From NCBI GenBank assembly GCA_011369445.1, contig DRQF01000023.1, forward strand, positions 1 through 64,000: a DNA stretch of 64,000 bases, given 5' to 3'. The position numbers and the translations under genes were made by a program. Positions 1-64,000 of the stretch are shown in pieces; position 1 is the first letter of the stretch, and the number at the start of each line of letters is the position of its first letter. Below the pieces are notes generated by a model. It worked only from the letters and a program-made list of their open reading frames with translations, made no database searches and was not told the origin of the DNA. The stretch is from Planctomycetota bacterium. GTDB lineage: Bacteria > Planctomycetota > GCA-002687715 > DRQF01.

Positions 1-1198
1 CGCTGAGGATGGCGGCCGGCGCGAAGCCTCCGAAGACGGTGAGACAGATCGGCGCCGTGGCGAGGACAGCGCCCGCGGAAGCGAGTCCGAGCTGCAGGAT
101 GCGACGGGCGGGAGGGGGGCCTCGTTTTCGCCAAAGGAAGGCTTCAAGGGGATCTCGTGGCCGCGTGGACGCCAACGGTCCGGCCCATGCGAGGACACCC
201 CCGAGGGCCTGGAAGGACAGTCGAAAGCCAGCGTCGCCGACGCGCGATGGATCGAGGATGAGGAGGAGGGCCGCGAGGGACGCCAGCAGTCCGCCCCAGC
301 GCACTCGAAGACCCCGGCGTCTGGCCCAGGCGAGGACGAGAATGGCGAGCAACGCTCGGACGACCGGGGAACCGCCCCCCGCGAGGTGGGCATAGAGGGC
401 CAGAAGGATGAGGGTCGTGCGGCGTCTGCCCGACGTCAGGACGAGGAGGAGAGCGGCCATCAACCCCAGGTGCAGACCCGAGACCACCAGGAAATGCGAG
501 GCGCCGGCGCGCCGAAAAGCCTCCCGGCGATCGCGGTCGTTGTCGCGAAAACCCAGGAGGAGCGCCGCGAGTGTCGCGCCCGTCTCCCTGTTGCCGAACC
601 GACTCAACCGGTTTCTCAATCGTCCCCTCGAGCGCCCGAGCCGATCCGAGAGGCTCGATGCGTCCATAACGCGCAGATTGTCCGGCGCGGCGCTGCGTGC
701 GGTCCAGCGCCCTCGCGAGGCCTGGAGCATGGCTTCGACTCGAACGTGCTGGCCCGGTGCGGGGAGGGGAGTCTCGCCGGACCAGGGTTGGAGGAGAAAG
801 ACAGGCCCGGTCGCGGCGATGCCGGCTCCCGCCTGTCCGCCCAAGGGGTAAAGCGTGACGTCCTCCAGGCGGAGCCAGAAGACGGGGCGTCCGGGGAACT
901 TCGACTTCAGTCGTCCCGTGCCCACGACGCGCCCGTCGATGCGTGCCGGAACCGGAGGAGCGACGTCGGGGAGGGGGGACTCATGAGGGATGGAACCCCA
1001 GAGCGCGCCCACGATGAGAGCGACGAGAGCCGGCGTCGCTCGGCGTAGCCATCCCCGCGTGAGAAGAACTCTCGGCATGAGGAAGAGAAGAACGAGGAGC
1101 AGCTGCCAAAGGCTTCGAACGTTCTCGACGGGGCCCCAGTCCCATGCAAACAGGGCCCCCAGCGTGAAGGCCGCCAGCCAGCTTTGAATGCGCGACAT
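1..1198 (-). CDS. comEC: ComEC/Rec2-family competence membrane protein (C-terminus truncated by window edge)
   Basis: Own translation of minus strand from ATG at 1198: MSRIQSWLAAFTLGALFAW...ETGATLAALLLGFRDNDRDRREAFRRAGASHFLVVSGLHLGLMAALL...GGGSPVVRALLAILVLAWARRRG...DPSRVGDAGFRLSFQALGGVLAW; HFLVVSGLHL / SPVVRA / GFRLSF are ComEC competence-domain signatures. Open to the window edge, so absent from the ORF track. Confidence 0.85.
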   Translation of the reverse strand, partial: MSRIQSWLAAFTLGALFAWDWGPVENVRSLWQLLLVLLFLMPRVLLTRGWLRRATPALVALIVGALWGSIPHESPLPDVAPPVPARIDGRVVGTGRLKSKFPGRPVFWLRLEDVTLYPLGGQAGAGIAATGPVFLLQPWSGETPLPAPGQHVRVEAMLQASRGRWTARSAAPDNLRVMDASSLSDRLGRSRGRLRNRLSRFGNRETGATLAALLLGFRDNDRDRREAFRRAGASHFLVVSGLHLGLMAALLLVLTSGRRRTTLILLALYAHLAGGGSPVVRALLAILVLAWARRRGLRVRWGGLLASLAALLLILDPSRVGDAGFRLSFQALGGVLAWAGPLASTRPRDPLEAFLWRKRGPPPARRILQLGLASAGAVLATAPICLTVFGGFAPAAILS

Positions 1199-1320
1199 GA
1201 GTCCGTCCCCGGGGTCGTCTCATGCCTTCGGGCGCGCGTCGAGACGAGAGTGTAGAATCTCGGATGTCGGCGAGCAAACCCGGGCCGCCCCACGCTCCCC
1301 GGTTTCGTGGAGGTCGTGAC

Positions 1321-2169
1321 ATGCCGTTTACGGATTGGAGTCGCATGGGAAGAAACGGGGCTGCGCAGCCGCTCGTCCTGGCCGCGCTGGTGACCCCTTT
1401 CCGCGGCGAGGGAATCGATGTGGAGGGCTTCGAGGAGAATATCCGCTACCTCGATGCCATGGGACTGGACGGCGTCCTCGTCGCGGGGACGACTGGCGAG
1501 CGCGAACAACTTACGCACGCCGAACGTGACCTCCTCGTCCGCTCCGCGCGGGCCGTGCTCGATGACGATATGCTCATCGTCGGTGGGCTCCTCGCGGACG
1601 CTGCGGATATCGACGAAGCCATGGCGGACCTGCAGCAGTTGCGGGAGGCGGGGGCGGATCTCGCTCTCGTGGCTCCGCCCCCGCCCGAGGACGTTGACGA
1701 AGAGGTCTACGTCTTCGCCTTGAGTCAGCTATCCGCCGATGCCCCGCTGGGCGTGCTGGCCTACCAGCCGCCCTCTTACCGTTCGCGACCGTTCTCGCAG
1801 AAGACGATCCGGGCCATCGGGAAAATTGCGGGCCTCGCGGGGGTCAAGGATAGCGTGGGGGATGCCGACTTGCTGGCTTCCTGGCGCAAGGGGGCACCCC
1901 GCGACGGCTGGGCTGTTTTTGCGGGCAACGCCGACCTCTTTCTTTCTCCCACGCCCCAAGTCACTGGAGGTATCCTCGCTCTTGCGTCGGCGGAGCCGGA
2001 ACTCTTTCTCGCCGCGGCCCGGGCCCGAGGGGAAAAGGACGAAGCGACGCTGCGCATCTTGAGAAGCGAGCTCGGACCTCTCCTGGAGCGATTCCGCGAG
2101 GAAGGTCTTCCCGCCCTCAAGGAGATGCTGGAGGAGCGGGGCCTTTTCGGTGGTGAAATGCGCCGCTGA
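1321..2169 (+). CDS. Dihydrodipicolinate synthase / N-acetylneuraminate lyase (DapA) family protein
   Basis: LAALVTPFRGEGIDVEGFEENIRYLDAMGLDGVLVAGTTGE..., GVLAYQPPSYR, GLAGVKDSVGD with Schiff-base Lys context. Start set to ATG 1321 inside the longer ORF. Confidence 0.85.
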   Translation: MPFTDWSRMGRNGAAQPLVLAALVTPFRGEGIDVEGFEENIRYLDAMGLDGVLVAGTTGEREQLTHAERDLLVRSARAVLDDDMLIVGGLLADAADIDEAMADLQQLREAGADLALVAPPPPEDVDEEVYVFALSQLSADAPLGVLAYQPPSYRSRPFSQKTIRAIGKIAGLAGVKDSVGDADLLASWRKGAPRDGWAVFAGNADLFLSPTPQVTGGILALASAEPELFLAAARARGEKDEATLRILRSELGPLLERFREEGLPALKEMLEERGLFGGEMRR

Positions 2170-2340
2170 ATCCTCTTCCGAGTCGACGATTCCGGGACAT
2201 TCTGGGGCCATGCGCCCGCGGTGTCGAGGACCAAGGAAAGCAGCGCTCTTGGGGGGCGTGGAATGCGGCTCCTCGTGGATTGGCGCCCGCACTGACGGAC
2301 ACGTGACGTATAGTAAGAACGTTATCCGGGAACCGAATAC

Positions 2341-4608
2341 ATGGTCGATATTGACGCCGTCCTCAAGGACATCGCAGGCAGGTCCGTCGAGCGGTTTGCC
2401 GAGGCGCACGCGATCCTCTCCTTCTCACAGTTTCTTCAGCACTTCCTGCAGCGACCCTACTTGCTGACGCGCAATGCGGCTCAATACATGGTCGACATGA
2501 TGGACTACTTCGGCACCGAAGAGGTCCGCGGCATCGGCGGGGCGCCCATCCGTCGGTTCAAGGTGTTCGATGATCCCCTCGGCAAGGGAGAGCGCCCGGT
2601 CATCGGACACGAAGAGGTTCACAACCGCATCTACAGTGACCTGCGGGAATTCGTGGAGAAGCGGAAGATCGACAGGATGATTCTTCTGCACGGCCCCAAC
2701 GGTTCCGCCAAGACGACGATCGTGCAGGGCTTGATGCGAGGTCTCGAGGCCTACAGCGAGACCGAAGAGGGCATGTTGTTGCGGTTCAATTGGATCTTCA
2801 GCTCGACGGAAGACCGGGGTGCCCGCGTCGGCTTCGATCGGGACGCCCTGGGTGAGGAGCTGGATACGTTTGCCTTCCTCGGCCCCGATGACATCTCCGC
2901 CAAGATCCCCTGCGAGCTCAACGAAAACCCCGTGTTCCTCATCCCGTCCGCCGACCGCAGGCGCATCTTCGATGCCGCCCTGGAAACGGCGCCTCAGTCG
3001 GAGAAGGAGCGTTTTGTCTGGACGTTCATGCTGAAAGAGGGGAGCCTCAGCCCGAAGTCACGCAAGATCTACGAGGCGCTGATGCGTGCCTACAAAGGAG
3101 ACTGGCTGAAGGTGATGCGACATGTGCAGGTCGAGCGATTCTTCGTGTCGCACCGCTACCGAACCGCCGCCGTCACGATTGATCCCCAACGCAACATCGA
3201 CGCCGCGACTCGCGCCATCGCCCAGCCGCACATGAACGGCCTTCCGCCTCTCCTTACGAACGAGAAGCTCCTCGAGGCGGAGGGTGATCTCGTGGATGCG
3301 TCCCGGGGTATCGTCGACTTCAGCGATTTCTTGAAGCGCCCCATCGAGGCGAACAAGTACCTACTCACCACGGCTGAGACCGGCACCGTCCACCTTCCCG
3401 GTTATTCCGCCACCTTGGACCTGGTCCTCTTCGGCACGAGCAACGAGAACTATCTCTCCGCGTTCCGGCGCGAACCTCTCTTCTCTTCTTTCAATGCCCG
3501 ACTCGATCTCGTCCGCGTGCCCTACCTCCTCCGCTATTCGCAAGAGGAGGAGCTCTATCGGATGAATCTGGATCTCTTCTCGTCCCGCCTCACCGTCGCA
3601 CCCCACACTCTCAAGTTGGCGGCCCTTTGGGCCGTGATGACGCGCCTCATGCAGCCCACGGGGACGGGACTCGAGGACGAGACCCGGGAGCTTCTGCTTT
3701 CCCTGAGCCCGCTTGAGAAAGCAAAACTCTATGACCACGGCGAGATCCCATCGCGCATGAGCGACGCCGATCGGGGGCGGCTGCTTGCGCAGGTTGGGGA
3801 GTTGGTGCACGAGTACGACTCATTCGAGGCGGAGTTCGAAGGGATTGTGGATGCGGCGTATGAGGGCCGGAGAGGCTGCTCTCCTCGAGAAATGTTGACG
3901 ATGATCGCGGAGATCGCTCTCGACCCTCCCGGTGGGTGCCTGACCCCGCTTTTGGTGTTGCGCACGCTGCCGGAGCTCATCAAGAGCCCGGGACTTTTCC
4001 AATTCCTTCGACTCCAGCCGACCCGCAACGGTTATCACGATTGCCGCGCCTTCATCGACGAAGTGCGGGACGAGTACTTGCAGTTGCTGCGCCACGATGT
4101 CGAGGTTGCCGCGGAGATCGTCGACGAGACCGAGTATCAACGGCTCTTCGAGCGCTACTTTCACCATGTTCGGGCTCACAAGACCCGCGAGAAGGTCGTC
4201 GATGAGACAACCGGGGAGTTGGTCGCGCCCGATGAGAAGTTCATGCGTGAGGTGGAAGAACTTCTGGGTGCGGAGGCGGATGCCGAGGAGTTCCGGTCGG
4301 ATATTCTCACGAAAGCGGCGTCGTTCCGGCTCAGCCACCCCGACGCATCGCTCGTGCACGAAGAGGTTTTTCGCGATTTGTTCACACGACTGAGAGCGGA
4401 GACTTTTCGGCAGCGGTTCGGTCAAATTCGCCGTGTCGTCGAGGACACCCTCATTCACTTGGACATGGTCCCCGGGAAACTGGACGCGGAACATGAGGCG
4501 GGTGCTCGCCGATTCGTCGACCGGATGACCGGTCCGTTGGGCTACGACGAAACCAGTCTCAAGGAGGCCTTGGACTTCTTCTGGAAGAATCTCCACGTCT
4601 TCGAGTGA
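2341..4608 (+). CDS. prkA: PrkA-type serine protein kinase with AAA domain
   Basis: 755 aa; RMILLHGPNGSAKTTIVQGLMRGLEAYSETEEGMLLRFNWIF and the long PrkA-like architecture. Confidence 0.8.
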   Translation: MVDIDAVLKDIAGRSVERFAEAHAILSFSQFLQHFLQRPYLLTRNAAQYMVDMMDYFGTEEVRGIGGAPIRRFKVFDDPLGKGERPVIGHEEVHNRIYSDLREFVEKRKIDRMILLHGPNGSAKTTIVQGLMRGLEAYSETEEGMLLRFNWIFSSTEDRGARVGFDRDALGEELDTFAFLGPDDISAKIPCELNENPVFLIPSADRRRIFDAALETAPQSEKERFVWTFMLKEGSLSPKSRKIYEALMRAYKGDWLKVMRHVQVERFFVSHRYRTAAVTIDPQRNIDAATRAIAQPHMNGLPPLLTNEKLLEAEGDLVDASRGIVDFSDFLKRPIEANKYLLTTAETGTVHLPGYSATLDLVLFGTSNENYLSAFRREPLFSSFNARLDLVRVPYLLRYSQEEELYRMNLDLFSSRLTVAPHTLKLAALWAVMTRLMQPTGTGLEDETRELLLSLSPLEKAKLYDHGEIPSRMSDADRGRLLAQVGELVHEYDSFEAEFEGIVDAAYEGRRGCSPREMLTMIAEIALDPPGGCLTPLLVLRTLPELIKSPGLFQFLRLQPTRNGYHDCRAFIDEVRDEYLQLLRHDVEVAAEIVDETEYQRLFERYFHHVRAHKTREKVVDETTGELVAPDEKFMREVEELLGAEADAEEFRSDILTKAASFRLSHPDASLVHEEVFRDLFTRLRAETFRQRFGQIRRVVEDTLIHLDMVPGKLDAEHEAGARRFVDRMTGPLGYDETSLKEALDFFWKNLHVFE

Positions 4609-4672
4609 CCCGGGGCGAGGGGGGCGAGCCTGCGAGGCTTGGGTGAGGTCCTCCGGCCCACTATCCTGGCGG

Positions 4673-6352
4673 ATGAAGACTCCCCGCAGACGATCGAGTT
4701 CCGGCGGCGCAAAGGGCCGCGGGCCGCAACGGCGCTCCGGCAGACCCCCTGTCCGCCGAGGTCCCAAGAGCGGGCGACCCCGCCGTTCCCAACCCAGTTT
4801 CCGCATCGTCTACGAGGACGCCGATGTCTTGGTGGTGGACAAGCCGCCGGGGATGCTTTCGGCGACGCCGCAGGGGCGAAGAGAGGACAGCGTCCTCTCC
4901 CTGCTTCGGGAGCGATTCGGCGATGACGTGAAGCGCCGTCGCGAGAGCGGGTTGTGGATCATCCACCGTTTGGATCGCGATGCGTCGGGGCTGCTCGTAT
5001 TCGCCCGTTCTCGTCAAGCTTTTTCCTGGCTGAAGGAGGACTTCCGAGCTCGTCGCGTGCGCCGGCAGTACCACGCCGTGACCGAGGGGGCTCAGAGGGA
5101 GGACGAGCCGGCCCGGGGTGGCTTCCAGAGTTTTCTCAAGGAAGGGCCCGCCGGTCGGGTGGAATGCGTCGAACCGGATCGCACGGGCGATGCGGCTCCG
5201 GCGCCGGGAGAGGATCGCGCGAAACTGGCGGTCAGTTTCTACGAGGTCCTGGCGACGGGCCAGGGACGGACGCTTTTCCTCATGCGGATGGAGAGCGGCC
5301 GCAAGCATCAGTTGCGGGTTCATCTCCAAGACGCGGGTCACCCCATCGTGGGGGACCGTCTCTATGGAAAGCCCGGGGAGAATCCCCTCCGGCGGTTGGG
5401 GCTCCATGCCAGTCTTCTGGCCTTCCGGCACCCAGCAACGGGCCGCGAAGTCGTCTTCGAGAGCCCCCCTCCGCCCGAGTTCTGGAAAATCTGCGGGGCG
5501 CAACCTCCCGAACCTCCGGCGGAACCGGTTCGCGGAGGGTTCCCGACCCCCGGTCAAACGAGAATCGAGACCTCATGGGAGCGGGTGGCCGATCGCTACG
5601 AGAGTACCTTGGAAGGCGAGCGTCCCGACGATCACTTCCAGAGGGTCATTCATCCCGGTGCTTTGCGACTGCTCGAGTCCGTTCCCTCCGAGCGCGTTCT
5701 CGATGTCGCCTGCGGTGAGGGCGCCTTCTGTCGCTCTCTTGCGGCCCTGGACGTGGAATGCGTGGGTGTGGACGCCTCGCCGAGTCTCATCCAGAAGGCC
5801 CGCGCCAAGGGGCCCGAAGGCGTGCGCTACGAGGTCGCGGATGCCCGCGAGCTCGGCGCCGTGGCGGGGGAACGCTTCGATGCGGTCACGTGCATCATGG
5901 CCCTCATGAACATCGATCCCCTACGGGCCGTCCTGGAGAAGGTTTCCGAAGTGTTGAAGCCGGGCGGGCGATTCGTGGCAGTGGTCTTGCACCCCGCGTT
6001 TCGCGCTCCGAAACAGACGTCCTGGGGCGAGGATTTCAGAGGGAGACTTCGGCGGCAATACCGGCGCGTCGACGGCTACCTCACACCCGGTCAGTTCGAG
6101 ATCGTCATGAACCCGGGCGAGGTGGCGCGCGGCGGGCGAAAAGAGACCACCTGGACCTTCCACCGGCCGCTCCAGCAGTACATCAAGGACTTGGCGGAGA
6201 CCGGTTTCGTGTTGGACCGTCTGGAAGAATGGCCCAGCCTGCGCACCAGCGAGGGTGGTCGTCAGGCCGCCGAGTTCAATCGGATTCGAAGAGAGATTCC
6301 GATGTTTCTGGGATTCCGCGCCCGCAAGATCGATGCGAAGCGGGAGGAGTAG
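4673..6352 (+). CDS. RluA-family pseudouridine synthase fused to a class I SAM-dependent methyltransferase
   Basis: N-half: YEDADVLVVDKPPGMLS...WIIHRLDRDASGLLVFARS...GRKHQLRVHLQDAGHPIVGDRLYG. C-half: VLDVACGEGAFCRSLAALDVECVGVDASPSLIQKAR...FDAVTCIMALMNIDPLRAVLEKVSEVLKPGGRFVAVVLHP. Single uninterrupted frame. Confidence 0.88.
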   Translation: MKTPRRRSSSGGAKGRGPQRRSGRPPVRRGPKSGRPRRSQPSFRIVYEDADVLVVDKPPGMLSATPQGRREDSVLSLLRERFGDDVKRRRESGLWIIHRLDRDASGLLVFARSRQAFSWLKEDFRARRVRRQYHAVTEGAQREDEPARGGFQSFLKEGPAGRVECVEPDRTGDAAPAPGEDRAKLAVSFYEVLATGQGRTLFLMRMESGRKHQLRVHLQDAGHPIVGDRLYGKPGENPLRRLGLHASLLAFRHPATGREVVFESPPPPEFWKICGAQPPEPPAEPVRGGFPTPGQTRIETSWERVADRYESTLEGERPDDHFQRVIHPGALRLLESVPSERVLDVACGEGAFCRSLAALDVECVGVDASPSLIQKARAKGPEGVRYEVADARELGAVAGERFDAVTCIMALMNIDPLRAVLEKVSEVLKPGGRFVAVVLHPAFRAPKQTSWGEDFRGRLRRQYRRVDGYLTPGQFEIVMNPGEVARGGRKETTWTFHRPLQQYIKDLAETGFVLDRLEEWPSLRTSEGGRQAAEFNRIRREIPMFLGFRARKIDAKREE

Positions 6353-6364
6353 AGGGACCGGCCC

Positions 6365-7390
6365 ATGAGAGAGGAGGCCTGGGGCATTCTCCTCGTTAAT
6401 CTGGGCACTCCCGATGCGCCCACCCCGCGGGCCGTACGGCGCTATCTGGTCGAATTCCTCATGGATCCGAAAGTCATCGACATGCCGTGGATTCTCAGGG
6501 CGCTGTTGGTGAAGGGGCTCATCGGCCCCTTTCGTTCGCCGAGGACCGCTCGGGCCTACCGCAAGATTTGGACCGACGAGGGATCCCCCCTCCTCGTGGA
6601 GAGCCGACGATTGACGCAAGGGCTTCGGGAACAGGTCACGTGCCCCGTGGCCTTGGGAATGAGATACGGGCGACCTTCAATCGCCGACGCCCTCGCCGAT
6701 CTGGCGAAGGAGGACCTGCGTACGCTGATGGTTGTTCCTCTGTTCCCTCAGTACGCCGAGGCGACGGTCGGTTCGGTGAGGGAGAAGGTCGGGCGAGACA
6801 ATGACAGGCTCGCACGTCCCTTCCGGCTTCGATTCGTGCCTCCATTCTTCGATCATCCCTCCTATATCAAGGAACAGGCCCGCTTGGCGCGGCCGTTGCT
6901 CGCGTCCTTATCTCCCGAACGCGTCCTCATCAGTTTCCACGGATTGCCCGAACGACAGATTCGTAGGGCGGACGCGACGGGCTTGTGTCTCGCCCGTGAG
7001 GATTGCTGCGATCGTCCCGAGGGCCGACTCGCGACCTGCTACCGCGCGCAGTGCGTTGCTACGGCCAGGGCCCTGGCGGTCGCGCTGGGACTCGCCGACG
7101 CCCGATGGCGTCTCTCCTTCCAGTCCCGTCTTGGGCGCGCCAAGTGGCTTTCGCCTTCCACGATCGAGGAGGCCGAAAGGGCGGCACGGGCCGGGGATCG
7201 CCGTCTCCTCGTGCTGAGCCCCAGCTTCGTCACGGACGGACTGGAGACGTTGGAGGAGTTAGGACTGAGGTTGCGGGAGACGTTTCGCGCCGCCGGGGGA
7301 GAGGATCTTCGGGTCGTGCCTTGCCCAAGTCGAGATGCGACATGGCTGCGGGACGTCCTGCGGGATGGGAAGGAAAGGGGCGAGGCATGA
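6365..7390 (+). CDS. hemH: Ferrochelatase
   Basis: GILLVNLGTPDAPTPRAVRRYLVEFLMDPKVIDMP...LISFHGLPERQIRRAD...CCDRPEGRLATCYRAQC...SFVTDGLETLEELG. Confidence 0.93.
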   Translation: MREEAWGILLVNLGTPDAPTPRAVRRYLVEFLMDPKVIDMPWILRALLVKGLIGPFRSPRTARAYRKIWTDEGSPLLVESRRLTQGLREQVTCPVALGMRYGRPSIADALADLAKEDLRTLMVVPLFPQYAEATVGSVREKVGRDNDRLARPFRLRFVPPFFDHPSYIKEQARLARPLLASLSPERVLISFHGLPERQIRRADATGLCLAREDCCDRPEGRLATCYRAQCVATARALAVALGLADARWRLSFQSRLGRAKWLSPSTIEEAERAARAGDRRLLVLSPSFVTDGLETLEELGLRLRETFRAAGGEDLRVVPCPSRDATWLRDVLRDGKERGEA

Positions 7391-8169
7391 GTTCGAAGGA
7401 TGCAAGCCCTTGTCTGGAAGCGCGACGGCTGGGATACGCCCGGGACGGAAGGGAGATTCTGAAGGACGTGACCTTGACCCTTCGGCCGGGCGATCTCATG
7501 GCCGTTGTCGGACCGAACGGCGCCGGGAAGAGCAGTCTTCTTCGCTGTTTGTCCGGCGTTTGGGAACCCAGTGCCGGAGAGGTCGTGTTGGCGGGACGGC
7601 CTCTCACGGAGTGGAGCCGTCGCGACGTCGCGTGCCGCTTGGCTTTTCTGCCCCAGTTGTCCGAGGCGCCGGTCGACGTCGACGTCCGGGAAGCCGTGGC
7701 ACAGGGGCGGTATCCCCACGCGTCGCCCTGGAAAGGTCCGACGCCGTCCGACCGGGCCGCTGTCGAGACGGCCATCGCCACCATGGAGCTGGAGGCCCTC
7801 GCGACGCGTCGTCTCCCGACCCTATCGGGCGGCGAGCGACAGCGCGTTCGACTGGCCAGAGCGTTGGTTCAAGAGGCCACCATCGTCCTGCTCGACGAGC
7901 CCACGGCGGCCCTCGACATTGGGCATCAGTTGGAACTCACGGACCTCTTTCGTGATCTAGCCGCCCGTGGGCATGCGGTCCTCGTTGCGATCCATGACTT
8001 GCACCTCGTGCATGAGGTCTTCCCCAGGGTGCTCCTTCTCGATCAAGGTCGGGCCGTCATCGAAGGCGCTCCGACGGACGTTCTGCTCTCGGAGGAATTG
8101 GGGGAAGCGTTCGGCGTGTCGTGCCGCCTGACCGCCGACGGCGCCCTCCGCATGGAGAGGCGAGTTTAG
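7387..8169 (+). CDS. ABC transporter ATP-binding protein (FecE/HmuV/BtuD type)
   Basis: ATG at 7387 overlaps the hemH stop (ATGA). Walker A GPNGAGKSS, signature LSGGERQRVRLARAL, Walker B TIVLLDEPTAALD, H-loop AIHDLHL. Confidence 0.9.
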   Translation: MSSKDASPCLEARRLGYARDGREILKDVTLTLRPGDLMAVVGPNGAGKSSLLRCLSGVWEPSAGEVVLAGRPLTEWSRRDVACRLAFLPQLSEAPVDVDVREAVAQGRYPHASPWKGPTPSDRAAVETAIATMELEALATRRLPTLSGGERQRVRLARALVQEATIVLLDEPTAALDIGHQLELTDLFRDLAARGHAVLVAIHDLHLVHEVFPRVLLLDQGRAVIEGAPTDVLLSEELGEAFGVSCRLTADGALRMERRV

Positions 8170-8474
8170 TCGCCACCGACCGTTGGGATGACAACATCCC
8201 CGTGTCTCGGCCTCGTCCTCATGTGGGGCGGCGCCTTGGAGGTGGGGCACCCTTTCTTCTGGAATGACGTAGTCCTCCTCGTCCTGCTTTCCGTGTCTCC
8301 GTGAGAGTTGTTCTTGGTGGAGTCGGGACGTCCCCGTCCCGCGAGGGTCGGGTGGGGTCATCCTCGCCTCGAGGCGTCACGTGAAGGCTAAAGCCTCCTC
8401 TCCAGGGTTCTTGGCCGAAGTGCTATGATCTCGGCCGTCGCTACGGAGTGGGATGCGGCAAACGGGAGTCACCC

Positions 8475-10373
8475 ATGAAGAAACGGATCCTCGTCCTGGC
8501 GGCGGTGCTGGTCGGCGCTTCCTGCGCCGTGGGGCCCAACGCGGCTCGGGACGTGTCGGCCACGGAGCGGAACATCAAGATCATGCCTCATGACGAACAC
8601 AGTCACGCGCGACCGGACGAGGTCCGCGTCGATCACCTGGACTTGGACTGGACCGTGGACTTCGACGCCCAGCGTCTGGAAGGGACGGCGACGTGGACAC
8701 TCACGCGCCGCGATCCTACGGCTCCTCTCAGGCTGGACGTGAAGAGCTTGGACATCGAAGAGGTCGAGGCCGGGCAGGGTGAGGTCTTTCGTGCCGCGCC
8801 CCATGAAATCGTGCCCGGTGACCCCGTCCTCGGTGACACTCTTCAAGTCGAGCTGTCCCCGGGCGACGATCGCGTTCGCATCCGGTATGCGACCACGGAA
8901 GCGGGAACCGGTCTGCAGTGGTTGGAGCCCTCGCAGACACGAGGGGGAAAGCTCCCGTTTCTTTTCTCCCAGTCCCAAGCCATCCACGCACGGACTTGGA
9001 TTCCCTGTCAGGATACGCCTGGCGTTCGCGTGACCTACAGCGCGGTGGTTCGGACGCCCAAATCCCTGCGCGCCGTGATGAGCGCATCGCAGACCCGTGA
9101 ATTGGAACCGACGGCGGACCATCGCGTCTTCGCATTCGAGATGCCGTATCGGATCCCTTCCTACCTCATCGCTCTCGCCGTCGGCGACCTCGAGTTCCGC
9201 TCGCTGGGCCCGCGCAGTGGTGTCTATGCCGAACCTGAAGTCGTGGAGGCGGCGGCGGCGGAATTCAGGGATACCGAGTCCATGATCGACGCGATCGAGG
9301 GCCTCTACGGCCCCTACCGGTGGGGGCGGTACGACCTACTCGTTCTTCCCCCGAGTTTTCCATTTGGAGGAATGGAGAACCCCTGTCTCACGTTCGCCAC
9401 GCCGACGATCCTCTCCGGCGACCGTTCCCTCGTCTCCCTCGTCGCTCACGAACTGGCTCATTCCTGGTCGGGAAACCTGGTCACGAACGCCACATGGCGG
9501 GACTTCTGGTTGAACGAGGGCTTCACGGTCTACCTGGAGCAAAGGGCGATGGAGAAGGTCTATGGTGTCGAGCGGAAGAAGATGGAAGTCATGCTCGGCA
9601 TGCAGGAGCTCCGCGAGGAGATGGCCGAGCTCCCCCCGAAGGACCAGATCCTGCACGTCGATCTGAAGGGACGCGATCCCGACGAGGGGTTCACCGGCGT
9701 GCCCTACGAGAAGGGGGCCGCCTTTCTGCGGCTCCTCGAGCAAACCTTCGGCCGTGACCGCTTTGATGGATTCCTCGAGGCCTGGTTCAACGAGCACGCA
9801 TTCACGAGCGTGACCACCGAGGACTTCGTCGCCTTTCTCGAGCAGCGCCTCCTGCAAGCGGACCCCGAAGCGGCGAAGGCCGTCGACGTCCATGCATGGA
9901 TCGAGGAGCCGGGGCTGCCCGCGGACGCCCCGGACGCACGGAGTGACGCATTCGCCCGAATCGACGCCCTCGTTGCGGACTGGAAAGCGGGGCGCAGCTC
10001 CATGGATTCCTGGCCCGTGGCTGGCTGGGTGACCCATGAGTGGCTCCATTTCATCCGGAGCCTCGGGGAGGCGGAGAAACCCGAAACGCTCGCGGAGATC
10101 GATCAACGTTTCCACCTCACTGAATCCGGGAACAGTGAGATCCTTGCCGCCTGGTTGGAACTGTGCGTCCACAGTCGCTACGAGAAGGCCTGGCCCGCGC
10201 TGCGCGGCTTCCTGTTGCGACAGGGCCGACGCAAGTTCCTGAAGCCCCTGTACGAAGCAATGGCGAAGGACCCGGCCCTTCGCCCCATGGCCTTGGACAT
10301 CTATCGCGAGGCCAGACCCGGATACCACGCCATCTCTCGCGACTCGATGGACAAGATCCTCGATTGGAAGTGA
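8475..10373 (+). CDS. M1-family metallopeptidase (leukotriene A4 hydrolase/aminopeptidase-like), exported
   Basis: Lipoprotein-like N-terminus MKKRILVLAAVLVGASCAVG; FGGMENPCLTF exopeptidase motif and HELAHSWSGN...WLNEGFTVYLE zinc motif (HExxH-18-E). Confidence 0.92.
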   Translation: MKKRILVLAAVLVGASCAVGPNAARDVSATERNIKIMPHDEHSHARPDEVRVDHLDLDWTVDFDAQRLEGTATWTLTRRDPTAPLRLDVKSLDIEEVEAGQGEVFRAAPHEIVPGDPVLGDTLQVELSPGDDRVRIRYATTEAGTGLQWLEPSQTRGGKLPFLFSQSQAIHARTWIPCQDTPGVRVTYSAVVRTPKSLRAVMSASQTRELEPTADHRVFAFEMPYRIPSYLIALAVGDLEFRSLGPRSGVYAEPEVVEAAAAEFRDTESMIDAIEGLYGPYRWGRYDLLVLPPSFPFGGMENPCLTFATPTILSGDRSLVSLVAHELAHSWSGNLVTNATWRDFWLNEGFTVYLEQRAMEKVYGVERKKMEVMLGMQELREEMAELPPKDQILHVDLKGRDPDEGFTGVPYEKGAAFLRLLEQTFGRDRFDGFLEAWFNEHAFTSVTTEDFVAFLEQRLLQADPEAAKAVDVHAWIEEPGLPADAPDARSDAFARIDALVADWKAGRSSMDSWPVAGWVTHEWLHFIRSLGEAEKPETLAEIDQRFHLTESGNSEILAAWLELCVHSRYEKAWPALRGFLLRQGRRKFLKPLYEAMAKDPALRPMALDIYREARPGYHAISRDSMDKILDWK

Positions 10374-10487
10374 GCGGACCCCTCGGCCCGCGCGATGTCC
10401 GACAGCTGTCGCCCTTGGGGGCTCGGGAAAAACCCGCGTGTGGAATTCACACTCCGAATTGCACGTCCGTTCGTGTAGGATCCGTTC

Positions 10488-11123
10488 ATGAACACGCGCC
10501 CCAGGACGGTTTCGAAATCGCGGTTGCGCATGCGGGCCGAGGATCGCCGCGCCCAACTCCTCGAAGTGGCTCGGGACCTTTTCTCCAGTATCGGCTACAA
10601 GGAAACCACCACGGCGATGATCGCCGCCCGCGCCGGTGTGTCGGAGCCCATCCTCTACCGGCACTTCACCTCCAAGTTGGCACTTTTTCACGATATCCTC
10701 GAAGACATCGCCAGCGAGGCCAAGGCGCGACTGCAGAACATCGCGACCAGGGGGGCCAACGCGGCGGAGCGACTCTTGGCTCTCGTTGAGGAATTTCCTC
10801 GGATCTCGGAGGAGCGGCGCAACCTCTTCTCGATCGTGGACCGTGCCTTGGCGTCGGCGAAGGACGCACGCACTCAAGAACTTCTTTGCGAGTACTACAG
10901 GGGCTTCGAGGCCCTGCTTCGACAGCTCGTGGAGGAGGGGCATCGGGACGGCAGCGTTCGCAAGGACTGTGAGGCCTCATCCGTCTCCTGGATGCTGGTC
11001 ATGTACGGGGTGGGTTTCAGCCTCCTGTCGCGGCTCTCATGGGTTTGCCCCGGAGCGGAACCGAATCCCGGTGAGGTGGCCCGTCTCGTCGGCGCGATGA
11101 TCCGACCTCAGTCGACCTCGTAG
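10488..11123 (+). CDS. TetR/AcrR family transcriptional regulator
   Basis: RAEDRRAQLLEVARDLFSSIGYKETTTAMIAARAGVSEPILYRHFTSKLALFHDIL, canonical TetR N-terminal HTH. Confidence 0.92.
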   Translation: MNTRPRTVSKSRLRMRAEDRRAQLLEVARDLFSSIGYKETTTAMIAARAGVSEPILYRHFTSKLALFHDILEDIASEAKARLQNIATRGANAAERLLALVEEFPRISEERRNLFSIVDRALASAKDARTQELLCEYYRGFEALLRQLVEEGHRDGSVRKDCEASSVSWMLVMYGVGFSLLSRLSWVCPGAEPNPGEVARLVGAMIRPQSTS

Positions 11124-13666
11124 GACGGGGCGAGTCGCCAACCCAACGGGTCGCGTCCGAGGATGAGGCGGTCGAGGTCGACCCAAGGCGTGGGAGGAGT
11201 CTTGCCGACAACGATTCTCACGGTGACCAGTCCCTCACCGGCAGGCGTCCGAACAAGATGGGTCGTGGCCGCGAAGAGTCCTTCGCCCCAGGGAGAAGGC
11301 GTGACGCTCCACCCGCCTTCGAGGCGGGCCCCTTCCACTTCGATCCGCAGAGTTTCTTCGCCGAAGACGTTGCGATCCGTTCCTTGGATGATGGTCAGGG
11401 GGTAACGGCCGGCCAGCGTCCGACGCAGGAGGACTTCCGCAACGACCTCTCCGGGAGCCGTCTGGTTGCCGATGCGGAGGACTTCGAGATCGGGAACACG
11501 CAGATTTCCCGCGGTGAGGTCGTTGTTTCGAGCCCAATAGGCGAGCTTCGTGTCGGCGAGCGGCCCGGCGTCGGAGGCCACGATGTAAGCCCGGAGCTTG
11601 CCGGGGGCCTTCTGCGTGGGAACGATGCGAAGCGGTCGAACGCCTCCGGGTTCGATCCCATCCACTGGGCCGCTGTCTGCGACGATGGCCTCTCCTTGGA
11701 CGAGGAGGACGCGCGCTCCGTGGGGTTCGAGATTGTCCCGGTTCGTGAGGAGTACTTCGACCGCGCCGTCGCGGTCTGCCCTCCGCGGTGGTTTCAAGCA
11801 ATCCACCCAGGCGGCTTCGAACCAGATCTCGGCCACGCCGACCCCGCTGGGAAAGGGCACGTGATTCTGCCACCAAACTTCGACGACTCCGGTGTTCAAC
11901 GCGGCTTGGGGGAGGGGGTAGACCAAGTCGCCCAGGGAGGACCACAGGCTGATCGGCCCGTGGATGGGCCATTTGTTCACGACCATGGCCTGCCCTGTCG
12001 GTGCCGGCATGTCGCCCCCCTTCCGGGGCAAAGGGTCCGGGTATCTCACGCGCACCTGCCATGCGCGATGAACGTCCGGAACTTGGAATCGGTAAACGAC
12101 CTCCGGTTTCGACGTCGTCTGGAACGCCATCCGGACCGTGTCCTGGGGCCGGTAGAGGTCGCGGAACCGACGGACCAAGACATCGCCTCCGGCGCTCTCG
12201 TCATCGAACCCTTCATGGCCTGCATCCCAATAGGCGACGACTTGGCCTCGTGTCCACTTCGCGGCGGGGATCGTGTAGCGGGGAAGGACGATGAGCAGCA
12301 CCGTGGCAATCCCGAAGATGGCGTTCCAGCCGGCGACGAGTCCGAGCACGACCTTCAGCCGATCGGATCGAAGAAGGCGGCGGAGGCCTGCCAGAATCAC
12401 GACGGCGAGCGGCGCCAGCATTCCGAGGAAGTAGCGGCCGTGGAGATGATAGTAGTGTCGGTTGGCGAGGAGGATGGCGGCCAACAGTAGCACGAGCCCG
12501 GCCGCCGAGGCTCCGGTGGGAAGCGCCGTCGACGTGGCTTCGTCGGTGCGATGTTTTCTCGAAGCCGGCACGAGGAGGGCCAGGAGACTGAGAAGGATGA
12601 GGCCTCCGGGGATGTAGGCGAAGGGACGCGGCGGGTGCAGAAGGTCTTGCCCCAAATCGCCCATGAGCGACGTGAGGGCCGAGACCGCTGCGTCCCAGTA
12701 GAGAATCCATGGGCGATCGCCCAGGCGGATCAACTCGGGGCGAAATCGGGCGTGGTGTTCGAGCGCAAGCAGCCCCCCTTGCAGCCACCATTGCCGAAGA
12801 TGCCACCAGGCGGCCAGGAGAAGGGGGCCTAGGAACAGCAGGCCGACGGCTTGGAGGATCGTTCCCCGCCCGACCTTCCGCCGCCGCGCCTCCGCGATGA
12901 CCAGGATGACGCTGAATGCGAAAAGGCCCACTGCGTGCAGCTTCACCAGAAACGCCAAACCGAGAAGGGTGGACACCGGGAGGAGGCGCCGGATGGAAAG
13001 CATGTCACCACGACGCCGCGCGGCGAAGAGGAGCCAGCAGACCCAAGCCCCCAGACATGCCATCCACGGATCGTTGCTCACCATGGCGCCGTGAAACGCG
13101 AAGGCAGGGAGCGAAACGAGGGCCGCCCACAGAGCCACGGAGACTCCCGGCGCGTCCGGGAGAAGGCTTCTTAGCGCGAGGAGAAGAAAGAGGGCGGCCA
13201 CGAGCATGAGGGCGAGATCGAGCCCGCGGAGGGCGTAGAAGATCGCCTGCGGGAGTTCTTCGCGCAGATGCTGCCTCGATGTGGGAGTCTCCGAGGCGTT
13301 TGCACGGCTTCGAGGTCCGGGCTGAAAGAGGGTTTGGCGGCCGAGAAAGACCCGCGCGCGGCCTGCGGGTTTCGCGGGGAATCGATCCTTGGCCAAGGAG
13401 ATGAGGAAGGCGTCCGCCAGGTAGGGAAGAGGCGGATGCTGCGCCTGCCCCACGGGTTCGCCGCGAGGGTCTGGAAGTCGATGTTCGGCGACGAGGTGGA
13501 GAGCATAGTCGAGGTGCTCGTCCTCGTCGGCTCCTTTTCCCATGGGAACGAGGGTCAGGTAGGAAAGGCCTTGGAGTGCGATCAGGAGCAACACGATGAC
13601 GATGCCTGCGCGTTGTGTGGGGCTGAACGGTGTCAAGGGCTCGTATCTCCCGGGAACCCGACGCAT
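11108..13666 (-). CDS. Polytopic membrane protein, GT39/PMT-like glycosyltransferase candidate
   Basis: From ATG 13666: MRRVPGRYEPLTPFSPTQRAGIVIVLLLIALQGLSYLTLVPMGKGADEDEHLDYALHLVAEHRLPD...; many TM segments, acidic DEDEHLDY motif in the first loop. The listed ORF extends upstream antisense to the malic enzyme gene; trimmed here. Confidence 0.7.
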   Translation of the reverse strand: MRRVPGRYEPLTPFSPTQRAGIVIVLLLIALQGLSYLTLVPMGKGADEDEHLDYALHLVAEHRLPDPRGEPVGQAQHPPLPYLADAFLISLAKDRFPAKPAGRARVFLGRQTLFQPGPRSRANASETPTSRQHLREELPQAIFYALRGLDLALMLVAALFLLLALRSLLPDAPGVSVALWAALVSLPAFAFHGAMVSNDPWMACLGAWVCWLLFAARRRGDMLSIRRLLPVSTLLGLAFLVKLHAVGLFAFSVILVIAEARRRKVGRGTILQAVGLLFLGPLLLAAWWHLRQWWLQGGLLALEHHARFRPELIRLGDRPWILYWDAAVSALTSLMGDLGQDLLHPPRPFAYIPGGLILLSLLALLVPASRKHRTDEATSTALPTGASAAGLVLLLAAILLANRHYYHLHGRYFLGMLAPLAVVILAGLRRLLRSDRLKVVLGLVAGWNAIFGIATVLLIVLPRYTIPAAKWTRGQVVAYWDAGHEGFDDESAGGDVLVRRFRDLYRPQDTVRMAFQTTSKPEVVYRFQVPDVHRAWQVRVRYPDPLPRKGGDMPAPTGQAMVVNKWPIHGPISLWSSLGDLVYPLPQAALNTGVVEVWWQNHVPFPSGVGVAEIWFEAAWVDCLKPPRRADRDGAVEVLLTNRDNLEPHGARVLLVQGEAIVADSGPVDGIEPGGVRPLRIVPTQKAPGKLRAYIVASDAGPLADTKLAYWARNNDLTAGNLRVPDLEVLRIGNQTAPGEVVAEVLLRRTLAGRYPLTIIQGTDRNVFGEETLRIEVEGARLEGGWSVTPSPWGEGLFAATTHLVRTPAGEGLVTVRIVVGKTPPTPWVDLDRLILGRDPLGWRLAPSYEVD

Positions 13667-13777
13667 CGGCGTCGTCGATTCAGGGTAGCCGGTTCGTCGC
13701 CGTTTCGGGAGGGGGCTGGTATCCTTTCCGTCGCGAGTTCGTAGGATGACGAGACACGTCGCGGAGGGAGCAGATCC

Positions 13778-14965
13778 ATGGACATTTTCGAACGATCTCT
13801 TGAACGGCACCGCGAGACCCACGGCAAGATCGAGGTGCGGTCTCGGATGCGGCTCGAAACCCAAGAGGAACTGAGCATCGCCTACACGCCCGGTGTCGCC
13901 CGCCCCTGCGAGGTGATCGCGGAAGATCCCTTGGCGGCTTGGGACCTGACCTGGAAGGGACGATGCGTCGCCGTCGTCTCGGATGGTTCTTCCGTCCTCG
14001 GTCTGGGGGATATTGGCCCCGCCGCGGGTCTTCCCGTCATGGAGGGGAAGGCCGCGCTTTTCCGTGAGTTCGGCGGCGTCGACTCGGTTCCCATCGTCAT
14101 CGATGAGCACGATCCGCAGAAAATCGTCGCCCTCGTCAAGGCCATCGCACCCACCTTCGGTGGGATCAATTTGGAGGACATCTCGGCGCCGCGCTGTTTC
14201 GAGATCGAGGATGCTCTCCAGGATGTGGGTATCCCTGTTCTGCATGACGACCAACACGGGACGGCCATCGTCCTTCTTGCCGCGGTGATGAATGCGGCCA
14301 AGGCGACGAATCGTTCTCTCGCCCAGTTGGACGTCGTGATCAACGGCGCCGGCGCCGCGGGACGAGCGATCTGCAATCTCCTCACCTGCCAGGGCCAGGG
14401 TGAGTGGTGCATTCCGGTCAAGAGCGTCACGGTGTGCGACTCGCGCGGGATCATCTTCCCCGGGCGAGCCGGAAACAACGCCATCAAGGAAGAGATCGCG
14501 AAAGTCACGAATCCGGAGGGCCGTCGCGGTACTCTCCATGACGCCATCAGCGGAGCGCACGTTTTCATCGGAGTCTCGCGGGGGAACCTGTTGACGGCCG
14601 AGGACATCTCTCACATGGGAGAGGACCCGATCGTGCTCGCCATGGCGAACCCCACCCCCGAAATCATGCCCGACGAAGCGATCAAGGGGGGAGCGGCCGT
14701 CGTCGGTACGGGGCGCTCCGACTTCCCGAATCAGGTCAACAACGTCCTCGCGTTTCCTGGTCTTTTCCGCGGGGCCCTGGAGGCGCGGGCTTTGCGATTC
14801 AACGAGGCGATGAAGTTCGCGGCGATCTTCGCGATCATGGAAAGCGTGCCTCATCCGTCACCCAAGATGATTCTCCCCTCGCCCTTCGACCGCTCCGTGG
14901 CGCCGCGGGTCGCTGCCAAGGTCGCGGAGGCCGCGAAGGCGAGCGGAGCCTGCGATCCGCTTTGA
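13778..14965 (+). CDS. NAD(P)-dependent malic enzyme
   Basis: LSIAYTPGVARPCEVIAEDP...VSDGSSVLGLGDIGPAAGLPVMEGKAALFREFGGVD...INLEDISAPRCFEIE...DDQHGTAIV. Confidence 0.95.
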   Translation: MDIFERSLERHRETHGKIEVRSRMRLETQEELSIAYTPGVARPCEVIAEDPLAAWDLTWKGRCVAVVSDGSSVLGLGDIGPAAGLPVMEGKAALFREFGGVDSVPIVIDEHDPQKIVALVKAIAPTFGGINLEDISAPRCFEIEDALQDVGIPVLHDDQHGTAIVLLAAVMNAAKATNRSLAQLDVVINGAGAAGRAICNLLTCQGQGEWCIPVKSVTVCDSRGIIFPGRAGNNAIKEEIAKVTNPEGRRGTLHDAISGAHVFIGVSRGNLLTAEDISHMGEDPIVLAMANPTPEIMPDEAIKGGAAVVGTGRSDFPNQVNNVLAFPGLFRGALEARALRFNEAMKFAAIFAIMESVPHPSPKMILPSPFDRSVAPRVAAKVAEAAKASGACDPL

Positions 14966-14981
14966 AGCACGCGCTCGACGA

Positions 14982-14998
14982 GGGGGCAAACCGCCCCC
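14982..14998 (+). other. Stem-loop GGGGGC-AAACC-GCCCCC
   Basis: 6-bp perfect G/C stem with 5-nt loop between the malic enzyme stop and the next start; no following T-run. Confidence 0.45.
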
Positions 14999-15010
14999 GG
15001 GAGAGGTGCC

Positions 15011-15883
15011 ATGGTTGACGTGCGACTGAACCCGGAGCTTTCCGACCCCTTCGTGCGGATGGATGCCGAGGGCGCGAAGCTGGCCCCGGAGGAATTCTCT
15101 CGCCGGCTCGTGGACGCCTACGAGTCCGGCCGCGTGATCATCCTGGAGAACCCGCCCTTCCATCCGGACATCGAGCTTCTGGGGCGGTTTCGACTCCCCG
15201 CCGACCCGCGATTCAAGAAGCTGAGCGACACCTTCTTCCTGCGCCCGGCACTGCACAGACGGGACGTGCGTGAGGCGTTCCGTGAGATGTTCTCACCCTG
15301 GACGGACTACTTCGCGTTTCGCCGCGAGGTAGGGCGACTGGGACGGGAGATTCGTGAGTTCATCGGGCATGCCTTCGTCGAATATCGGTTCTCGAAAGAG
15401 AACATCTCCTGGCGTTTCACGCCCAGCGGCGGCGAGCACATGCATCTCGATTTCTTTCACGGCGGAGAGGACGTCCAATATGTGCGTATGTTCATCAACG
15501 TCGACACGGAGCCCAGGCTGTGGAATGTGAGTTGGTCGTTGATGGAGCTGGTCGATCGATTCTATGAGTCGGCGGGGTTGGAACGTTTCCGCGGTCGGAG
15601 CGCGGATGCTCTCATCGAATGCCTGACGAAGAAGGCCTTCGGCTGGAAGGAGAATCCGGGCCAGGATGGGGAACCCCGGCACGAGGTCGTTCTCGAATCC
15701 GGCGACGTCTGGCTCTGCGACAGTCGCAAGGTTTCCCATCAGCTCGTTCGCGGCAACCGCTTGGTCTCCGCCAAGTTCCGAGCGATCCCCTCCACCATGA
15801 GAAACCCGGCCCTCCGCGTCGAAGCTCAGCTCGCCGCGTTTCATGCCGAGCGCGCCGGCCAGGGGGAGTCGGGGGGCGCCTGA
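15011..15883 (+). CDS. Putative Fe(II)/2-oxoglutarate dioxygenase, Kdo-hydroxylase (KdoO)-like
   Basis: SWRFTPSGGEHMHLDFFHGGEDVQYVRMFINVDTEPRLWNVSWSL (HxD motif), distal VWLCDSRKVSHQLVRGNRLVSAKF with candidate third His; layout resembles KdoO-family proteins. Confidence 0.55.
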   Translation: MVDVRLNPELSDPFVRMDAEGAKLAPEEFSRRLVDAYESGRVIILENPPFHPDIELLGRFRLPADPRFKKLSDTFFLRPALHRRDVREAFREMFSPWTDYFAFRREVGRLGREIREFIGHAFVEYRFSKENISWRFTPSGGEHMHLDFFHGGEDVQYVRMFINVDTEPRLWNVSWSLMELVDRFYESAGLERFRGRSADALIECLTKKAFGWKENPGQDGEPRHEVVLESGDVWLCDSRKVSHQLVRGNRLVSAKFRAIPSTMRNPALRVEAQLAAFHAERAGQGESGGA

Positions 15884-15980
15884 CGCGCCTTGCCCCCCGA
15901 GCGAATCCTTCACATCCTGGGCGCGAAGCCCGAGGCGTCTTGCGCTTCACCTTTGCAATGCTCCTGAATGGAATACCGTC

Positions 15981-17750
15981 ATGTCCTTCGATGATGCCGC
16001 GCACGGCGGCCCCTTGAAGCCCCTTCTCGTCGACAACGAGCGGGCCGTCGCCCTCAAGAGAGAGGCGGTCGATCTTCCCTCTTGGTTCCTCACGGCCAAC
16101 CAGGTCTGTGACCTCGAGCTCTTGCTGAACGGCTCGTTTTCCCCCTTGACCGGCTATCTCGGCTCCGAGGATCTGGAATCCATCTATGAGAACGTCCGCT
16201 TGGCCGATGGCACCGTCTGGCCCATTCCGATCACCCTGGGCGTCAACCCGGAGTTCGTGAAGGAGCAGGGGCTGAGGGAGGGGGCGCGGGTTGCGCTCCG
16301 GCACCCCGAAGGCATGGTGCTGGCCGTTCTGACCATTTCCGAAGTGTACGAGCCCGATCGCATTCGCGAGGCCGAAGCCGTCTTCGGGACGGCGGACGAT
16401 GGGCATCCGGGCGTCTTCGACCTGCTGCACTACGGGCACGCGATGCGGTTGGCAGGGCCCGTGGAGGGCGTCGAGTTGCCGCCCCACCACCACTTCCTCC
16501 ACCTGCGCCAGACGCCGACGCGCTTGCGCGAACTCTTTCGCAACACGGGAAGCGAGAAAGTCCTCGCATTCCAGACCCGCAATCCCATGCACCGGGCCCA
16601 TGTGGCGATGGTGACACGGGCCGCGGAACAGGTCGGGGCCGACATCCTGATCCATCCCGTCGTCGGGGCGACGACGGTGGGAGACGTGGACGCGGTGACG
16701 CGCATTCGTTGCTACCAAAGCGTTCTCCACTATCTGCCCGAGCGAACCCGGGTGTCGCTTTTGCCCTTGGCGATGCGCATGGCCGGCCCTCGCGAAGCGG
16801 TTTGGCACGCCATCATCCGACGTAACCACGGCTGCACTCACTTCGTCATCGGTCGCGACCATGCCGGTCCGAAGCACCGCAAGACGGGCGAGCCGCTCTA
16901 CGGCATGTACGACGCGCAGGAATTGGTGGCGCGCTTTGCGGACGAACTGGGCATCCAACCCGTTCCGATGGAGGAAGTCGTCTATTCCAAGTCCGCGAAG
17001 GCCTACCGCGCCGCCAGCGAGGTCACGGATGCCTCCGACATTCTGCGACTCTCTGGAACGGAATTGCGCAGGCGATTGAGGCAGGGGGCGGAGATCCCGG
17101 ATTGGTTCTCCTTCCCCGAGGTGCTGGCGACGCTGCGCAAACGATACCCCGCCCGCAACAAGCAGGGGTTCACCGTGTTCTTCACGGGGCTGCCGAGTTC
17201 GGGGAAGTCCACGTTGGCCGCCATTCTCGAAGCCCGACTCATGGAGGTCCAGGATCGCCCGATCACTCTTCTCGACGGCGATATCGTGCGGAAGAATCTG
17301 AGCAGCGAACTCACGTTCTCGAAGGAGCATCGCGACCTGAATATTCTCCGAATCGGCTTCGTGGCCAAGCAGATCACGAAGAACGGAGGCGTGGCGCTGT
17401 GTGCCCCCATCGCCCCCTACGCCGTGGTCCGCCGGAAGGTGAGGGACGCCGTCGCGGAAGACGGGGGATTCCTGCTCGTCCACGTCTCCACGCCGCTCGA
17501 GGTTTGCGAGGCCAGGGATCGCAAGGGCCTCTACGCCAAGGCCCGCAAGGGGATTCTCAAGGGCTTCACCGGTGTGGACGATCCCTACGAAGCCCCCGAC
17601 GATGCGGATTTGGTCATCGACACCTCCCAGCACACGGCGCAGGAGGCGGTGGAGATCATCCTGAAGGAGTTGGATCGCGAGCGTTACATCGAGTTGAAGG
17701 ATACGGACGAGGAGTTTCCCCGGGGGCTCGAAGCGGAAGCCCACGCTTGA
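15981..17750 (+). CDS. sat/cysC: Bifunctional sulfate adenylyltransferase / adenylylsulfate kinase
   Basis: ATP sulfurylase: LAFQTRNPMHRAHVAMVTRAAE...VIGRDHAGP. APS kinase: GFTVFFTGLPSSGKSTLAAILEARL...ITLLDGDIVRKNLSSELTFSKEHRDLNILRIGFVAKQI. Confidence 0.96.
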   Translation: MSFDDAAHGGPLKPLLVDNERAVALKREAVDLPSWFLTANQVCDLELLLNGSFSPLTGYLGSEDLESIYENVRLADGTVWPIPITLGVNPEFVKEQGLREGARVALRHPEGMVLAVLTISEVYEPDRIREAEAVFGTADDGHPGVFDLLHYGHAMRLAGPVEGVELPPHHHFLHLRQTPTRLRELFRNTGSEKVLAFQTRNPMHRAHVAMVTRAAEQVGADILIHPVVGATTVGDVDAVTRIRCYQSVLHYLPERTRVSLLPLAMRMAGPREAVWHAIIRRNHGCTHFVIGRDHAGPKHRKTGEPLYGMYDAQELVARFADELGIQPVPMEEVVYSKSAKAYRAASEVTDASDILRLSGTELRRRLRQGAEIPDWFSFPEVLATLRKRYPARNKQGFTVFFTGLPSSGKSTLAAILEARLMEVQDRPITLLDGDIVRKNLSSELTFSKEHRDLNILRIGFVAKQITKNGGVALCAPIAPYAVVRRKVRDAVAEDGGFLLVHVSTPLEVCEARDRKGLYAKARKGILKGFTGVDDPYEAPDDADLVIDTSQHTAQEAVEIILKELDRERYIELKDTDEEFPRGLEAEAHA

Positions 17751-17776
17751 TCGAACGCGACGCGATGCGGGGCGGC

Positions 17777-18496
17777 TCAGAGCTTGAAGTCTTCCCCCAG
17801 ATAGACCTCGCGAACCTTCGGGTCGGCGAGGATCTCGTCCGGTGAGCCCTCGGCCAGAATACGTCCGCGGTCCATGATGTAGGCGCGGTCGCAGACGTCG
17901 AGGGTTTCTCGCACGTTGTGATCCGTGACGAGAACACCGATGCCGCGATCCGTCAGATGGCGGACGATCCTGCGGATCTCCGCGACCGCGATGGGGTCGA
18001 TGGCGGCGAAGGGTTCGTCCAAGAGCAGGTACCGGGGTCGCGCCGCGAGGGCGCGAGCGATCTCGACGCGGCGGCGTTCGCCCCCCGAAAGACTCGTGGC
18101 GGGGCGCTGACCCAGGTGGCCGATCTGCAGTTCTTCCATCCAGCGGGTCAACTCCGCCCGGCGCCCCCTGCGATCGAGATCGGGCCGGAGTTCCAGGGCC
18201 ACCCGGATGTTGTCGGCAACGTTGAGTCCTCGAAAGACGGAGGCCTCCTGGGGCAGGTACCCCAGGCCTCGGACGGCACGGGCATGGACTGGCAGGCCGG
18301 CCAGATTGTCTCCGTCCAGCAGGATGCTTCCCCCATCCGCCGCAACGAGGCCCACGACCATGCGGAACGTCGTCGTCTTGCCGGCGCCATTGGGGCCGAG
18401 AAGGCCCACCACCTCCTTGCGGTCGACCCGGAGCGAGACCCCGGCGACGACTTCCTGACGTCGGTAGCTCTTTCTGAGTTCGTTCGCTTGCAGCAA
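17777..18496 (-). CDS. lptB: LPS export ABC transporter ATP-binding protein LptB
   Basis: LRKSYRRQEVVAGVSLRVDRKEVVGLLGPNGAGKTTTFRMVVGLV...GLGYLPQEASVFRGLNVADNI...LSGGERRRVEIARALAARPRYLLLDEPFAAIDPIAVAEI; probable TTG start at 18496. Confidence 0.93.
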   Translation of the reverse strand: MLQANELRKSYRRQEVVAGVSLRVDRKEVVGLLGPNGAGKTTTFRMVVGLVAADGGSILLDGDNLAGLPVHARAVRGLGYLPQEASVFRGLNVADNIRVALELRPDLDRRGRRAELTRWMEELQIGHLGQRPATSLSGGERRRVEIARALAARPRYLLLDEPFAAIDPIAVAEIRRIVRHLTDRGIGVLVTDHNVRETLDVCDRAYIMDRGRILAEGSPDEILADPKVREVYLGEDFKL

Positions 18497-18541
18497 GTGT
18501 CGGGAGTCCCTTCTGGTTCGTCCTTCGTGTCGTACTATAGC

Positions 18542-19630
18542 GTGCCGCGATGGCTTCGTCCCAGGGAGGGGTTCTTGCTGCTGCTGGATCGTTATCTCGT
18601 GCGGGAGATGGCCAAGCCTTTCCTCTTGGTCCTGACCCTGCTTTGCCTCGTATTCGCTGCCTACAGCGCCACGGATTTCTTGGGCGACGCGGCGACCGGA
18701 CTGCTCGCGGCCGAGTCGGTGGCGCGCCTCGTCCTGTACAAGACGGCTATCGCGCTGGAGACTCTGCTTCCCCTGTCGCTGTTCATCACGGTCGTCTTCA
18801 GCCTGGGACGATTGGACCGGCGCCGGGAGTTGGTTGCGATGAACGCATGCGGCTACTCGGACGGTCGCATGGCCAGGGGCGCTGCCTTTCTCTTTGTCGT
18901 GGCGGCGCTCGTCACGGCGGTTCTCTCCCTTTGGTTGCGTCCCGCGGCGTACCGATCGATCTACGCTCTCCAGGCCCGAGTCGTGGAAGAACTCACCTTG
19001 GACGATCTCCAAGACTCTCGCTTCTACGAATCCCTGGACGGAAAAGAGGTCTTCTACGTCGGGAAACGGGACGGGACCGACGGAGCCCTCAGCCGCATCT
19101 TTCTGTGGATCGAGCACGATCCCCAACCCCTCGTCGCCGTTGCGCGCAGGGCGAAGCTGTTGCCGGTCACGGACGAAGGGCCCCGCAGGGTCGTCCTCCA
19201 AGATCTTCGGGTCTTCGGGACCCTGGGACGGTTCTCTGGCGTGAGGTCGGGGCGGTTCGTCTGTGATCTCCCCGTTCCCCGAGTTCTGCCCGTCGGGTAC
19301 AAGCGGAAGGCCGCATCCACGAGCCACCTGTTGTCCTCGAGCCGTCCCAAGGACGTGGCCGAGCTCCAGTGGCGATTGACACGTCCCTGGAGCACGCTGC
19401 TCGTCGGGTTCTTGGCGTTCCTTTTCGGCCGATGGCGGGGGCAGAGGTTCTCCGGCATGCTCATGGCCCTGGGCGCCTTCGTCGCCTACTACCAGGTCAG
19501 CATCGTGGCGCGAAACGGGGTCGAGCAGGGGGCGATCGGCGCTGTTCCAGGGCTTTGGTGGGTGGATGGTCTTTTGGCCCTCATCGTGGTTTGGCAGTAC
19601 CGGGTTCGGACCCATTGGGGGCGCACCTGA
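18542..19630 (+). CDS. lptF: LptF-type LPS export permease
   Basis: LLLLDRYLVREMAKPFLLVLTLLCLVFAAYSATDFL...LETLLPLSLFITVVFSLGRLDRRRELVAMNACGYS; start uncertain (GTG 18542 or TTG 18575, the latter behind AGGGAGGGG). Confidence 0.85.
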   Translation: MPRWLRPREGFLLLLDRYLVREMAKPFLLVLTLLCLVFAAYSATDFLGDAATGLLAAESVARLVLYKTAIALETLLPLSLFITVVFSLGRLDRRRELVAMNACGYSDGRMARGAAFLFVVAALVTAVLSLWLRPAAYRSIYALQARVVEELTLDDLQDSRFYESLDGKEVFYVGKRDGTDGALSRIFLWIEHDPQPLVAVARRAKLLPVTDEGPRRVVLQDLRVFGTLGRFSGVRSGRFVCDLPVPRVLPVGYKRKAASTSHLLSSSRPKDVAELQWRLTRPWSTLLVGFLAFLFGRWRGQRFSGMLMALGAFVAYYQVSIVARNGVEQGAIGAVPGLWWVDGLLALIVVWQYRVRTHWGRT

Positions 19631-19679
19631 TGGGGACGGGCGGGAACGCGCTTCCCCCGCGGCCAGGGAGGGAACGATC

Positions 19680-20768
19680 GTGAACACGCTGGATCGCTAC
19701 GTGGGCAGGGCGTTTCTGCGCGGCTTCCTGGTGGTTGGTGCCGTTCTCCTGAGTCTTTTCAGCATTGCTGCCTTGGTCAAGGAGACGGACGATCTGGGGC
19801 GCGGAGGCTACGGGCTCGATGACGCTCTTCTCCAGATTCTTCTCACGACGCCTCGCAGGATCTCCGAGCTGTCTCCCGTGGCGGCCCTGCTCGGCGCCAT
19901 TCTCGGTCTTGGACTCTTGGCGGCTCATCGGGAAATCCTCGTCATTCGAGCGCTCGGGGGAAGCGCGCCCAGGGTCGCGCTGGCTGTCCTCAAGACCGCC
20001 GTTCCGTGCGCCGTGGCTCTCGCCCTGCTCATGGAGTTCATCTCGCCCCCCTTGGAGAAGGCGGCACGGGAGCGCTCGGTGCTGTTCCGATCGGACCGTC
20101 CGAGCCTGAGCACGTCACGGGGGTACTGGTTCCGCGAAGGAACGAGTTTTCTCCGCGTGGAAGACGTGGAGGATCAGACCCACCTTCGAGGCCTCGAGAT
20201 CTACCGTTTCGACGACAAGGGCCGCTTGGTCGAGAACCTCCGAGCGGCGCGGGCCACCCTGGAACTGGAGGAGGCTCGTTGGAGACTGGAGGACGTTCGG
20301 CGCGAGGAGTTCACGGGGCTAACCAGCCAGGTCGAGCACCGGGATACGATGAATTGGGCCTCGAGTTTGGGCGCGGACGAACTGGAACTCATTCTGCAGG
20401 CGCCCGAGACCTTGGCCCCGAGTGAGCTTTTCCGACAGGTGCGGGTGCGTCGAAAACGTGGGCTGGCCGTGGAACGCTACCAACTCGTCCTCTGGAAGAA
20501 GCTGGCGCGTCCCTTCGAGTTCTTGGCGATGCTTCTGCTCTCGTTCCCGTTCATGCTCACGGTGACGCTCGCGGCGGGGTTGGGAAAGCGCTTCGCCCTT
20601 GGGGCTCTTCTGGGCGGACTCGTCTTCCTGTTGGGAAAGGCTTCCGCCTACCTGGGACTACTTCTGCACCTGCCGCCCCAGCTGACGGCCCTGACGCCCC
20701 TGCTCATCGTGCTGGGGCTCACTGGCATCCTGCTGGCGGCTCAGTTCCCCGAGTCCAGGACGGTCTGA
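19680..20768 (+). CDS. lptG: LptG-type LPS export permease
   Basis: GTG start: VNTLDRYVGRAFLRGFLVVGAVLLSLFSIAALVKETDDLG...RRISELSPVAALLGAILGLGLLAAHREILVIRALGGS. Confidence 0.88.
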   Translation: MNTLDRYVGRAFLRGFLVVGAVLLSLFSIAALVKETDDLGRGGYGLDDALLQILLTTPRRISELSPVAALLGAILGLGLLAAHREILVIRALGGSAPRVALAVLKTAVPCAVALALLMEFISPPLEKAARERSVLFRSDRPSLSTSRGYWFREGTSFLRVEDVEDQTHLRGLEIYRFDDKGRLVENLRAARATLELEEARWRLEDVRREEFTGLTSQVEHRDTMNWASSLGADELELILQAPETLAPSELFRQVRVRRKRGLAVERYQLVLWKKLARPFEFLAMLLLSFPFMLTVTLAAGLGKRFALGALLGGLVFLLGKASAYLGLLLHLPPQLTALTPLLIVLGLTGILLAAQFPESRTV

Positions 20769-21706
20769 TCCACCGCCCGCGCGTGACGGATGACCCCGAG
20801 GTCCTCGGCGTCGGCCGCGGCGAAGGATCGGGACTCAGGGTCCCACTTCGACGCGGTCAGAGTGAGTCGCACACCGCCGCGCTCGCGCTCGAGGCGGAGC
20901 CTGTGATACCGTGCGCGACGTTCCTCTCCCTCGAGCCCCATGGCGGAGGCCGAGCCCACCCCGAGACTCCAGACGTCCTCGCCTCGGATTCTCAGGCGCG
21001 ACCGTACCGAGCGATGCGCATGACCGTGAAGAATGAGTTCGACTCCGGTCTTCTCGAGACAGTCCAAAAGCAGCGCGCGATCCTCCAGATCCTTCCGAGG
21101 ACGAACGACTCCGGATTCGGCCGGGTGATGGAGGTAGAGAATGCGAAACAATCCTTCCTTCCCGAGCTCCGAGAGCATCGCTTCCAGACGACGACTCTGC
21201 GGCACGCCGACTCGACCCGCGGCGGAAAACGGGGGCGTGGGGATCGCGGTCGAAAGACCCACGAACGCGAACTCACCACGGACGTCCACGCGGGGGAAAT
21301 GACCCCAGGCAGGCGGTCCTTCCGTCGGTCGAGGGGCCTCGGTCGGCAGATAGGGGGCGAGGCGTCCCAGGCCTTCCTCGTAACTCGAGCGGGCGTAGGC
21401 CTCGTGATTCCCTGGGACCACCAGGACGCGCTCCGGTCCCCCCAGCCGACGGAGGAACGCCGCCGCTTCGGAGAATTCGTCGGGGAGGCCCAAGTGAGTG
21501 AGGTCTCCGGTGACGAGCAAAACGTCCGGCGGTGCGGCCTCGAGATCCTTCCTCAAGGCCGCCAGAACCTCCGGGCGATGTTCGCGCCTTCGACGGAATG
21601 CCCACGACAGGTAGCCAAGAAGGCGCTTGCCCGCCAATTGCCTCCAGCCCAGGCCGGAGAGTCCGGTCAGGTGGAGGTCGGAGGTGTGGGCAATGTCACA
21701 GGCCAT
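20741..21706 (-). CDS. Metallophosphoesterase (calcineurin-like)
   Basis: HTSDLHLTG...DVLLVTGDLTHLGLPDEF...VLVVPGNHEAY...LILHGHAHRSV. ATG 21706. Confidence 0.92.
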   Translation of the reverse strand: MACDIAHTSDLHLTGLSGLGWRQLAGKRLLGYLSWAFRRRREHRPEVLAALRKDLEAAPPDVLLVTGDLTHLGLPDEFSEAAAFLRRLGGPERVLVVPGNHEAYARSSYEEGLGRLAPYLPTEAPRPTEGPPAWGHFPRVDVRGEFAFVGLSTAIPTPPFSAAGRVGVPQSRRLEAMLSELGKEGLFRILYLHHPAESGVVRPRKDLEDRALLLDCLEKTGVELILHGHAHRSVRSRLRIRGEDVWSLGVGSASAMGLEGEERRARYHRLRLERERGGVRLTLTASKWDPESRSFAAADAEDLGVIRHARAVDQTVLDSGN

Positions 21707-21882
21707 GGGGTCTCCCGGGACCCCGGTGGTTCGGTGGGTCCTCGTGAGTATAGAATCGGGCGGAGGGTTGCGCCAATGCGCACCCAAGGAGGACCTTCGC
21801 CATCGCATCCCCGTCGTCCCTACATTCCGAAGCCCACGCGACGAACCGGGTCGGATCCCCTTCGTCGGAGAACGTCATTCCC

Positions 21883-22848
21883 GTGAAGCACATAGGAATG
21901 ATCTCGGGACCGGGCTATCACAACAACCGCGGCGGCCTGAGTCGGATGCGGCGCTTCTTGGCCGGAATTCCGGAATTGAGGCATGAGGAGGTCGCCACCC
22001 CCGTGGACGTGGCAAGGGCGCTTTCCAAGTTCCGCGAAGCCAACGTGCGACTCGTTGTCGTGAACGGTGGGGATGGCACGCTTTCGATGGTCGTCACGGA
22101 GGTGATGCTCCGCCGCGCCGTCGGCGACGCGGCTCCACTCTTGGCCGTCCTCGAGGGTGGGCGAACGAACATGAGCGCGGGGGATTTTGGTTGCCGCGGA
22201 CGTCCTACCCGCGCATTGCGTCGCATCCTCCGTTGGGCCGAACGGCCGGGAGGCGACGGCGACATCGTCGAGCGAGCCGTGATCCGTCTGACGACATCGC
22301 CAGAGTCTCCGAGTCGCTATGGTTTTTTCGTGGGCGGTGGAATCATCTATCACGGTTCCAAGGGATGCTGGACCTTTCGTGAAACGAGCGTCTTGCCCGC
22401 CAGCGAAACGGGGCTGGGGACGGCGCTCGGCGTTGCGGCCATTCTGGGAAAACTGCTCGTCGGCAAGACCCCCTACCCGCCGGTCACGGTGGGCGTCACG
22501 GCTGACGGCGTCGACCTGGGAGCAAGACCATGGGTCGCCCTCTTCGTCACGACGCTCGAGCGCATGGCGCTGGGGATACGGCCTTTCTGGGGAGAGGGCG
22601 ACGGTCCGCTCCGCATCACCGGTGTGCCCGATCCTCCGCGAGGCGTTTTTCTCTCCGCACCCTGGTCGTTGCGGGGGAAACCCTGCCGGTGGACTTCACC
22701 GGAACGAGGCTACACGAGTCTACGAGCTCGCACGGCTGTTCTTACCCACATCGACGGTGTCACGCTGGACGGAGAATTGATCCAGCCCGAGGACGGTCAA
22801 CCCATGAGTCTGGATGCGACCGAGTCCTTGAGATTCGTGAGGACATGA
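21883..22848 (+). CDS. Diacylglycerol/lipid kinase family protein (divergent)
   Basis: ISGPGYHNNRGGLSRM (nucleotide loop), VRLVVVNGGDGTLSMVVTEV (GGDGT motif). Confidence 0.8.
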   Translation: MKHIGMISGPGYHNNRGGLSRMRRFLAGIPELRHEEVATPVDVARALSKFREANVRLVVVNGGDGTLSMVVTEVMLRRAVGDAAPLLAVLEGGRTNMSAGDFGCRGRPTRALRRILRWAERPGGDGDIVERAVIRLTTSPESPSRYGFFVGGGIIYHGSKGCWTFRETSVLPASETGLGTALGVAAILGKLLVGKTPYPPVTVGVTADGVDLGARPWVALFVTTLERMALGIRPFWGEGDGPLRITGVPDPPRGVFLSAPWSLRGKPCRWTSPERGYTSLRARTAVLTHIDGVTLDGELIQPEDGQPMSLDATESLRFVRT

Positions 22849-23819
22849 GGGCTGCCGAGGACGAGCACGACGGCGGGGAGGGGGATCCTCTGGTGGGGTC
22901 GGTCCTCGATGAGTTGCGGAAACCTCTTCCAAGGGGGGTGGAGCCTTTGGTCCGTGCGATTCGCGAGCGATTCGGCGCTTCGCTCGAGGCCGTGGTGTTC
23001 TACGGGTCCGCGCGCCGGGGAGATGATCTGGGTGAGACGTTGGCGGATCTTCTGGTTGTCGTGGACGGTTATCGACGTGCCTACGGCAGATGGGCTCCGG
23101 CTCTCGCGAACGCGCTCCTTCCACCCAACGTTTTCTATCTCGAGGAGCACGGAGGGGGGGACGTTGAGGTGAGAGCCAAGTACGCCCTCGTCTCCAGTCG
23201 CGATCTCATTCGCTATACCGCTTCCCACCGACTCCAGGTCTATTTCTGGGGGCGTTTCGCACAGCCTTGCCGACTGGCGTGGAGACGGGACGAGGAGGCC
23301 GAGGAACGGCTCGCGCGGACCCTCGCAGCAGCCGTGAGAACGTTTCTCGGAGAGACGGCATCTCTCGTGCGAGGCTCACTTCCACCGGAAGAAATCTGGG
23401 CCAAGGGCCTCACAACCTGCTATGGCACCGAGCTGCGGACGGAGGACGAGGGGCGAGCCCGTCGCATCGTGGAGAGCGAGGCCAGTGTTTACCGCGAGCG
23501 GACCGCGGCCGCGCTCAAAGGGAGCGGATGCCAGGGGCTCTCGTGGAACGACGGGCGTGTGGACATCGACCTCTCCACCTGGGCCCGTTTTCGAGGTCGC
23601 ATGCGTTGGCTCGTCCGCAAGCCCCACGGGAAGCTTCTCAACCTTCTCCGTTTGCTGAAGGCCGTGTTCACTTTTGAGGGCGGCGTCGACTATGCCCTGT
23701 GGAAGATTCGTCGCCACAGCGGGGTCGAGGTCGAGGTGTCGGATCGAGTTCGCAGGCACCCCTTGCTCTTTGCGTGGCCGACCCTGTGGAGAATCTATCG
23801 CGCGGGGGGATTCCGGTGA
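22845..23819 (+). CDS. TAM41/Mmp37-like phosphatidate cytidylyltransferase (nucleotidyltransferase superfamily)
   Basis: VVFYGSARRGDDLGETLADLLVVVDGYRRAYGRWAPALANALLPPNVFYLE; VSSRDLIRYTASHRLQVYFWGRFAQPCRL; LAAAVRTFLGETASLVRGSLPPEEIWAKGLTTCYGTELRTEDEGRARRIVESEASVYRERTAAAL, matching the order of recalled TAM41 landmarks. ATG overlaps the upstream stop (ATGA). Confidence 0.65.
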   Translation: MRAAEDEHDGGEGDPLVGSVLDELRKPLPRGVEPLVRAIRERFGASLEAVVFYGSARRGDDLGETLADLLVVVDGYRRAYGRWAPALANALLPPNVFYLEEHGGGDVEVRAKYALVSSRDLIRYTASHRLQVYFWGRFAQPCRLAWRRDEEAEERLARTLAAAVRTFLGETASLVRGSLPPEEIWAKGLTTCYGTELRTEDEGRARRIVESEASVYRERTAAALKGSGCQGLSWNDGRVDIDLSTWARFRGRMRWLVRKPHGKLLNLLRLLKAVFTFEGGVDYALWKIRRHSGVEVEVSDRVRRHPLLFAWPTLWRIYRAGGFR

Positions 23820-24670
23820 GCGCGTCCGAGCGCGCGCTCGTTCTGGCGGGGGAGAGGCCCGAGGGGGATCCCATGGCTACCGCCTTCGGGACGGCGTCGA
23901 AGGTGCTCCTTCCGGTGGCCGGGCGTCCCATGTTGTTCCATGTCCTCGATGCGTTGGCCGGGGCGGATCTCGAACGACCGTTTCTGGTCTCGGCGCTCTG
24001 GGAGCGGCTGCGGGATGAGCCGACCCTCGCCCGCCTCGTTGGCGAGGGTGTGGTCGAGGCCGTCCCCATGGGGCGATCGCCCTGCCTGTCCGCCATGGAG
24101 GCGCTGGACCGGTTGCCGGAAGAAGGCGCCGTCTTCATCACGACGGGCGATCACCCCCTCCTGACGCCCTCGCTGATCGAGGCGTTCCTGGCCCGGGCGC
24201 GGCGGGAAACGGCGGACTTGGTCGTGGGTGTGACGCCATCTGGACCGGTGCTCCAGGCCTTTCCGGGCCGGCGACGCACCGTCTACCGGCTGTCGGACGG
24301 CGGCTTCTGCGGCTGCAACCTCTTTTACCTCAGGGGGAAGCGAGGGCGGCGCGTCATCGATTTCTGGCGGTGCGTGGAATCGCAGCGGAAGAGTCCTCTC
24401 CGGTTGGCGTTCACCATCGGTCCGGGGGCTCTTCTGCGTTACGCTTTCCGACGGCTCAGTTTGAGCCAGGCCTTGGATCACCTCTCCCGGAAGACGGAGG
24501 CGCGGGTGGCTCCCGTGATCTTGGATGAACCCGAGGCCGCCGTGGACGTCGACCGCCCCGAGGACCGGGAATTGGTCGAGGAGATCCTTCGTCGACGAGG
24601 AGCGAATCCTGCCCGTGAAAACGCGACGCCGCATCAAGGTATGGACGCTCACGGGTTACCGCGCGGGTGA
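23816..24670 (+). CDS. MobA-like NTP transferase family protein
   Basis: GTG at 23816 overlaps the upstream stop (GTGA). ALVLAGERPEGDPMATAFGTASKVLLPVAGRPMLFHVLDAL...VFITTGDHPLLTPSLIEAFL. Confidence 0.82.
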   Translation: MSASERALVLAGERPEGDPMATAFGTASKVLLPVAGRPMLFHVLDALAGADLERPFLVSALWERLRDEPTLARLVGEGVVEAVPMGRSPCLSAMEALDRLPEEGAVFITTGDHPLLTPSLIEAFLARARRETADLVVGVTPSGPVLQAFPGRRRTVYRLSDGGFCGCNLFYLRGKRGRRVIDFWRCVESQRKSPLRLAFTIGPGALLRYAFRRLSLSQALDHLSRKTEARVAPVILDEPEAAVDVDRPEDRELVEEILRRRGANPARENATPHQGMDAHGLPRG

Positions 24671-25748
24671 GCGCCAGCAGATCCTCGCTCTGGCGGAAGC
24701 CCTGGGCTTTCCCTTCGAGGAGAAGCTCATCCACCACGGGATCGGGACGGCCGGCGCGAGCCTTCTGCGGAGGGTTTCGCTCGTGGGGATCCCCGCCTCT
24801 GACCGGGCAGCGCTCGCTCCGCCCTTTCCCGATCTTCTGATCGCGGCGGGTGCCAGGAACGAGCCCGCGGCTCGCTGGATTCGCAGACGTTCGCGCGGAG
24901 GGACGAAACTCGTCTTCGTCGGTCGAACCTGGGCGCCTCCCAGCGCCTTCGATCTCGTCGTGACCACGCCCCAATACCGCGTCCCGCCGGCGCCACAGGT
25001 CTTGGAGAACCTGGGAACGTTGCATCGCGTGCGCTCGGATCGTCTCGGCCGGGCTGGAAAGCGGTTTCGCGGAGAGTTCGCTCGGTGTCCCAAGCCGCGT
25101 CTGGGGGTCCTCGTGGGTGGGCCCAGCGGACCCTATGCGTTCGGCGTGCGCGCCGCGAGGCGCCTCGTTCGCGCGGCGGAGGAGGAGGCGCGAAGGCTGG
25201 GTGCGAGCTCGCTTCTCGTCACGACCAGCGCCAGAACTCCTTCGGACGTCGTGACGGTCCTCGAGGAGGAGTTCACGATGCCCGCCTTCGTCCATCGTTG
25301 GCGACGGAATGATCCGGAGAACCCCTACCTCGCCATTCTCGCCGAAAGCGCGGCGTTGCTCGTCACCGGCGATAGCGTGGCGATGATCAGCGAGGCCATT
25401 CAGACGGGAAAGACGGTCCGACTGTTCGATCCGGGCCGTGGGCGATTCTCGATGCGTGCCCCCGACGGCCCTCCCGTCACGGACGCCGAGAAGAACGACT
25501 TTCGCTGGAAAGCCTGGGGCTATGACTTGATGATGCGCCGGGGGCCTCGGAGGCTCTCGAGAGATCTCGCTTTGTTTCACCGTCGGATCATCGGTGCGGG
25601 CCATGCCGGCTGGGTGGGAGACCCTCTCCCGCCGACCCGGCCCGAACCGCCGCGAGATCTCGAGAGGACGGTGGAACGAGTTCGCGCACTCCTGAGGATC
25701 GGAGCTGGCGACGTCCATGAGGAGTTCGGTGTCGCCGCGGAGGCGTGA
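24615..25748 (+). CDS. ELM1 (mitochondrial fission ELM1-like) family protein, probable GT-B-like
   Basis: IKVWTLTGYRAGERQQILALAEALGFPFEEKLI...PDLLIAAGARNEPAARWIRRRSRGGTKLVFVGR...LGVLVGGPSGPYAF...LLVTTSARTPSDV...NPYLAILAESAALLVTGDSVAMISEAIQTGKTVRLF. Start (GTG 24615) approximate. Confidence 0.8.
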   Translation: MKTRRRIKVWTLTGYRAGERQQILALAEALGFPFEEKLIHHGIGTAGASLLRRVSLVGIPASDRAALAPPFPDLLIAAGARNEPAARWIRRRSRGGTKLVFVGRTWAPPSAFDLVVTTPQYRVPPAPQVLENLGTLHRVRSDRLGRAGKRFRGEFARCPKPRLGVLVGGPSGPYAFGVRAARRLVRAAEEEARRLGASSLLVTTSARTPSDVVTVLEEEFTMPAFVHRWRRNDPENPYLAILAESAALLVTGDSVAMISEAIQTGKTVRLFDPGRGRFSMRAPDGPPVTDAEKNDFRWKAWGYDLMMRRGPRRLSRDLALFHRRIIGAGHAGWVGDPLPPTRPEPPRDLERTVERVRALLRIGAGDVHEEFGVAAEA

Positions 25749-25750
25749 AT

Positions 25751-27025
25751 TCAGCGAGAGGGCGCCTCGGCCCCCTCTTCGGCTCTCCACGTGTCCACAT
25801 CCCGCATCCTGAACCCATTTTCGAAGTCCACCACGATGTGTTCCTCGGAGACCGTGGCCGTGTAGTCGAACCAGCGGCGATAGTGCTCGGCCACCCGGGA
25901 CGGGTCCTCGTACTCCTTCGCGATTTTCAGGTGCCGCTTCTTCGGCTTCTTGCCGGCCGCTCGGGCCTTCTCAATCTCGGCCTGGGTGATTTGCTTTCTC
26001 AGACGTTCGGCGGGGGTCCAGACCGTGACGAAGGTGACACGCCGGGCGCATTCGAACAGGTCGTTGGCCTCGTCTCGCTGATGGGTCACGGTCGATCTGA
26101 GGTACGGCCTGAGAAAGTCGTGGTGGAGGAGCATCCGCTCTCGATGGGGCGTATCGGGTTCGAAGATCCGGCTGGCGTTTTTGGGCTCGCCCCAAGCCGA
26201 CCCATCGGGAACACCGATCTTTTCGGCGAGTTCGGGGAGTTCGTTTTGTCGGAGGCGGCGCATGAGCGTCTTTTTTCCCGCGGACGTTGGCCCGCTCACG
26301 ACGAGCAGGTGGTCGATTCGCCGCTTGTGAGCGATGGCCACGAATCGATCCTTGTGCGGTGACTTGAGAACGTCCAGCCGGGCGAAGTGGCCGCGTTGAT
26401 AGACGAGGAGGTTTTCGATGGCCGCTTGGGTCATGTAGAAGCGCTGGATCTCCCTGCGGCCTCGGGTGCCCGATCGGGTTGGAAAGATCACGGGGAGCTT
26501 CGAGATGATGCCGCGGGCCAATCGGGAGATCCCGACCTTGCGTCGATCGTGACTGCCGATCGTGGCCACCTCGAGGATCAACTGCTCGTTTGCACGGCGC
26601 GTGAGGTGGTCGAGGAGTGCGAGCGGATTGCGCATGTGATGGAGGATGTTGAGGCCGAGGATGTAGTCGAAGTCCTCATCCAGGGGTTCCAACTCGATGT
26701 CACGACACTGGAACTCGGCCGGAGAGCCCAGGCACTCTCCCAGCAGACGAGCCTTGCGAACGCTATCTGGGTCGATGTCCAGTCCGACGACGCGGCGGGC
26801 GCCCCTTTTGATCGCTTCGAAGGAGAAAAACCCGAAACAACACCCGATGTCGAGGACGCTCTTTCCGGTCAGGTCGTCCGGGAAGATCAGGTCGGCAGTG
26901 GGAGAGCGGTCATAGCCGCCCGTCGAGAGCCCGTAGGGCAGGTCGACGTTCTGGTAGCGGAAGTCGTGCTCCTGGAGGAGTTGCTCGACATCCTCCCGAC
27001 TCCATGACGATTCCTGTGGACTCAA
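25751..27025 (-). CDS. SAM methyltransferase (CmoB/DUF1698-like) fused to a C-terminal P-loop nucleotide-binding domain
   Basis: N-half: LTGKSVLDIGCCFGFFSFEAIKRGARRVVGLDIDPDSVRKAR...FDYILGLNILHHMRNPLALLDHL. C-half: DHLLVVSGPTSAGKKTLMRRLRQNELPELAEKIG. Confidence 0.8.
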   Translation of the reverse strand: MSPQESSWSREDVEQLLQEHDFRYQNVDLPYGLSTGGYDRSPTADLIFPDDLTGKSVLDIGCCFGFFSFEAIKRGARRVVGLDIDPDSVRKARLLGECLGSPAEFQCRDIELEPLDEDFDYILGLNILHHMRNPLALLDHLTRRANEQLILEVATIGSHDRRKVGISRLARGIISKLPVIFPTRSGTRGRREIQRFYMTQAAIENLLVYQRGHFARLDVLKSPHKDRFVAIAHKRRIDHLLVVSGPTSAGKKTLMRRLRQNELPELAEKIGVPDGSAWGEPKNASRIFEPDTPHRERMLLHHDFLRPYLRSTVTHQRDEANDLFECARRVTFVTVWTPAERLRKQITQAEIEKARAAGKKPKKRHLKIAKEYEDPSRVAEHYRRWFDYTATVSEEHIVVDFENGFRMRDVDTWRAEEGAEAPSR

Positions 27026-27141
27026 CGATCGGCCTCCTCTTCGGGCCCCGCGGTCGGCCGGGCAGGGCTATTTCTATCAAGGAGGCCCGGTGCGGAGAAT
27101 GCCGCGCTTTCGAGGGACTCCGCCAATCGTTATCTAAGGCC

Positions 27142-28077
27142 GTGAGAGAACTCGAGCCCTTGAGCGAACTTCCCCTTTCCCTGTCCCGGGACGACGTTGC
27201 CCGTGCCTTCGAGCCCTTCGTTGGTCGTCGGGTGAAGGTCAAGGACCCGGAGTGGGCGGCTCACATGAAGCGGCGCAAGAAGAAGATTGTCATCAAGGGC
27301 GCCCGTCGCCTCATCACGCGCTGGTTGCCTTCCGGCCAAAGGCGCGAGACGGAGATCGTCGAGGAGTACGATCAGGTTTGGGGGGGGGACACCTACGCAC
27401 GCTATGACCTGGACAGGAAGCCGGACCGTCTGAGTCCTTGGGAGTGGCAAGGCGAACTCATGCTGGCGGCGACGGTGGGAGCCACGCGGTTTCGTCAGGT
27501 CATGCTGGCCGCGGTCATCGAAGCCGTGAGGCCCGGGCGCATCCTCGAAATCGGGTGTGGGAACGGAATCAACCTGTTCTTGGCTGCCGGGCGATTTCCC
27601 GAAGTGGAGTTTCACGGATTGGAATTGACCTCAGTGGGCTACGAGGCCGCCAGGCGACTCCAGAATGACCATGAGACGCTGCCGCGTTCTCTGCAGAAGT
27701 TCGCGCCACAGCCGCCCGCCGATCCCACCGCCCACCGACGTATCCATTTTCACCGCGGGAGTGCGGCGGAGCTTCCCTTCGAAGCGGGTGAGTTCGATCT
27801 CGTCTATACGGTGCTCGCGTTGGAGCAGATGGAGCGGATTCGCCAACAGGCGCTGGCCGAGATGGCCAGAGTGACAGCCGGGCACGCCTTCAACATCGAA
27901 CCCTTTCGTGACGTCAACGCGAAGGGGTGGCCGCGCTGGAACGTCTTCCGCAGGGACTATTTCCGAGGCGCGATCGACGAACTCGAGGGGTTCGGGCTGC
28001 AACCCGTGTGGGCGACGGACGACTATCCCCAGGAATCCTTCCTCAAGACCGCGGCCGTGCTTTCCCGGAGAATCTGA
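27142..28077 (+). CDS. Class I SAM-dependent methyltransferase
   Basis: VRPGRILEIGCGNGINLFLAAGRFPEVEFHGLELTSVGYEAAR...LPFEAGEFDLVYTVLALEQMERIRQQALAEMARV; start uncertain (ORF opens at 27004; GTG 27142 chosen). Confidence 0.78.
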   Translation: MRELEPLSELPLSLSRDDVARAFEPFVGRRVKVKDPEWAAHMKRRKKKIVIKGARRLITRWLPSGQRRETEIVEEYDQVWGGDTYARYDLDRKPDRLSPWEWQGELMLAATVGATRFRQVMLAAVIEAVRPGRILEIGCGNGINLFLAAGRFPEVEFHGLELTSVGYEAARRLQNDHETLPRSLQKFAPQPPADPTAHRRIHFHRGSAAELPFEAGEFDLVYTVLALEQMERIRQQALAEMARVTAGHAFNIEPFRDVNAKGWPRWNVFRRDYFRGAIDELEGFGLQPVWATDDYPQESFLKTAAVLSRRI

Positions 28078-28106
28078 GTCCTCCGAAAGACGCCACGTGA
28101 TTCTCT

Positions 28107-29825
28107 CTACCCGTTGGGAACGGCGGAATCCTCTCGGTCGTCGGTCGCTTCATCGTCCCCGGGCGTGGCCAAACGAATGACCTGATCGGCGACGTCCACG
28201 AGGGCGGGCCGATGGGTGATGGCGAGGATCGTGATTCGTCCTCGAAAGGATGCCAAAGTCCGGGCCACGTCCTTCTCGGTCTCCGGGTCGAGCGCACTCG
28301 TGGCTTCGTCGAGGAGGAGGAGTTTGGGGCGATGGATCAGGGCGCGGGCGATCATGATGCGCTGCCTTTGCCCTCCCGACAGCCGGGCGCCTCGTTCGCC
28401 CACGGAGGTCTGTAGGCCCTCGGGCTGACTCTGTACGAAGTCCCACGCCCCTGCCCCCTTCAAGGCCAAGATGGCGTCCTCCTCGGTGAGCGTGGGGTCG
28501 CCGAGGGTCAGGTTCTGAAGGATGCTGTCGTGGAGGAGGAGATTCTCCTGCGGGACGTATCCGATCATGCGTCGCCAGCGCTTGACGTCCAGGTCCGACA
28601 GGGGAACGCCGTCCACGAGGATCTTTCCGTGAGTCGGTCGAAGAAGTCCCGTGATGAGATCGAGGATCGTCGTCTTTCCGGCTCCGGAGAAGCCCACGAG
28701 CGTTGCGAAGCTCCCCTCGGGAATGACCAGATCGAGGCCGTCGAGGATCTTGCGATCATCGTAGGAGAAACCCACATCCGCGAACCGGAGTTCCCTTTCG
28801 AACGTGGGCGTGCGATCTCCCTGGTGAGTTTCTTCCTGCGATTCGGCCTGGGCGACGATTTCGTGGAGCGCCGTGAACGCGGCCTCGCTGGTCACGAGGT
28901 TCTGATAGAAGGTTTGAGCCTTGCCCAGGTTCACCAGAATTCGCGATATGACGAGAAGCAGCATCGTCATTTTCGCGAGTTCGAGGTTCCACACCTCCAC
29001 ACCCACCCAGACGCCCAAACCGACCAGTCCGGCGAAGATCGGGAGCTGCAACGCCTTGAGGGCCTCTTTGCTCATGACCTCCTGCTTCAGAGCGGCGTTC
29101 AGTTCGTCGGTGTGTTCGCGGAGAAACAGGTCGGCGTGCTCCTGCCGTTCCATGGCCTTGAGGGGTTTGATGGCCAGGATCACGTCGGTGATGCCCGCCA
29201 GAAGTGACATCAGGACGGCGGTCTTCCTCTTGCCCGCCCGCCTCGCCGCCGAGACGAGGGACTGGAGAGTCAGGAGAGCGACGAAGGCTCCGGCGAGGTA
29301 GGCGAGGGTGATCTTCCAATCGATGAATGCCGCGACGGCGGCATAGGCCAGAATCCGAACTCCCGCGGCCGTCAGATTCGCCCCGTGGAGGTAGGCCTTC
29401 GCCGACTGTGTGGCCTGGATCGACATCGCGTTGGCGAGCCTGCCCACGGGCTGCCGGACGAAGTACTCCCAGCGGGCCGTCAAAAGGGAGCGGAGGAGCT
29501 CCAGGCGCAGATCCGTGGCGACGCGTGCGACAGTGAAGCCGACCTGCCTTTGCGCGAGGAGCAAAAGGGCGCTTCTGAGGAGGAGCCCCACGAAGACCAC
29601 GACGAGAAGGGTTCCCAGCGTGGGGGAGAGGTGAAGCGCATCCAGAAACCTTGCGATGAATTGAGCGGCGGCGCTGTCCGAACTCTCGCCGTGCATCATG
29701 TTTTGCAGGGCCGGGAGGATGGCGGTGACGCTCAGACCCTCGAGGACTCCGGAGAGGACGAGGGCCAGGACCGCCACCAAGCTGCGATAGGGATACCGTC
29801 GCGCGAAGAGCTTGAGGACGGTCAT
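28107..29825 (-). CDS. ABC transporter, fused permease/ATPase (MsbA-like exporter)
   Basis: TM domain plus FERELRFADVGFSYDDRKILDGLDLVIPEGSFATLVGFSGAGKTTILDLITGLL...LSGGQRQRIMIARALIHRPKLLLLDEATSALD. ATG 29825. Confidence 0.92.
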   Translation of the reverse strand: MTVLKLFARRYPYRSLVAVLALVLSGVLEGLSVTAILPALQNMMHGESSDSAAAQFIARFLDALHLSPTLGTLLVVVFVGLLLRSALLLLAQRQVGFTVARVATDLRLELLRSLLTARWEYFVRQPVGRLANAMSIQATQSAKAYLHGANLTAAGVRILAYAAVAAFIDWKITLAYLAGAFVALLTLQSLVSAARRAGKRKTAVLMSLLAGITDVILAIKPLKAMERQEHADLFLREHTDELNAALKQEVMSKEALKALQLPIFAGLVGLGVWVGVEVWNLELAKMTMLLLVISRILVNLGKAQTFYQNLVTSEAAFTALHEIVAQAESQEETHQGDRTPTFERELRFADVGFSYDDRKILDGLDLVIPEGSFATLVGFSGAGKTTILDLITGLLRPTHGKILVDGVPLSDLDVKRWRRMIGYVPQENLLLHDSILQNLTLGDPTLTEEDAILALKGAGAWDFVQSQPEGLQTSVGERGARLSGGQRQRIMIARALIHRPKLLLLDEATSALDPETEKDVARTLASFRGRITILAITHRPALVDVADQVIRLATPGDDEATDDREDSAVPNG

Positions 29826-29838
29826 GCGGCGTGGGATC

Positions 29839-30747
29839 TCATTGCGCCGCCAGGGTCTCGGTGCGATCCAGAACCTCGAAGGCGTCCGGGCGGACGTGCT
29901 CCTGGGCGATCTCGTGGCGAAGCATCTCCTCGGTGATGAGGTTCTGCTCGACACATTCCTTCAGCAGTCCGAAGAAGAACCTCTCTTGTGCCGGATCCGG
30001 GTGGGGGAGATACACGGCCGGTCCGAAGGCCCTCTTGAGGCGGACGAACGGGCGAATCCATGTCGCCGGCCGCCGAATGTCGACGCGTTTGCTCGCAAAG
30101 TTGAAGTCGCGCGGCAGGCCCGTCTTCCAGGGCTGCGTCGCCCGATGGGTGTTGTGGATGAGCCGCGTCTCGGGCGTCAGCCGGTCGAAGTCATTCCAGC
30201 GGTCGCCGATGAGTTGGATGCTCCCCTCGGGCTCGAGCCTCAGACAGATCCAGTCCATGTAGTCCCGCCTGCCGTCGAAGAGCTCGTCGAAATTCTCCTC
30301 GCACTTCCAGTGGGTGAGGCGGGCGCAGTCGAGGACCATGACGGAACTCGCCCAGCAACCGAGGCGCCCCTTATTTCCCGTGCGCTTGCGAGCGCCGATG
30401 GCCGCGTCGCCAAGATCTCGAGTGAGCAGCTCCCAGCATTCACCGACAGCAAAGACATCCGGATCCACGACCAGGGCGCGGCCCTGGTAACCCATGAGCT
30501 CCGGCGGCATGAAGCGGAGGGGGGTGAAAGACTGAAGGTTTTCGTATTCCCATCGGACCTGCCGGCCCTCGCGCAGATAGGTCTGCCCCTCGCGCGCTTT
30601 CAGGAAGGGATAGTCCTCGGTCGAGATGATGCGTACGTCGAAGGCATCGGCATGACGGGAGTTACGACGAAAGGAATACTCGGCGACGATGGCGCCAACG
30701 ATCTGTCGATGGTTTGTGTGAATGAACACACAGGGTCGATCATTCAT
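29839..30747 (-). CDS. Glycosyltransferase-like protein (paralog 1)
   Basis: MNDRPCVFIHTNHRQIVGAIVAEYSFRRNSR...SFTPLRFMPPELMGYQGRALVVDPDVFAVGECWELLTRD; DPD as DxD candidate; strong similarity to 30862..31791. Confidence 0.65.
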   Translation of the reverse strand: MNDRPCVFIHTNHRQIVGAIVAEYSFRRNSRHADAFDVRIISTEDYPFLKAREGQTYLREGRQVRWEYENLQSFTPLRFMPPELMGYQGRALVVDPDVFAVGECWELLTRDLGDAAIGARKRTGNKGRLGCWASSVMVLDCARLTHWKCEENFDELFDGRRDYMDWICLRLEPEGSIQLIGDRWNDFDRLTPETRLIHNTHRATQPWKTGLPRDFNFASKRVDIRRPATWIRPFVRLKRAFGPAVYLPHPDPAQERFFFGLLKECVEQNLITEEMLRHEIAQEHVRPDAFEVLDRTETLAAQ

Positions 30748-30861
30748 AGCGGACTCCTCATGGGTGGAGCCGGTCTCCGCACCCAGGTTGCCGAACATCG
30801 TCCTCGTCTTCAACGCCACCGCCTCGGACCAGGGCTGCGGTCGTCCCGCACCGCCGTGGAT

Positions 30862-31791
30862 TCAAGCGTGCGCGGCCAGAGCCTCTTCGGACGGCAGGGG
30901 CGGCGTCTGCTTCAGGACCTGGAAGGCGTCATGGCGGACATGGTTTCGCGCCATCTCGTCTCTCAGTTCCGACTCGGTCACCGTTCCCGCATCGAGGCAT
31001 TCCTTGAGCAGACCGAAGAAGAGATTCTGTTGATTCGGGTCGGGATGGGGACGGTACTTCCCGAGAAGGCCATACTCTCCGAAAAGGTGGCGCCGAGCGC
31101 GCATGAGCCAGGCCACGGGCGGGAAGAGTCGGAACCGCTCCGCGGGCCGCCAATCGATCGGAAGCCCCGTCTTCCACGGTTGCGTCATGCGCCGTGTCGT
31201 GTGCAGTAGCTTCGTTTTGTCCGTGAGCCTGTCGAAGTCGTTCCACTCGTCTTCGAAGACGCCCAGCGTCGCCGCGTCTTCCAGCTTGAGGCAGATCCAG
31301 GGCATGTAGTCACGCTTGAACTCGAACATGGCGCGGAACTGTTCTTCCACGCGCCAGTGCTTCAGCTTCGCGCAGTCGAGAAGCATCACCGAGCTGGCCC
31401 GACACTTGTCGATGTATCCCTTGGGACCGGAACGGAATCGGGAGATGACGGCCTTGCCCTGCATGTCCCTGGAGAGGAGCTCCCAGACGTCGCCGACGGC
31501 GAACACGTCGGGATCGACGACCACGGCGCGGCCCTCGTACCCCATGAGCTCTGGGGGCATGAAACGCAGCGGCGTGAACGACTGCAGGTCATCGTAGAGC
31601 CAGACCCGTTTGACGCCGTCCCTGAGGTAGGTCTTGCCGTCCATCTCGCGGATGAAGGCGTGGTCTTTGGTGTGGATCACCTTCACATCGAACTTGTCGT
31701 TGTTACGGGAGTAGCGTCGGAACGAATGGACGGCGACTTTCGCACCGATGTTCTGCTTGTGATTCGTGTGGACGAAGACGCACGGCTTCAT
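30862..31791 (-). CDS. Glycosyltransferase-like protein (paralog 2)
   Basis: MKPCVFVHTNHKQNIGAKVAVHSFRRYSRNN...LQSFTPLRFMPPELMGYEGRAVVVDPDVFAVGDVWELLSRD; ATG 31791 (listed ORF extension is antisense to the sulfotransferase gene). Confidence 0.65.
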   Translation of the reverse strand: MKPCVFVHTNHKQNIGAKVAVHSFRRYSRNNDKFDVKVIHTKDHAFIREMDGKTYLRDGVKRVWLYDDLQSFTPLRFMPPELMGYEGRAVVVDPDVFAVGDVWELLSRDMQGKAVISRFRSGPKGYIDKCRASSVMLLDCAKLKHWRVEEQFRAMFEFKRDYMPWICLKLEDAATLGVFEDEWNDFDRLTDKTKLLHTTRRMTQPWKTGLPIDWRPAERFRLFPPVAWLMRARRHLFGEYGLLGKYRPHPDPNQQNLFFGLLKECLDAGTVTESELRDEMARNHVRHDAFQVLKQTPPLPSEEALAAHA

Positions 31792-31811
31792 GGAGATCCC
31801 CCCTTCTGGAA

Positions 31812-32753
31812 CTAGGCTTCGTGGGCGGCGCTGTCCTCTTTTTCTGCTGTACGGGTATAACCGAAGAGGGGATTCAGGTGAATGTCGATGTAGGATTCGA
31901 TCTCCTTCACCTGGCCGTCGTCGAAGTAGTCGCGAAACCCTCCCACCTTGCCGCGGCGCACCTTGAAGGAGTCGGGATTGTTCTTGTCCTTGGCGACCAT
32001 GCGGCTCCCCGCCCCGCGGAAGCTCTTGGATGCCTCCATCTTGCGCATGTTCTCGAACGACGCGAATTCCACCGCTTCGGCCAATTCCTCGGGGGAGGGG
32101 TCGGCGCCCAGGTGGGTGAGGACGCCGCCCAGCGCCTCCGCGGTGGATTGTCGCAGGTCTTCGTAACGGACGATGTGGAGCTGCTCGCCGAGAAGGGGCT
32201 TCGCTTCCGCCCAACCGTTCAGGTACTCGATGACCTTCGGGATCCCTGCTTCCTTGCCCATCACGAAATCGAAGATGGGCATCTCCAAGTCTTCGGGGTA
32301 GTCGTTGATGACGCGCTTGTGGGGCTTCATGCGGAACCGCCACTGAAAGAACTGGGACACCGCCGTGTCCGCGGGATGGCGAGCGAGGAAGACGACGGGC
32401 AGCCCCTTGTAGTCCACCTTGCTATCGCGGTGGCCTGTGAAGTCCCTCAGGTAGTTGTCGTGGGTGAAGAGCAGCTTCGGCGTGGCCGGGTTCTTGCGGT
32501 GGAAGTTGTCGAACCCCATGAGCAGGCTGTCGGGAAGTTTGTACCGCACCTGGTAGAAACGAGAGACCATCACCCTCAGCCAGGTGCGGCCGCTCTTCCC
32601 GTAGGACGCGATCACTCCGTCGGCCTGCTTCAGTTTGCGAGCCTCTTCGCGACCGCGGAGACGGCGCTCTGTTGCGATGCGGGACGAGCGGGGAAGAAAA
32701 AAAGTGGCGATCCAGACCAACTTTCGTCCGATGACGTGCAGGACGCTTCTCAC
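31812..32753 (-). CDS. Sulfotransferase family protein
   Basis: ADGVIASYGKSGRTWLRVMVSRFY (5'-PSB-like loop), VVFLARHPADTAVSQFFQW (3'-PB-like), C-terminal RRGKVGGFRDYF (RxGxxGxW/F-like). GTG start overlaps the upstream stop (GTGA). Confidence 0.88.
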   Translation of the reverse strand: MRSVLHVIGRKLVWIATFFLPRSSRIATERRLRGREEARKLKQADGVIASYGKSGRTWLRVMVSRFYQVRYKLPDSLLMGFDNFHRKNPATPKLLFTHDNYLRDFTGHRDSKVDYKGLPVVFLARHPADTAVSQFFQWRFRMKPHKRVINDYPEDLEMPIFDFVMGKEAGIPKVIEYLNGWAEAKPLLGEQLHIVRYEDLRQSTAEALGGVLTHLGADPSPEELAEAVEFASFENMRKMEASKSFRGAGSRMVAKDKNNPDSFKVRRGKVGGFRDYFDDGQVKEIESYIDIHLNPLFGYTRTAEKEDSAAHEA

Positions 32754-33865
32754 TGTGAACTCTCCTGTTCGGCGGGTCCGTCGGCGGCGAGGAGTTCCCG
32801 CACACGATCGACCACGACCTCTAGCTCGTCTTCGAGGCCCGCCCCGCCGAGGGGGAACGGCTCCCCGAACGCGACCGCGGCGCCGCGGCGTTCGAGCTTC
32901 CTGTGGATCCTGGTGATATCTCGGGGAAAGCCCAAGAGGTCGAGGCCGCAGAATCTGCGAAAAAACGAGGAAATGCTCCGCCATGGCGGCTTTTGGAGCC
33001 CCGCGGCGAGACGCCGCTTCCAGGAACCGGCGCGGACGGGAAGCTCGTAGATGGCCAGCGGACGGCCGAGGCGAGCCACCTCGACCAGCATGGAGACGCT
33101 GTCACCGGTGACCACGAAGCGGTCGGCATGGGCGAGAAGACCCAGGTAGGGGTTGTCTGCGGACTCCGGCCCCCACATGAACAACTCGGACGACGCAGGC
33201 AGGGACCTGCCCAGAGCGCTGACGACCTCGGAAGGCGTCCGACGGCTGGTCGTGATGTAGAGGCTGCCGCCGTCTTGGGCGATGAGCCGCGAGAGTCGTT
33301 GCGCGAGATCCTGGGCCACGTTTTCGTCCATGCGGAAGGGCTGGGTGGGCCCACCCACCAGCACGGCGGTCAGGGGTCTCGGCATCCGGCTCAATCGGTC
33401 GGCCCAGGCCGCGCGCGCCGCCTCGAGACGGCTGCGGTCCACCTCCATGAGGGGGAAGTCCAGGGGAAGAACGCGAGGCGAGATGGGCATGATGTACTGA
33501 GAGGGAACGACCGCCAGGTCGAACCGATTCAGCATCCTCTTCGGTCGTCCGATGATGGCCAGCCGTGTCTTCCCCCGGGAGCGCTGCTTGATCCACAGGG
33601 CCACCATCGACGGTCGGCTGCCGGAGGTCAGGATCAGATCCGGCCAGGGTGGTTCCAAGGGGTCGGAAGCCTCTCGGTCAACGTGGTCGAGAGAGGGGCG
33701 AAAAGTCGGCTTTCCCTGGCGGAACTTTGGAAGGAAGACGAGATTCTTCTCCTCGAACGGGCGACCGAGGGCCCGGGCCACCCGCCGCACTTGCGCGTTG
33801 TCGCCGAGTTTGTCGCCGAGGACGAGCCAGATCCGAGGTTGGGGGCGTTCGCCGGCCGTTTCCAT
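32750..33865 (-). CDS. ELM1 (mitochondrial fission ELM1-like) family protein, second paralog
   Basis: IWLVLGDKLGDNAQVRRVARALGRPFEEKNLVF...PDLILTSGSRPSMVALWIKQRSRGKTRLAIIGRP...TAVLVGGPTQPFRMD...YITTSRRTPSEVV...NPYLGLLAHADRFVVTGDSVSMLVEVARLGRPLAIYEL. Confidence 0.85.
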   Translation of the reverse strand: METAGERPQPRIWLVLGDKLGDNAQVRRVARALGRPFEEKNLVFLPKFRQGKPTFRPSLDHVDREASDPLEPPWPDLILTSGSRPSMVALWIKQRSRGKTRLAIIGRPKRMLNRFDLAVVPSQYIMPISPRVLPLDFPLMEVDRSRLEAARAAWADRLSRMPRPLTAVLVGGPTQPFRMDENVAQDLAQRLSRLIAQDGGSLYITTSRRTPSEVVSALGRSLPASSELFMWGPESADNPYLGLLAHADRFVVTGDSVSMLVEVARLGRPLAIYELPVRAGSWKRRLAAGLQKPPWRSISSFFRRFCGLDLLGFPRDITRIHRKLERRGAAVAFGEPFPLGGAGLEDELEVVVDRVRELLAADGPAEQESSQ

Positions 33866-34002
33866 GGCCGTTCCTATCCCAAGTCCGGGATGTGGGCAAG
33901 CGGGAGAGGGGAGTAGACTGGGGAACCGCGCCTCTTCGCGAGGCTCTCCTGTCTTGCAGTGATGGTTTTCGAAGGAACGTCTCTCGATCGGAGGAAAGTC
34001 CA

Positions 34003-34437
34003 GTGGAACCTCTCCCTCATACCTACAAAGTGAAGGCTCGCGTCGCGGGCGAGGATCTGGTCGATCTGACCGGAGAAGGGTTGGAGCCCCTGAAGAGCGG
34101 GCCGCCGCCTCAGTTCGGAGGTCCGGGAGGTCTCTGGTCGCCCGAGGAGCTTTTCGTGGCGGCGGCGGCCGACTGTTTTCTTCTGACGTTTCGAAGCGTC
34201 GCCAAGCACTCGAGCCTGGATTGGAAGCAGATCGAGTGCGAGACGGCGGGGACTCTCGAGAAGACCGAGGGCGGACTGCAGTTCACCCGGCTGGTTTCGC
34301 GCGTTCGCCTCGTCGTCCCGGAAGGCACGGACGAGAAGAAGGCTTCGCGCGTTCTCGAGATGTCGGAGAAGAACTGTCTCGTGACGCGGAGTCTGAAATG
34401 CGAGCTCGCGTTGGAGACGGAGATCCTCACCGAGTGA
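34003..34437 (+). CDS. OsmC-family protein
   Basis: HTYKVKARVAG...WSPEELFVAAAADCFLLTFRSVAKHSSLDW...EKNCLVTRSLKC; two conserved OsmC Cys contexts. GTG start. Confidence 0.87.
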   Translation: MEPLPHTYKVKARVAGEDLVDLTGEGLEPLKSGPPPQFGGPGGLWSPEELFVAAAADCFLLTFRSVAKHSSLDWKQIECETAGTLEKTEGGLQFTRLVSRVRLVVPEGTDEKKASRVLEMSEKNCLVTRSLKCELALETEILTE

Positions 34438-34452
34438 TCGGCCGGTCGCCCC

Positions 34453-35136
34453 TCAGTCTTCCCAGTCGATGACGATGAGACGCCGCTCCGCGGGGTCGTC
34501 GGGCAGTAGGTAGGGGAGATCGAGACTCACGTCGAGTTTGCGTCGGGCGAGGGTTGTCCGCGCTTCCTCGAGTTCGTCCAGAAACGCCGGCCCCTTCCAC
34601 AAGAGCAAGGGGCCGTACCATCGATGCGTGCACCACTCGAGCAGTCGGTGGAGGGGACCCACGGCGCGGGCGAGGACCATGTCGAAACGTCCCCGATGGG
34701 GGCGAATCCAGTCCTCGAAGCGGGCCCAGACGCACTGGACGCGATCCGAAACCCCGAGTTCGGCGACCAACTCCTGAAGGAAGTCGACCTTCTTCCGCGT
34801 GGAGTCCAACAGCGTCACGTTGAGGTGGGGCATGGCCAGCGCCAGGGCGAGCCCCGGGTAACCCGCTCCCGTGCCCAGATCGAGCACGTTGTTGACGGGT
34901 GCGTCGTCCGCGCCGAGCAGGATGGGAAGGGCCGCCAGGGAGTCGAGCGCATGCTTGACCGCCATGGCTTCCGGTTCGACGATGCGGGTGAGATTCATCA
35001 CCTCGTTCTTCTTGGCCACGGCGAAGGCGTGCCGGGCGAGTTCGATGCCCCCCTCCTCCGGGCGCCACGGTCCCATGGCTTCGAGAAACCTGGCCGCGAA
35101 ATCGTCGAAGGGCAGGTCCACGGTCGGGCCGGCCAC
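34453..35136 (-). CDS. rsmG: 16S rRNA (guanine527-N7)-methyltransferase RsmG/GidB
   Basis: NLTRIVEPEAMAVKHALDSLAAL...NNVLDLGTGAGYPGLALALAMPHLNVTLLDSTRKKVDFLQELVAELG. Confidence 0.9.
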   Translation of the reverse strand: MAGPTVDLPFDDFAARFLEAMGPWRPEEGGIELARHAFAVAKKNEVMNLTRIVEPEAMAVKHALDSLAALPILLGADDAPVNNVLDLGTGAGYPGLALALAMPHLNVTLLDSTRKKVDFLQELVAELGVSDRVQCVWARFEDWIRPHRGRFDMVLARAVGPLHRLLEWCTHRWYGPLLLWKGPAFLDELEEARTTLARRKLDVSLDLPYLLPDDPAERRLIVIDWED

Positions 35137-35138
35137 GG

Positions 35139-36008
35139 TCAGGAGGCCTTCACGGCGAGGACCGGTCCTCGCGAAGCGAGAATCAACTCGCGGACGTGCT
35201 GGAGTCCGTGGCCGCCGTCATGATCGCCGTGCCCGACGATGAGAACCCGCTCGGTCGTGCCCATCTCGTCGGTGACCGCATTGACCAGGGAGGACCCGCT
35301 ACGGACCTGAAAGCGGACGCGAAAGCCCTCCTGGTCGGCGAGCTTGTTCATGGCTGCGACGAGACTTCCCGAGAGGCGAACCTCGGCGCGCGACACCAAT
35401 TCGTCGGTCAGGCGTTTTCCCTCTTCGTCACCGAGAAGCCGGCGTATCCCTTCCAGCACGACGGGCTCCGGCACCGCGATCATGAGAACCTCGCCCCCTG
35501 CGTGCGCTAACGCCGCGGCCATGGCCGCGGGTGGTCCCTGAAGCCTGGGGGACCAATCCACGACGAGGACGGGGTTGCGCAGGGTCGCTTTCGCATCTCC
35601 CAGTTCGTGGCGAGCGATGAGAAGGGGCAGGGAGGACTCCTCGAGAAGGATGTCGACCACCGACCCCAGGCTTTGCATCTCCAGGGCGCCGATGTCTTCT
35701 CCGAAAGGCGCATCCACGACGAGGAGGCCCGCACCATGCCGATCTGCCTCCGCAAGGATTCCCTGCACGGTCTCCCGTGCGTCCTGATCCTGGGGTGGGG
35801 CGTCCATGGAGACGATCCGGGCCTCCAGGATGTCGGCTGCGGCGCGCCCCAGTGCCTCCGTCGTGGCGGTCTGATTGGACCCGTCGACCGCCACGAGGAC
35901 GGTCTCGATCCTGGGGGATTCCAACGTGATCTCATCCGGTCTCAATGCGGCTTCGAAAAGCCCCATGCTCTCGGAGATGTCCTGAGTGTTTTCGTCGTCG
36001 TGTTTCAA
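35139..36008 (-). CDS. Universal stress protein, two UspA-like domains
   Basis: RIETVLVAVDGSNQTATTEALGRAAADI... and C-terminal RVLIVGHGDHDGGHGLQHVRELILASRGPVLAVKAS. Confidence 0.75.
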   Translation of the reverse strand: MKHDDENTQDISESMGLFEAALRPDEITLESPRIETVLVAVDGSNQTATTEALGRAAADILEARIVSMDAPPQDQDARETVQGILAEADRHGAGLLVVDAPFGEDIGALEMQSLGSVVDILLEESSLPLLIARHELGDAKATLRNPVLVVDWSPRLQGPPAAMAAALAHAGGEVLMIAVPEPVVLEGIRRLLGDEEGKRLTDELVSRAEVRLSGSLVAAMNKLADQEGFRVRFQVRSGSSLVNAVTDEMGTTERVLIVGHGDHDGGHGLQHVRELILASRGPVLAVKAS

Positions 36009-36011
36009 TCG

Positions 36012-37463
36012 TCATCCCTCGGGAAAGAGGTCGAATTCGAAGAAGGCCCAGAGGTACGTCAGGGCGAGAACGCCTTGGATCGCCAGCGTGAGGCCCCCGG
36101 CCTTCAGGTACTCGCCCCACCCGATGCGGATATTGCGCTCCTTTTCGAGGGCATGCACGGCGATCACCGCGGCCACGGAGCCGACCGGCGTGGAGTTGCC
36201 CCCCAGATTCGCGCAGACGACGAGCGTCCACCAAAGAGGGGTAACGTCCATGCCGTTTTGTCCCATGGCGACCACGATGGGAATCAAGGTGGCGGCCACG
36301 GGAATGTTGTCGACGATGCCGGAAAGTACCAGCACGAAGACCCCGAGAATCATCGTGGTCGCGAGAGGGTTGCCTCCCGAGAGGGCCTCGATGCCTCCTG
36401 CGAGTTTCGCCAGGAGTCCCGTCGCCTGGACGCAACCGATGAGGGTGAAAAGTCCCACGAAGAAGACGATGAGAGGCCACTTCACCTTTCGGATCGCCGT
36501 CTCGGTGTCGAAGCCCGAGAGGAGCAGCGCCGCCGCGCCGCCCGCCATGGCGATGAGATCCAGTCCCACGCCCATGGCTTGCGCCGTTGCGAAGCCCGCA
36601 ACCGTGGCCAGAAGAATGATGGCGGACCTCCAGAAGATTCTCCTGTCGTGAACGAGGGCCCAGGGGTCGAAGGACTGGACACGCTTGGCGCGCTCCACGG
36701 GATCGCCCCTGTCGCGGAGCTCATCGCGATAGAGCCGCCGAACCACCGCCCAAACTACGACGGCGGAGAGCAGCGCGATGGGGGTCGTGACGCGGAAGAA
36801 GTCCATGTAGTGGAGTCCCGCCTTGGCACCCACCATCATCGTGCAGATCCCTGACGCGAAGGTGACGAGTGCGCCTGAGTTGGCGGCAAGCGCGATGCCC
36901 ATGATGTAGGGCTTCGGGTCGAGTTTCAGTTCCTTGGTCACGGCGAGGGCCAGGGTCACCATGATGAGGGTCCCGGGCGCGATCGTGAGGAGAGTGCAGA
37001 AAAGAACCGTCAGGACGATCATGTAGAGGAAGAGCCGTTTGGGCTCGCCCTGGGTGCGTTTGACGATGTTCACCGAGATGAAATGGAACAACCCGCTGTG
37101 GCCGGCGATCTCCACCAGGATCGATGTGCCGAGGATGACGCCCAACACGCCTAAGTCGTGGCCGATGATCTCGTGGACCGTCTCATAGCCTCCGGCGCCA
37201 AAGAGCCCGAAAGCCATGGCTGCGATGACGGCCAGGACGGCTCCGCACATGGCCGCAAGGGCCTTGTGGAGGAGCTCGAAGGCAATGGCGATGTACGTGG
37301 CCAACATGATGGCACCCAGGACGATCATGGAGGCCATGGGGCCGCCCGGGGAGCCTCCGGCCCCTTCGGCTCTTGCCACCGCGGCCAAGACGACCCAGAG
37401 CCCGAGGGCGAGCCCCAATAGCCGTCCCGTGCGGGAGTTGCCTGGCAGTGGGAAGGTTCTCAT
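36012..37463 (-). CDS. ArsB/NhaD-type ion transporter
   Basis: Polytopic 483 aa; GVILGTSILVEIAGHSGLFHFISVNIVKRTQGEPKRLFLYMIVLTVLFCTLLTIAPGTLIMVTLALAVTKEL; SGIVDNIPVAATLIPIV. Confidence 0.8.
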   Translation of the reverse strand: MRTFPLPGNSRTGRLLGLALGLWVVLAAVARAEGAGGSPGGPMASMIVLGAIMLATYIAIAFELLHKALAAMCGAVLAVIAAMAFGLFGAGGYETVHEIIGHDLGVLGVILGTSILVEIAGHSGLFHFISVNIVKRTQGEPKRLFLYMIVLTVLFCTLLTIAPGTLIMVTLALAVTKELKLDPKPYIMGIALAANSGALVTFASGICTMMVGAKAGLHYMDFFRVTTPIALLSAVVVWAVVRRLYRDELRDRGDPVERAKRVQSFDPWALVHDRRIFWRSAIILLATVAGFATAQAMGVGLDLIAMAGGAAALLLSGFDTETAIRKVKWPLIVFFVGLFTLIGCVQATGLLAKLAGGIEALSGGNPLATTMILGVFVLVLSGIVDNIPVAATLIPIVVAMGQNGMDVTPLWWTLVVCANLGGNSTPVGSVAAVIAVHALEKERNIRIGWGEYLKAGGLTLAIQGVLALTYLWAFFEFDLFPEG

Positions 37464-37633
37464 GGCCCCAGCCTAACCCGGATCCTCCCTCGCAACGACG
37501 TCCGATCGCCGTCGCCGCGCCGCGCGCGAAGGAAGGCCGGTGCTCTCCCACGGAGCACCTCTCTCTTGTCGTTCCGCGTCCATTCGAGGGCTTGGGATTC
37601 GACGGCAGGGCCGTAAGGCGCTACCCTCAGTGG

Positions 37634-38794
37634 ATGCGCGTTCTCACTTTCTTCCTGCTTTTTTCCGTGATGCTCGCGGCTCAGGACGAGGCGGCGTGGC
37701 GGCGGGACCTCTCCGGTCCCGTGCCGTCCGCGCGGGCCGTACGCGAGGTGGCGGCGGCTCTCTTCGACGTGAAGGCGGAGCGGCGCCGCGCGGCGGCCGA
37801 GGTGTTCTCGCTCGCTCATTGGCCCTACCTGGAGACGCTGGCCATCGAGGCGTTTTGCGCGGAAAAGGACCCGGCGGTTCTGCGCGCCTTCTTTGAGAGC
37901 CTCGGAGCGGTTCGTCCCACACCGGCTCTGGCCAGCGTCTTGCGGGCTCGAGCGGCCAAGAAGGGTGGCACTTGGAGAGGCGCCGTCGATGCTTTGGTTT
38001 TTCGGCTCTCCCCGAGAGGGTTCGAGGGTTGTCGCGTCTGGAGTGCGTGGCCGGGGTCGATCAAGTCCCTGGACGAGGGGTTCTCGAATGACACTTCGGG
38101 GATGCCGCTGCGCCGCACCCGGGGGAAGACCATTGTCCTCCCGTGGCCCGTCGGCGCGGCGGGCGGGAGGGTTTTGCTCGGTTATCGTTGGGACGGCGAG
38201 GGACAGGTGAGGGGGCGACTCGTCGCGGACGAGACCTTGTTGGGCGAGTTGACATTCGCCTCTGGTCCACCATCCGTGGGAACGGCACGGGTCGTCTCGG
38301 TCGACGTGACGGATGCCGCGGCCCCCACCGGGGCGGCTTGTCGCCTCGAGTTCGACACTCCTCCGCGGGGAGCTTTTTGGATTCAGGGTCTGGCCGTTTG
38401 GGCCATGGAGGCAAGCGGGAAAGAGAGGCGGAGCGCTGTCGTGCTCAGAGCCGGTGCTCAGGGGCTTGCGCCTGGAGAGGGGGCGAGGCTTCAGAAAGAG
38501 GGGCTTCCCCGTCTTCTCATCGCAGGCAAGGCTGGCGAGGCGCGATTTCGACTGCCGAACCGGAAGGAGAGGAACTGGACCCACATCGTTCTCGACCATG
38601 CGTCGAAGACTCCGGTCACCTTCGATCTGCTCCTCGATGGACACCCCCTCATTCGGATTCTCAGTCAGGACATGCCTCGGGGTGTTCGAGTGGGCGGACT
38701 TCGTGGCGTGGGACCGGGCGAGCACGTGCTGAGACTCGTGCGCATCCAGGGAGACGCGCCCTTGGAAGTGGAGGCACTCCGTCTGTTCCCATGA
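37634..38794 (+). CDS. Secreted protein of unknown function
   Basis: Signal peptide MRVLTFFLLFSVMLAAQ; 386 aa, no family recognised. ATG 37634. Confidence 0.7.
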   Translation: MRVLTFFLLFSVMLAAQDEAAWRRDLSGPVPSARAVREVAAALFDVKAERRRAAAEVFSLAHWPYLETLAIEAFCAEKDPAVLRAFFESLGAVRPTPALASVLRARAAKKGGTWRGAVDALVFRLSPRGFEGCRVWSAWPGSIKSLDEGFSNDTSGMPLRRTRGKTIVLPWPVGAAGGRVLLGYRWDGEGQVRGRLVADETLLGELTFASGPPSVGTARVVSVDVTDAAAPTGAACRLEFDTPPRGAFWIQGLAVWAMEASGKERRSAVVLRAGAQGLAPGEGARLQKEGLPRLLIAGKAGEARFRLPNRKERNWTHIVLDHASKTPVTFDLLLDGHPLIRILSQDMPRGVRVGGLRGVGPGEHVLRLVRIQGDAPLEVEALRLFP

Positions 38795-38869
38795 ATCCAC
38801 GTGGGCCGCTCGACCTGTCCCGGTCTTTTGGCATCGTCGCATACGGAGGCTCTCGGAAAGTTGGCACGA

Positions 38870-39448
38870 ATGCACCCGGGAACACATCAGTATCACCTGA
38901 TCGAAACCGCGGTCGCGGATGTTGACGGTGTCCGTGTCGGCTTGGCGAACGTCTGGGAGGAGTCGTTCACAGGGGACGACGGCGAATTCCGGAGCGGTGT
39001 TCGGGGGACGATCTGCTTCATGCGGGACGGCGCATCCGGCGATCTTGACATCCGTGTTGGGCTTGGGGATGAATTCGTACTCGATGGGCGTCGGTATCGC
39101 GTCATCGAAATCGACGACGGTGAGCCTCGAGGTTCCTTGACGTTGGAACGGGACCGTTCCGGTGAGGTCGCCGGGGCGAACGTGTCTCAACAAACACCCG
39201 GGAGGGAAGGAACAGGGTGCCGTTTCCGGTGGATCGACGTCGCGTTGCCGCTTCCGTTCTTGGTTCTCCCCTATATCGCATCGTCCGCCGCCGCGCGGGC
39301 GGGGGTGGCGGTCGTTTGTATTGTCGCATGGATTCTGGTGACTCGACCGAACTGGCGGGGGCTCCAAGGACTCTGGGGGACGGGGCTCTTGCTACTCCAC
39401 GCTTTGGCCTGGATCGCTGTCGCCCTCGGTACTCGCTTCTTCAGTTAA
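38870..39448 (+). CDS. Hypothetical protein with C-terminal TM segments
   Basis: MHPGTHQYHLIETAVADVDGVRVGLANVWEESF...LPLPFLVLPYIASSAAARAGVAVVCIVAWILV; start uncertain. Confidence 0.5.
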   Translation: MHPGTHQYHLIETAVADVDGVRVGLANVWEESFTGDDGEFRSGVRGTICFMRDGASGDLDIRVGLGDEFVLDGRRYRVIEIDDGEPRGSLTLERDRSGEVAGANVSQQTPGREGTGCRFRWIDVALPLPFLVLPYIASSAAARAGVAVVCIVAWILVTRPNWRGLQGLWGTGLLLLHALAWIAVALGTRFFS

Positions 39449-39841
39449 CTTCCGAAAAGTCTCCGACAAACCCGCCCATCCCTTCATGTCGTCGAGTCGA
39501 CCAGAGGCGATCGCCAACTCCCAGCGCGTCTCGTCCCACACGCACTCGAGTGAAACTGACGTCTCGTTTGGACTTGGTGGGGCCGGCGGACCCAGCGCGT
39601 CGACATCGACCTGAGAGATCTGAAGAAGAACGTCCTCGAATCGCTGCGGGAGCACTCGGCCCACGTCTTCGCGCTCCAAGTCCCCCTTCGGATTCGGAAC
39701 GTAATGCTGTCGATTCAGCCTTCCATCGGCATGCAAGCTGAACCATTGAGTGCCCCGGATGCCTTCATGGACGCCCCACCTGATCATGCGAGGAGCGCCC
39801 TTGGTCGCCAGGAGTCTCTGCAAGGATGGCTTCGCGTTCAT
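39392..39841 (-). CDS. Hypothetical protein
   Basis: MNAKPSLQRLLATKGAPRMIRWGVHEGIRGTQWFSLHADGRLNRQHYVPNPKGDLEREDV...; same-strand neighbour of the HEAT protein. Confidence 0.5.
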   Translation of the reverse strand: MNAKPSLQRLLATKGAPRMIRWGVHEGIRGTQWFSLHADGRLNRQHYVPNPKGDLEREDVGRVLPQRFEDVLLQISQVDVDALGPPAPPSPNETSVSLECVWDETRWELAIASGRLDDMKGWAGLSETFRKLTEEASTEGDSDPGQSVE

Positions 39842-39896
39842 CGTTGCTCCATATGTAAGAATGAGGGTGCGGCCGCGATGCCGCGCGACGCCCCGC

Positions 39897-40916
39897 TCAA
39901 TCCTCGTCCGCCACCCAGAATATCCCAACGCGGGTGTCATCGATTCCCACGAGTCCCACGTCGATCAGACAACCGGACACGGGGTTGACGCGAACGACCG
40001 CGCCATCCTCGAAGACCACGTTGGAATAAAGACGGAGTTCCCTGTCGAAGAGGCCTGCCCAGCACTTGGCGATCTGCTCGATCGGGGTGCTCGACACGGG
40101 CGACTCGGAAAAGAGTGGATAGATCATTTTCCTCCACACGTGTTCGCTCATCGCCATTGTCGTGCGATGGAGCGCCTCTTTGCCTGCGGGGAGGCCATGG
40201 CTCGAGAGAAGTGGGATCAGGATCTCGTCGTCGGGTCGTCCACGTTCGTCCTCCGTGCGAGGGCGAACGCAAAAGACCACGTCGTCGCCGTCATCACCGA
40301 TGCCATTGAGGGCTGCCGCGCGAGGGCGCCAATACGCGTTCTCGAAGCGTTCGGCCGATTCTCGGACTTCCCTGATCGCGGGCGCCTGCGGACGATCGGT
40401 GACGAGTCCCGCGAGGGCAGCGGAGAGGTATTTCCGGTTCTCGAGCAAAGTCTCGAAGACGGCTTGCCTGACCTCGATCGCCGGATCCTTCATCGCTGCC
40501 TGGAGTGGCCTATCGACGAGTTCGAGCACCGGGCCCAGGGTCGCCAAACCGCGGGCGGCCGCGACGCGGACACGGGCATGGGGATAGGAGAGGGCCTTGC
40601 CGAGGGACTCGATCGTCTCCTCGGAGCGCGAGGCCAAGTGTTCGAATGCGTCGACCACGTCGGGAAGCATCCAGCCGCCCGGTACGTCTTCGACCAGGGA
40701 CTCGAGAAGGGCCGTGATCTGGCCGCTGTCTTCGGGACGGAGACGAATCGCCAGCGAGAGCGCTTCGTTTTTCAGGCCACGATGGCTGCGTCCGGCAAGT
40801 CCCAATAGGGCTGGGATGGCCGGACGAGCGAGAGCGGGAGGGGCTCCCCGCAACCGATCGAGCGCCCAACGGGGTTCTGCACCCTCCAGTCGGGAAATCC
40901 ATTCGTCGACGTTCAT
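39897..40916 (-). CDS. HEAT-repeat-like protein
   Basis: Helical repeats e.g. ALSYPHARVRVAAARGLATLGPVLELVDRPLQAAMKDPAIEVRQAVFETLLENRKYL. ATG 40916. Confidence 0.7.
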   Translation of the reverse strand: MNVDEWISRLEGAEPRWALDRLRGAPPALARPAIPALLGLAGRSHRGLKNEALSLAIRLRPEDSGQITALLESLVEDVPGGWMLPDVVDAFEHLASRSEETIESLGKALSYPHARVRVAAARGLATLGPVLELVDRPLQAAMKDPAIEVRQAVFETLLENRKYLSAALAGLVTDRPQAPAIREVRESAERFENAYWRPRAAALNGIGDDGDDVVFCVRPRTEDERGRPDDEILIPLLSSHGLPAGKEALHRTTMAMSEHVWRKMIYPLFSESPVSSTPIEQIAKCWAGLFDRELRLYSNVVFEDGAVVRVNPVSGCLIDVGLVGIDDTRVGIFWVADED

Positions 40917-41164
40917 ACGGTTCCCAGTCTTGGGGCCGCGGGGAAGATGCGCCGCGGCCAGTTCTCGGGCCTTTCGCAGGGATTGTACTCCTCCCCGGGT
41001 CCTCCGAAGCAAGAGACGAGAGCAATCCGACTCCTTTTCGAGGCGGATACGGAAAGAGAAGGCCGACGCGTGGGATACGCGTCGGCCTTCGAGGTGTCGC
41101 GGAGAGCTGCCTGTCTCGGGCAGGCCTCACCCCCCTTGGTGTGCACTCCGCGAAACTGCGATGC

Positions 41165-44100
41165 TCATCGTACGTCCTGCACGGTGAGCCGCTGCCAGTT
41201 GCCCATGGAGGGGCCGATCGTCCCGTCCTCGTTCCAGATCGTCGGGTGATACCCGCTCGTAGGATTGGTCGGCGTGGGATTGTTCCACTGTGCTGGATTC
41301 AGAAGGGAAGGATTCGCCATGGGGGTTCTCAGGAACACGTCCACGACCTCCTGGCGATAGGGCCCTCCGTTCAGAAGCACCATGGTCATCGTGCCGTCCA
41401 GTTCCTGCCGGGTCTCCCAAATCTGTTTGCCGTTGCCGTCGGTGTAACGGGTGGGATAAAGATCCAGCTCGATCACGGCGAGGGGGTTGGCCGGGGGGGA
41501 GAGGTACGTGTTCATTCCCAGCAGGAGCTTCGCCCCCGGTCGAATGTTGTCGCCCGATACGCGGAACCGCCGGGGCGGTTCGTGATGGCGAGAGGTGACG
41601 CCCCAGATCTGCGGGGGTTGGAGAACCGCATTCTGAAGGTGACGCAGCGCCCAGATGCTGCTTCCTACGGGCGGGTTCGGCCAGTGGAGGTTCCCGGTGA
41701 AGTTGAAGATCTGCTCATGGAACGTGTTGGGAGCCATCGCCAGGAGATTCGCCGCGGCGGGAGGATTCGCCGTGTCCGAGATGGGCGTCCGCACGCCCGT
41801 GGCACTGGCCCAGCGACGGGATGCCCCGAGAGGCGTCGCGATGAGAATGACAACGCTATCCGTGCCGCTTCCCGAGTTCAGAAGCTGAGTGCGGCTGATG
41901 AGGGTGTTCGTCCCTTCCTCCCTCCAGGCAGGGGGGGAGGTGGTCACGTCGAACCAGTAGCCCTTCTCCTGACCTCCGGCCCGCACGTAGGCTGCACCCT
42001 CGGCGTTGGCCTCCAGGACCTCCGTCTCCAGGATGGAGGCGGCGGCGTCTGCCGCCGGGATGTTCGTTGGATCGACCGTCCAAGGGAATCCCACCACGGG
42101 CCCGACGCCTGTGTCGAAGCTGCGGACGAACTCGACAACGTTGTTCAGATCCTGGGGACTAAACGGAAACACGGTCTGGATGAACGTGTTGATGCTGGCG
42201 TCCACGCCGATGAAAAGCGGGTCGCCGGAGTGAAGCAATCCATTGCTGCCGACCATGTGGGTGATGTTCGCGGTGAAGTCCGAGTGGAGCGCGCTTTCGC
42301 GCTGACGAACGTTGCGAATCGCCGCCGTCTCGAAGGGGTGGGCTTGAGCTCCCGACATGCTGATGGTCTTAGGGACGCTGAATTGCAGAGTCGATGTGTT
42401 CGTGCTGCCGTCGGGGAGTTGGTGGCAGTCCACGCAGGACCGCCCGTTTACCGCGTTTCCCTCGTGGAAGGTCTTCATGCCTCCCAGGGAACCCGTGGGG
42501 CCGCTCGAGCCGGTCAAGGATCCGGTGGGGCGGCGATTGAGGGGCTGCTCCGGGTTGGGGGGATGGACGATCGTGAACACGAAGCTGCGGTAGGCTCGCA
42601 TGTCGGCGTCCGTGAGCCCCTTGGGGTCGCCGGACGTTCCGATGTTCGGCATCCCCTGGAGGTTCACGAAGGCCTCGTTGAAGTCGGTGAAGTCCGCCTT
42701 GTCGCCTCGCCAGTGATAGGGAGCGTTGGTGAGGAGAAACTGGGCCGCGTCATTGACCCGGAAGTTGACGAGCCCCTGCAGGGTCTGGGTCACCATCGGC
42801 CCCTTCTCCGTGGGGAAGTTGGGAAGGAACGTCTGGCCCGGGGGCGGAGGGTTCTGCAAGCTGAAGCCGTTTTGGTCATGGAACCCCTGCTGAATGGCTG
42901 CGCCCATGTTCAAATCGCCCAAGTCCCACGGGAGGGCGTCCGTGCGCCCGAAGATGTGACAAGATTCGCAGGCGACCATCGCGTTTCCGGAAGTGAAGTT
43001 GGCGTCGTAGAGGAAGCGACGACCCGTGCGAATCTCCGTGGGTGTGGGATCGTTCCCCAGGGGAAGCGTCATGACGTGAGTGGGTGTCGTCCCGTTGGGG
43101 TTGATGATCGAGAGCGAGTTGCTCAGGTGATCCCTCACGAAGAGCAGCCCTGGGGTCATGGGGGTCGACGGGTCCGTTGCGCGGGGGGAATAGGCGACCC
43201 CACTCGGTCCGGCGACCGAGTAACCCGTTGTCACCGGGATCGTCACCTGGCTGACTGCCCAGCCGCCCGCCTTGGTGGCGTCGGGCTTCAGCAGAGAGAC
43301 CTTGTTGGATTGGAAGCCGGTGACGACGACGCGACCGATGCCGGAAGGGGCATTCGCATCGTCGATGATGAGGACATCCAACGGGCGGGAGATGCGCTGC
43401 GGTCGGGGCAAGGGTGTCGTCGAGGCGAGGCTGTAGTCCCGGTTCAGGTTGATGCTGCGGAAGAGGGGGGCCGGCGTCACCGCGGGGGGGGCCTCCGCCG
43501 CCACGCTGGGCACCTGTCCCGCCGTGATGTCCACCACCCAAAGCCAGCTTTCGACGAATCCAAGGGGGAGCGCCTTGACGTTCGCCACACCCACGGCATC
43601 GAGGTTCCGAGCCTTGGAGCCCACGACAATCATCTTGTTCGCGTCCGCGTTGATGGCCATGGCTTGATTCGTCGTTCCCATCCCCCCGATGGCGCCGGGC
43701 GTGGCCGGCAGTGACACGTCGTGGTAGTAGAGATCCATGTCGTACTTGCGGAATCCGGGCAACGAGACGTGATCCGCTCCACCCATGAAGTTGAGGATGA
43801 ACGCGCGACCGTCGGGGAGCATCCTCAAGGCTCGTGGCGCCTTCATGGCCAGCGGAAGGTTTGGGTTGTTGGGATTGGGAGCTTGGAGAATGAATTCGGG
43901 GATGACGGCTGCCATATTGGAGGCCATGCGCAGCGTGACGGCTGATCGACTGGAAAGCGTGATGGTCGCCGTCAATCCGTCGGGAGAGATCCCAATGTCG
44001 CTGGGTTCGTCACCGACGTAGTCGATGCGTTGTAGGGTGGCCACGGGTTGGCCGTTCACGAGGTTGAGTGCAACCGTCGTGACGGAGTCCCCGTCGAAGT

Positions 44101-44434
44101 CGCAGGTGAAGAATCGGCCGAGTTCGGGAAACCAACGGACCGTGACAGGGCCCAATCCAGTGCGGACCCGCTGAATGAGACCCCACGGGGAATTGACCTG
44201 CCGGATTTCCACGGAGTTGTCGGGTGTGTTGCAGATGAGAAGGACGTCCTGCGCCCCCTCCCCGGTGCCGAGAGTGGCGACTTCGACCGGGTGTTGCTGG
44301 GGCGTTTCGAAGTTGCGGTAGTCCTTCTTGGGCAGGAGCTGCGCCGGGAGGGCGACGGCAAGAAGAAAGAGAATGAGCAAGCATGTCGACCAGGTGCCGA
44401 GAGGGAAAGGTCGAGGTCGGTTCATGAAATACAC
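41165..44434 (-). CDS. Large secreted protein: beta-propeller-like N-terminus plus di-heme cytochrome c (MauG/CcP-like) region
   Basis: 1089 aa, signal peptide; two CXXCH motifs (MVACESCHIFGRTDALPWD and GRSCVDCHQLPDG); TAAIRNVRQRESALHSDFTANITHM typical of CcP-like proteins. Confidence 0.8.
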   Translation of the reverse strand: MYFMNRPRPFPLGTWSTCLLILFLLAVALPAQLLPKKDYRNFETPQQHPVEVATLGTGEGAQDVLLICNTPDNSVEIRQVNSPWGLIQRVRTGLGPVTVRWFPELGRFFTCDFDGDSVTTVALNLVNGQPVATLQRIDYVGDEPSDIGISPDGLTATITLSSRSAVTLRMASNMAAVIPEFILQAPNPNNPNLPLAMKAPRALRMLPDGRAFILNFMGGADHVSLPGFRKYDMDLYYHDVSLPATPGAIGGMGTTNQAMAINADANKMIVVGSKARNLDAVGVANVKALPLGFVESWLWVVDITAGQVPSVAAEAPPAVTPAPLFRSINLNRDYSLASTTPLPRPQRISRPLDVLIIDDANAPSGIGRVVVTGFQSNKVSLLKPDATKAGGWAVSQVTIPVTTGYSVAGPSGVAYSPRATDPSTPMTPGLLFVRDHLSNSLSIINPNGTTPTHVMTLPLGNDPTPTEIRTGRRFLYDANFTSGNAMVACESCHIFGRTDALPWDLGDLNMGAAIQQGFHDQNGFSLQNPPPPGQTFLPNFPTEKGPMVTQTLQGLVNFRVNDAAQFLLTNAPYHWRGDKADFTDFNEAFVNLQGMPNIGTSGDPKGLTDADMRAYRSFVFTIVHPPNPEQPLNRRPTGSLTGSSGPTGSLGGMKTFHEGNAVNGRSCVDCHQLPDGSTNTSTLQFSVPKTISMSGAQAHPFETAAIRNVRQRESALHSDFTANITHMVGSNGLLHSGDPLFIGVDASINTFIQTVFPFSPQDLNNVVEFVRSFDTGVGPVVGFPWTVDPTNIPAADAAASILETEVLEANAEGAAYVRAGGQEKGYWFDVTTSPPAWREEGTNTLISRTQLLNSGSGTDSVVILIATPLGASRRWASATGVRTPISDTANPPAAANLLAMAPNTFHEQIFNFTGNLHWPNPPVGSSIWALRHLQNAVLQPPQIWGVTSRHHEPPRRFRVSGDNIRPGAKLLLGMNTYLSPPANPLAVIELDLYPTRYTDGNGKQIWETRQELDGTMTMVLLNGGPYRQEVVDVFLRTPMANPSLLNPAQWNNPTPTNPTSGYHPTIWNEDGTIGPSMGNWQRLTVQDVR

Positions 44435-44557
44435 CTTTTCCGGCGCGATGCGTTGTGAAGTCAGGTGCGCGAGAACGAGTGGACCGCACGACCGAGATTC
44501 GGATGTGAGTCAAGTCCACCCTTTCCACCATGGGGCAGGCAAGAGGAGAATGGAAGG

Positions 44558-44588
44558 AAAAACCTGGAAAAAGTTCCTGCAGGTTTTT
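44558..44588 (-). terminator. Intrinsic terminator-like stem-loop downstream of the aminotransferase
   Basis: AAAAACCTG (44558-44566) / CAGGTTTTT (44580-44588), 13-nt loop, A/T-rich flanks, about 6 nt past the 44594 stop; symmetric so may act bidirectionally. Confidence 0.6.
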
Positions 44589-44593
44589 TGCTT

Positions 44594-45715
44594 TTAAGTA
44601 TGAAGGTAGGGAGCCAGGCGGGCCACGGCCTCGTGGATGTGGTCGGGAAGGGCGGCAAACGACAGGCGGGCAAACGGGCGGCCGGCCTCACCGAAGGCGA
44701 TCCCGGGAACGAGGACGACTTTGGCCTCCTCGCGGAGACGCAGGCAGAAGGCCAGAGGGTCATGAGTCTCCCGTTCGGGCAGAGGGAGCAGATGATAGAA
44801 GCTGCCGTCCGGCGGTGACGCGTCCTGGCCGAAATGCTCCTTCAATGCGTCCCGAAGGGCTTCGAAGCGGATTCCAACCTCGCGCCGCGCGGCGGGGAGG
44901 ACCTCTTCGCGGGCGTCCAGAAGGGCGGCCGCGGCCCGTTGAGCTGGAGACGAGGCGCAGGTCACGGCATAGCCGTGGACGATCCGCAAGGAGGGGAGCG
45001 CTGCCGGAGGAACCACGGCCCAGCCCAACCGCAGGCCGGGACACCCGAATCCCTTGCTCACTGAATTGAGGACGAAGCCGTCGTGGGTGACGTCCAGCAA
45101 GCTCGGCGGGCGATGACCGTAGTGCAGCTCCCGGTACACCTCGTCGGAAACCAGAATCACACCCTTTGCCCGTGCGAGGTCCGCCACGGCGCGAAGGGCC
45201 TGGAGGCTGGCTCCACCTCCCGTGGGGTTCGAGGGATGATTCAGGATGATCATCCGTGTGCGGGGGTGCTGGGAGAGAGTTTCCGCCACGGCTTCCGCGT
45301 CGAGACGGAAGCGGTCGTCCGCTGAGAGGCGGTACGGGACGGGGATGGCCCCAGCCAAGCGGATGACGCCTGGATAACCCACGAAGCCCGGATCGGGAAC
45401 GAGAACCTCGTCTTTCGGGTTCAAGAAGGCTTGGGCGATGACGTAGAGCGCCTCTTGGGTTCCGTTGGTGACCAGGACGTGGCCCGGGTCCACGCCGTGA
45501 TACCGGGCAATGCTTTCTCGAACCTCCCAGCGCCCGGGCTGAGGTCCGTAGGAACACACTCCGTCGAAGGCCGCGAGCGCACGGCGAGCGGGCTCGGGCA
45601 TGTCCCATGTCGGTTCGCCGAGCCCGAGGGAAATGGCGTCTTCCGGGGCTCCCTGTGCGATGCGGCGGATGGCGGAAATCCCCATGCCGTTCAGTCGTTC
45701 GGCGGGTTGCATCAT
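44594..45715 (-). CDS. Class I/II aminotransferase (aspartate/aromatic aminotransferase fold)
   Basis: ISLGLGEPTWDMPEPARRAL...LVTNGTQEALYVIAQAFL...ILNHPSNPTGG...LNSVSKGFGCPGLRLGWAV (PLP Lys). Confidence 0.92.
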   Translation of the reverse strand: MMQPAERLNGMGISAIRRIAQGAPEDAISLGLGEPTWDMPEPARRALAAFDGVCSYGPQPGRWEVRESIARYHGVDPGHVLVTNGTQEALYVIAQAFLNPKDEVLVPDPGFVGYPGVIRLAGAIPVPYRLSADDRFRLDAEAVAETLSQHPRTRMIILNHPSNPTGGGASLQALRAVADLARAKGVILVSDEVYRELHYGHRPPSLLDVTHDGFVLNSVSKGFGCPGLRLGWAVVPPAALPSLRIVHGYAVTCASSPAQRAAAALLDAREEVLPAARREVGIRFEALRDALKEHFGQDASPPDGSFYHLLPLPERETHDPLAFCLRLREEAKVVLVPGIAFGEAGRPFARLSFAALPDHIHEAVARLAPYLHT

Positions 45716-46602
45716 GAGGAATGTCGTCTCAGATGGATGAGAGTGGAGTCCCCCGCCGGATCGCGGCAGGAGCGGACGCGGATTGGGATCCCTGCTTCCC
45801 TGAGCTCTTCGATGGCGCGGGCGTGCAGGACGGAGGCGCCCCGCTCGGCGAGGTCCAGGGCGTCCTCGAACGTCATTTCCGGAATCCACTGGGCCTCCGG
45901 TTCCGAACGGGGGTCGTGAGTGAACACTCCGGGAACGTCCGTCCAGATCTCGAGCTTCTCCGCGTCCAGGAATCGTGCCAAGAGCGCCGCCGTGTAGTCG
46001 CTGCCGTCACGACCCAATGTGCAGGGACGGCCGGTCACGTCGCTGGCGATAAACCCTTCGAGCAGGACGGCCCGGCCCGGCCGCACCACAGGACGAACCT
46101 GGGTCGTCACGGCGGTGCGCGTGGGCTCCGTGTCGACGGCGCCAAGAGCATTCAAGCGGATCACCTGCCGAGCATCCACCCGTCTCAGATCGCAGTGACG
46201 CTGAAAGAGGTAGGTGGCGAAGAGGGTGAGGGCCAGTTGTTCTCCGTAGGTGAGCAACGTTTCCGCCACCGACTCATCGAAGCCGGTTGCGCGGAGCAAT
46301 GCCATGTCGCTGTCAAGCGAATCGAACACGGACGCCATGGCGTCGTCCAATCCAGGAGGCAGAGGCTTTCCGAAGAGATCTTCCGCCACGTTCATGTGGA
46401 TCGCTTCGAGATGGGTGCGATTCTCCGTCCGCATCGCATCGGATTGGAATGGAAGCTCACTGAGGCTGTTCGTGACCCCCGCGATGGCGGAGATGATCAC
46501 GACCGGTGCTTGGTCCAGGGAGGACTCCACCAGGGTTGCCGCGCGCTCCATGTCGCGGGCCGTGGCCACGGAGGAACCGCCGAATTTCATGACGAGGCTC
46601 AT
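45712..46602 (-). CDS. Aspartate kinase, catalytic domain only
   Basis: MSLVMKFGGSSVATARDMERAATLVE...GRPCTLGRDGSDYTAALLARFLDAEKLEIWTDVPGVFTHDPR...; 296 aa, ends without ACT domains; ATGA overlap with the aminotransferase. Confidence 0.9.
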   Translation of the reverse strand: MSLVMKFGGSSVATARDMERAATLVESSLDQAPVVIISAIAGVTNSLSELPFQSDAMRTENRTHLEAIHMNVAEDLFGKPLPPGLDDAMASVFDSLDSDMALLRATGFDESVAETLLTYGEQLALTLFATYLFQRHCDLRRVDARQVIRLNALGAVDTEPTRTAVTTQVRPVVRPGRAVLLEGFIASDVTGRPCTLGRDGSDYTAALLARFLDAEKLEIWTDVPGVFTHDPRSEPEAQWIPEMTFEDALDLAERGASVLHARAIEELREAGIPIRVRSCRDPAGDSTLIHLRRHSS

Positions 46603-47645
46603 GATCGAATATATCCCATCGCACGGGCCAACTCCGCATTCAGCAGGGAGCCCCCGGCGGCCCCACGCTCCAGGTTGTGCCCGAGAGCATAGAGTTTGAG
46701 TCCCATGACCGGGCAGGGTTCCAGGTTTCCCACGTGGACGGTCATGTCGGTGTCTGAGAGATCGAGGACGTGTTGGGGGCGGTCGGGGAGACCGTGGACG
46801 CGCAGCGGGGGAGAGGGTGACGTGGGTAGCCCCCCCAGCACATCGTCGCCTCGAAAGGTGGCAAGGAGGCGCGAGGCCTCGTCCACCGTGGGAGTTGCGC
46901 CACGAAACGCCAGCGAGACGTCCATGCCGTGTCCGTTTCCCACCGGCACGCGGTGGCACGAAGCGCTGATCACCGGTCCGTCCTTCTCGTCCTCGAAGGC
47001 CAGGATCTTGGACATCTCCGCGGAGATCTTGGAGGCCTCCCCAAGGATGTGAGGGATCACGTTGTCCAATGCATCGAGGGCGAAGAGCCCCCGCGCTCCC
47101 GCTCCGCTGAGGGCCTGGAATGTCGAGACTCGAACGGCCGCAAGCCCGCGTGCGCGGTGAAGGGCGGCCAAGGGGAGACTCAGGATCGCGGTCACGCAGT
47201 TGGGGTTCGTGACGATGCCGCCCGACCAGTCTCGAAGGCTCTTTTGGCGATCGAGGAGTTCGATGGCACGTGGGTTGACCTCCGGCACGAGGAGAGGAAT
47301 GTCCTTTTCCATGCGCCATGCGGAAGCGTTGCTGAACACGAGAGAGCCCTGCCTCGCGAAGGCGGGTTCGACGTCCCGCGCCAACTCGGATTCGAGGGCG
47401 CTGAAGACGACGGGAGTCGCTTGGCGAGGCTCGTCAATGGCCTCGAGACGGGTCTCGCCCCACCCTGCGTGGGGCGGTCCGCCAGCCCGCCAGGTACAGG
47501 CCTCGGCGTAACGCAGGCCGGCCGATCGCTCCGAGGCCACGAGGTGGGCTATGGAAAACCACGGATGTCCCGCCAGGCGGCGAACAAACCGCTGTCCCAC
47601 GAGCCCCGTGGCCCCGAGAACGGTGACAGGAATGGGGGAGGTCAT
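46599..47645 (-). CDS. asd: Aspartate-semialdehyde dehydrogenase
   Basis: VTVLGATGLVGQRFVRRLAGHPWF...VTNPNCVTAILSLPLAALH...ISASCHRVPVGNGHGMDVSLAF; ATGA overlap with aspartokinase. Confidence 0.93.
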   Translation of the reverse strand: MTSPIPVTVLGATGLVGQRFVRRLAGHPWFSIAHLVASERSAGLRYAEACTWRAGGPPHAGWGETRLEAIDEPRQATPVVFSALESELARDVEPAFARQGSLVFSNASAWRMEKDIPLLVPEVNPRAIELLDRQKSLRDWSGGIVTNPNCVTAILSLPLAALHRARGLAAVRVSTFQALSGAGARGLFALDALDNVIPHILGEASKISAEMSKILAFEDEKDGPVISASCHRVPVGNGHGMDVSLAFRGATPTVDEASRLLATFRGDDVLGGLPTSPSPPLRVHGLPDRPQHVLDLSDTDMTVHVGNLEPCPVMGLKLYALGHNLERGAAGGSLLNAELARAMGYIRS

Positions 47646-47722
47646 GAGCGGCGTCTCTCTGTCATGCCGCCAGGGTAGCGTGAGCGCGGGAGGACACAAA
47701 GAAACTCACCGGAAGGGGTTTC

Positions 47723-49654
47723 TCAGGGAACGATGTCCACTCGAAAAAATGCCGGACGCGTTCTGGCGAGCACTCGCCCCTTTGCATCTCGGGCCTCGAC
47801 GATCCAAATCATCGGTCGATTTCGAACCTCTCCGAACGCACGGAGGATCGTGGCTGGAATGATGACCGTTCGCACGGTGCGGCTGCCCTCGGTGCGGGAC
47901 GGGAGGTCGCCCGGCCGAAGCGGCGGATATTCCTCGGGCCAGTGGTCGCATTCCGACAGACTGAACCGGTAGCTCGTAGCCCCGAGGTTCTCTTCGGTGA
48001 AGTCGAAGCGGGCGGATGCGGCGAGCGGATCCGGCGAGCTCAAAACGATGTGGAGCTTCGCTCCGTCGCGGGGTGTCGTCGCTTCGAGGAGGGAGCCTGG
48101 GGGCGGAGGAAGGAACCCCCCGGACGCAAGTTCGTAGAGCGGGCGTTCTCCGTCGTCTTCGAGGGCCCTCAACCGGAAGAACGCGAGCCGCCCCGGTTCT
48201 TCTGAGACGAGGCGATCGAACACCACGAAGTCCTCGTGCCAGCCCGGTTGGGTGGGACTTGCACAGGTCACCTTGGCCAGTTCCCAGGGTTTAGCCGTGA
48301 AGGGGGGGCGGAGGGCCGCCCGAATGCCCGACGACATGTCGTAGGAGTCGTCGAAGTATCGGGCCTCGTGGTAGGAGAGGACGGCCAGGGTGTCCACCGG
48401 TGCGGTTGCGAGGTCGGCGAGGGGGGTGCGCAGGGAATCGATCGTCGCCCGCATGTTTCGGTAGGTCTTGACGTGGAGTCTCTGACTCGGCCGCGACAGG
48501 GTGAGGCCGATGAGGACGACCGTCAACAGGGGCATCAGCGTCAGATGGCCTCGCAACCGCCCCGTCGCCGCGAGGATGAGGGCCCAGCCGAGGAGCGGAG
48601 TGTAGCAGGCGCGGGTTCCCACGAGTTTGAAGGTGACCGGGTTCACGAAGACGCTCAGGATCAGGGGAACTGCAATGAGCACGGCGACTTGAAGACGGCC
48701 TCCCCGCGCCATGGGACATCGAAGAAGCAGGGCGAGGGCCCCCAGGGCTGCCACGACCTCGAGGACGAGGAGGGCGATTCGCGCACTCGAGGAGTCGAGC
48801 AGGAGAGAGCCCACGGGCGCAATGAGAACCGAGAACGCTTGGAGGGCTCGCCCGACCCAGGGGAGAAGAGCGACGCCGCCGCCTTCGACGTGCCCGTAGT
48901 GACCGACCAACCCTCCCAGGACGAGGGATCGCACGAGAAGCCAAAGAACGACGAGGAGCCCCAGGGGGATGGCCCGTCGCACGAAGGCTCCGCGATCGCC
49001 GATGCGGCCCGTGACGAACCAGGCGTCCAGCCCAACAAGAAGCGGAAAGACGACGGCGGATTCCTTGGAGAGCAGGGCCAGCGCGCACGAAGCGAGGGCC
49101 CAGCGGTGGCGACCTTGCCCGGCGAGGAGGAGCGCGCCCAGTCCGAAGAGCGCGGAGAAGGTCTCCGACCGGGCAGACGACCAGGAGACCGTTTCGCTCA
49201 CCAGGGGAGACGTGAGGAACGCCAGCACCGCAAGAGATCGCCACAGGAGAGGAGACGTCGGGCACCGCATCCCGATGAGAATGAAAAGGAGCGCCCCCAC
49301 CACGAGATGAAGCATGAGATTCGTTGCCGCGAAAGCCCGCTCGTCCAATCCCCCCGCCATCAGGTTGATTCCGAAACTCGCCGTGACCACGGGGCGGTAG
49401 AGGCTGAATTTCTCACTCATCGGATGAACAACGTAGTGCCCGATGGCGCCCCACGACGTGAGTTGGTCCGGGCCGCCCTGGCCCCGATGCAACAGCTCGA
49501 CCAGATGGTAGTCGTCTCCGGTGAATCCCACCTCGAGAAGCGGGCTCAGCCAGACGGCGGCGAAGACGAGGACGCTCAGAAGAGCGAGGCTCTCGCGACC
49601 GAGTCTGAACGGCGGGGAGGAGACCCCCTCGTCGGGGCGCGTGTCGGCATCCAT
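47723..49654 (-). CDS. Polytopic membrane protein, GT39/TMTC-like
   Basis: LLEVGFTGDDYHLVELLHRG (first-loop DD motif), ...HPMSEKFSLYRPVVTASFGIN..., multiple TM segments. Confidence 0.65.
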   Translation of the reverse strand: MDADTRPDEGVSSPPFRLGRESLALLSVLVFAAVWLSPLLEVGFTGDDYHLVELLHRGQGGPDQLTSWGAIGHYVVHPMSEKFSLYRPVVTASFGINLMAGGLDERAFAATNLMLHLVVGALLFILIGMRCPTSPLLWRSLAVLAFLTSPLVSETVSWSSARSETFSALFGLGALLLAGQGRHRWALASCALALLSKESAVVFPLLVGLDAWFVTGRIGDRGAFVRRAIPLGLLVVLWLLVRSLVLGGLVGHYGHVEGGGVALLPWVGRALQAFSVLIAPVGSLLLDSSSARIALLVLEVVAALGALALLLRCPMARGGRLQVAVLIAVPLILSVFVNPVTFKLVGTRACYTPLLGWALILAATGRLRGHLTLMPLLTVVLIGLTLSRPSQRLHVKTYRNMRATIDSLRTPLADLATAPVDTLAVLSYHEARYFDDSYDMSSGIRAALRPPFTAKPWELAKVTCASPTQPGWHEDFVVFDRLVSEEPGRLAFFRLRALEDDGERPLYELASGGFLPPPPGSLLEATTPRDGAKLHIVLSSPDPLAASARFDFTEENLGATSYRFSLSECDHWPEEYPPLRPGDLPSRTEGSRTVRTVIIPATILRAFGEVRNRPMIWIVEARDAKGRVLARTRPAFFRVDIVP

Positions 49655-49848
49655 GGTCGAATGGTATCGATCCGCCTTCATCCGGGAAGGGAGGAGGGGG
49701 ATGGGACGGGAACGCCTTTTCCGGGGGGGATACGGCCATCTGCTGTGGAAGTGAAAACCAGGGAGTCTGCAAAGAATCGTTGACGCGAGGGGCTCCGTCT
49801 GGGAGAATCCCGTCGCGCGATCCTGGCGTCCCGAAGGAGAGAGACCCC

Positions 49849-52203
49849 ATGCGCTTCCTCAGCCTCGTCGGCCTCTTGGTTCTGATTGCGTGCCCGAGTC
49901 TGACGGCCCAGTTCGATCTCGACGGACCGAATGCCTCCCTCACCGTTCAGGGTCTGAACCCGACCGTAAACGATCCCCTACTCCACGACGTCGTCGTGGG
50001 GGTCCCGGGCACACTCTCGCTACGGGTCGTCTCCGGGGCGAATCCGAACGCGCCGCTCGTCCTGCTCACGAGCCCGACGAATCCAACCACCGGAGGCGTG
50101 CTCCCCACCCCCTGGGGCGGTGCGATCGACTTGGGGAGTACGGGCCCCGGAATCCCCTCGGACATCAGCGTGTTCGGCGACGGAATCGGCTTCACCACGA
50201 ATCCCCTTTGGGATTCCCTTTTCGTGACCGATGCGGGTGGCGGTGGCGCGCTCCCGGAGTTTTGTTTCGAAGCCGGGTTGCACGCGGCGTGGATTGCCAT
50301 GCAGGCGGCCTTTCAGGGGATCGTTCGCGACCCCAGCATGCCTCCATATTTCTATGACAACACGACCGCAGCGAGCATCCACTTCGCCGTGACGCAGACT
50401 GTCATTCCCATGACGGGGAATGACGGCTATCAGCAGGTTCCGTTCCTTCCGGGATTCAGCTTCCCATTTCACGGAGTGACCTATACGGACGTGTGGGTGC
50501 ACGCGAACGGGTTCTTGACCTTTGGGGCGCCTACGAGTCTGCCCAGCGGCGGCGCCACTGTGGACAACATGGCGGCGGTCAATGCGGAGCCGGCCATATT
50601 TGCAGGTAAGAGCGACTGGGACCCCACGGCGTATGTCAACGGAAATCTTCCAGGCGGGATCGCGGTGACTCAACTCGGCAACCGCCTCAGCGTGGAATGG
50701 GGCGGGGACGCCCCTCCCTACGGGGCAGGGATCGCCCATGCAGGGTTTCCCTTCGGGTCGTTGCTTGACGATAGCGACTTCGCCGTTCAACTGGAGCTGG
50801 ATGACGGTCTTGGGGGCAGCGCAAGCCCGGGTGCTTTTCGCTTCGACATGAAGCGGCTGGGGGTCTATTCGGGGCCCTTCCTCTGGACTGGGCTCGTCGG
50901 TCATACGCCCGGGGGAGGAGCCCTCACCGGCGGTGCGGCCGATAGGCTCTTGCGCACGGGCACGAACGTCGCAGTGGCAGGCGAGGCCCAGCTCGAGGAA
51001 CACCATCGAGGCTCCGCTGTGAGCACCCTCGGATGGGACGGTTTGGGTGCCCCACGCGGCTACAACTTCTATCTCGTGAACTGGAGGGATGCTTCGGTCA
51101 TGTTCACGCCGAACGCGACCGGCGGAATCCCGGGGTCTGCGGGCTACACGAGTCAGAGTCAAGGTCCGTTGCCGCCCGACGACCTGCAGTACTTCGACAG
51201 CCCGACGACCGTCGACGTTGCAGGAGGGCAGGTTCTCACTCTGCACGGTTCATTCCTCGGGTTCGACCCGAACGGGACGGGAGCCGGTAGCGTGGTTTTC
51301 GATCCATTGGGCTCCATGGGGGGGCCATACCCGGCGACCGTGGTCGGTATCCTGGACAACTCGGGACTCTCCGGTCCCTTATCGCTTCCCAATCCCGCGC
51401 CGGGTCCCCACAGGGACGGGCAGGGATTGCAGGTCCTGGTTCCGCCCCTGGGTGGTGGCGGGACCTACTTGGTGCAGGTCAATTTCGCCAGCGGTTTCAG
51501 TCCCGCCGTTTCGGTCATTGGAACGGTCAATGGTTTGCACACGACGAGCATGGCCTTGGACGACGATGGAGTCGCCGCGGTCTTCCTGCTTTCGCCGATC
51601 AGCTTCTTGGGACAGACCGTCTACTACGCGTACATCAATGCCAATGGATACGTGACGCTGGGGCAAGGTATCTTCAGCTCGAATGAATCGATGTCTCTCT
51701 TCTTCTCGGGCATCGTGCCGGGTGTTCCGAACCCCATCGTGGCCGCCTGGTTTTCCGATCTGAACCCCGGTGGGGTCGCAAGCGGAGCGACCTACGATGT
51801 CATTCAGGACACGGCGACCGGCGCCATCACCTGCGCCTTCAACAACCAGATCCACAGTGCGAGCAACGCCCCTGCGGGAAGTTTTTCCTGCACGATCAAC
51901 CCCTTCGGATTCAACCCTGGAAGCGTGTTGTTCAACTACGCGGGATTCCTTCCCGGGCCGAGTCCTGGGGACGATGGGATCATCGGCGTCAGTGACGGTG
52001 ATGCGTTGTCGACGGCTCTGGGAACGGACACGGATCTCACGAACGGCCTTGGGACGGGGCTCTCGTCCGTCCAGGGCACCTACGTGTCGCCGGGGCCCCA
52101 CGACTCGATCGGCGAACAGATTCCTGCCGGAGTCACGCCCCCATTTCCCGGCGGTGTGCTCATCTTCCAGAATCTGGGAGGAGGACAGTTTCAAATCCTA
52201 TAG
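49849..52203 (+). CDS. Large secreted protein, nidogen-like modules plus IPT/TIG-like domain (paralog A)
   Basis: Signal peptide MRFLSLVGLLVLIACPSLTAQ; FPFHGVTYTDVWVHANGFLTFG; GGQVLTLHGSFLGFDPNGTGAGSVVFDP; C-terminal LGGGQFQIL. Similar to 53768..56092 along its length. Confidence 0.8.
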   Translation: MRFLSLVGLLVLIACPSLTAQFDLDGPNASLTVQGLNPTVNDPLLHDVVVGVPGTLSLRVVSGANPNAPLVLLTSPTNPTTGGVLPTPWGGAIDLGSTGPGIPSDISVFGDGIGFTTNPLWDSLFVTDAGGGGALPEFCFEAGLHAAWIAMQAAFQGIVRDPSMPPYFYDNTTAASIHFAVTQTVIPMTGNDGYQQVPFLPGFSFPFHGVTYTDVWVHANGFLTFGAPTSLPSGGATVDNMAAVNAEPAIFAGKSDWDPTAYVNGNLPGGIAVTQLGNRLSVEWGGDAPPYGAGIAHAGFPFGSLLDDSDFAVQLELDDGLGGSASPGAFRFDMKRLGVYSGPFLWTGLVGHTPGGGALTGGAADRLLRTGTNVAVAGEAQLEEHHRGSAVSTLGWDGLGAPRGYNFYLVNWRDASVMFTPNATGGIPGSAGYTSQSQGPLPPDDLQYFDSPTTVDVAGGQVLTLHGSFLGFDPNGTGAGSVVFDPLGSMGGPYPATVVGILDNSGLSGPLSLPNPAPGPHRDGQGLQVLVPPLGGGGTYLVQVNFASGFSPAVSVIGTVNGLHTTSMALDDDGVAAVFLLSPISFLGQTVYYAYINANGYVTLGQGIFSSNESMSLFFSGIVPGVPNPIVAAWFSDLNPGGVASGATYDVIQDTATGAITCAFNNQIHSASNAPAGSFSCTINPFGFNPGSVLFNYAGFLPGPSPGDDGIIGVSDGDALSTALGTDTDLTNGLGTGLSSVQGTYVSPGPHDSIGEQIPAGVTPPFPGGVLIFQNLGGGQFQIL

Positions 52204-52305
52204 CGCCGCACGAGATGGAACTTTCGGCGGCTCCTCACACCCGGGGGGGGCGTCGACGGCTTCGAGTGTTATCCTCCGGCCTAATTCTCGGAATCGGAGT
52301 GCCCC

Positions 52306-53529
52306 ATGAACGTTCGCATGCTCGCCGTCCTTCTACTCTTCTCCCTGGGCCTCGGGGCCCAGCAGACGGCCGAGGCCCCGGCAGCCAAGGACGCGCGGGC
52401 TCGCGCGCTCCGTCTCGCCACCTGGAATCTCTACAATCTGTTCGACCATGTGGATGAACCCGATCGTCCCGATGAGGGCACGCCTCCCAAGAATCGCTTC
52501 GACGTGGCGGAGACGGCTCGGATGATCTCCGCTCTCAACGCCGATGTTCTCGGCGTCGAGGAGGTGGAGAACCGGCGGGTTCTGGAAGCGCTCAATCGGG
52601 AGCTCCCGAAACCTTACCCGTACGTCGAGCTTCTCGAGGGCAATGACCACCGAGGGATCGACGTCGGGATCCTTTCCCGGTTCCCCATCGTCGAGGCTTG
52701 CAGTCATCGGCTGCGTCCTCTGGATGACATGCACCGGTTCGCCAGGGATTTTCCCGTCTTCCGGATCCGGCTGGCGAAGGGCGAAGAGATCGGCGTCGGT
52801 GTGGTCCATTTCAAGTCGAAGCGCGGCAAGAAAAAGGTGAGCGACGCCTGGAGGCGGGCCGAGGCCGAAGGGGCTCGTCGCGTACTGGCGGAAATCCGGG
52901 CAAGGGAGCCCAAGCTTCCCCTGATCGTAATGGGCGACTTCAACGACACGCGGGATGCGACGACTCTCGCTCCGCTCATGACTTGGCTGAGGGATCAGAC
53001 GGCGAAGATCCCCGTCGAGCAGCGGGTCACATTTCCCCGGGGCAAGAAGGGAGAGCAAATCGATTTCATCCTGACGACGCCGGATTGGAAAGCGATCGCC
53101 GCCGGGATCGTCGTCAATCCGGACAGCCCCTCCGACCATCGACCCGTCTGGGCCGACTTTCCCCTGGACTTCGATCTCGCGCGCCCCGCGGTGCCCATGG
53201 TCATGAGGGGCTTCAATGCGCCTCCCGTCCCCCGGATCGATGCTCACGAGTTGGAGAAACTCCGCGCTCGCTTGCTCCAGAGCGTCATGCTCGTGGGGAC
53301 GGTGACGGCGGTCCATCGCTCGCGCAGCGGTCGCAGCGCCACCCTCAATTTCGACGCCGATTACCGCAAAGCCGCCGTGGCCTATGTGCCGGCCCTCGCA
53401 ATGGCCAGGTTCCCCAACCTCGATACCTTGGTGGGAAAGAAGGTCATCATCGAATCTCCGGTCTCGCTCTACAAGGGACAGCCGCAGGTGACGCTCACCC
53501 GTCCCAAGCAGCTCCGGGTTTTGCCCTGA
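52306..53529 (+). CDS. Endonuclease/exonuclease/phosphatase family protein, secreted
   Basis: Signal peptide; LRLATWNLYNLFDHVD...ADVLGVEEVENRRVLEAL...IVMGDFNDTRDATTL...SPSDHRPVWADF. Confidence 0.88.
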   Translation: MNVRMLAVLLLFSLGLGAQQTAEAPAAKDARARALRLATWNLYNLFDHVDEPDRPDEGTPPKNRFDVAETARMISALNADVLGVEEVENRRVLEALNRELPKPYPYVELLEGNDHRGIDVGILSRFPIVEACSHRLRPLDDMHRFARDFPVFRIRLAKGEEIGVGVVHFKSKRGKKKVSDAWRRAEAEGARRVLAEIRAREPKLPLIVMGDFNDTRDATTLAPLMTWLRDQTAKIPVEQRVTFPRGKKGEQIDFILTTPDWKAIAAGIVVNPDSPSDHRPVWADFPLDFDLARPAVPMVMRGFNAPPVPRIDAHELEKLRARLLQSVMLVGTVTAVHRSRSGRSATLNFDADYRKAAVAYVPALAMARFPNLDTLVGKKVIIESPVSLYKGQPQVTLTRPKQLRVLP

Positions 53530-53767
53530 AGGGGCAATGACTCCTCAACCGACCTCGAAACGCGCTTCCGTCGCCACGGTGTGGAGTTTCGCGTCGCGTT
53601 CCTTCATCTTCGCTCTCGGCGAGGGCAGGATTCCCATTCTTTGACGGCCCTCCCGCTTCGACAGATTTGGGAAAGCTCCAAGGAAATCAACTGTTCGTTG
53701 ACCCGGAGGCCTCACCCATGGGACAATGACGAGGCCCATACCTGCCGTTACGGAAGAAGGAAACTCC

Positions 53768-56092
53768 ATGCGTCCGCTCACACTCGTCTGCCTGTTGATC
53801 TCGACCTCGTTCCTGGGAGCGCAGTTTGACGTTGACGGTCCGAACGCGTCGCTCACCCTCCAGGGAAGGACCCCCACGGTCAACGACCCGTTCGCCCATG
53901 ACGTCTTCGTCAACATGCCCGGCAGCCTGTCGCTGCGCGTGTTTTCGGGAGCGAATCCGAACCAGGCTTTGACCTTGCTGGCCAGCACCACGAACCCCAC
54001 CACGGGAAACGTGATTCCCACTCCCTGGGGTGGAGGGATCGACCTGGGAACACCCGGCCCGGGCTTGCCCACGGATATTGCCGTCTTCGGGGACGGAATC
54101 GGTCTTTCCACCAATCTCGTCTGGGACGTCCTGTTCGTCACGGACGCGGGCGTGGGGGGAGCGACTCCCGAGTTCAGCTTCGATGCCGGTCTGCATCCGG
54201 CGTGGTTGGGAGCGCAGGCTGCGTTCCAGGCCGTGGTCCAGGACCCTACGATGCCTCCCTTTTTGCTCGACAACACGGACACGGCGAGCGGCCATTTCGT
54301 CTCGGGGCAGTCCACCCTCGCCATGACCGGCAATGACGGTTCTCAGCAGGTGGCGTTCCTTCCGGGATTCAGCTTCGATTTTCACGGGCTCACCTACACG
54401 GACGTCTGGGTGCAGGCGAATGGTTTCGTGACCTTCGGTGCTCCGACGAGCTTGGTCAATGCGGGGTTCGACAATGACAACGTGGCCGCCGTCAATGCCG
54501 AGCCGGCCATCTTTGCCGGAATGAACGACTGGGATCCCACGGCGCTCAACGCGATGGACGGCATCGTGGTCGAGCAACTCTCGACGCAACTTCGCGTGGA
54601 GTGGGGTGACCCCGTCGCCACCCAAGGCGGAGGAATCGCTCACGCCGGCGGAGCCGACCTCAACGATTTCGCGGTGCGGCTGGAGTTGGATGACGGTCAG
54701 GGCGGCAATCCTCAAGCCGGGAGTTTCCGCGTCGACATGTTCAGCCTCGACCCCACCACGGCATCCGGGTTTGGCGAGGGGCTCGTCGGACACACGCCGG
54801 GGGGGCTCTCCATCACGGGCGGGGCCGCCGATCGGCTTCTGAGAGCCGGGACCGACACGTCGGCGCCCGGCGAGGCCCAGGTGGAGGAACACGATCTCGG
54901 CGGCCTGAGCGCCAGCCGCCTCGGTTGGGACGCAGCCGGGTCACCGCGCGGCTACAACGACTACACGATCGCTTGGAATCAAGCCGCCGTCATCTTCTCC
55001 CCGAATGCCGCGGGAGGACCAGCGGGTTCGGGGGGGTACACGAGCACTTCCGTGGGCCCGTTGCCGCCGGATGCCTTCCAAGGCTTTGACCTGGGCGCCG
55101 TGGCGCTGGGGGGGGGACAGGTGCTCACTCTGACGGGCTCGTTTTTGGGTTTCGATCCCAACGGCACTGGGGCTGGAACCGTCGTTTTTGATCCCACGGG
55201 GGCCCACGGTGGACCGTACCCGGCCACGGTGGTGGGGATTCTCGATGACACCGGCGTGTCGGGACCGCTCTCGCTCGCCAACACCCCACCGGGTCCCCAC
55301 CGCAACGGACAGGGCCTTCAGATCCTCACCCCCTCTCTGGGCGGATTCGGCACCTACACGGTCCAAGTCAATTTCGCCTCCGGCATGACCAAGTGCCAAG
55401 GCATCATGGGGACGCCGGGCGGAGCCGTTATCACGAGCTTCGCACTCGGAGACGATTCCTCGATGCTGGTCAACCTCTCCGTGCCGGTGACCTTGTACGG
55501 TCAGACCTTCACCTCCCTCTTCATGAATTCAAACGGTTATGTGACTTTTGCCCAAGGGTCGCCGTTTTTCTCTGAGTCGTTCCCGTTGTTCTTCGACGGC
55601 AATGTCACTGGGGTGGCCAATCCCATGGTGGCCCTTTGGTTTTCCGACTTGAATAATGGAGGACTCACGAGCGGTGCCACCTACGACGTCATCGAGGACT
55701 CGATGACCGGGACGGTCACCTGTGCTTTCAATAACCAGAATCATTGGGCGAGCGGCGCACCCGCCGGCAACTTCTCCTGCACATTCGACCCCTTCCTGTT
55801 CGGTCCAGGGAGCGTGACACTCGACTACACCAGTTTCCTTGCCGGTCCGAACTCCACCGATAACGGCATCATCGGTGTGAGCGACGGCGACGTGTCCACG
55901 ACGGCCTTGGGAACGGATACCAATCTCACCAACGGGGCGGGAACGGGAATAGCGTCGGTCCAAGGGACATACATTTCGCCCGGGCCCAACGATTCGATCG
56001 GCGAACAGATCCCCAGTGGCATCGTTCCGACCTTCGCGTCCAATCCCCTCGTTTTCTTCGACCTAGGAGGTGGACAATTCCTCATTCTGTAG
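53768..56092 (+). CDS. Large secreted protein, nidogen-like modules plus IPT/TIG-like domain (paralog B)
   Basis: MRPLTLVCLLISTSFLGAQFDVDGPNASLTLQG...; FDFHGLTYTDVWVQANGFVTFG; GGQVLTLTGSFLGFDPNGTGAGTVVFDP; C-terminal LGGGQFLIL. Confidence 0.8.
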   Translation: MRPLTLVCLLISTSFLGAQFDVDGPNASLTLQGRTPTVNDPFAHDVFVNMPGSLSLRVFSGANPNQALTLLASTTNPTTGNVIPTPWGGGIDLGTPGPGLPTDIAVFGDGIGLSTNLVWDVLFVTDAGVGGATPEFSFDAGLHPAWLGAQAAFQAVVQDPTMPPFLLDNTDTASGHFVSGQSTLAMTGNDGSQQVAFLPGFSFDFHGLTYTDVWVQANGFVTFGAPTSLVNAGFDNDNVAAVNAEPAIFAGMNDWDPTALNAMDGIVVEQLSTQLRVEWGDPVATQGGGIAHAGGADLNDFAVRLELDDGQGGNPQAGSFRVDMFSLDPTTASGFGEGLVGHTPGGLSITGGAADRLLRAGTDTSAPGEAQVEEHDLGGLSASRLGWDAAGSPRGYNDYTIAWNQAAVIFSPNAAGGPAGSGGYTSTSVGPLPPDAFQGFDLGAVALGGGQVLTLTGSFLGFDPNGTGAGTVVFDPTGAHGGPYPATVVGILDDTGVSGPLSLANTPPGPHRNGQGLQILTPSLGGFGTYTVQVNFASGMTKCQGIMGTPGGAVITSFALGDDSSMLVNLSVPVTLYGQTFTSLFMNSNGYVTFAQGSPFFSESFPLFFDGNVTGVANPMVALWFSDLNNGGLTSGATYDVIEDSMTGTVTCAFNNQNHWASGAPAGNFSCTFDPFLFGPGSVTLDYTSFLAGPNSTDNGIIGVSDGDVSTTALGTDTNLTNGAGTGIASVQGTYISPGPNDSIGEQIPSGIVPTFASNPLVFFDLGGGQFLIL

Positions 56093-56109
56093 CAGGGGAG
56101 GGGCCTCCC

Positions 56110-58164
56110 ATGTCACCCGCCCATCGACCGCGGTATGCTCTTTGGGGCACTGTGCCCTGTCTCGTACTGCTTCTCGCCGCCGCCTCGGGCGTGGACGAAG
56201 GCTTCTGGGCCTGGGAGGCTCTTCCACTGGAACGACTGGGCCGAGATCATGACTTCCACCCGGATCGCGCGTGGTTCGAGCGGCTTCAGGGTGCCACGCT
56301 GCAGTACGGACAAAGAGGCACGGCCTCCTTCGTCTCTCGTCGTGGTCTCGTGCTCACATCGTGGAGCCTCGCACGACGACGCATCGAAGCCTTGGTCGGC
56401 TCCGACCTGGACCCGCTGAGGCATGGTTACCTCGCCCTGCGACCGGACGACGAGCTTCGATTGCCGGGGCTTCGTCTGAGGCAACTCGACTCCGTGGCGC
56501 CAGCAGAGGGGCTTCGCCTTCCCAAGGGAAAAGAGAAGGGGAATGACGCCCTCCGCGCCGCCCTGGACGCGTTTCGCCTCAAAGAGGAGAAAGCGACGGG
56601 GCTGGAGTGCCGTCTTCGACGTCGGCGAGGGAAGTACTGGGTGTACCGCTACCGGGTCTTCGACGACGTGCGATTGGTTTTCACCCCGGAGCGAGCGGCG
56701 GCAAGGTTCGGGGGCGCCGAGGACGCGGGAACGTGGCCCCGCGGTGCTCTCGACGCCGTTCTTTTGCGGGTGTGGGAGGACGGGGAGCCCTTGGAGTCGG
56801 AGACGTTCCTCTCCCTGTCCGGACGCCCGGCCAAGACGGGAGATCTGTTGCTCGCGGCCGGATTCCCGATCTTTTCCGGGAGAGATGAGAGTGCACCCTT
56901 GTGCCGTTTCAATCGGGATCACTTCTACCCGGCCATTCTCGCCCACACCGACGCGGTTCTTCGGGGGCTCGATCGTTACCTTCGCGACGGAGAACTGACT
57001 GAGGACATCGAGGAGGAGCGGGACCGATGGCTCATGGTTCGGAAGGACTATGCGGCTCAATTGGAAGGACTTCGACGCCCCGACACGATGGCGGCGATCG
57101 AGGAGCGCGATCGGCGGCTCGTGAAGCTGGCCGGTGCGGACGCCCCGAAGGTGGCCGCTGATCTCGAACAACTGGACGAGATCCTCGGTCGTTACGCGGA
57201 GACATCTCGTCTGCGGATCGTCCTGCGACTGGAAGGACGTCTGGTGGAAGTGGCCGAGAATCTTCTTCGATACCTGGATGCCGCCAACACGACCTCGGGG
57301 GCGAAGGGCGAGACCGTTGGAAAGGAGCTTCGAGACGACCTCCGTAGCCAACTTTTGTCCATGCCGGTGACGGATGCCAAGAAGGAAGCCATGGTCAACG
57401 GTTCGCTCCTCCGCGTTGCTCTCAGCATGTTCGGACCCGACCAACCCATCTTGAAGGCGGCCCTGGACGGACGCAGTCCGGATGAATTGGAGGCCGAGTT
57501 GTCTCGAACGCGCTTGAATGATCGGGAGTTCGTAAGAGAGATTCTCGATCGGGGGCCCGCGGCCTGGGGATCCCGTCCCGATCCCTTGATCGAACTCGTC
57601 CGACGGATGAAGCCCGGGCTCGATGCTCTCGACGAGGAGCGCCGCACGTCCTTTTGGGAACCGTTCTCCCGCATCCGCAGGGAATTGCACCGGCGCATGG
57701 ACGACTCGTCGGTTCTCCCGTATCCGGTGCCCGACAACACGCTGCGGTTGGTCTACGGCCGCATGCGCGGCTACGAGGACGCGGGTCGGGTTCTCCCTCC
57801 TCGCTCGACCTTCCACGGCGTCTACGATCGCGCGGAGGGATTCGAATCGGCCCCGCCCTGGCGTCTCCCGTCCACCTGGCGGCGCGCCGCCAAGCGCCTG
57901 GAGGCGGGGATGGGCTTGGCGCTGGTTTGCGATCTGGATTTCATGACGGGCCTCGAGGGCGCGCCGCTCGTGGACAGAAAGGGGCGGTTGGTCGGGATGC
58001 TCATGGGTCGGAACCGTTGGAGCTTGTTCAACCTCTTTGGCTACGTCGACCGGCGCGCCCGAGGTGTGGCGCTCGATGGGAGGGGGCTGCTCGAGGCCCT
58101 TCGCAAGATCTACGAGGCGACGGCGTTGGCCGATGAAATCGAGGGACGGAGAAGCTTCAAGTGA
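56110..58164 (+). CDS. S46-family peptidase homolog, predicted catalytically inactive
   Basis: DEGFWAWEALPLERLG...FERLQGATLQYGQRGTASFVSRRGLVLTSWSLA...WPRGALDAVLLRVWEDGEPL...LDFMTGLEGAPLVDRKGRLVGMLMGRNRW...RGVALDGRGLLEALRKIY; S46 landmarks in order, with the TNHH-equivalent read as TSWS and NSGSP as LEGAP. Confidence 0.8.
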   Translation: MSPAHRPRYALWGTVPCLVLLLAAASGVDEGFWAWEALPLERLGRDHDFHPDRAWFERLQGATLQYGQRGTASFVSRRGLVLTSWSLARRRIEALVGSDLDPLRHGYLALRPDDELRLPGLRLRQLDSVAPAEGLRLPKGKEKGNDALRAALDAFRLKEEKATGLECRLRRRRGKYWVYRYRVFDDVRLVFTPERAAARFGGAEDAGTWPRGALDAVLLRVWEDGEPLESETFLSLSGRPAKTGDLLLAAGFPIFSGRDESAPLCRFNRDHFYPAILAHTDAVLRGLDRYLRDGELTEDIEEERDRWLMVRKDYAAQLEGLRRPDTMAAIEERDRRLVKLAGADAPKVAADLEQLDEILGRYAETSRLRIVLRLEGRLVEVAENLLRYLDAANTTSGAKGETVGKELRDDLRSQLLSMPVTDAKKEAMVNGSLLRVALSMFGPDQPILKAALDGRSPDELEAELSRTRLNDREFVREILDRGPAAWGSRPDPLIELVRRMKPGLDALDEERRTSFWEPFSRIRRELHRRMDDSSVLPYPVPDNTLRLVYGRMRGYEDAGRVLPPRSTFHGVYDRAEGFESAPPWRLPSTWRRAAKRLEAGMGLALVCDLDFMTGLEGAPLVDRKGRLVGMLMGRNRWSLFNLFGYVDRRARGVALDGRGLLEALRKIYEATALADEIEGRRSFK

Positions 58165-59234
58165 GCGACGCCGGAGACGGAGATGTCGACCGGGGAGGGG
58201 ACGTTCCGCGCCTGGCGGACTCCTTGCCCGGGATCGGCGGCCATCTCAAGGAGCTTGCAGAGGACTTCCAAGTCGTCGAAGTCCCCCTCTACCCGGCCAG
58301 CGGTGAGGGGGGGCATGTCTACCTCACCCTGCGCCGGTCGGGATGGACCACGCCCGACGTTCAGGCTGAACTCATGCGGATCTTCCGCCTCGAGAAGGAT
58401 GCGGTGGGTTTCGCCGGAATGAAGGATCGTCATGCACTCACCACTCAGACGTTTTCGCTGGCTCTCGGCGACGAGGTGACGGCCGAGGAGGTGCGGCTTC
58501 GCGTGGAGGGGGAGTCACCCTTCAGCGTCCTGGAGGTCAAGCGTCACGGCAACAAGCTGAAACTCGGGCACCTGCTGGGCAATCGATTTCTCCTTCGCGT
58601 GCGCGGGGCGGCGCCGGATGCCCTCGAACGGGTGCGCCCGATCCTGGATCTCGTGCGTCTGCACGGCGTGCCGAACGCCTTCGGACCCCAGCGTTTTGGG
58701 CTCGACGGAGCGAACGCGAGGAAGGGGAGGGCGCTGCTCGGCGGTCGCCGGGAGCGCAGAAAGTTCCTACGCCGCCTCTATCTTTCCGCATGGCAGGCCC
58801 GCGTCTTCAACGCCTGGTTGGCGCGAAGGATGCGCGCCGGCGAGTTTGACCGCCTCCTCGAGGGCGATGTGGCCAAGAAAACGGATACGGGCGGCTTGTT
58901 CACGGTGACCGACCCCACCGAGGACACGGCCCGACTCCATCGGGGCGAGATCGTCCCCACCGGCCCGCTTTTCGGGTTTCGCATGCGAGCGGCCTTGGGC
59001 GAGCCCGGGAGGGTCGAAGAAGAGATGCTTGCCGCCGAGGGGGTGGATAAGAACGCGCTGCGCCGGCTCCGGGTGGCCGGTGACCGCAGACGGGCGCGCA
59101 TCGACCCGAAGGATTTGGAGGTGACATGGGAGCCGGACGGACCCGTTTTTTCCTTCGAGTTGCCGAAGGGGGCCTACGCGACCGTGGTCATGCGAGAGTT
59201 TCTAGGAGATCCCGAGAGCACCGCGGTGCCATAA
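58161..59234 (+). CDS. truD: tRNA pseudouridine synthase TruD family
   Basis: GTG start overlaps the upstream stop (GTGA). LKELAEDFQVVEVPLY...VGFAGMKDRHALTTQTFSL (catalytic Asp motif), GVPNAFGPQRFG. Confidence 0.92.
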   Translation: MSDAGDGDVDRGGDVPRLADSLPGIGGHLKELAEDFQVVEVPLYPASGEGGHVYLTLRRSGWTTPDVQAELMRIFRLEKDAVGFAGMKDRHALTTQTFSLALGDEVTAEEVRLRVEGESPFSVLEVKRHGNKLKLGHLLGNRFLLRVRGAAPDALERVRPILDLVRLHGVPNAFGPQRFGLDGANARKGRALLGGRRERRKFLRRLYLSAWQARVFNAWLARRMRAGEFDRLLEGDVAKKTDTGGLFTVTDPTEDTARLHRGEIVPTGPLFGFRMRAALGEPGRVEEEMLAAEGVDKNALRRLRVAGDRRRARIDPKDLEVTWEPDGPVFSFELPKGAYATVVMREFLGDPESTAVP

Positions 59235-59237
59235 GGG

Positions 59238-59591
59238 TCAGTGAGCGGGGCCCTCTTCCAATTCGAGGGGCTTTCTGAGGTAAAGAATCTTGTAGGTGAG
59301 GGGAATGGCCACGGCCATGGCCACGAGCCCCGTCAACCCCGCCGCCAGAGACCCCCAGTGGTGGGCCAACGGTGCAAAGGCAGACCAGTAGATGCCCTCG
59401 GACACCCGCTGCACGACGACGAAGGCGCCGATTCCCACGCCGACCGCGAGAAGGTCCAAGAGCCAGGAAATCTTCCGATTTCCGCAAGACGTGCATCCGA
59501 AAATCACCGACAGAATGAAGGGGATCAGGGCGAATCCGAAGATTCGGGCCAGGATCACGGTCTGAGTGACGGCTTCGGCGTTGTCGGGCAT
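59238..59591 (-). CDS. Small membrane protein of unknown function
   Basis: MPDNAEAVTQTVILARIFGFALIPFILSVIFGCTSCGNRKISWLLDLLAVGVGIGAFVVVQ..., several TM segments. ATG 59591. Confidence 0.6.
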   Translation of the reverse strand: MPDNAEAVTQTVILARIFGFALIPFILSVIFGCTSCGNRKISWLLDLLAVGVGIGAFVVVQRVSEGIYWSAFAPLAHHWGSLAAGLTGLVAMAVAIPLTYKILYLRKPLELEEGPAH

Positions 59592-59660
59592 GTCGATCTC
59601 CTCCAGAAGCGCGATTCTATCGCGGCAAGCGGGCGGGGCAATAGGGGGGGGAGAGCGAAG

Positions 59661-59679
59661 GGGGGGGCGCTCCCCCCCC
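59661..59679 (-). other. Perfect poly-G/poly-C hairpin between the POT transporter and the small membrane protein gene
   Basis: GGGGGGG-CGCT-CCCCCCCC, preceded by another G-run (ataGGGGGGGGagagcgaa). Confidence 0.5.
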
Positions 59680-59686
59680 GATCGGA

Positions 59687-61648
59687 TCAATCTTCGTCGT
59701 TGTGCATCCAGCGCTTCAGCATGGGGACCAAACCGAAGCAAATGACGGAGGCGGCGATCCCCGCGATGGCAATCTTGCCGTAGACCCCGCCGTAGACACT
59801 CACGGTCTCCTGGGGCGGAGGGATGGTCCCTTCGGCGCCGCCTTCGCCGACCCCCGTGAACTGGGCGATGACCGCCGCCAGGAAGTTGGAAAGGGCCGTG
59901 GCCAGGAACCAGGAGCCCATCACCGTACTCACGAGCCGCTGTGGCGAGAGTTTCGTGACCATGGAGAGTCCCACCGGGGAAAGGCAGAGTTCACCCGTCG
60001 TGTGCAAGAGGTATCCGAGGAGCAGCCAAGAGATGGAGACCATGCCCCTGGCATCCGCATTCTGGGCGCCGAACCACAGGGCTCCGAATCCCAGCCCGAG
60101 CTGCAACAGGCCGAGGGAGAACTTGAAGGGCGTGCTGGGTTCCCATCCCCGGGCCGCAAGAAAACCCCACAGCCATGTGAAGACCAATCCGAAAATGAGG
60201 ATGAAGATGGGGTTGGCGGATTGGAAGACTGAGGCCTTGATCTCGTTGCCTCCGATGCCCATTCCCACGTTGTCGTCTTGGACTTTCCACTTCGTCGTCT
60301 TCGGTCCGTCACCCTTCTGGGCGGCTTCCCGGAACTCGGTGAGTTCGGTCATGTTGAAGAAGTGATCGCCCTGCTTTTGTCCCAACTGCTCCTGATTGGG
60401 TTCGATCTCGATCACGGAGCCCACTTCACCCGGTTCCACTTGACGCTCTTCGAAGACTCGGTCGACGTTTCGGTCGGTGAAGTTGTTGATGGAACTGCCG
60501 GCTTGCTCGAAGAAAGCCCAGAAGAGGAAGGAGAAGAAGGTCAGGATCAAGACGACGTACATCCGCTCCTTGGCCACCTTGTCGAGGCGGAAGGTCTCTT
60601 TCAGCAAGAAGGTGAGGGAGCCGATGCCCGCGATGGCCAGAAGCAGGCCGGCCGGCGTACTCATCTGCCCCAGGACGACCGAGGCGATCTCCCCGAATCC
60701 GCCGCTGTCGCTCAGTTTCTCGAGTATTCTCTCCGGGATGATCGTGAATTGGCGATTCGCGCTGACCAGCAGGGCGAAGAGCGGGACGGCAATCAGGGAA
60801 CCCAGGTAGATGAGGTTGCCCTTCGAGATGCCGGCGAGGGCGGGCTTGTTCAACTCTTCAGGATCCGGTGGGTGTCCCACGTCCTCGGGAATGCCCCCCC
60901 GACTGAGGGCCACGGTCGAGATGAGCCCGGCCGCCACCAGGGCGACGGCAAGGAGGCCGTAGATAGAGAGCAGAAGGGCCCCGGAGTTGCGCTGTAGATA
61001 GATCATCGCGCCGGACGTTCCAAGCGCGCCCGCGAGGACGAGGAACTGCGCGATCCGTGTCGGTGCCCAGAACACGGCGAGACCGATCAACATGCCGAGC
61101 GTGGCTAGGTTGAAGCCGTAGTGCCAACCGTAGGTTTCTCCGACGTACCCGCAGAGCAGGGGGGCGAGGGCGGCGCCCAGATTGATCCCCATGTAGAAGA
61201 TCGTGAAACCGCCGTCGCGACGTTCGTCACCGTGCTTGTACAGGCCCCCGACTATCGTCGAGATGTTGGGCTTGAAGAAACCGTTGCCAGCGATGAGAAG
61301 CCCCAACGCCATGAAGAAGGCCAACGAGTTCTCAACTGACATGAGGAGGTGCCCGGCCGCCATCAAGGCGCCGCCCAGGATCACCGCCCTCCTTTGACCG
61401 AGGAGTCGGTCGGCAATCATGCCGCCGAAGAAGGGCGTCATGTAAACCAGCGCCGTGTACGCCCCGTAAACGGCGTACGCGTCCTTGTCCGGGTATCGAA
61501 GGAACGTGGCCTTGATCATGTAGAACGTGAGCAAGGCGCGCATGCCGTAGTAGGAGAAGCGCTCCCACATCTCGGCGAAAAACAGGTTGTAAAGTCCTGC
61601 CGGATGGCCGAACAGGGTGGCCTCGGCTTTGGAGGTGTCTGGGGTCAT
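59687..61648 (-). CDS. POT/PTR2-family proton-dependent oligopeptide transporter
   Basis: LFFAEMWERFSYYGMRALLTFYMI...GGMIADRLLGQRRAVILGG...GNGFFKPNISTIVGGLY...FTIFYMGINLGAALAPLLCGYVGE. Confidence 0.94.
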   Translation of the reverse strand: MTPDTSKAEATLFGHPAGLYNLFFAEMWERFSYYGMRALLTFYMIKATFLRYPDKDAYAVYGAYTALVYMTPFFGGMIADRLLGQRRAVILGGALMAAGHLLMSVENSLAFFMALGLLIAGNGFFKPNISTIVGGLYKHGDERRDGGFTIFYMGINLGAALAPLLCGYVGETYGWHYGFNLATLGMLIGLAVFWAPTRIAQFLVLAGALGTSGAMIYLQRNSGALLLSIYGLLAVALVAAGLISTVALSRGGIPEDVGHPPDPEELNKPALAGISKGNLIYLGSLIAVPLFALLVSANRQFTIIPERILEKLSDSGGFGEIASVVLGQMSTPAGLLLAIAGIGSLTFLLKETFRLDKVAKERMYVVLILTFFSFLFWAFFEQAGSSINNFTDRNVDRVFEERQVEPGEVGSVIEIEPNQEQLGQKQGDHFFNMTELTEFREAAQKGDGPKTTKWKVQDDNVGMGIGGNEIKASVFQSANPIFILIFGLVFTWLWGFLAARGWEPSTPFKFSLGLLQLGLGFGALWFGAQNADARGMVSISWLLLGYLLHTTGELCLSPVGLSMVTKLSPQRLVSTVMGSWFLATALSNFLAAVIAQFTGVGEGGAEGTIPPPQETVSVYGGVYGKIAIAGIAASVICFGLVPMLKRWMHNDED

Positions 61649-61854
61649 CCCCTTCTCCCGCTGGTTTGTTCCGCTCGCGGTTCACCCCCGGGGGACCATG
61701 GTCTGGTCCCGACAATCCGAGGATGAGCCAGCATTCACACATCTGAAGGCGCCTGTTTTTAACGGAGATGGGGGTCGACGTCCACCGAATCCTCGGGGAT
61801 GTCGATAGGGATGAGCGGAGGAACACCTGGATTCCAACCCCTGAACGGCTCAAG

Positions 61855-62655
61855 ATGGGCCGATCCTGGGTCATGGGAGAAGCCTGCATGCGATTTGGTG
61901 GTTTGCGTCGGTACAGCCTGAAGTGGTGGATTGCGCTTCCTTTTTCGCTGGGGCACATCTACCGGCGATTGAGCCCGAAGGACCCCACCATCCAGGGAAT
62001 GACCTTCTGGTGGCACGGAGAACTCCCTCGTCGTCCGGCCGTCGAGGTGTTCGACGCGGCGGCGGGCTCGGATCTTCGTTTGCTCAACCCGGGGCGCCGG
62101 GACCCGAGCACCTCCACGACGCTCTTCGAGGTGGCCTGCATCCTGTTGGGCCTCAGGCAGGTGGAGGCCGCAAGAGTCCTCGAGATCGGCACTTTCGACG
62201 GGAACACGACGCTCAACCTGGCCGCCAACGTGCCCGAAGACGGATTCGTCGTGACCGTGGATCTGCCGCTGGAGGGGGATTCGGACCTCGCTCTTCAAGC
62301 GGAGGGGCGGGAGCGGAACGTCACGGATCGGACAAGAGTGGGCGAGCAATTCCAGGGGCGACCGGAGGCCTCACGCATTCGTCAGGTCTTTGGTGACTCG
62401 GCGACCCTCGACTGGGGCGAATTCGGTGGGCCCTTCGACGTCATCTTCATCGACGGGTGTCACTCCTACGACTACGTGGTGAGCGACACCGAGCGCGCTC
62501 TGGGCGTTCTTCGACCGGGCGGGCTTTTGCTCTGGCATGACTACGCGGAGATGGAGTCCGTGTCGCGGGCCGTCGATTCCTTCCGTGGGAAACTGGATGG
62601 ACTCTGCGCTCTCGAGGGCACGCGCTTGGCCGCGGGATTCAAGAAGGGCGCTTGA
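61855..62655 (+). CDS. Class I SAM-dependent methyltransferase (Methyltransf_24-like)
   Basis: EAARVLEIGTFDGNTTLNLAANVPEDGFVVTVDLP...FDVIFIDGCHSYDYVVSDTERALGVLRPGGLLLWHDY; start ambiguous (61768-61888). Confidence 0.85.
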   Translation: MGRSWVMGEACMRFGGLRRYSLKWWIALPFSLGHIYRRLSPKDPTIQGMTFWWHGELPRRPAVEVFDAAAGSDLRLLNPGRRDPSTSTTLFEVACILLGLRQVEAARVLEIGTFDGNTTLNLAANVPEDGFVVTVDLPLEGDSDLALQAEGRERNVTDRTRVGEQFQGRPEASRIRQVFGDSATLDWGEFGGPFDVIFIDGCHSYDYVVSDTERALGVLRPGGLLLWHDYAEMESVSRAVDSFRGKLDGLCALEGTRLAAGFKKGA

Positions 62656-64000
62656 TGGCGCGACCGAGCGGGCGAGTTCTCGTTCTGGATGGCGACACCC
62701 CCGCGGCGCTGGCGTGCCTACGGTCCTTGGCCCGAGCGGGCCTGGTCGTCGACGTGGCCGCCCCTGTTGCCCGGCCTCTCGCGGGCTCCTCCCGATACCG
62801 CGACGGCGTACATCGCTATCCTGACCCGAAGGCCGATCCGGAGAGTTTCCTCGAAGCTGTGAGTCGGATCGCTGGCCAGCGAGACATCCGCTATCTCCAA
62901 CCGGTCACCGACGACACGATGGAGCCCTTGGTGGAAGGTCGAAAGCGGCTTCCCGACGGAGTGATCCTGGCTGCGCCGTCGCCCGAATCCTACGCCCTGC
63001 TTTCCGATAAAGGCCGCACCGCGGCGCTGGCCGAACGGCTGGAAATCCCAGTGCCGCAAGGACGGGTCGCGAAGGACCTGGAGGAACTCCGGGCGGCCTC
63101 GGAGACCCTGGGGTTCCCCCTCGTCCTCAAGCCTTTCCGCTCCGTGGCGGCCCTCGAGGGAGATCTCAGGACGAGTCTCTTCGTCCGGTACGCCGTTCGT
63201 CCCGAGGATCTCGAGTCCACGGCCGAACCCCTTCTGCGCTACGGTCCCGTCGTCGCCCAGGAATACGTGCAGGGGGCGGGCGTCGGTGTGGAGGTCCTCG
63301 TCGACCGAGGCGAGACCGTCTACGTCTTTCAGCACAAGCGGTTGCACGAGTGGCCGCTGACCGGCGGCGGAAGCTCCCTGAGGGAGAGCGTTCCCGTCGA
63401 CCCGATGCTCGCGGACGAAGCGGCGCGGCTCCTCAAGGCGGCCGATTTCCACGGCGTTGCCATGGTGGAATTCAAGGTGGACGGCAAGAAGGGGACCCAT
63501 CATCTGATCGAGGTGAACCCTCGCTTCTGGGGTTCGCTGCCCCTGGGGCTTGCAGCGGGCGCCGACTTTCCGCGGATGCTCCACGACCTGCTGGTCATGG
63601 GGCAACGGCCCACCGACGAGGCCGCGCGCACCGGCGTCCAGTCGCGGGCGCTGACGCGGGACGTCTGGTGGCTCATGGAGGTCTTGCGTCGTTCCGACCC
63701 CAACCCACTCATCCGATGGCCCGGTCGATTCGGAGCCGTATGCGGCTGGTTCTCCCTCCTGCTTCCCAAAAGGGTCCTCGACGTGCAGAGCTTTCGCGAT
63801 CCGCGACCCGGATTCGTTGAACTCGCCCGACTCGTTCGCGACGTGACATCGCGGATGGCCGATCGGAGGGTGCGGCGGCGCATTCGACGTCGGGCGGAGC
63901 GCATGAGGGACCGCAGAGACGCCAGCGATCGCCTCCTGAAGGCAGCTCGACATCTGCTTTTTGTTTGTCATGGGAACATCAATCGGAGTCCTCTGGCTGC
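62655..64000 (+). CDS. ATP-grasp protein fused to an N-terminal low-molecular-weight protein tyrosine phosphatase motif (runs off window)
   Basis: Own translation from ATG 62655 (TGATG overlap): MARPSGRVLVLDGDTPAALACLRSLARAG...FPLVLKPFRSV...VVAQEYVQGAGVGVEVLVDRGE...GVAMVEFKVDGKKGTHHLIEVNPRFWGSLPLGLAAG...LLKAARHLLFVCHGNINRSPLA. Open frame to window end; not in the ORF track. Confidence 0.85.
   Translation, partial: MARPSGRVLVLDGDTPAALACLRSLARAGLVVDVAAPVARPLAGSSRYRDGVHRYPDPKADPESFLEAVSRIAGQRDIRYLQPVTDDTMEPLVEGRKRLPDGVILAAPSPESYALLSDKGRTAALAERLEIPVPQGRVAKDLEELRAASETLGFPLVLKPFRSVAALEGDLRTSLFVRYAVRPEDLESTAEPLLRYGPVVAQEYVQGAGVGVEVLVDRGETVYVFQHKRLHEWPLTGGGSSLRESVPVDPMLADEAARLLKAADFHGVAMVEFKVDGKKGTHHLIEVNPRFWGSLPLGLAAGADFPRMLHDLLVMGQRPTDEAARTGVQSRALTRDVWWLMEVLRRSDPNPLIRWPGRFGAVCGWFSLLLPKRVLDVQSFRDPRPGFVELARLVRDVTSRMADRRVRRRIRRRAERMRDRRDASDRLLKAARHLLFVCHGNINRSPLA

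Follow-up and report, generated by a model that had tools for sequence, protein, structure and literature searches.

The genes for ceramide phosphoglycerate (CPG) synthesis are known in Caulobacter (PMC10331486, PMC11324152, PMC12275187). The CPG/CPG2 cluster of Caulobacter crescentus, CC_1152-CC_1168, carries cpgA-D, CC_1153, CC_1158, lptF2/G2, spt, cerS and cerR. CpgB phosphorylates ceramide and, in vitro, also diacylglycerol (DAG; PMC10331486). CpgC (CC_1161) is reported to contain a CDP-DAG-synthase domain (PMC11324152), its mechanism being termed unidentified in PMC12275187. CPG requires CpgB and CpgC and neither CpgA nor CpgD (PMC11324152); CpgD makes CDP-glycerate, and CpgA, a CDP-alcohol phosphatidyltransferase, is needed for CPG2. 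Two further families bear on the locus described here: Tam41/Mmp37, a CDP-DAG synthase (PF09139; PDB 6ig2, 6ig4 and 7ecd), and the ELM1/GtrOC1 glycosyltransferases (PF06258), whose known bacterial context is the LOS outer core (PMC4172580).

We analysed a window of 64,000 nucleotides, the whole stretch of DNA, from the metagenome-assembled genome (4.5 Mb, about 90% complete) of a Planctomycetota bacterium. The window has counterparts of CpgB, CpgC, CC_1153, CC_1158 and LptF2/G2, and Spt, CerS and CerR are encoded in the same genome, though on another contig. It differs from Caulobacter, which has both CpgA and CpgD, in that a CpgA match is absent from the genome and CpgD is without a clear match there; ELM1 proteins, partner proteins and a sulfotransferase are found where Caulobacter-type clusters carry the last known steps. 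The four genes under study, A to D, form a real operon of a known kind. It belongs to the CPG-type phosphosphingolipid pathway as a divergent member, in an ELM1/sulfotransferase form that is apparently undescribed. We propose, with a probability of roughly 0.78, that an anionic phosphosphingolipid destined for the outer membrane receives its polar head from this operon. The lipid is probably ceramide; from the chemistry that we infer for B, C and D, the head would differ from that of Caulobacter, being probably glycosylated and possibly sulfated.

Organization of the operon

Genes A to D are intact open reading frames, all on the plus strand and successively overlapping, at positions 21883-25748 (Table 1). 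The overlap is 4 bp between A and B (ATGA, 22845-22848), 4 bp between B and C (GTGA, 23816-23819) and 56 bp between C and D if D starts at GTG 24615. This bears out the overlaps read in an earlier note on this DNA, whose domain calls (lipid kinase, Tam41-like, MobA-like nucleotidyltransferase and ELM1) also hold, that of B by fold and profile. GTG 24615 is preferred as the start of D, since conserved homology sets in ten residues from there; the alternative, ATG 24525, would give an overlap of 146 bp. D overlaps C, and the two are probably translated together. Promoter and terminator scans inside the operon gave no signal over chance level. The exact order A-B-C-D had no second instance among the loci examined.

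Table 1. Genes of the operon and of its surroundings in the window
Feature	Position	Strand	Basis and remarks
ATP sulfurylase/APS kinase fusion	15981..17750	+	PF01747 8e-80, PF01583 1e-55
LptB-like ABC ATPase, start approximate	17777..18460	-	57% identity to gene in locus L107
LptF homologue, start approximate	18575..19630	+	TIGR04407 253.7 bits, cut-off 230
LptG homologue	19680..20768	+	TIGR04408 305.9 bits, cut-off 240
CC_1158-like metallophosphoesterase	20741..21706	-	PF00149; divergent to gene A
Gene A, CpgB-like ceramide/lipid kinase	21883..22848	+	DAGK family; GTG start, 321 aa
Gene B, CpgC-like Tam41-fold nucleotidyltransferase	22845..23819	+	ATG start, 324 aa
Gene C, CC_1153-type (NTase2, MobA/CofC-like) nucleotidyltransferase	23816..24670	+	GTG start, 284 aa
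Gene D, ELM1-family GT-B-fold protein	24615..25748	+	ELM1 type 1; GTG start, 377 aa
MsbA-like ABC exporter, candidate flippase	28107..29825	-	43-49% identity to genes of several B loci
Unannotated partner protein, copy 1	29839..30819	-	fused to ELM1 elsewhere
Unannotated partner protein, copy 2	30862..31791	-	76% identical to gene in gammaproteobacterial B locus
Sulfotransferase	31812..32753	-	PF00685 5.5e-19
Second ELM1-family protein, type 2	32750..33865	-	PF06258 4.8e-60; tree

The metallophosphoesterase is 42.6% identical to the phosphoesterase of a Roseomonas sphingolipid cluster. Two LptF/LptG pairs are encoded in the genome, one of them in the cluster of the operon. The match of the exporter to the general MsbA-type model falls under the cut-off. 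Fumarase and methyltransferase genes are also among the neighbours.

Counterparts of CPG synthesis genes

Genes were mapped onto those of Caulobacter through published descriptions and synteny in Roseomonas, where the gene order of one locus (L008) agrees with the published CC_1152-CC_1163 and homologues of A, B and C occupy the slots of CC_1160, CC_1161 and CC_1153. The profiles used for scoring the three genes were built from CpgA-containing loci only, with Planctomycetota excluded. Gene A matches DAGK_cat in Pfam at 1e-8 and scores 265 bits against the profile of 21 kinases, all from CpgA-containing sphingolipid loci. It keeps the GGDGTL and LDGE motifs, and nothing else in the genome matches the kinase of a Pseudomonas sphingolipid cluster. 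At the level of sequence, A thus matches the ceramide kinase CpgB as its counterpart.

Gene B has no Pfam match over the cut-off, Tam41 (PF09139) included. That model is matched by 20 of 48 B relatives (best 7e-10), and a distant relative (L014) scores 26.4 against its cut-off of 24. A profile of the 48 sequences finds Tam41 in the PDB at E 1e-4. In a Foldseek search of the PDB with the AlphaFold model of B (pLDDT 91.6), Tam41 takes ranks 1-5 (E 2e-8 to 4e-7, TM 0.46-0.61), and 7ecd, a Tam41 structure with CTP-Mg, is among these five best matches. The conserved KYxVxS and RFxxP blocks of Tam41/Mmp37 align with the B family, at an identity of 12-14%. By fold and profile, as judged from sequence and model, B is a Tam41-type cytidylyltransferase; unlike Tam41/Mmp37, it is linked to a ceramide-type kinase. 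A genome scan with PF09139 did not pick up B and gave no match in the Caulobacter control genome, so searching by family alone would have overlooked the link. B scores 358 bits against its profile, and with the Roseomonas synteny this matches it to CpgC as a likely counterpart. We predict from the model that B is a CTP:ceramide-1-phosphate cytidylyltransferase.

Gene C matches NTP_transf_3 (Pfam, 1.5e-15), has a PDB relative in 2dpw (1.7e-22) and scores 290 bits against the profile from CpgA-containing loci. A possible connection of C with Thermus lipids, by way of 2dpw, was considered. It is 47% identical to the NTase2 of Roseomonas and is the only such match in the genome. These similarities match C to the CC_1153-type nucleotidyltransferases. 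CC_1153 mutants lose CPG2 and keep CPG (PMC11324152), which we count against assigning C a definite step.

Conservation across B loci

A profile scan of genome contigs returned 155 B relatives, of which 80 loci were kept with flanks of up to 10 kb, from Planctomycetota, Proteobacteria, Nitrospirota, Deltaproteobacteria/Desulfobacterota-type, Gemmatimonadetes and Binatia records. These loci are non-independent, so p-values are overstated, and contig ends hide genes. A kinase gene is present in 70 of the 80, and in 67 it immediately precedes B, in the same orientation, so the A-B association is not chance; that these genes fail to co-localize, the outcome put forward in the earlier note as telling against its proposal, is rejected. 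Lpt genes are present in 44 loci, NTase2 and phosphoesterase in 30 each, ELM1 in 29, CpgA and CerS in 28 each, Spt in 23, sulfotransferase in 22 and CpgD in 17. Of the 30 loci with a phosphoesterase gene, 27 have it on the minus strand with respect to B. On plasmids of Roseomonas, Pseudomonas and Diaphorobacter, B homologues belong to sphingolipid clusters that also contain LptF/LptG and differing sets of genes for Spt, CerS, CerR, acyl-AMP ligase and CDP-alcohol phosphatidyltransferase.

ELM1, partner and sulfotransferase genes

Gene D (PF06258, Mito_fiss_Elm1, 3.6e-54) and the second ELM1 protein are clear members of the ELM1/GtrOC1 family with a GT-B fold, here in a phosphosphingolipid operon. 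The model of D (pLDDT 87.9) has GT-B structural matches. A tree of ELM1 proteins has three groups, the fusion, type 1 (gene D) and type 2 (the second protein), and all three occur in this genome. The second ELM1, partner and sulfotransferase genes lie 4-8 kb downstream of D. The partner protein, which is highly conserved, has no match in Pfam, NCBIfam or the PDB; it looked GT-A-like by eye, and this assignment was rejected for want of a domain-library or PDB match. The sulfotransferase is 57% identical to a relative in locus L119 and 53-56% to those in L057 and L013. A relative of the ATP sulfurylase/APS kinase is present in a further B locus, L082. In two genomes of the same family (G001, G002) no D-type ELM1 follows C directly, and a type 2 ELM1 and a sulfotransferase are nearby; we count the missing D-type ELM1 against the head-group reading.

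At least one of stand-alone ELM1, sulfotransferase and partner protein, taken together as a module, is found in 28 loci, mostly from Gammaproteobacteria (many Halieaceae) and also from Kiloniellales and Planctomycetota. Between Planctomycetota and Gammaproteobacteria the identity of module genes reaches 76%, and such unusual likeness of their proteins across phyla suggests horizontal transfer. CpgA is likewise found in 28 loci and both occur together in 0 (Fisher p 2e-7, indicative only, as the loci include related genomes and contig ends). CpgA has no match in the present genome or in the two of the same family, all three being 77-90% complete. CpgD-like matches in these three are 28-33% identical stretches within frames of ~580-660 aa, plus weaker general matches, and such frames occur likewise in relatives without B. 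In G011, a genome from the same order, CpgA and CpgD are both beside B.

These distributions bear on whether the operon makes CPG only, with the ELM1 proteins, partners and sulfotransferase serving LPS or another glycan and lying close by as fellow envelope genes. The Caulobacter route to CPG, which needs neither CpgA nor CpgD (PMC11324152), is consistent with such an arrangement, as are the LpxC encoded in the genome and the prediction of ELM1 proteins as LOS core glycosyltransferases in Acinetobacter (PMC4172580). Against it stand the probable co-translation of D with C, the six gammaproteobacterial loci in which ELM1 directly follows B, and the mutual exclusion of module and CpgA. We regard ordinary CPG synthesis as unlikely, if the most serious competitor. 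A second head-group branch in Planctomycetota, Gammaproteobacteria and some Alphaproteobacteria, in which ELM1, partner and sulfotransferase would replace CpgD and CpgA to give a glycosylated, sulfated ceramide-phosphate lipid, is a tentative extension to which we give somewhat less than even odds. An open-licence literature search returned no paper tying ELM1 or CDP-ceramide to bacterial sphingolipids.

Ceramide genes of the genome

The genes for CerS and Spt are adjacent, with that for CerR divergent, on contig C268, an arrangement common to relatives. Spt scores best with serine palmitoyltransferase models (501 of 640 bits, under NCBIfam cut-offs), its best match being of the Bacteroidota type, and an AasR gene was not found next to it. 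The sub-cut-off score and the separate contig are counted against the ceramide reading.

Should A instead make phosphatidate and B, like mitochondrial Tam41, CDP-DAG, the operon would yield an unusual phospholipid. The activity of CpgB on DAG in vitro (PMC10331486) and the fold that B has in common with a CDP-DAG synthase both fit this. Ceramide-synthesis genes, however, are found in 39 of the 80 B loci and in 23 of the 34 whose flanks reach 7 kb or more to each side, and the four genomes with an operon-type B (this one, G000, with G001, G002 and G011) all have Spt and CerS homologues. A glycerolipid product is improbable on this evidence; because of the ceramide genes, plain phosphatidate/CDP-DAG synthesis was set aside as the main reading. 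An undescribed pathway without a tie to sphingolipids, as the earlier note proposed, is very improbable: the order A-B-C-D was not found in other loci examined, but the context is CPG-type and A, B and C each have a counterpart in a described pathway by synteny and profiles.

Proposed pathway and implications

In the anionic phosphosphingolipid pathway that we favour, ceramide would be made elsewhere in the genome by Spt, CerR and CerS, phosphorylated first by A as a CpgB-type kinase, and then CDP-activated, with B predicted from its model to convert ceramide 1-phosphate and CTP to CDP-ceramide. By analogy with CC_1153, MobA and CofC, C may provide a small phospho-acid or alcohol in NDP-activated form. 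A sugar and possibly sulfate would be added by D, together with the second ELM1, the partner proteins and the sulfotransferase, in place of the second phosphoglycerate for which Caulobacter uses CpgD and CpgA; the ATP sulfurylase/APS kinase may furnish PAPS to the sulfotransferase. Outward transport of the product would fall to the MsbA-like exporter and to the LptF/LptG pair that lies in the cluster. The earlier note's outline of lipid phosphorylation, CDP-lipid formation, an activated head group and transfer is close to this scheme, the lipid probably being ceramide. Where the note sees no described pathway of such composition, it is wrong about A, B and C, which match CPG synthesis genes by synteny and profiles; only the ELM1/partner/sulfotransferase link and the absence of CpgA and of a clear CpgD appear to be undescribed.

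An earlier comparison of CPG-type gene sets spanned alpha-, beta- and gamma-proteobacteria (PMC11324152), and the present loci extend them to Planctomycetota, Nitrospirota, Desulfobacterota-type and Binatia genomes. The Tam41 fold of B and its wide co-occurrence offer a testable activity for the CpgC step, that of a CTP:ceramide-1-phosphate cytidylyltransferase. If true, the ELM1/sulfotransferase version would assign a role to a family about which little is understood, and would bear on the sulfated sphingolipids of the Black Sea (PMC12619533), a putative link.

Neighbouring genes and genes elsewhere in the genome

The unannotated partner protein, present in two copies in the window, carries the motifs DPDxFA, WNDFD and TQPWKTGL and has no match in Pfam, NCBIfam or the PDB. 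Its relatives are fused to ELM1 at loci L007, L012 and L061, and the partner domain is likewise joined to one of the two additional ELM1 genes in the window's genome (G000).

Features of the window and its genome
Feature	Position	Strand	Remark
Weak Kdo hydroxylase match	15011-15883	+	
Methyltransferase	25751-27025	-	C-terminal region weakly resembles nucleotide kinases
Partner protein, copy 1	29839-30819	-	Highly conserved, without annotation
Partner protein, copy 2	30862-31791	-	Highly conserved, without annotation
Two additional ELM1 genes	G000:C90:1590-5611 (L149)		

The sole close solved relative of gene C (23816-24670), a CC_1153-type nucleotidyltransferase, is the uncharacterised Thermus TTHA0179 (PDB 2dpw, 1.7e-22). 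Relatives of the methyltransferase were not detected among the examined loci encoding the Tam41-fold nucleotidyltransferase B. The Kdo hydroxylase match lies close to PAPS synthesis and Lpt genes, which suggests LPS-like chemistry in that neighbourhood.

Spt, CerS and CerR, the ceramide-synthesis proteins, are encoded in a compact cluster on another contig (G000:C268, L048). Because this cluster is common to relatives of the same order, including those lacking B, further head groups are likely within the order.
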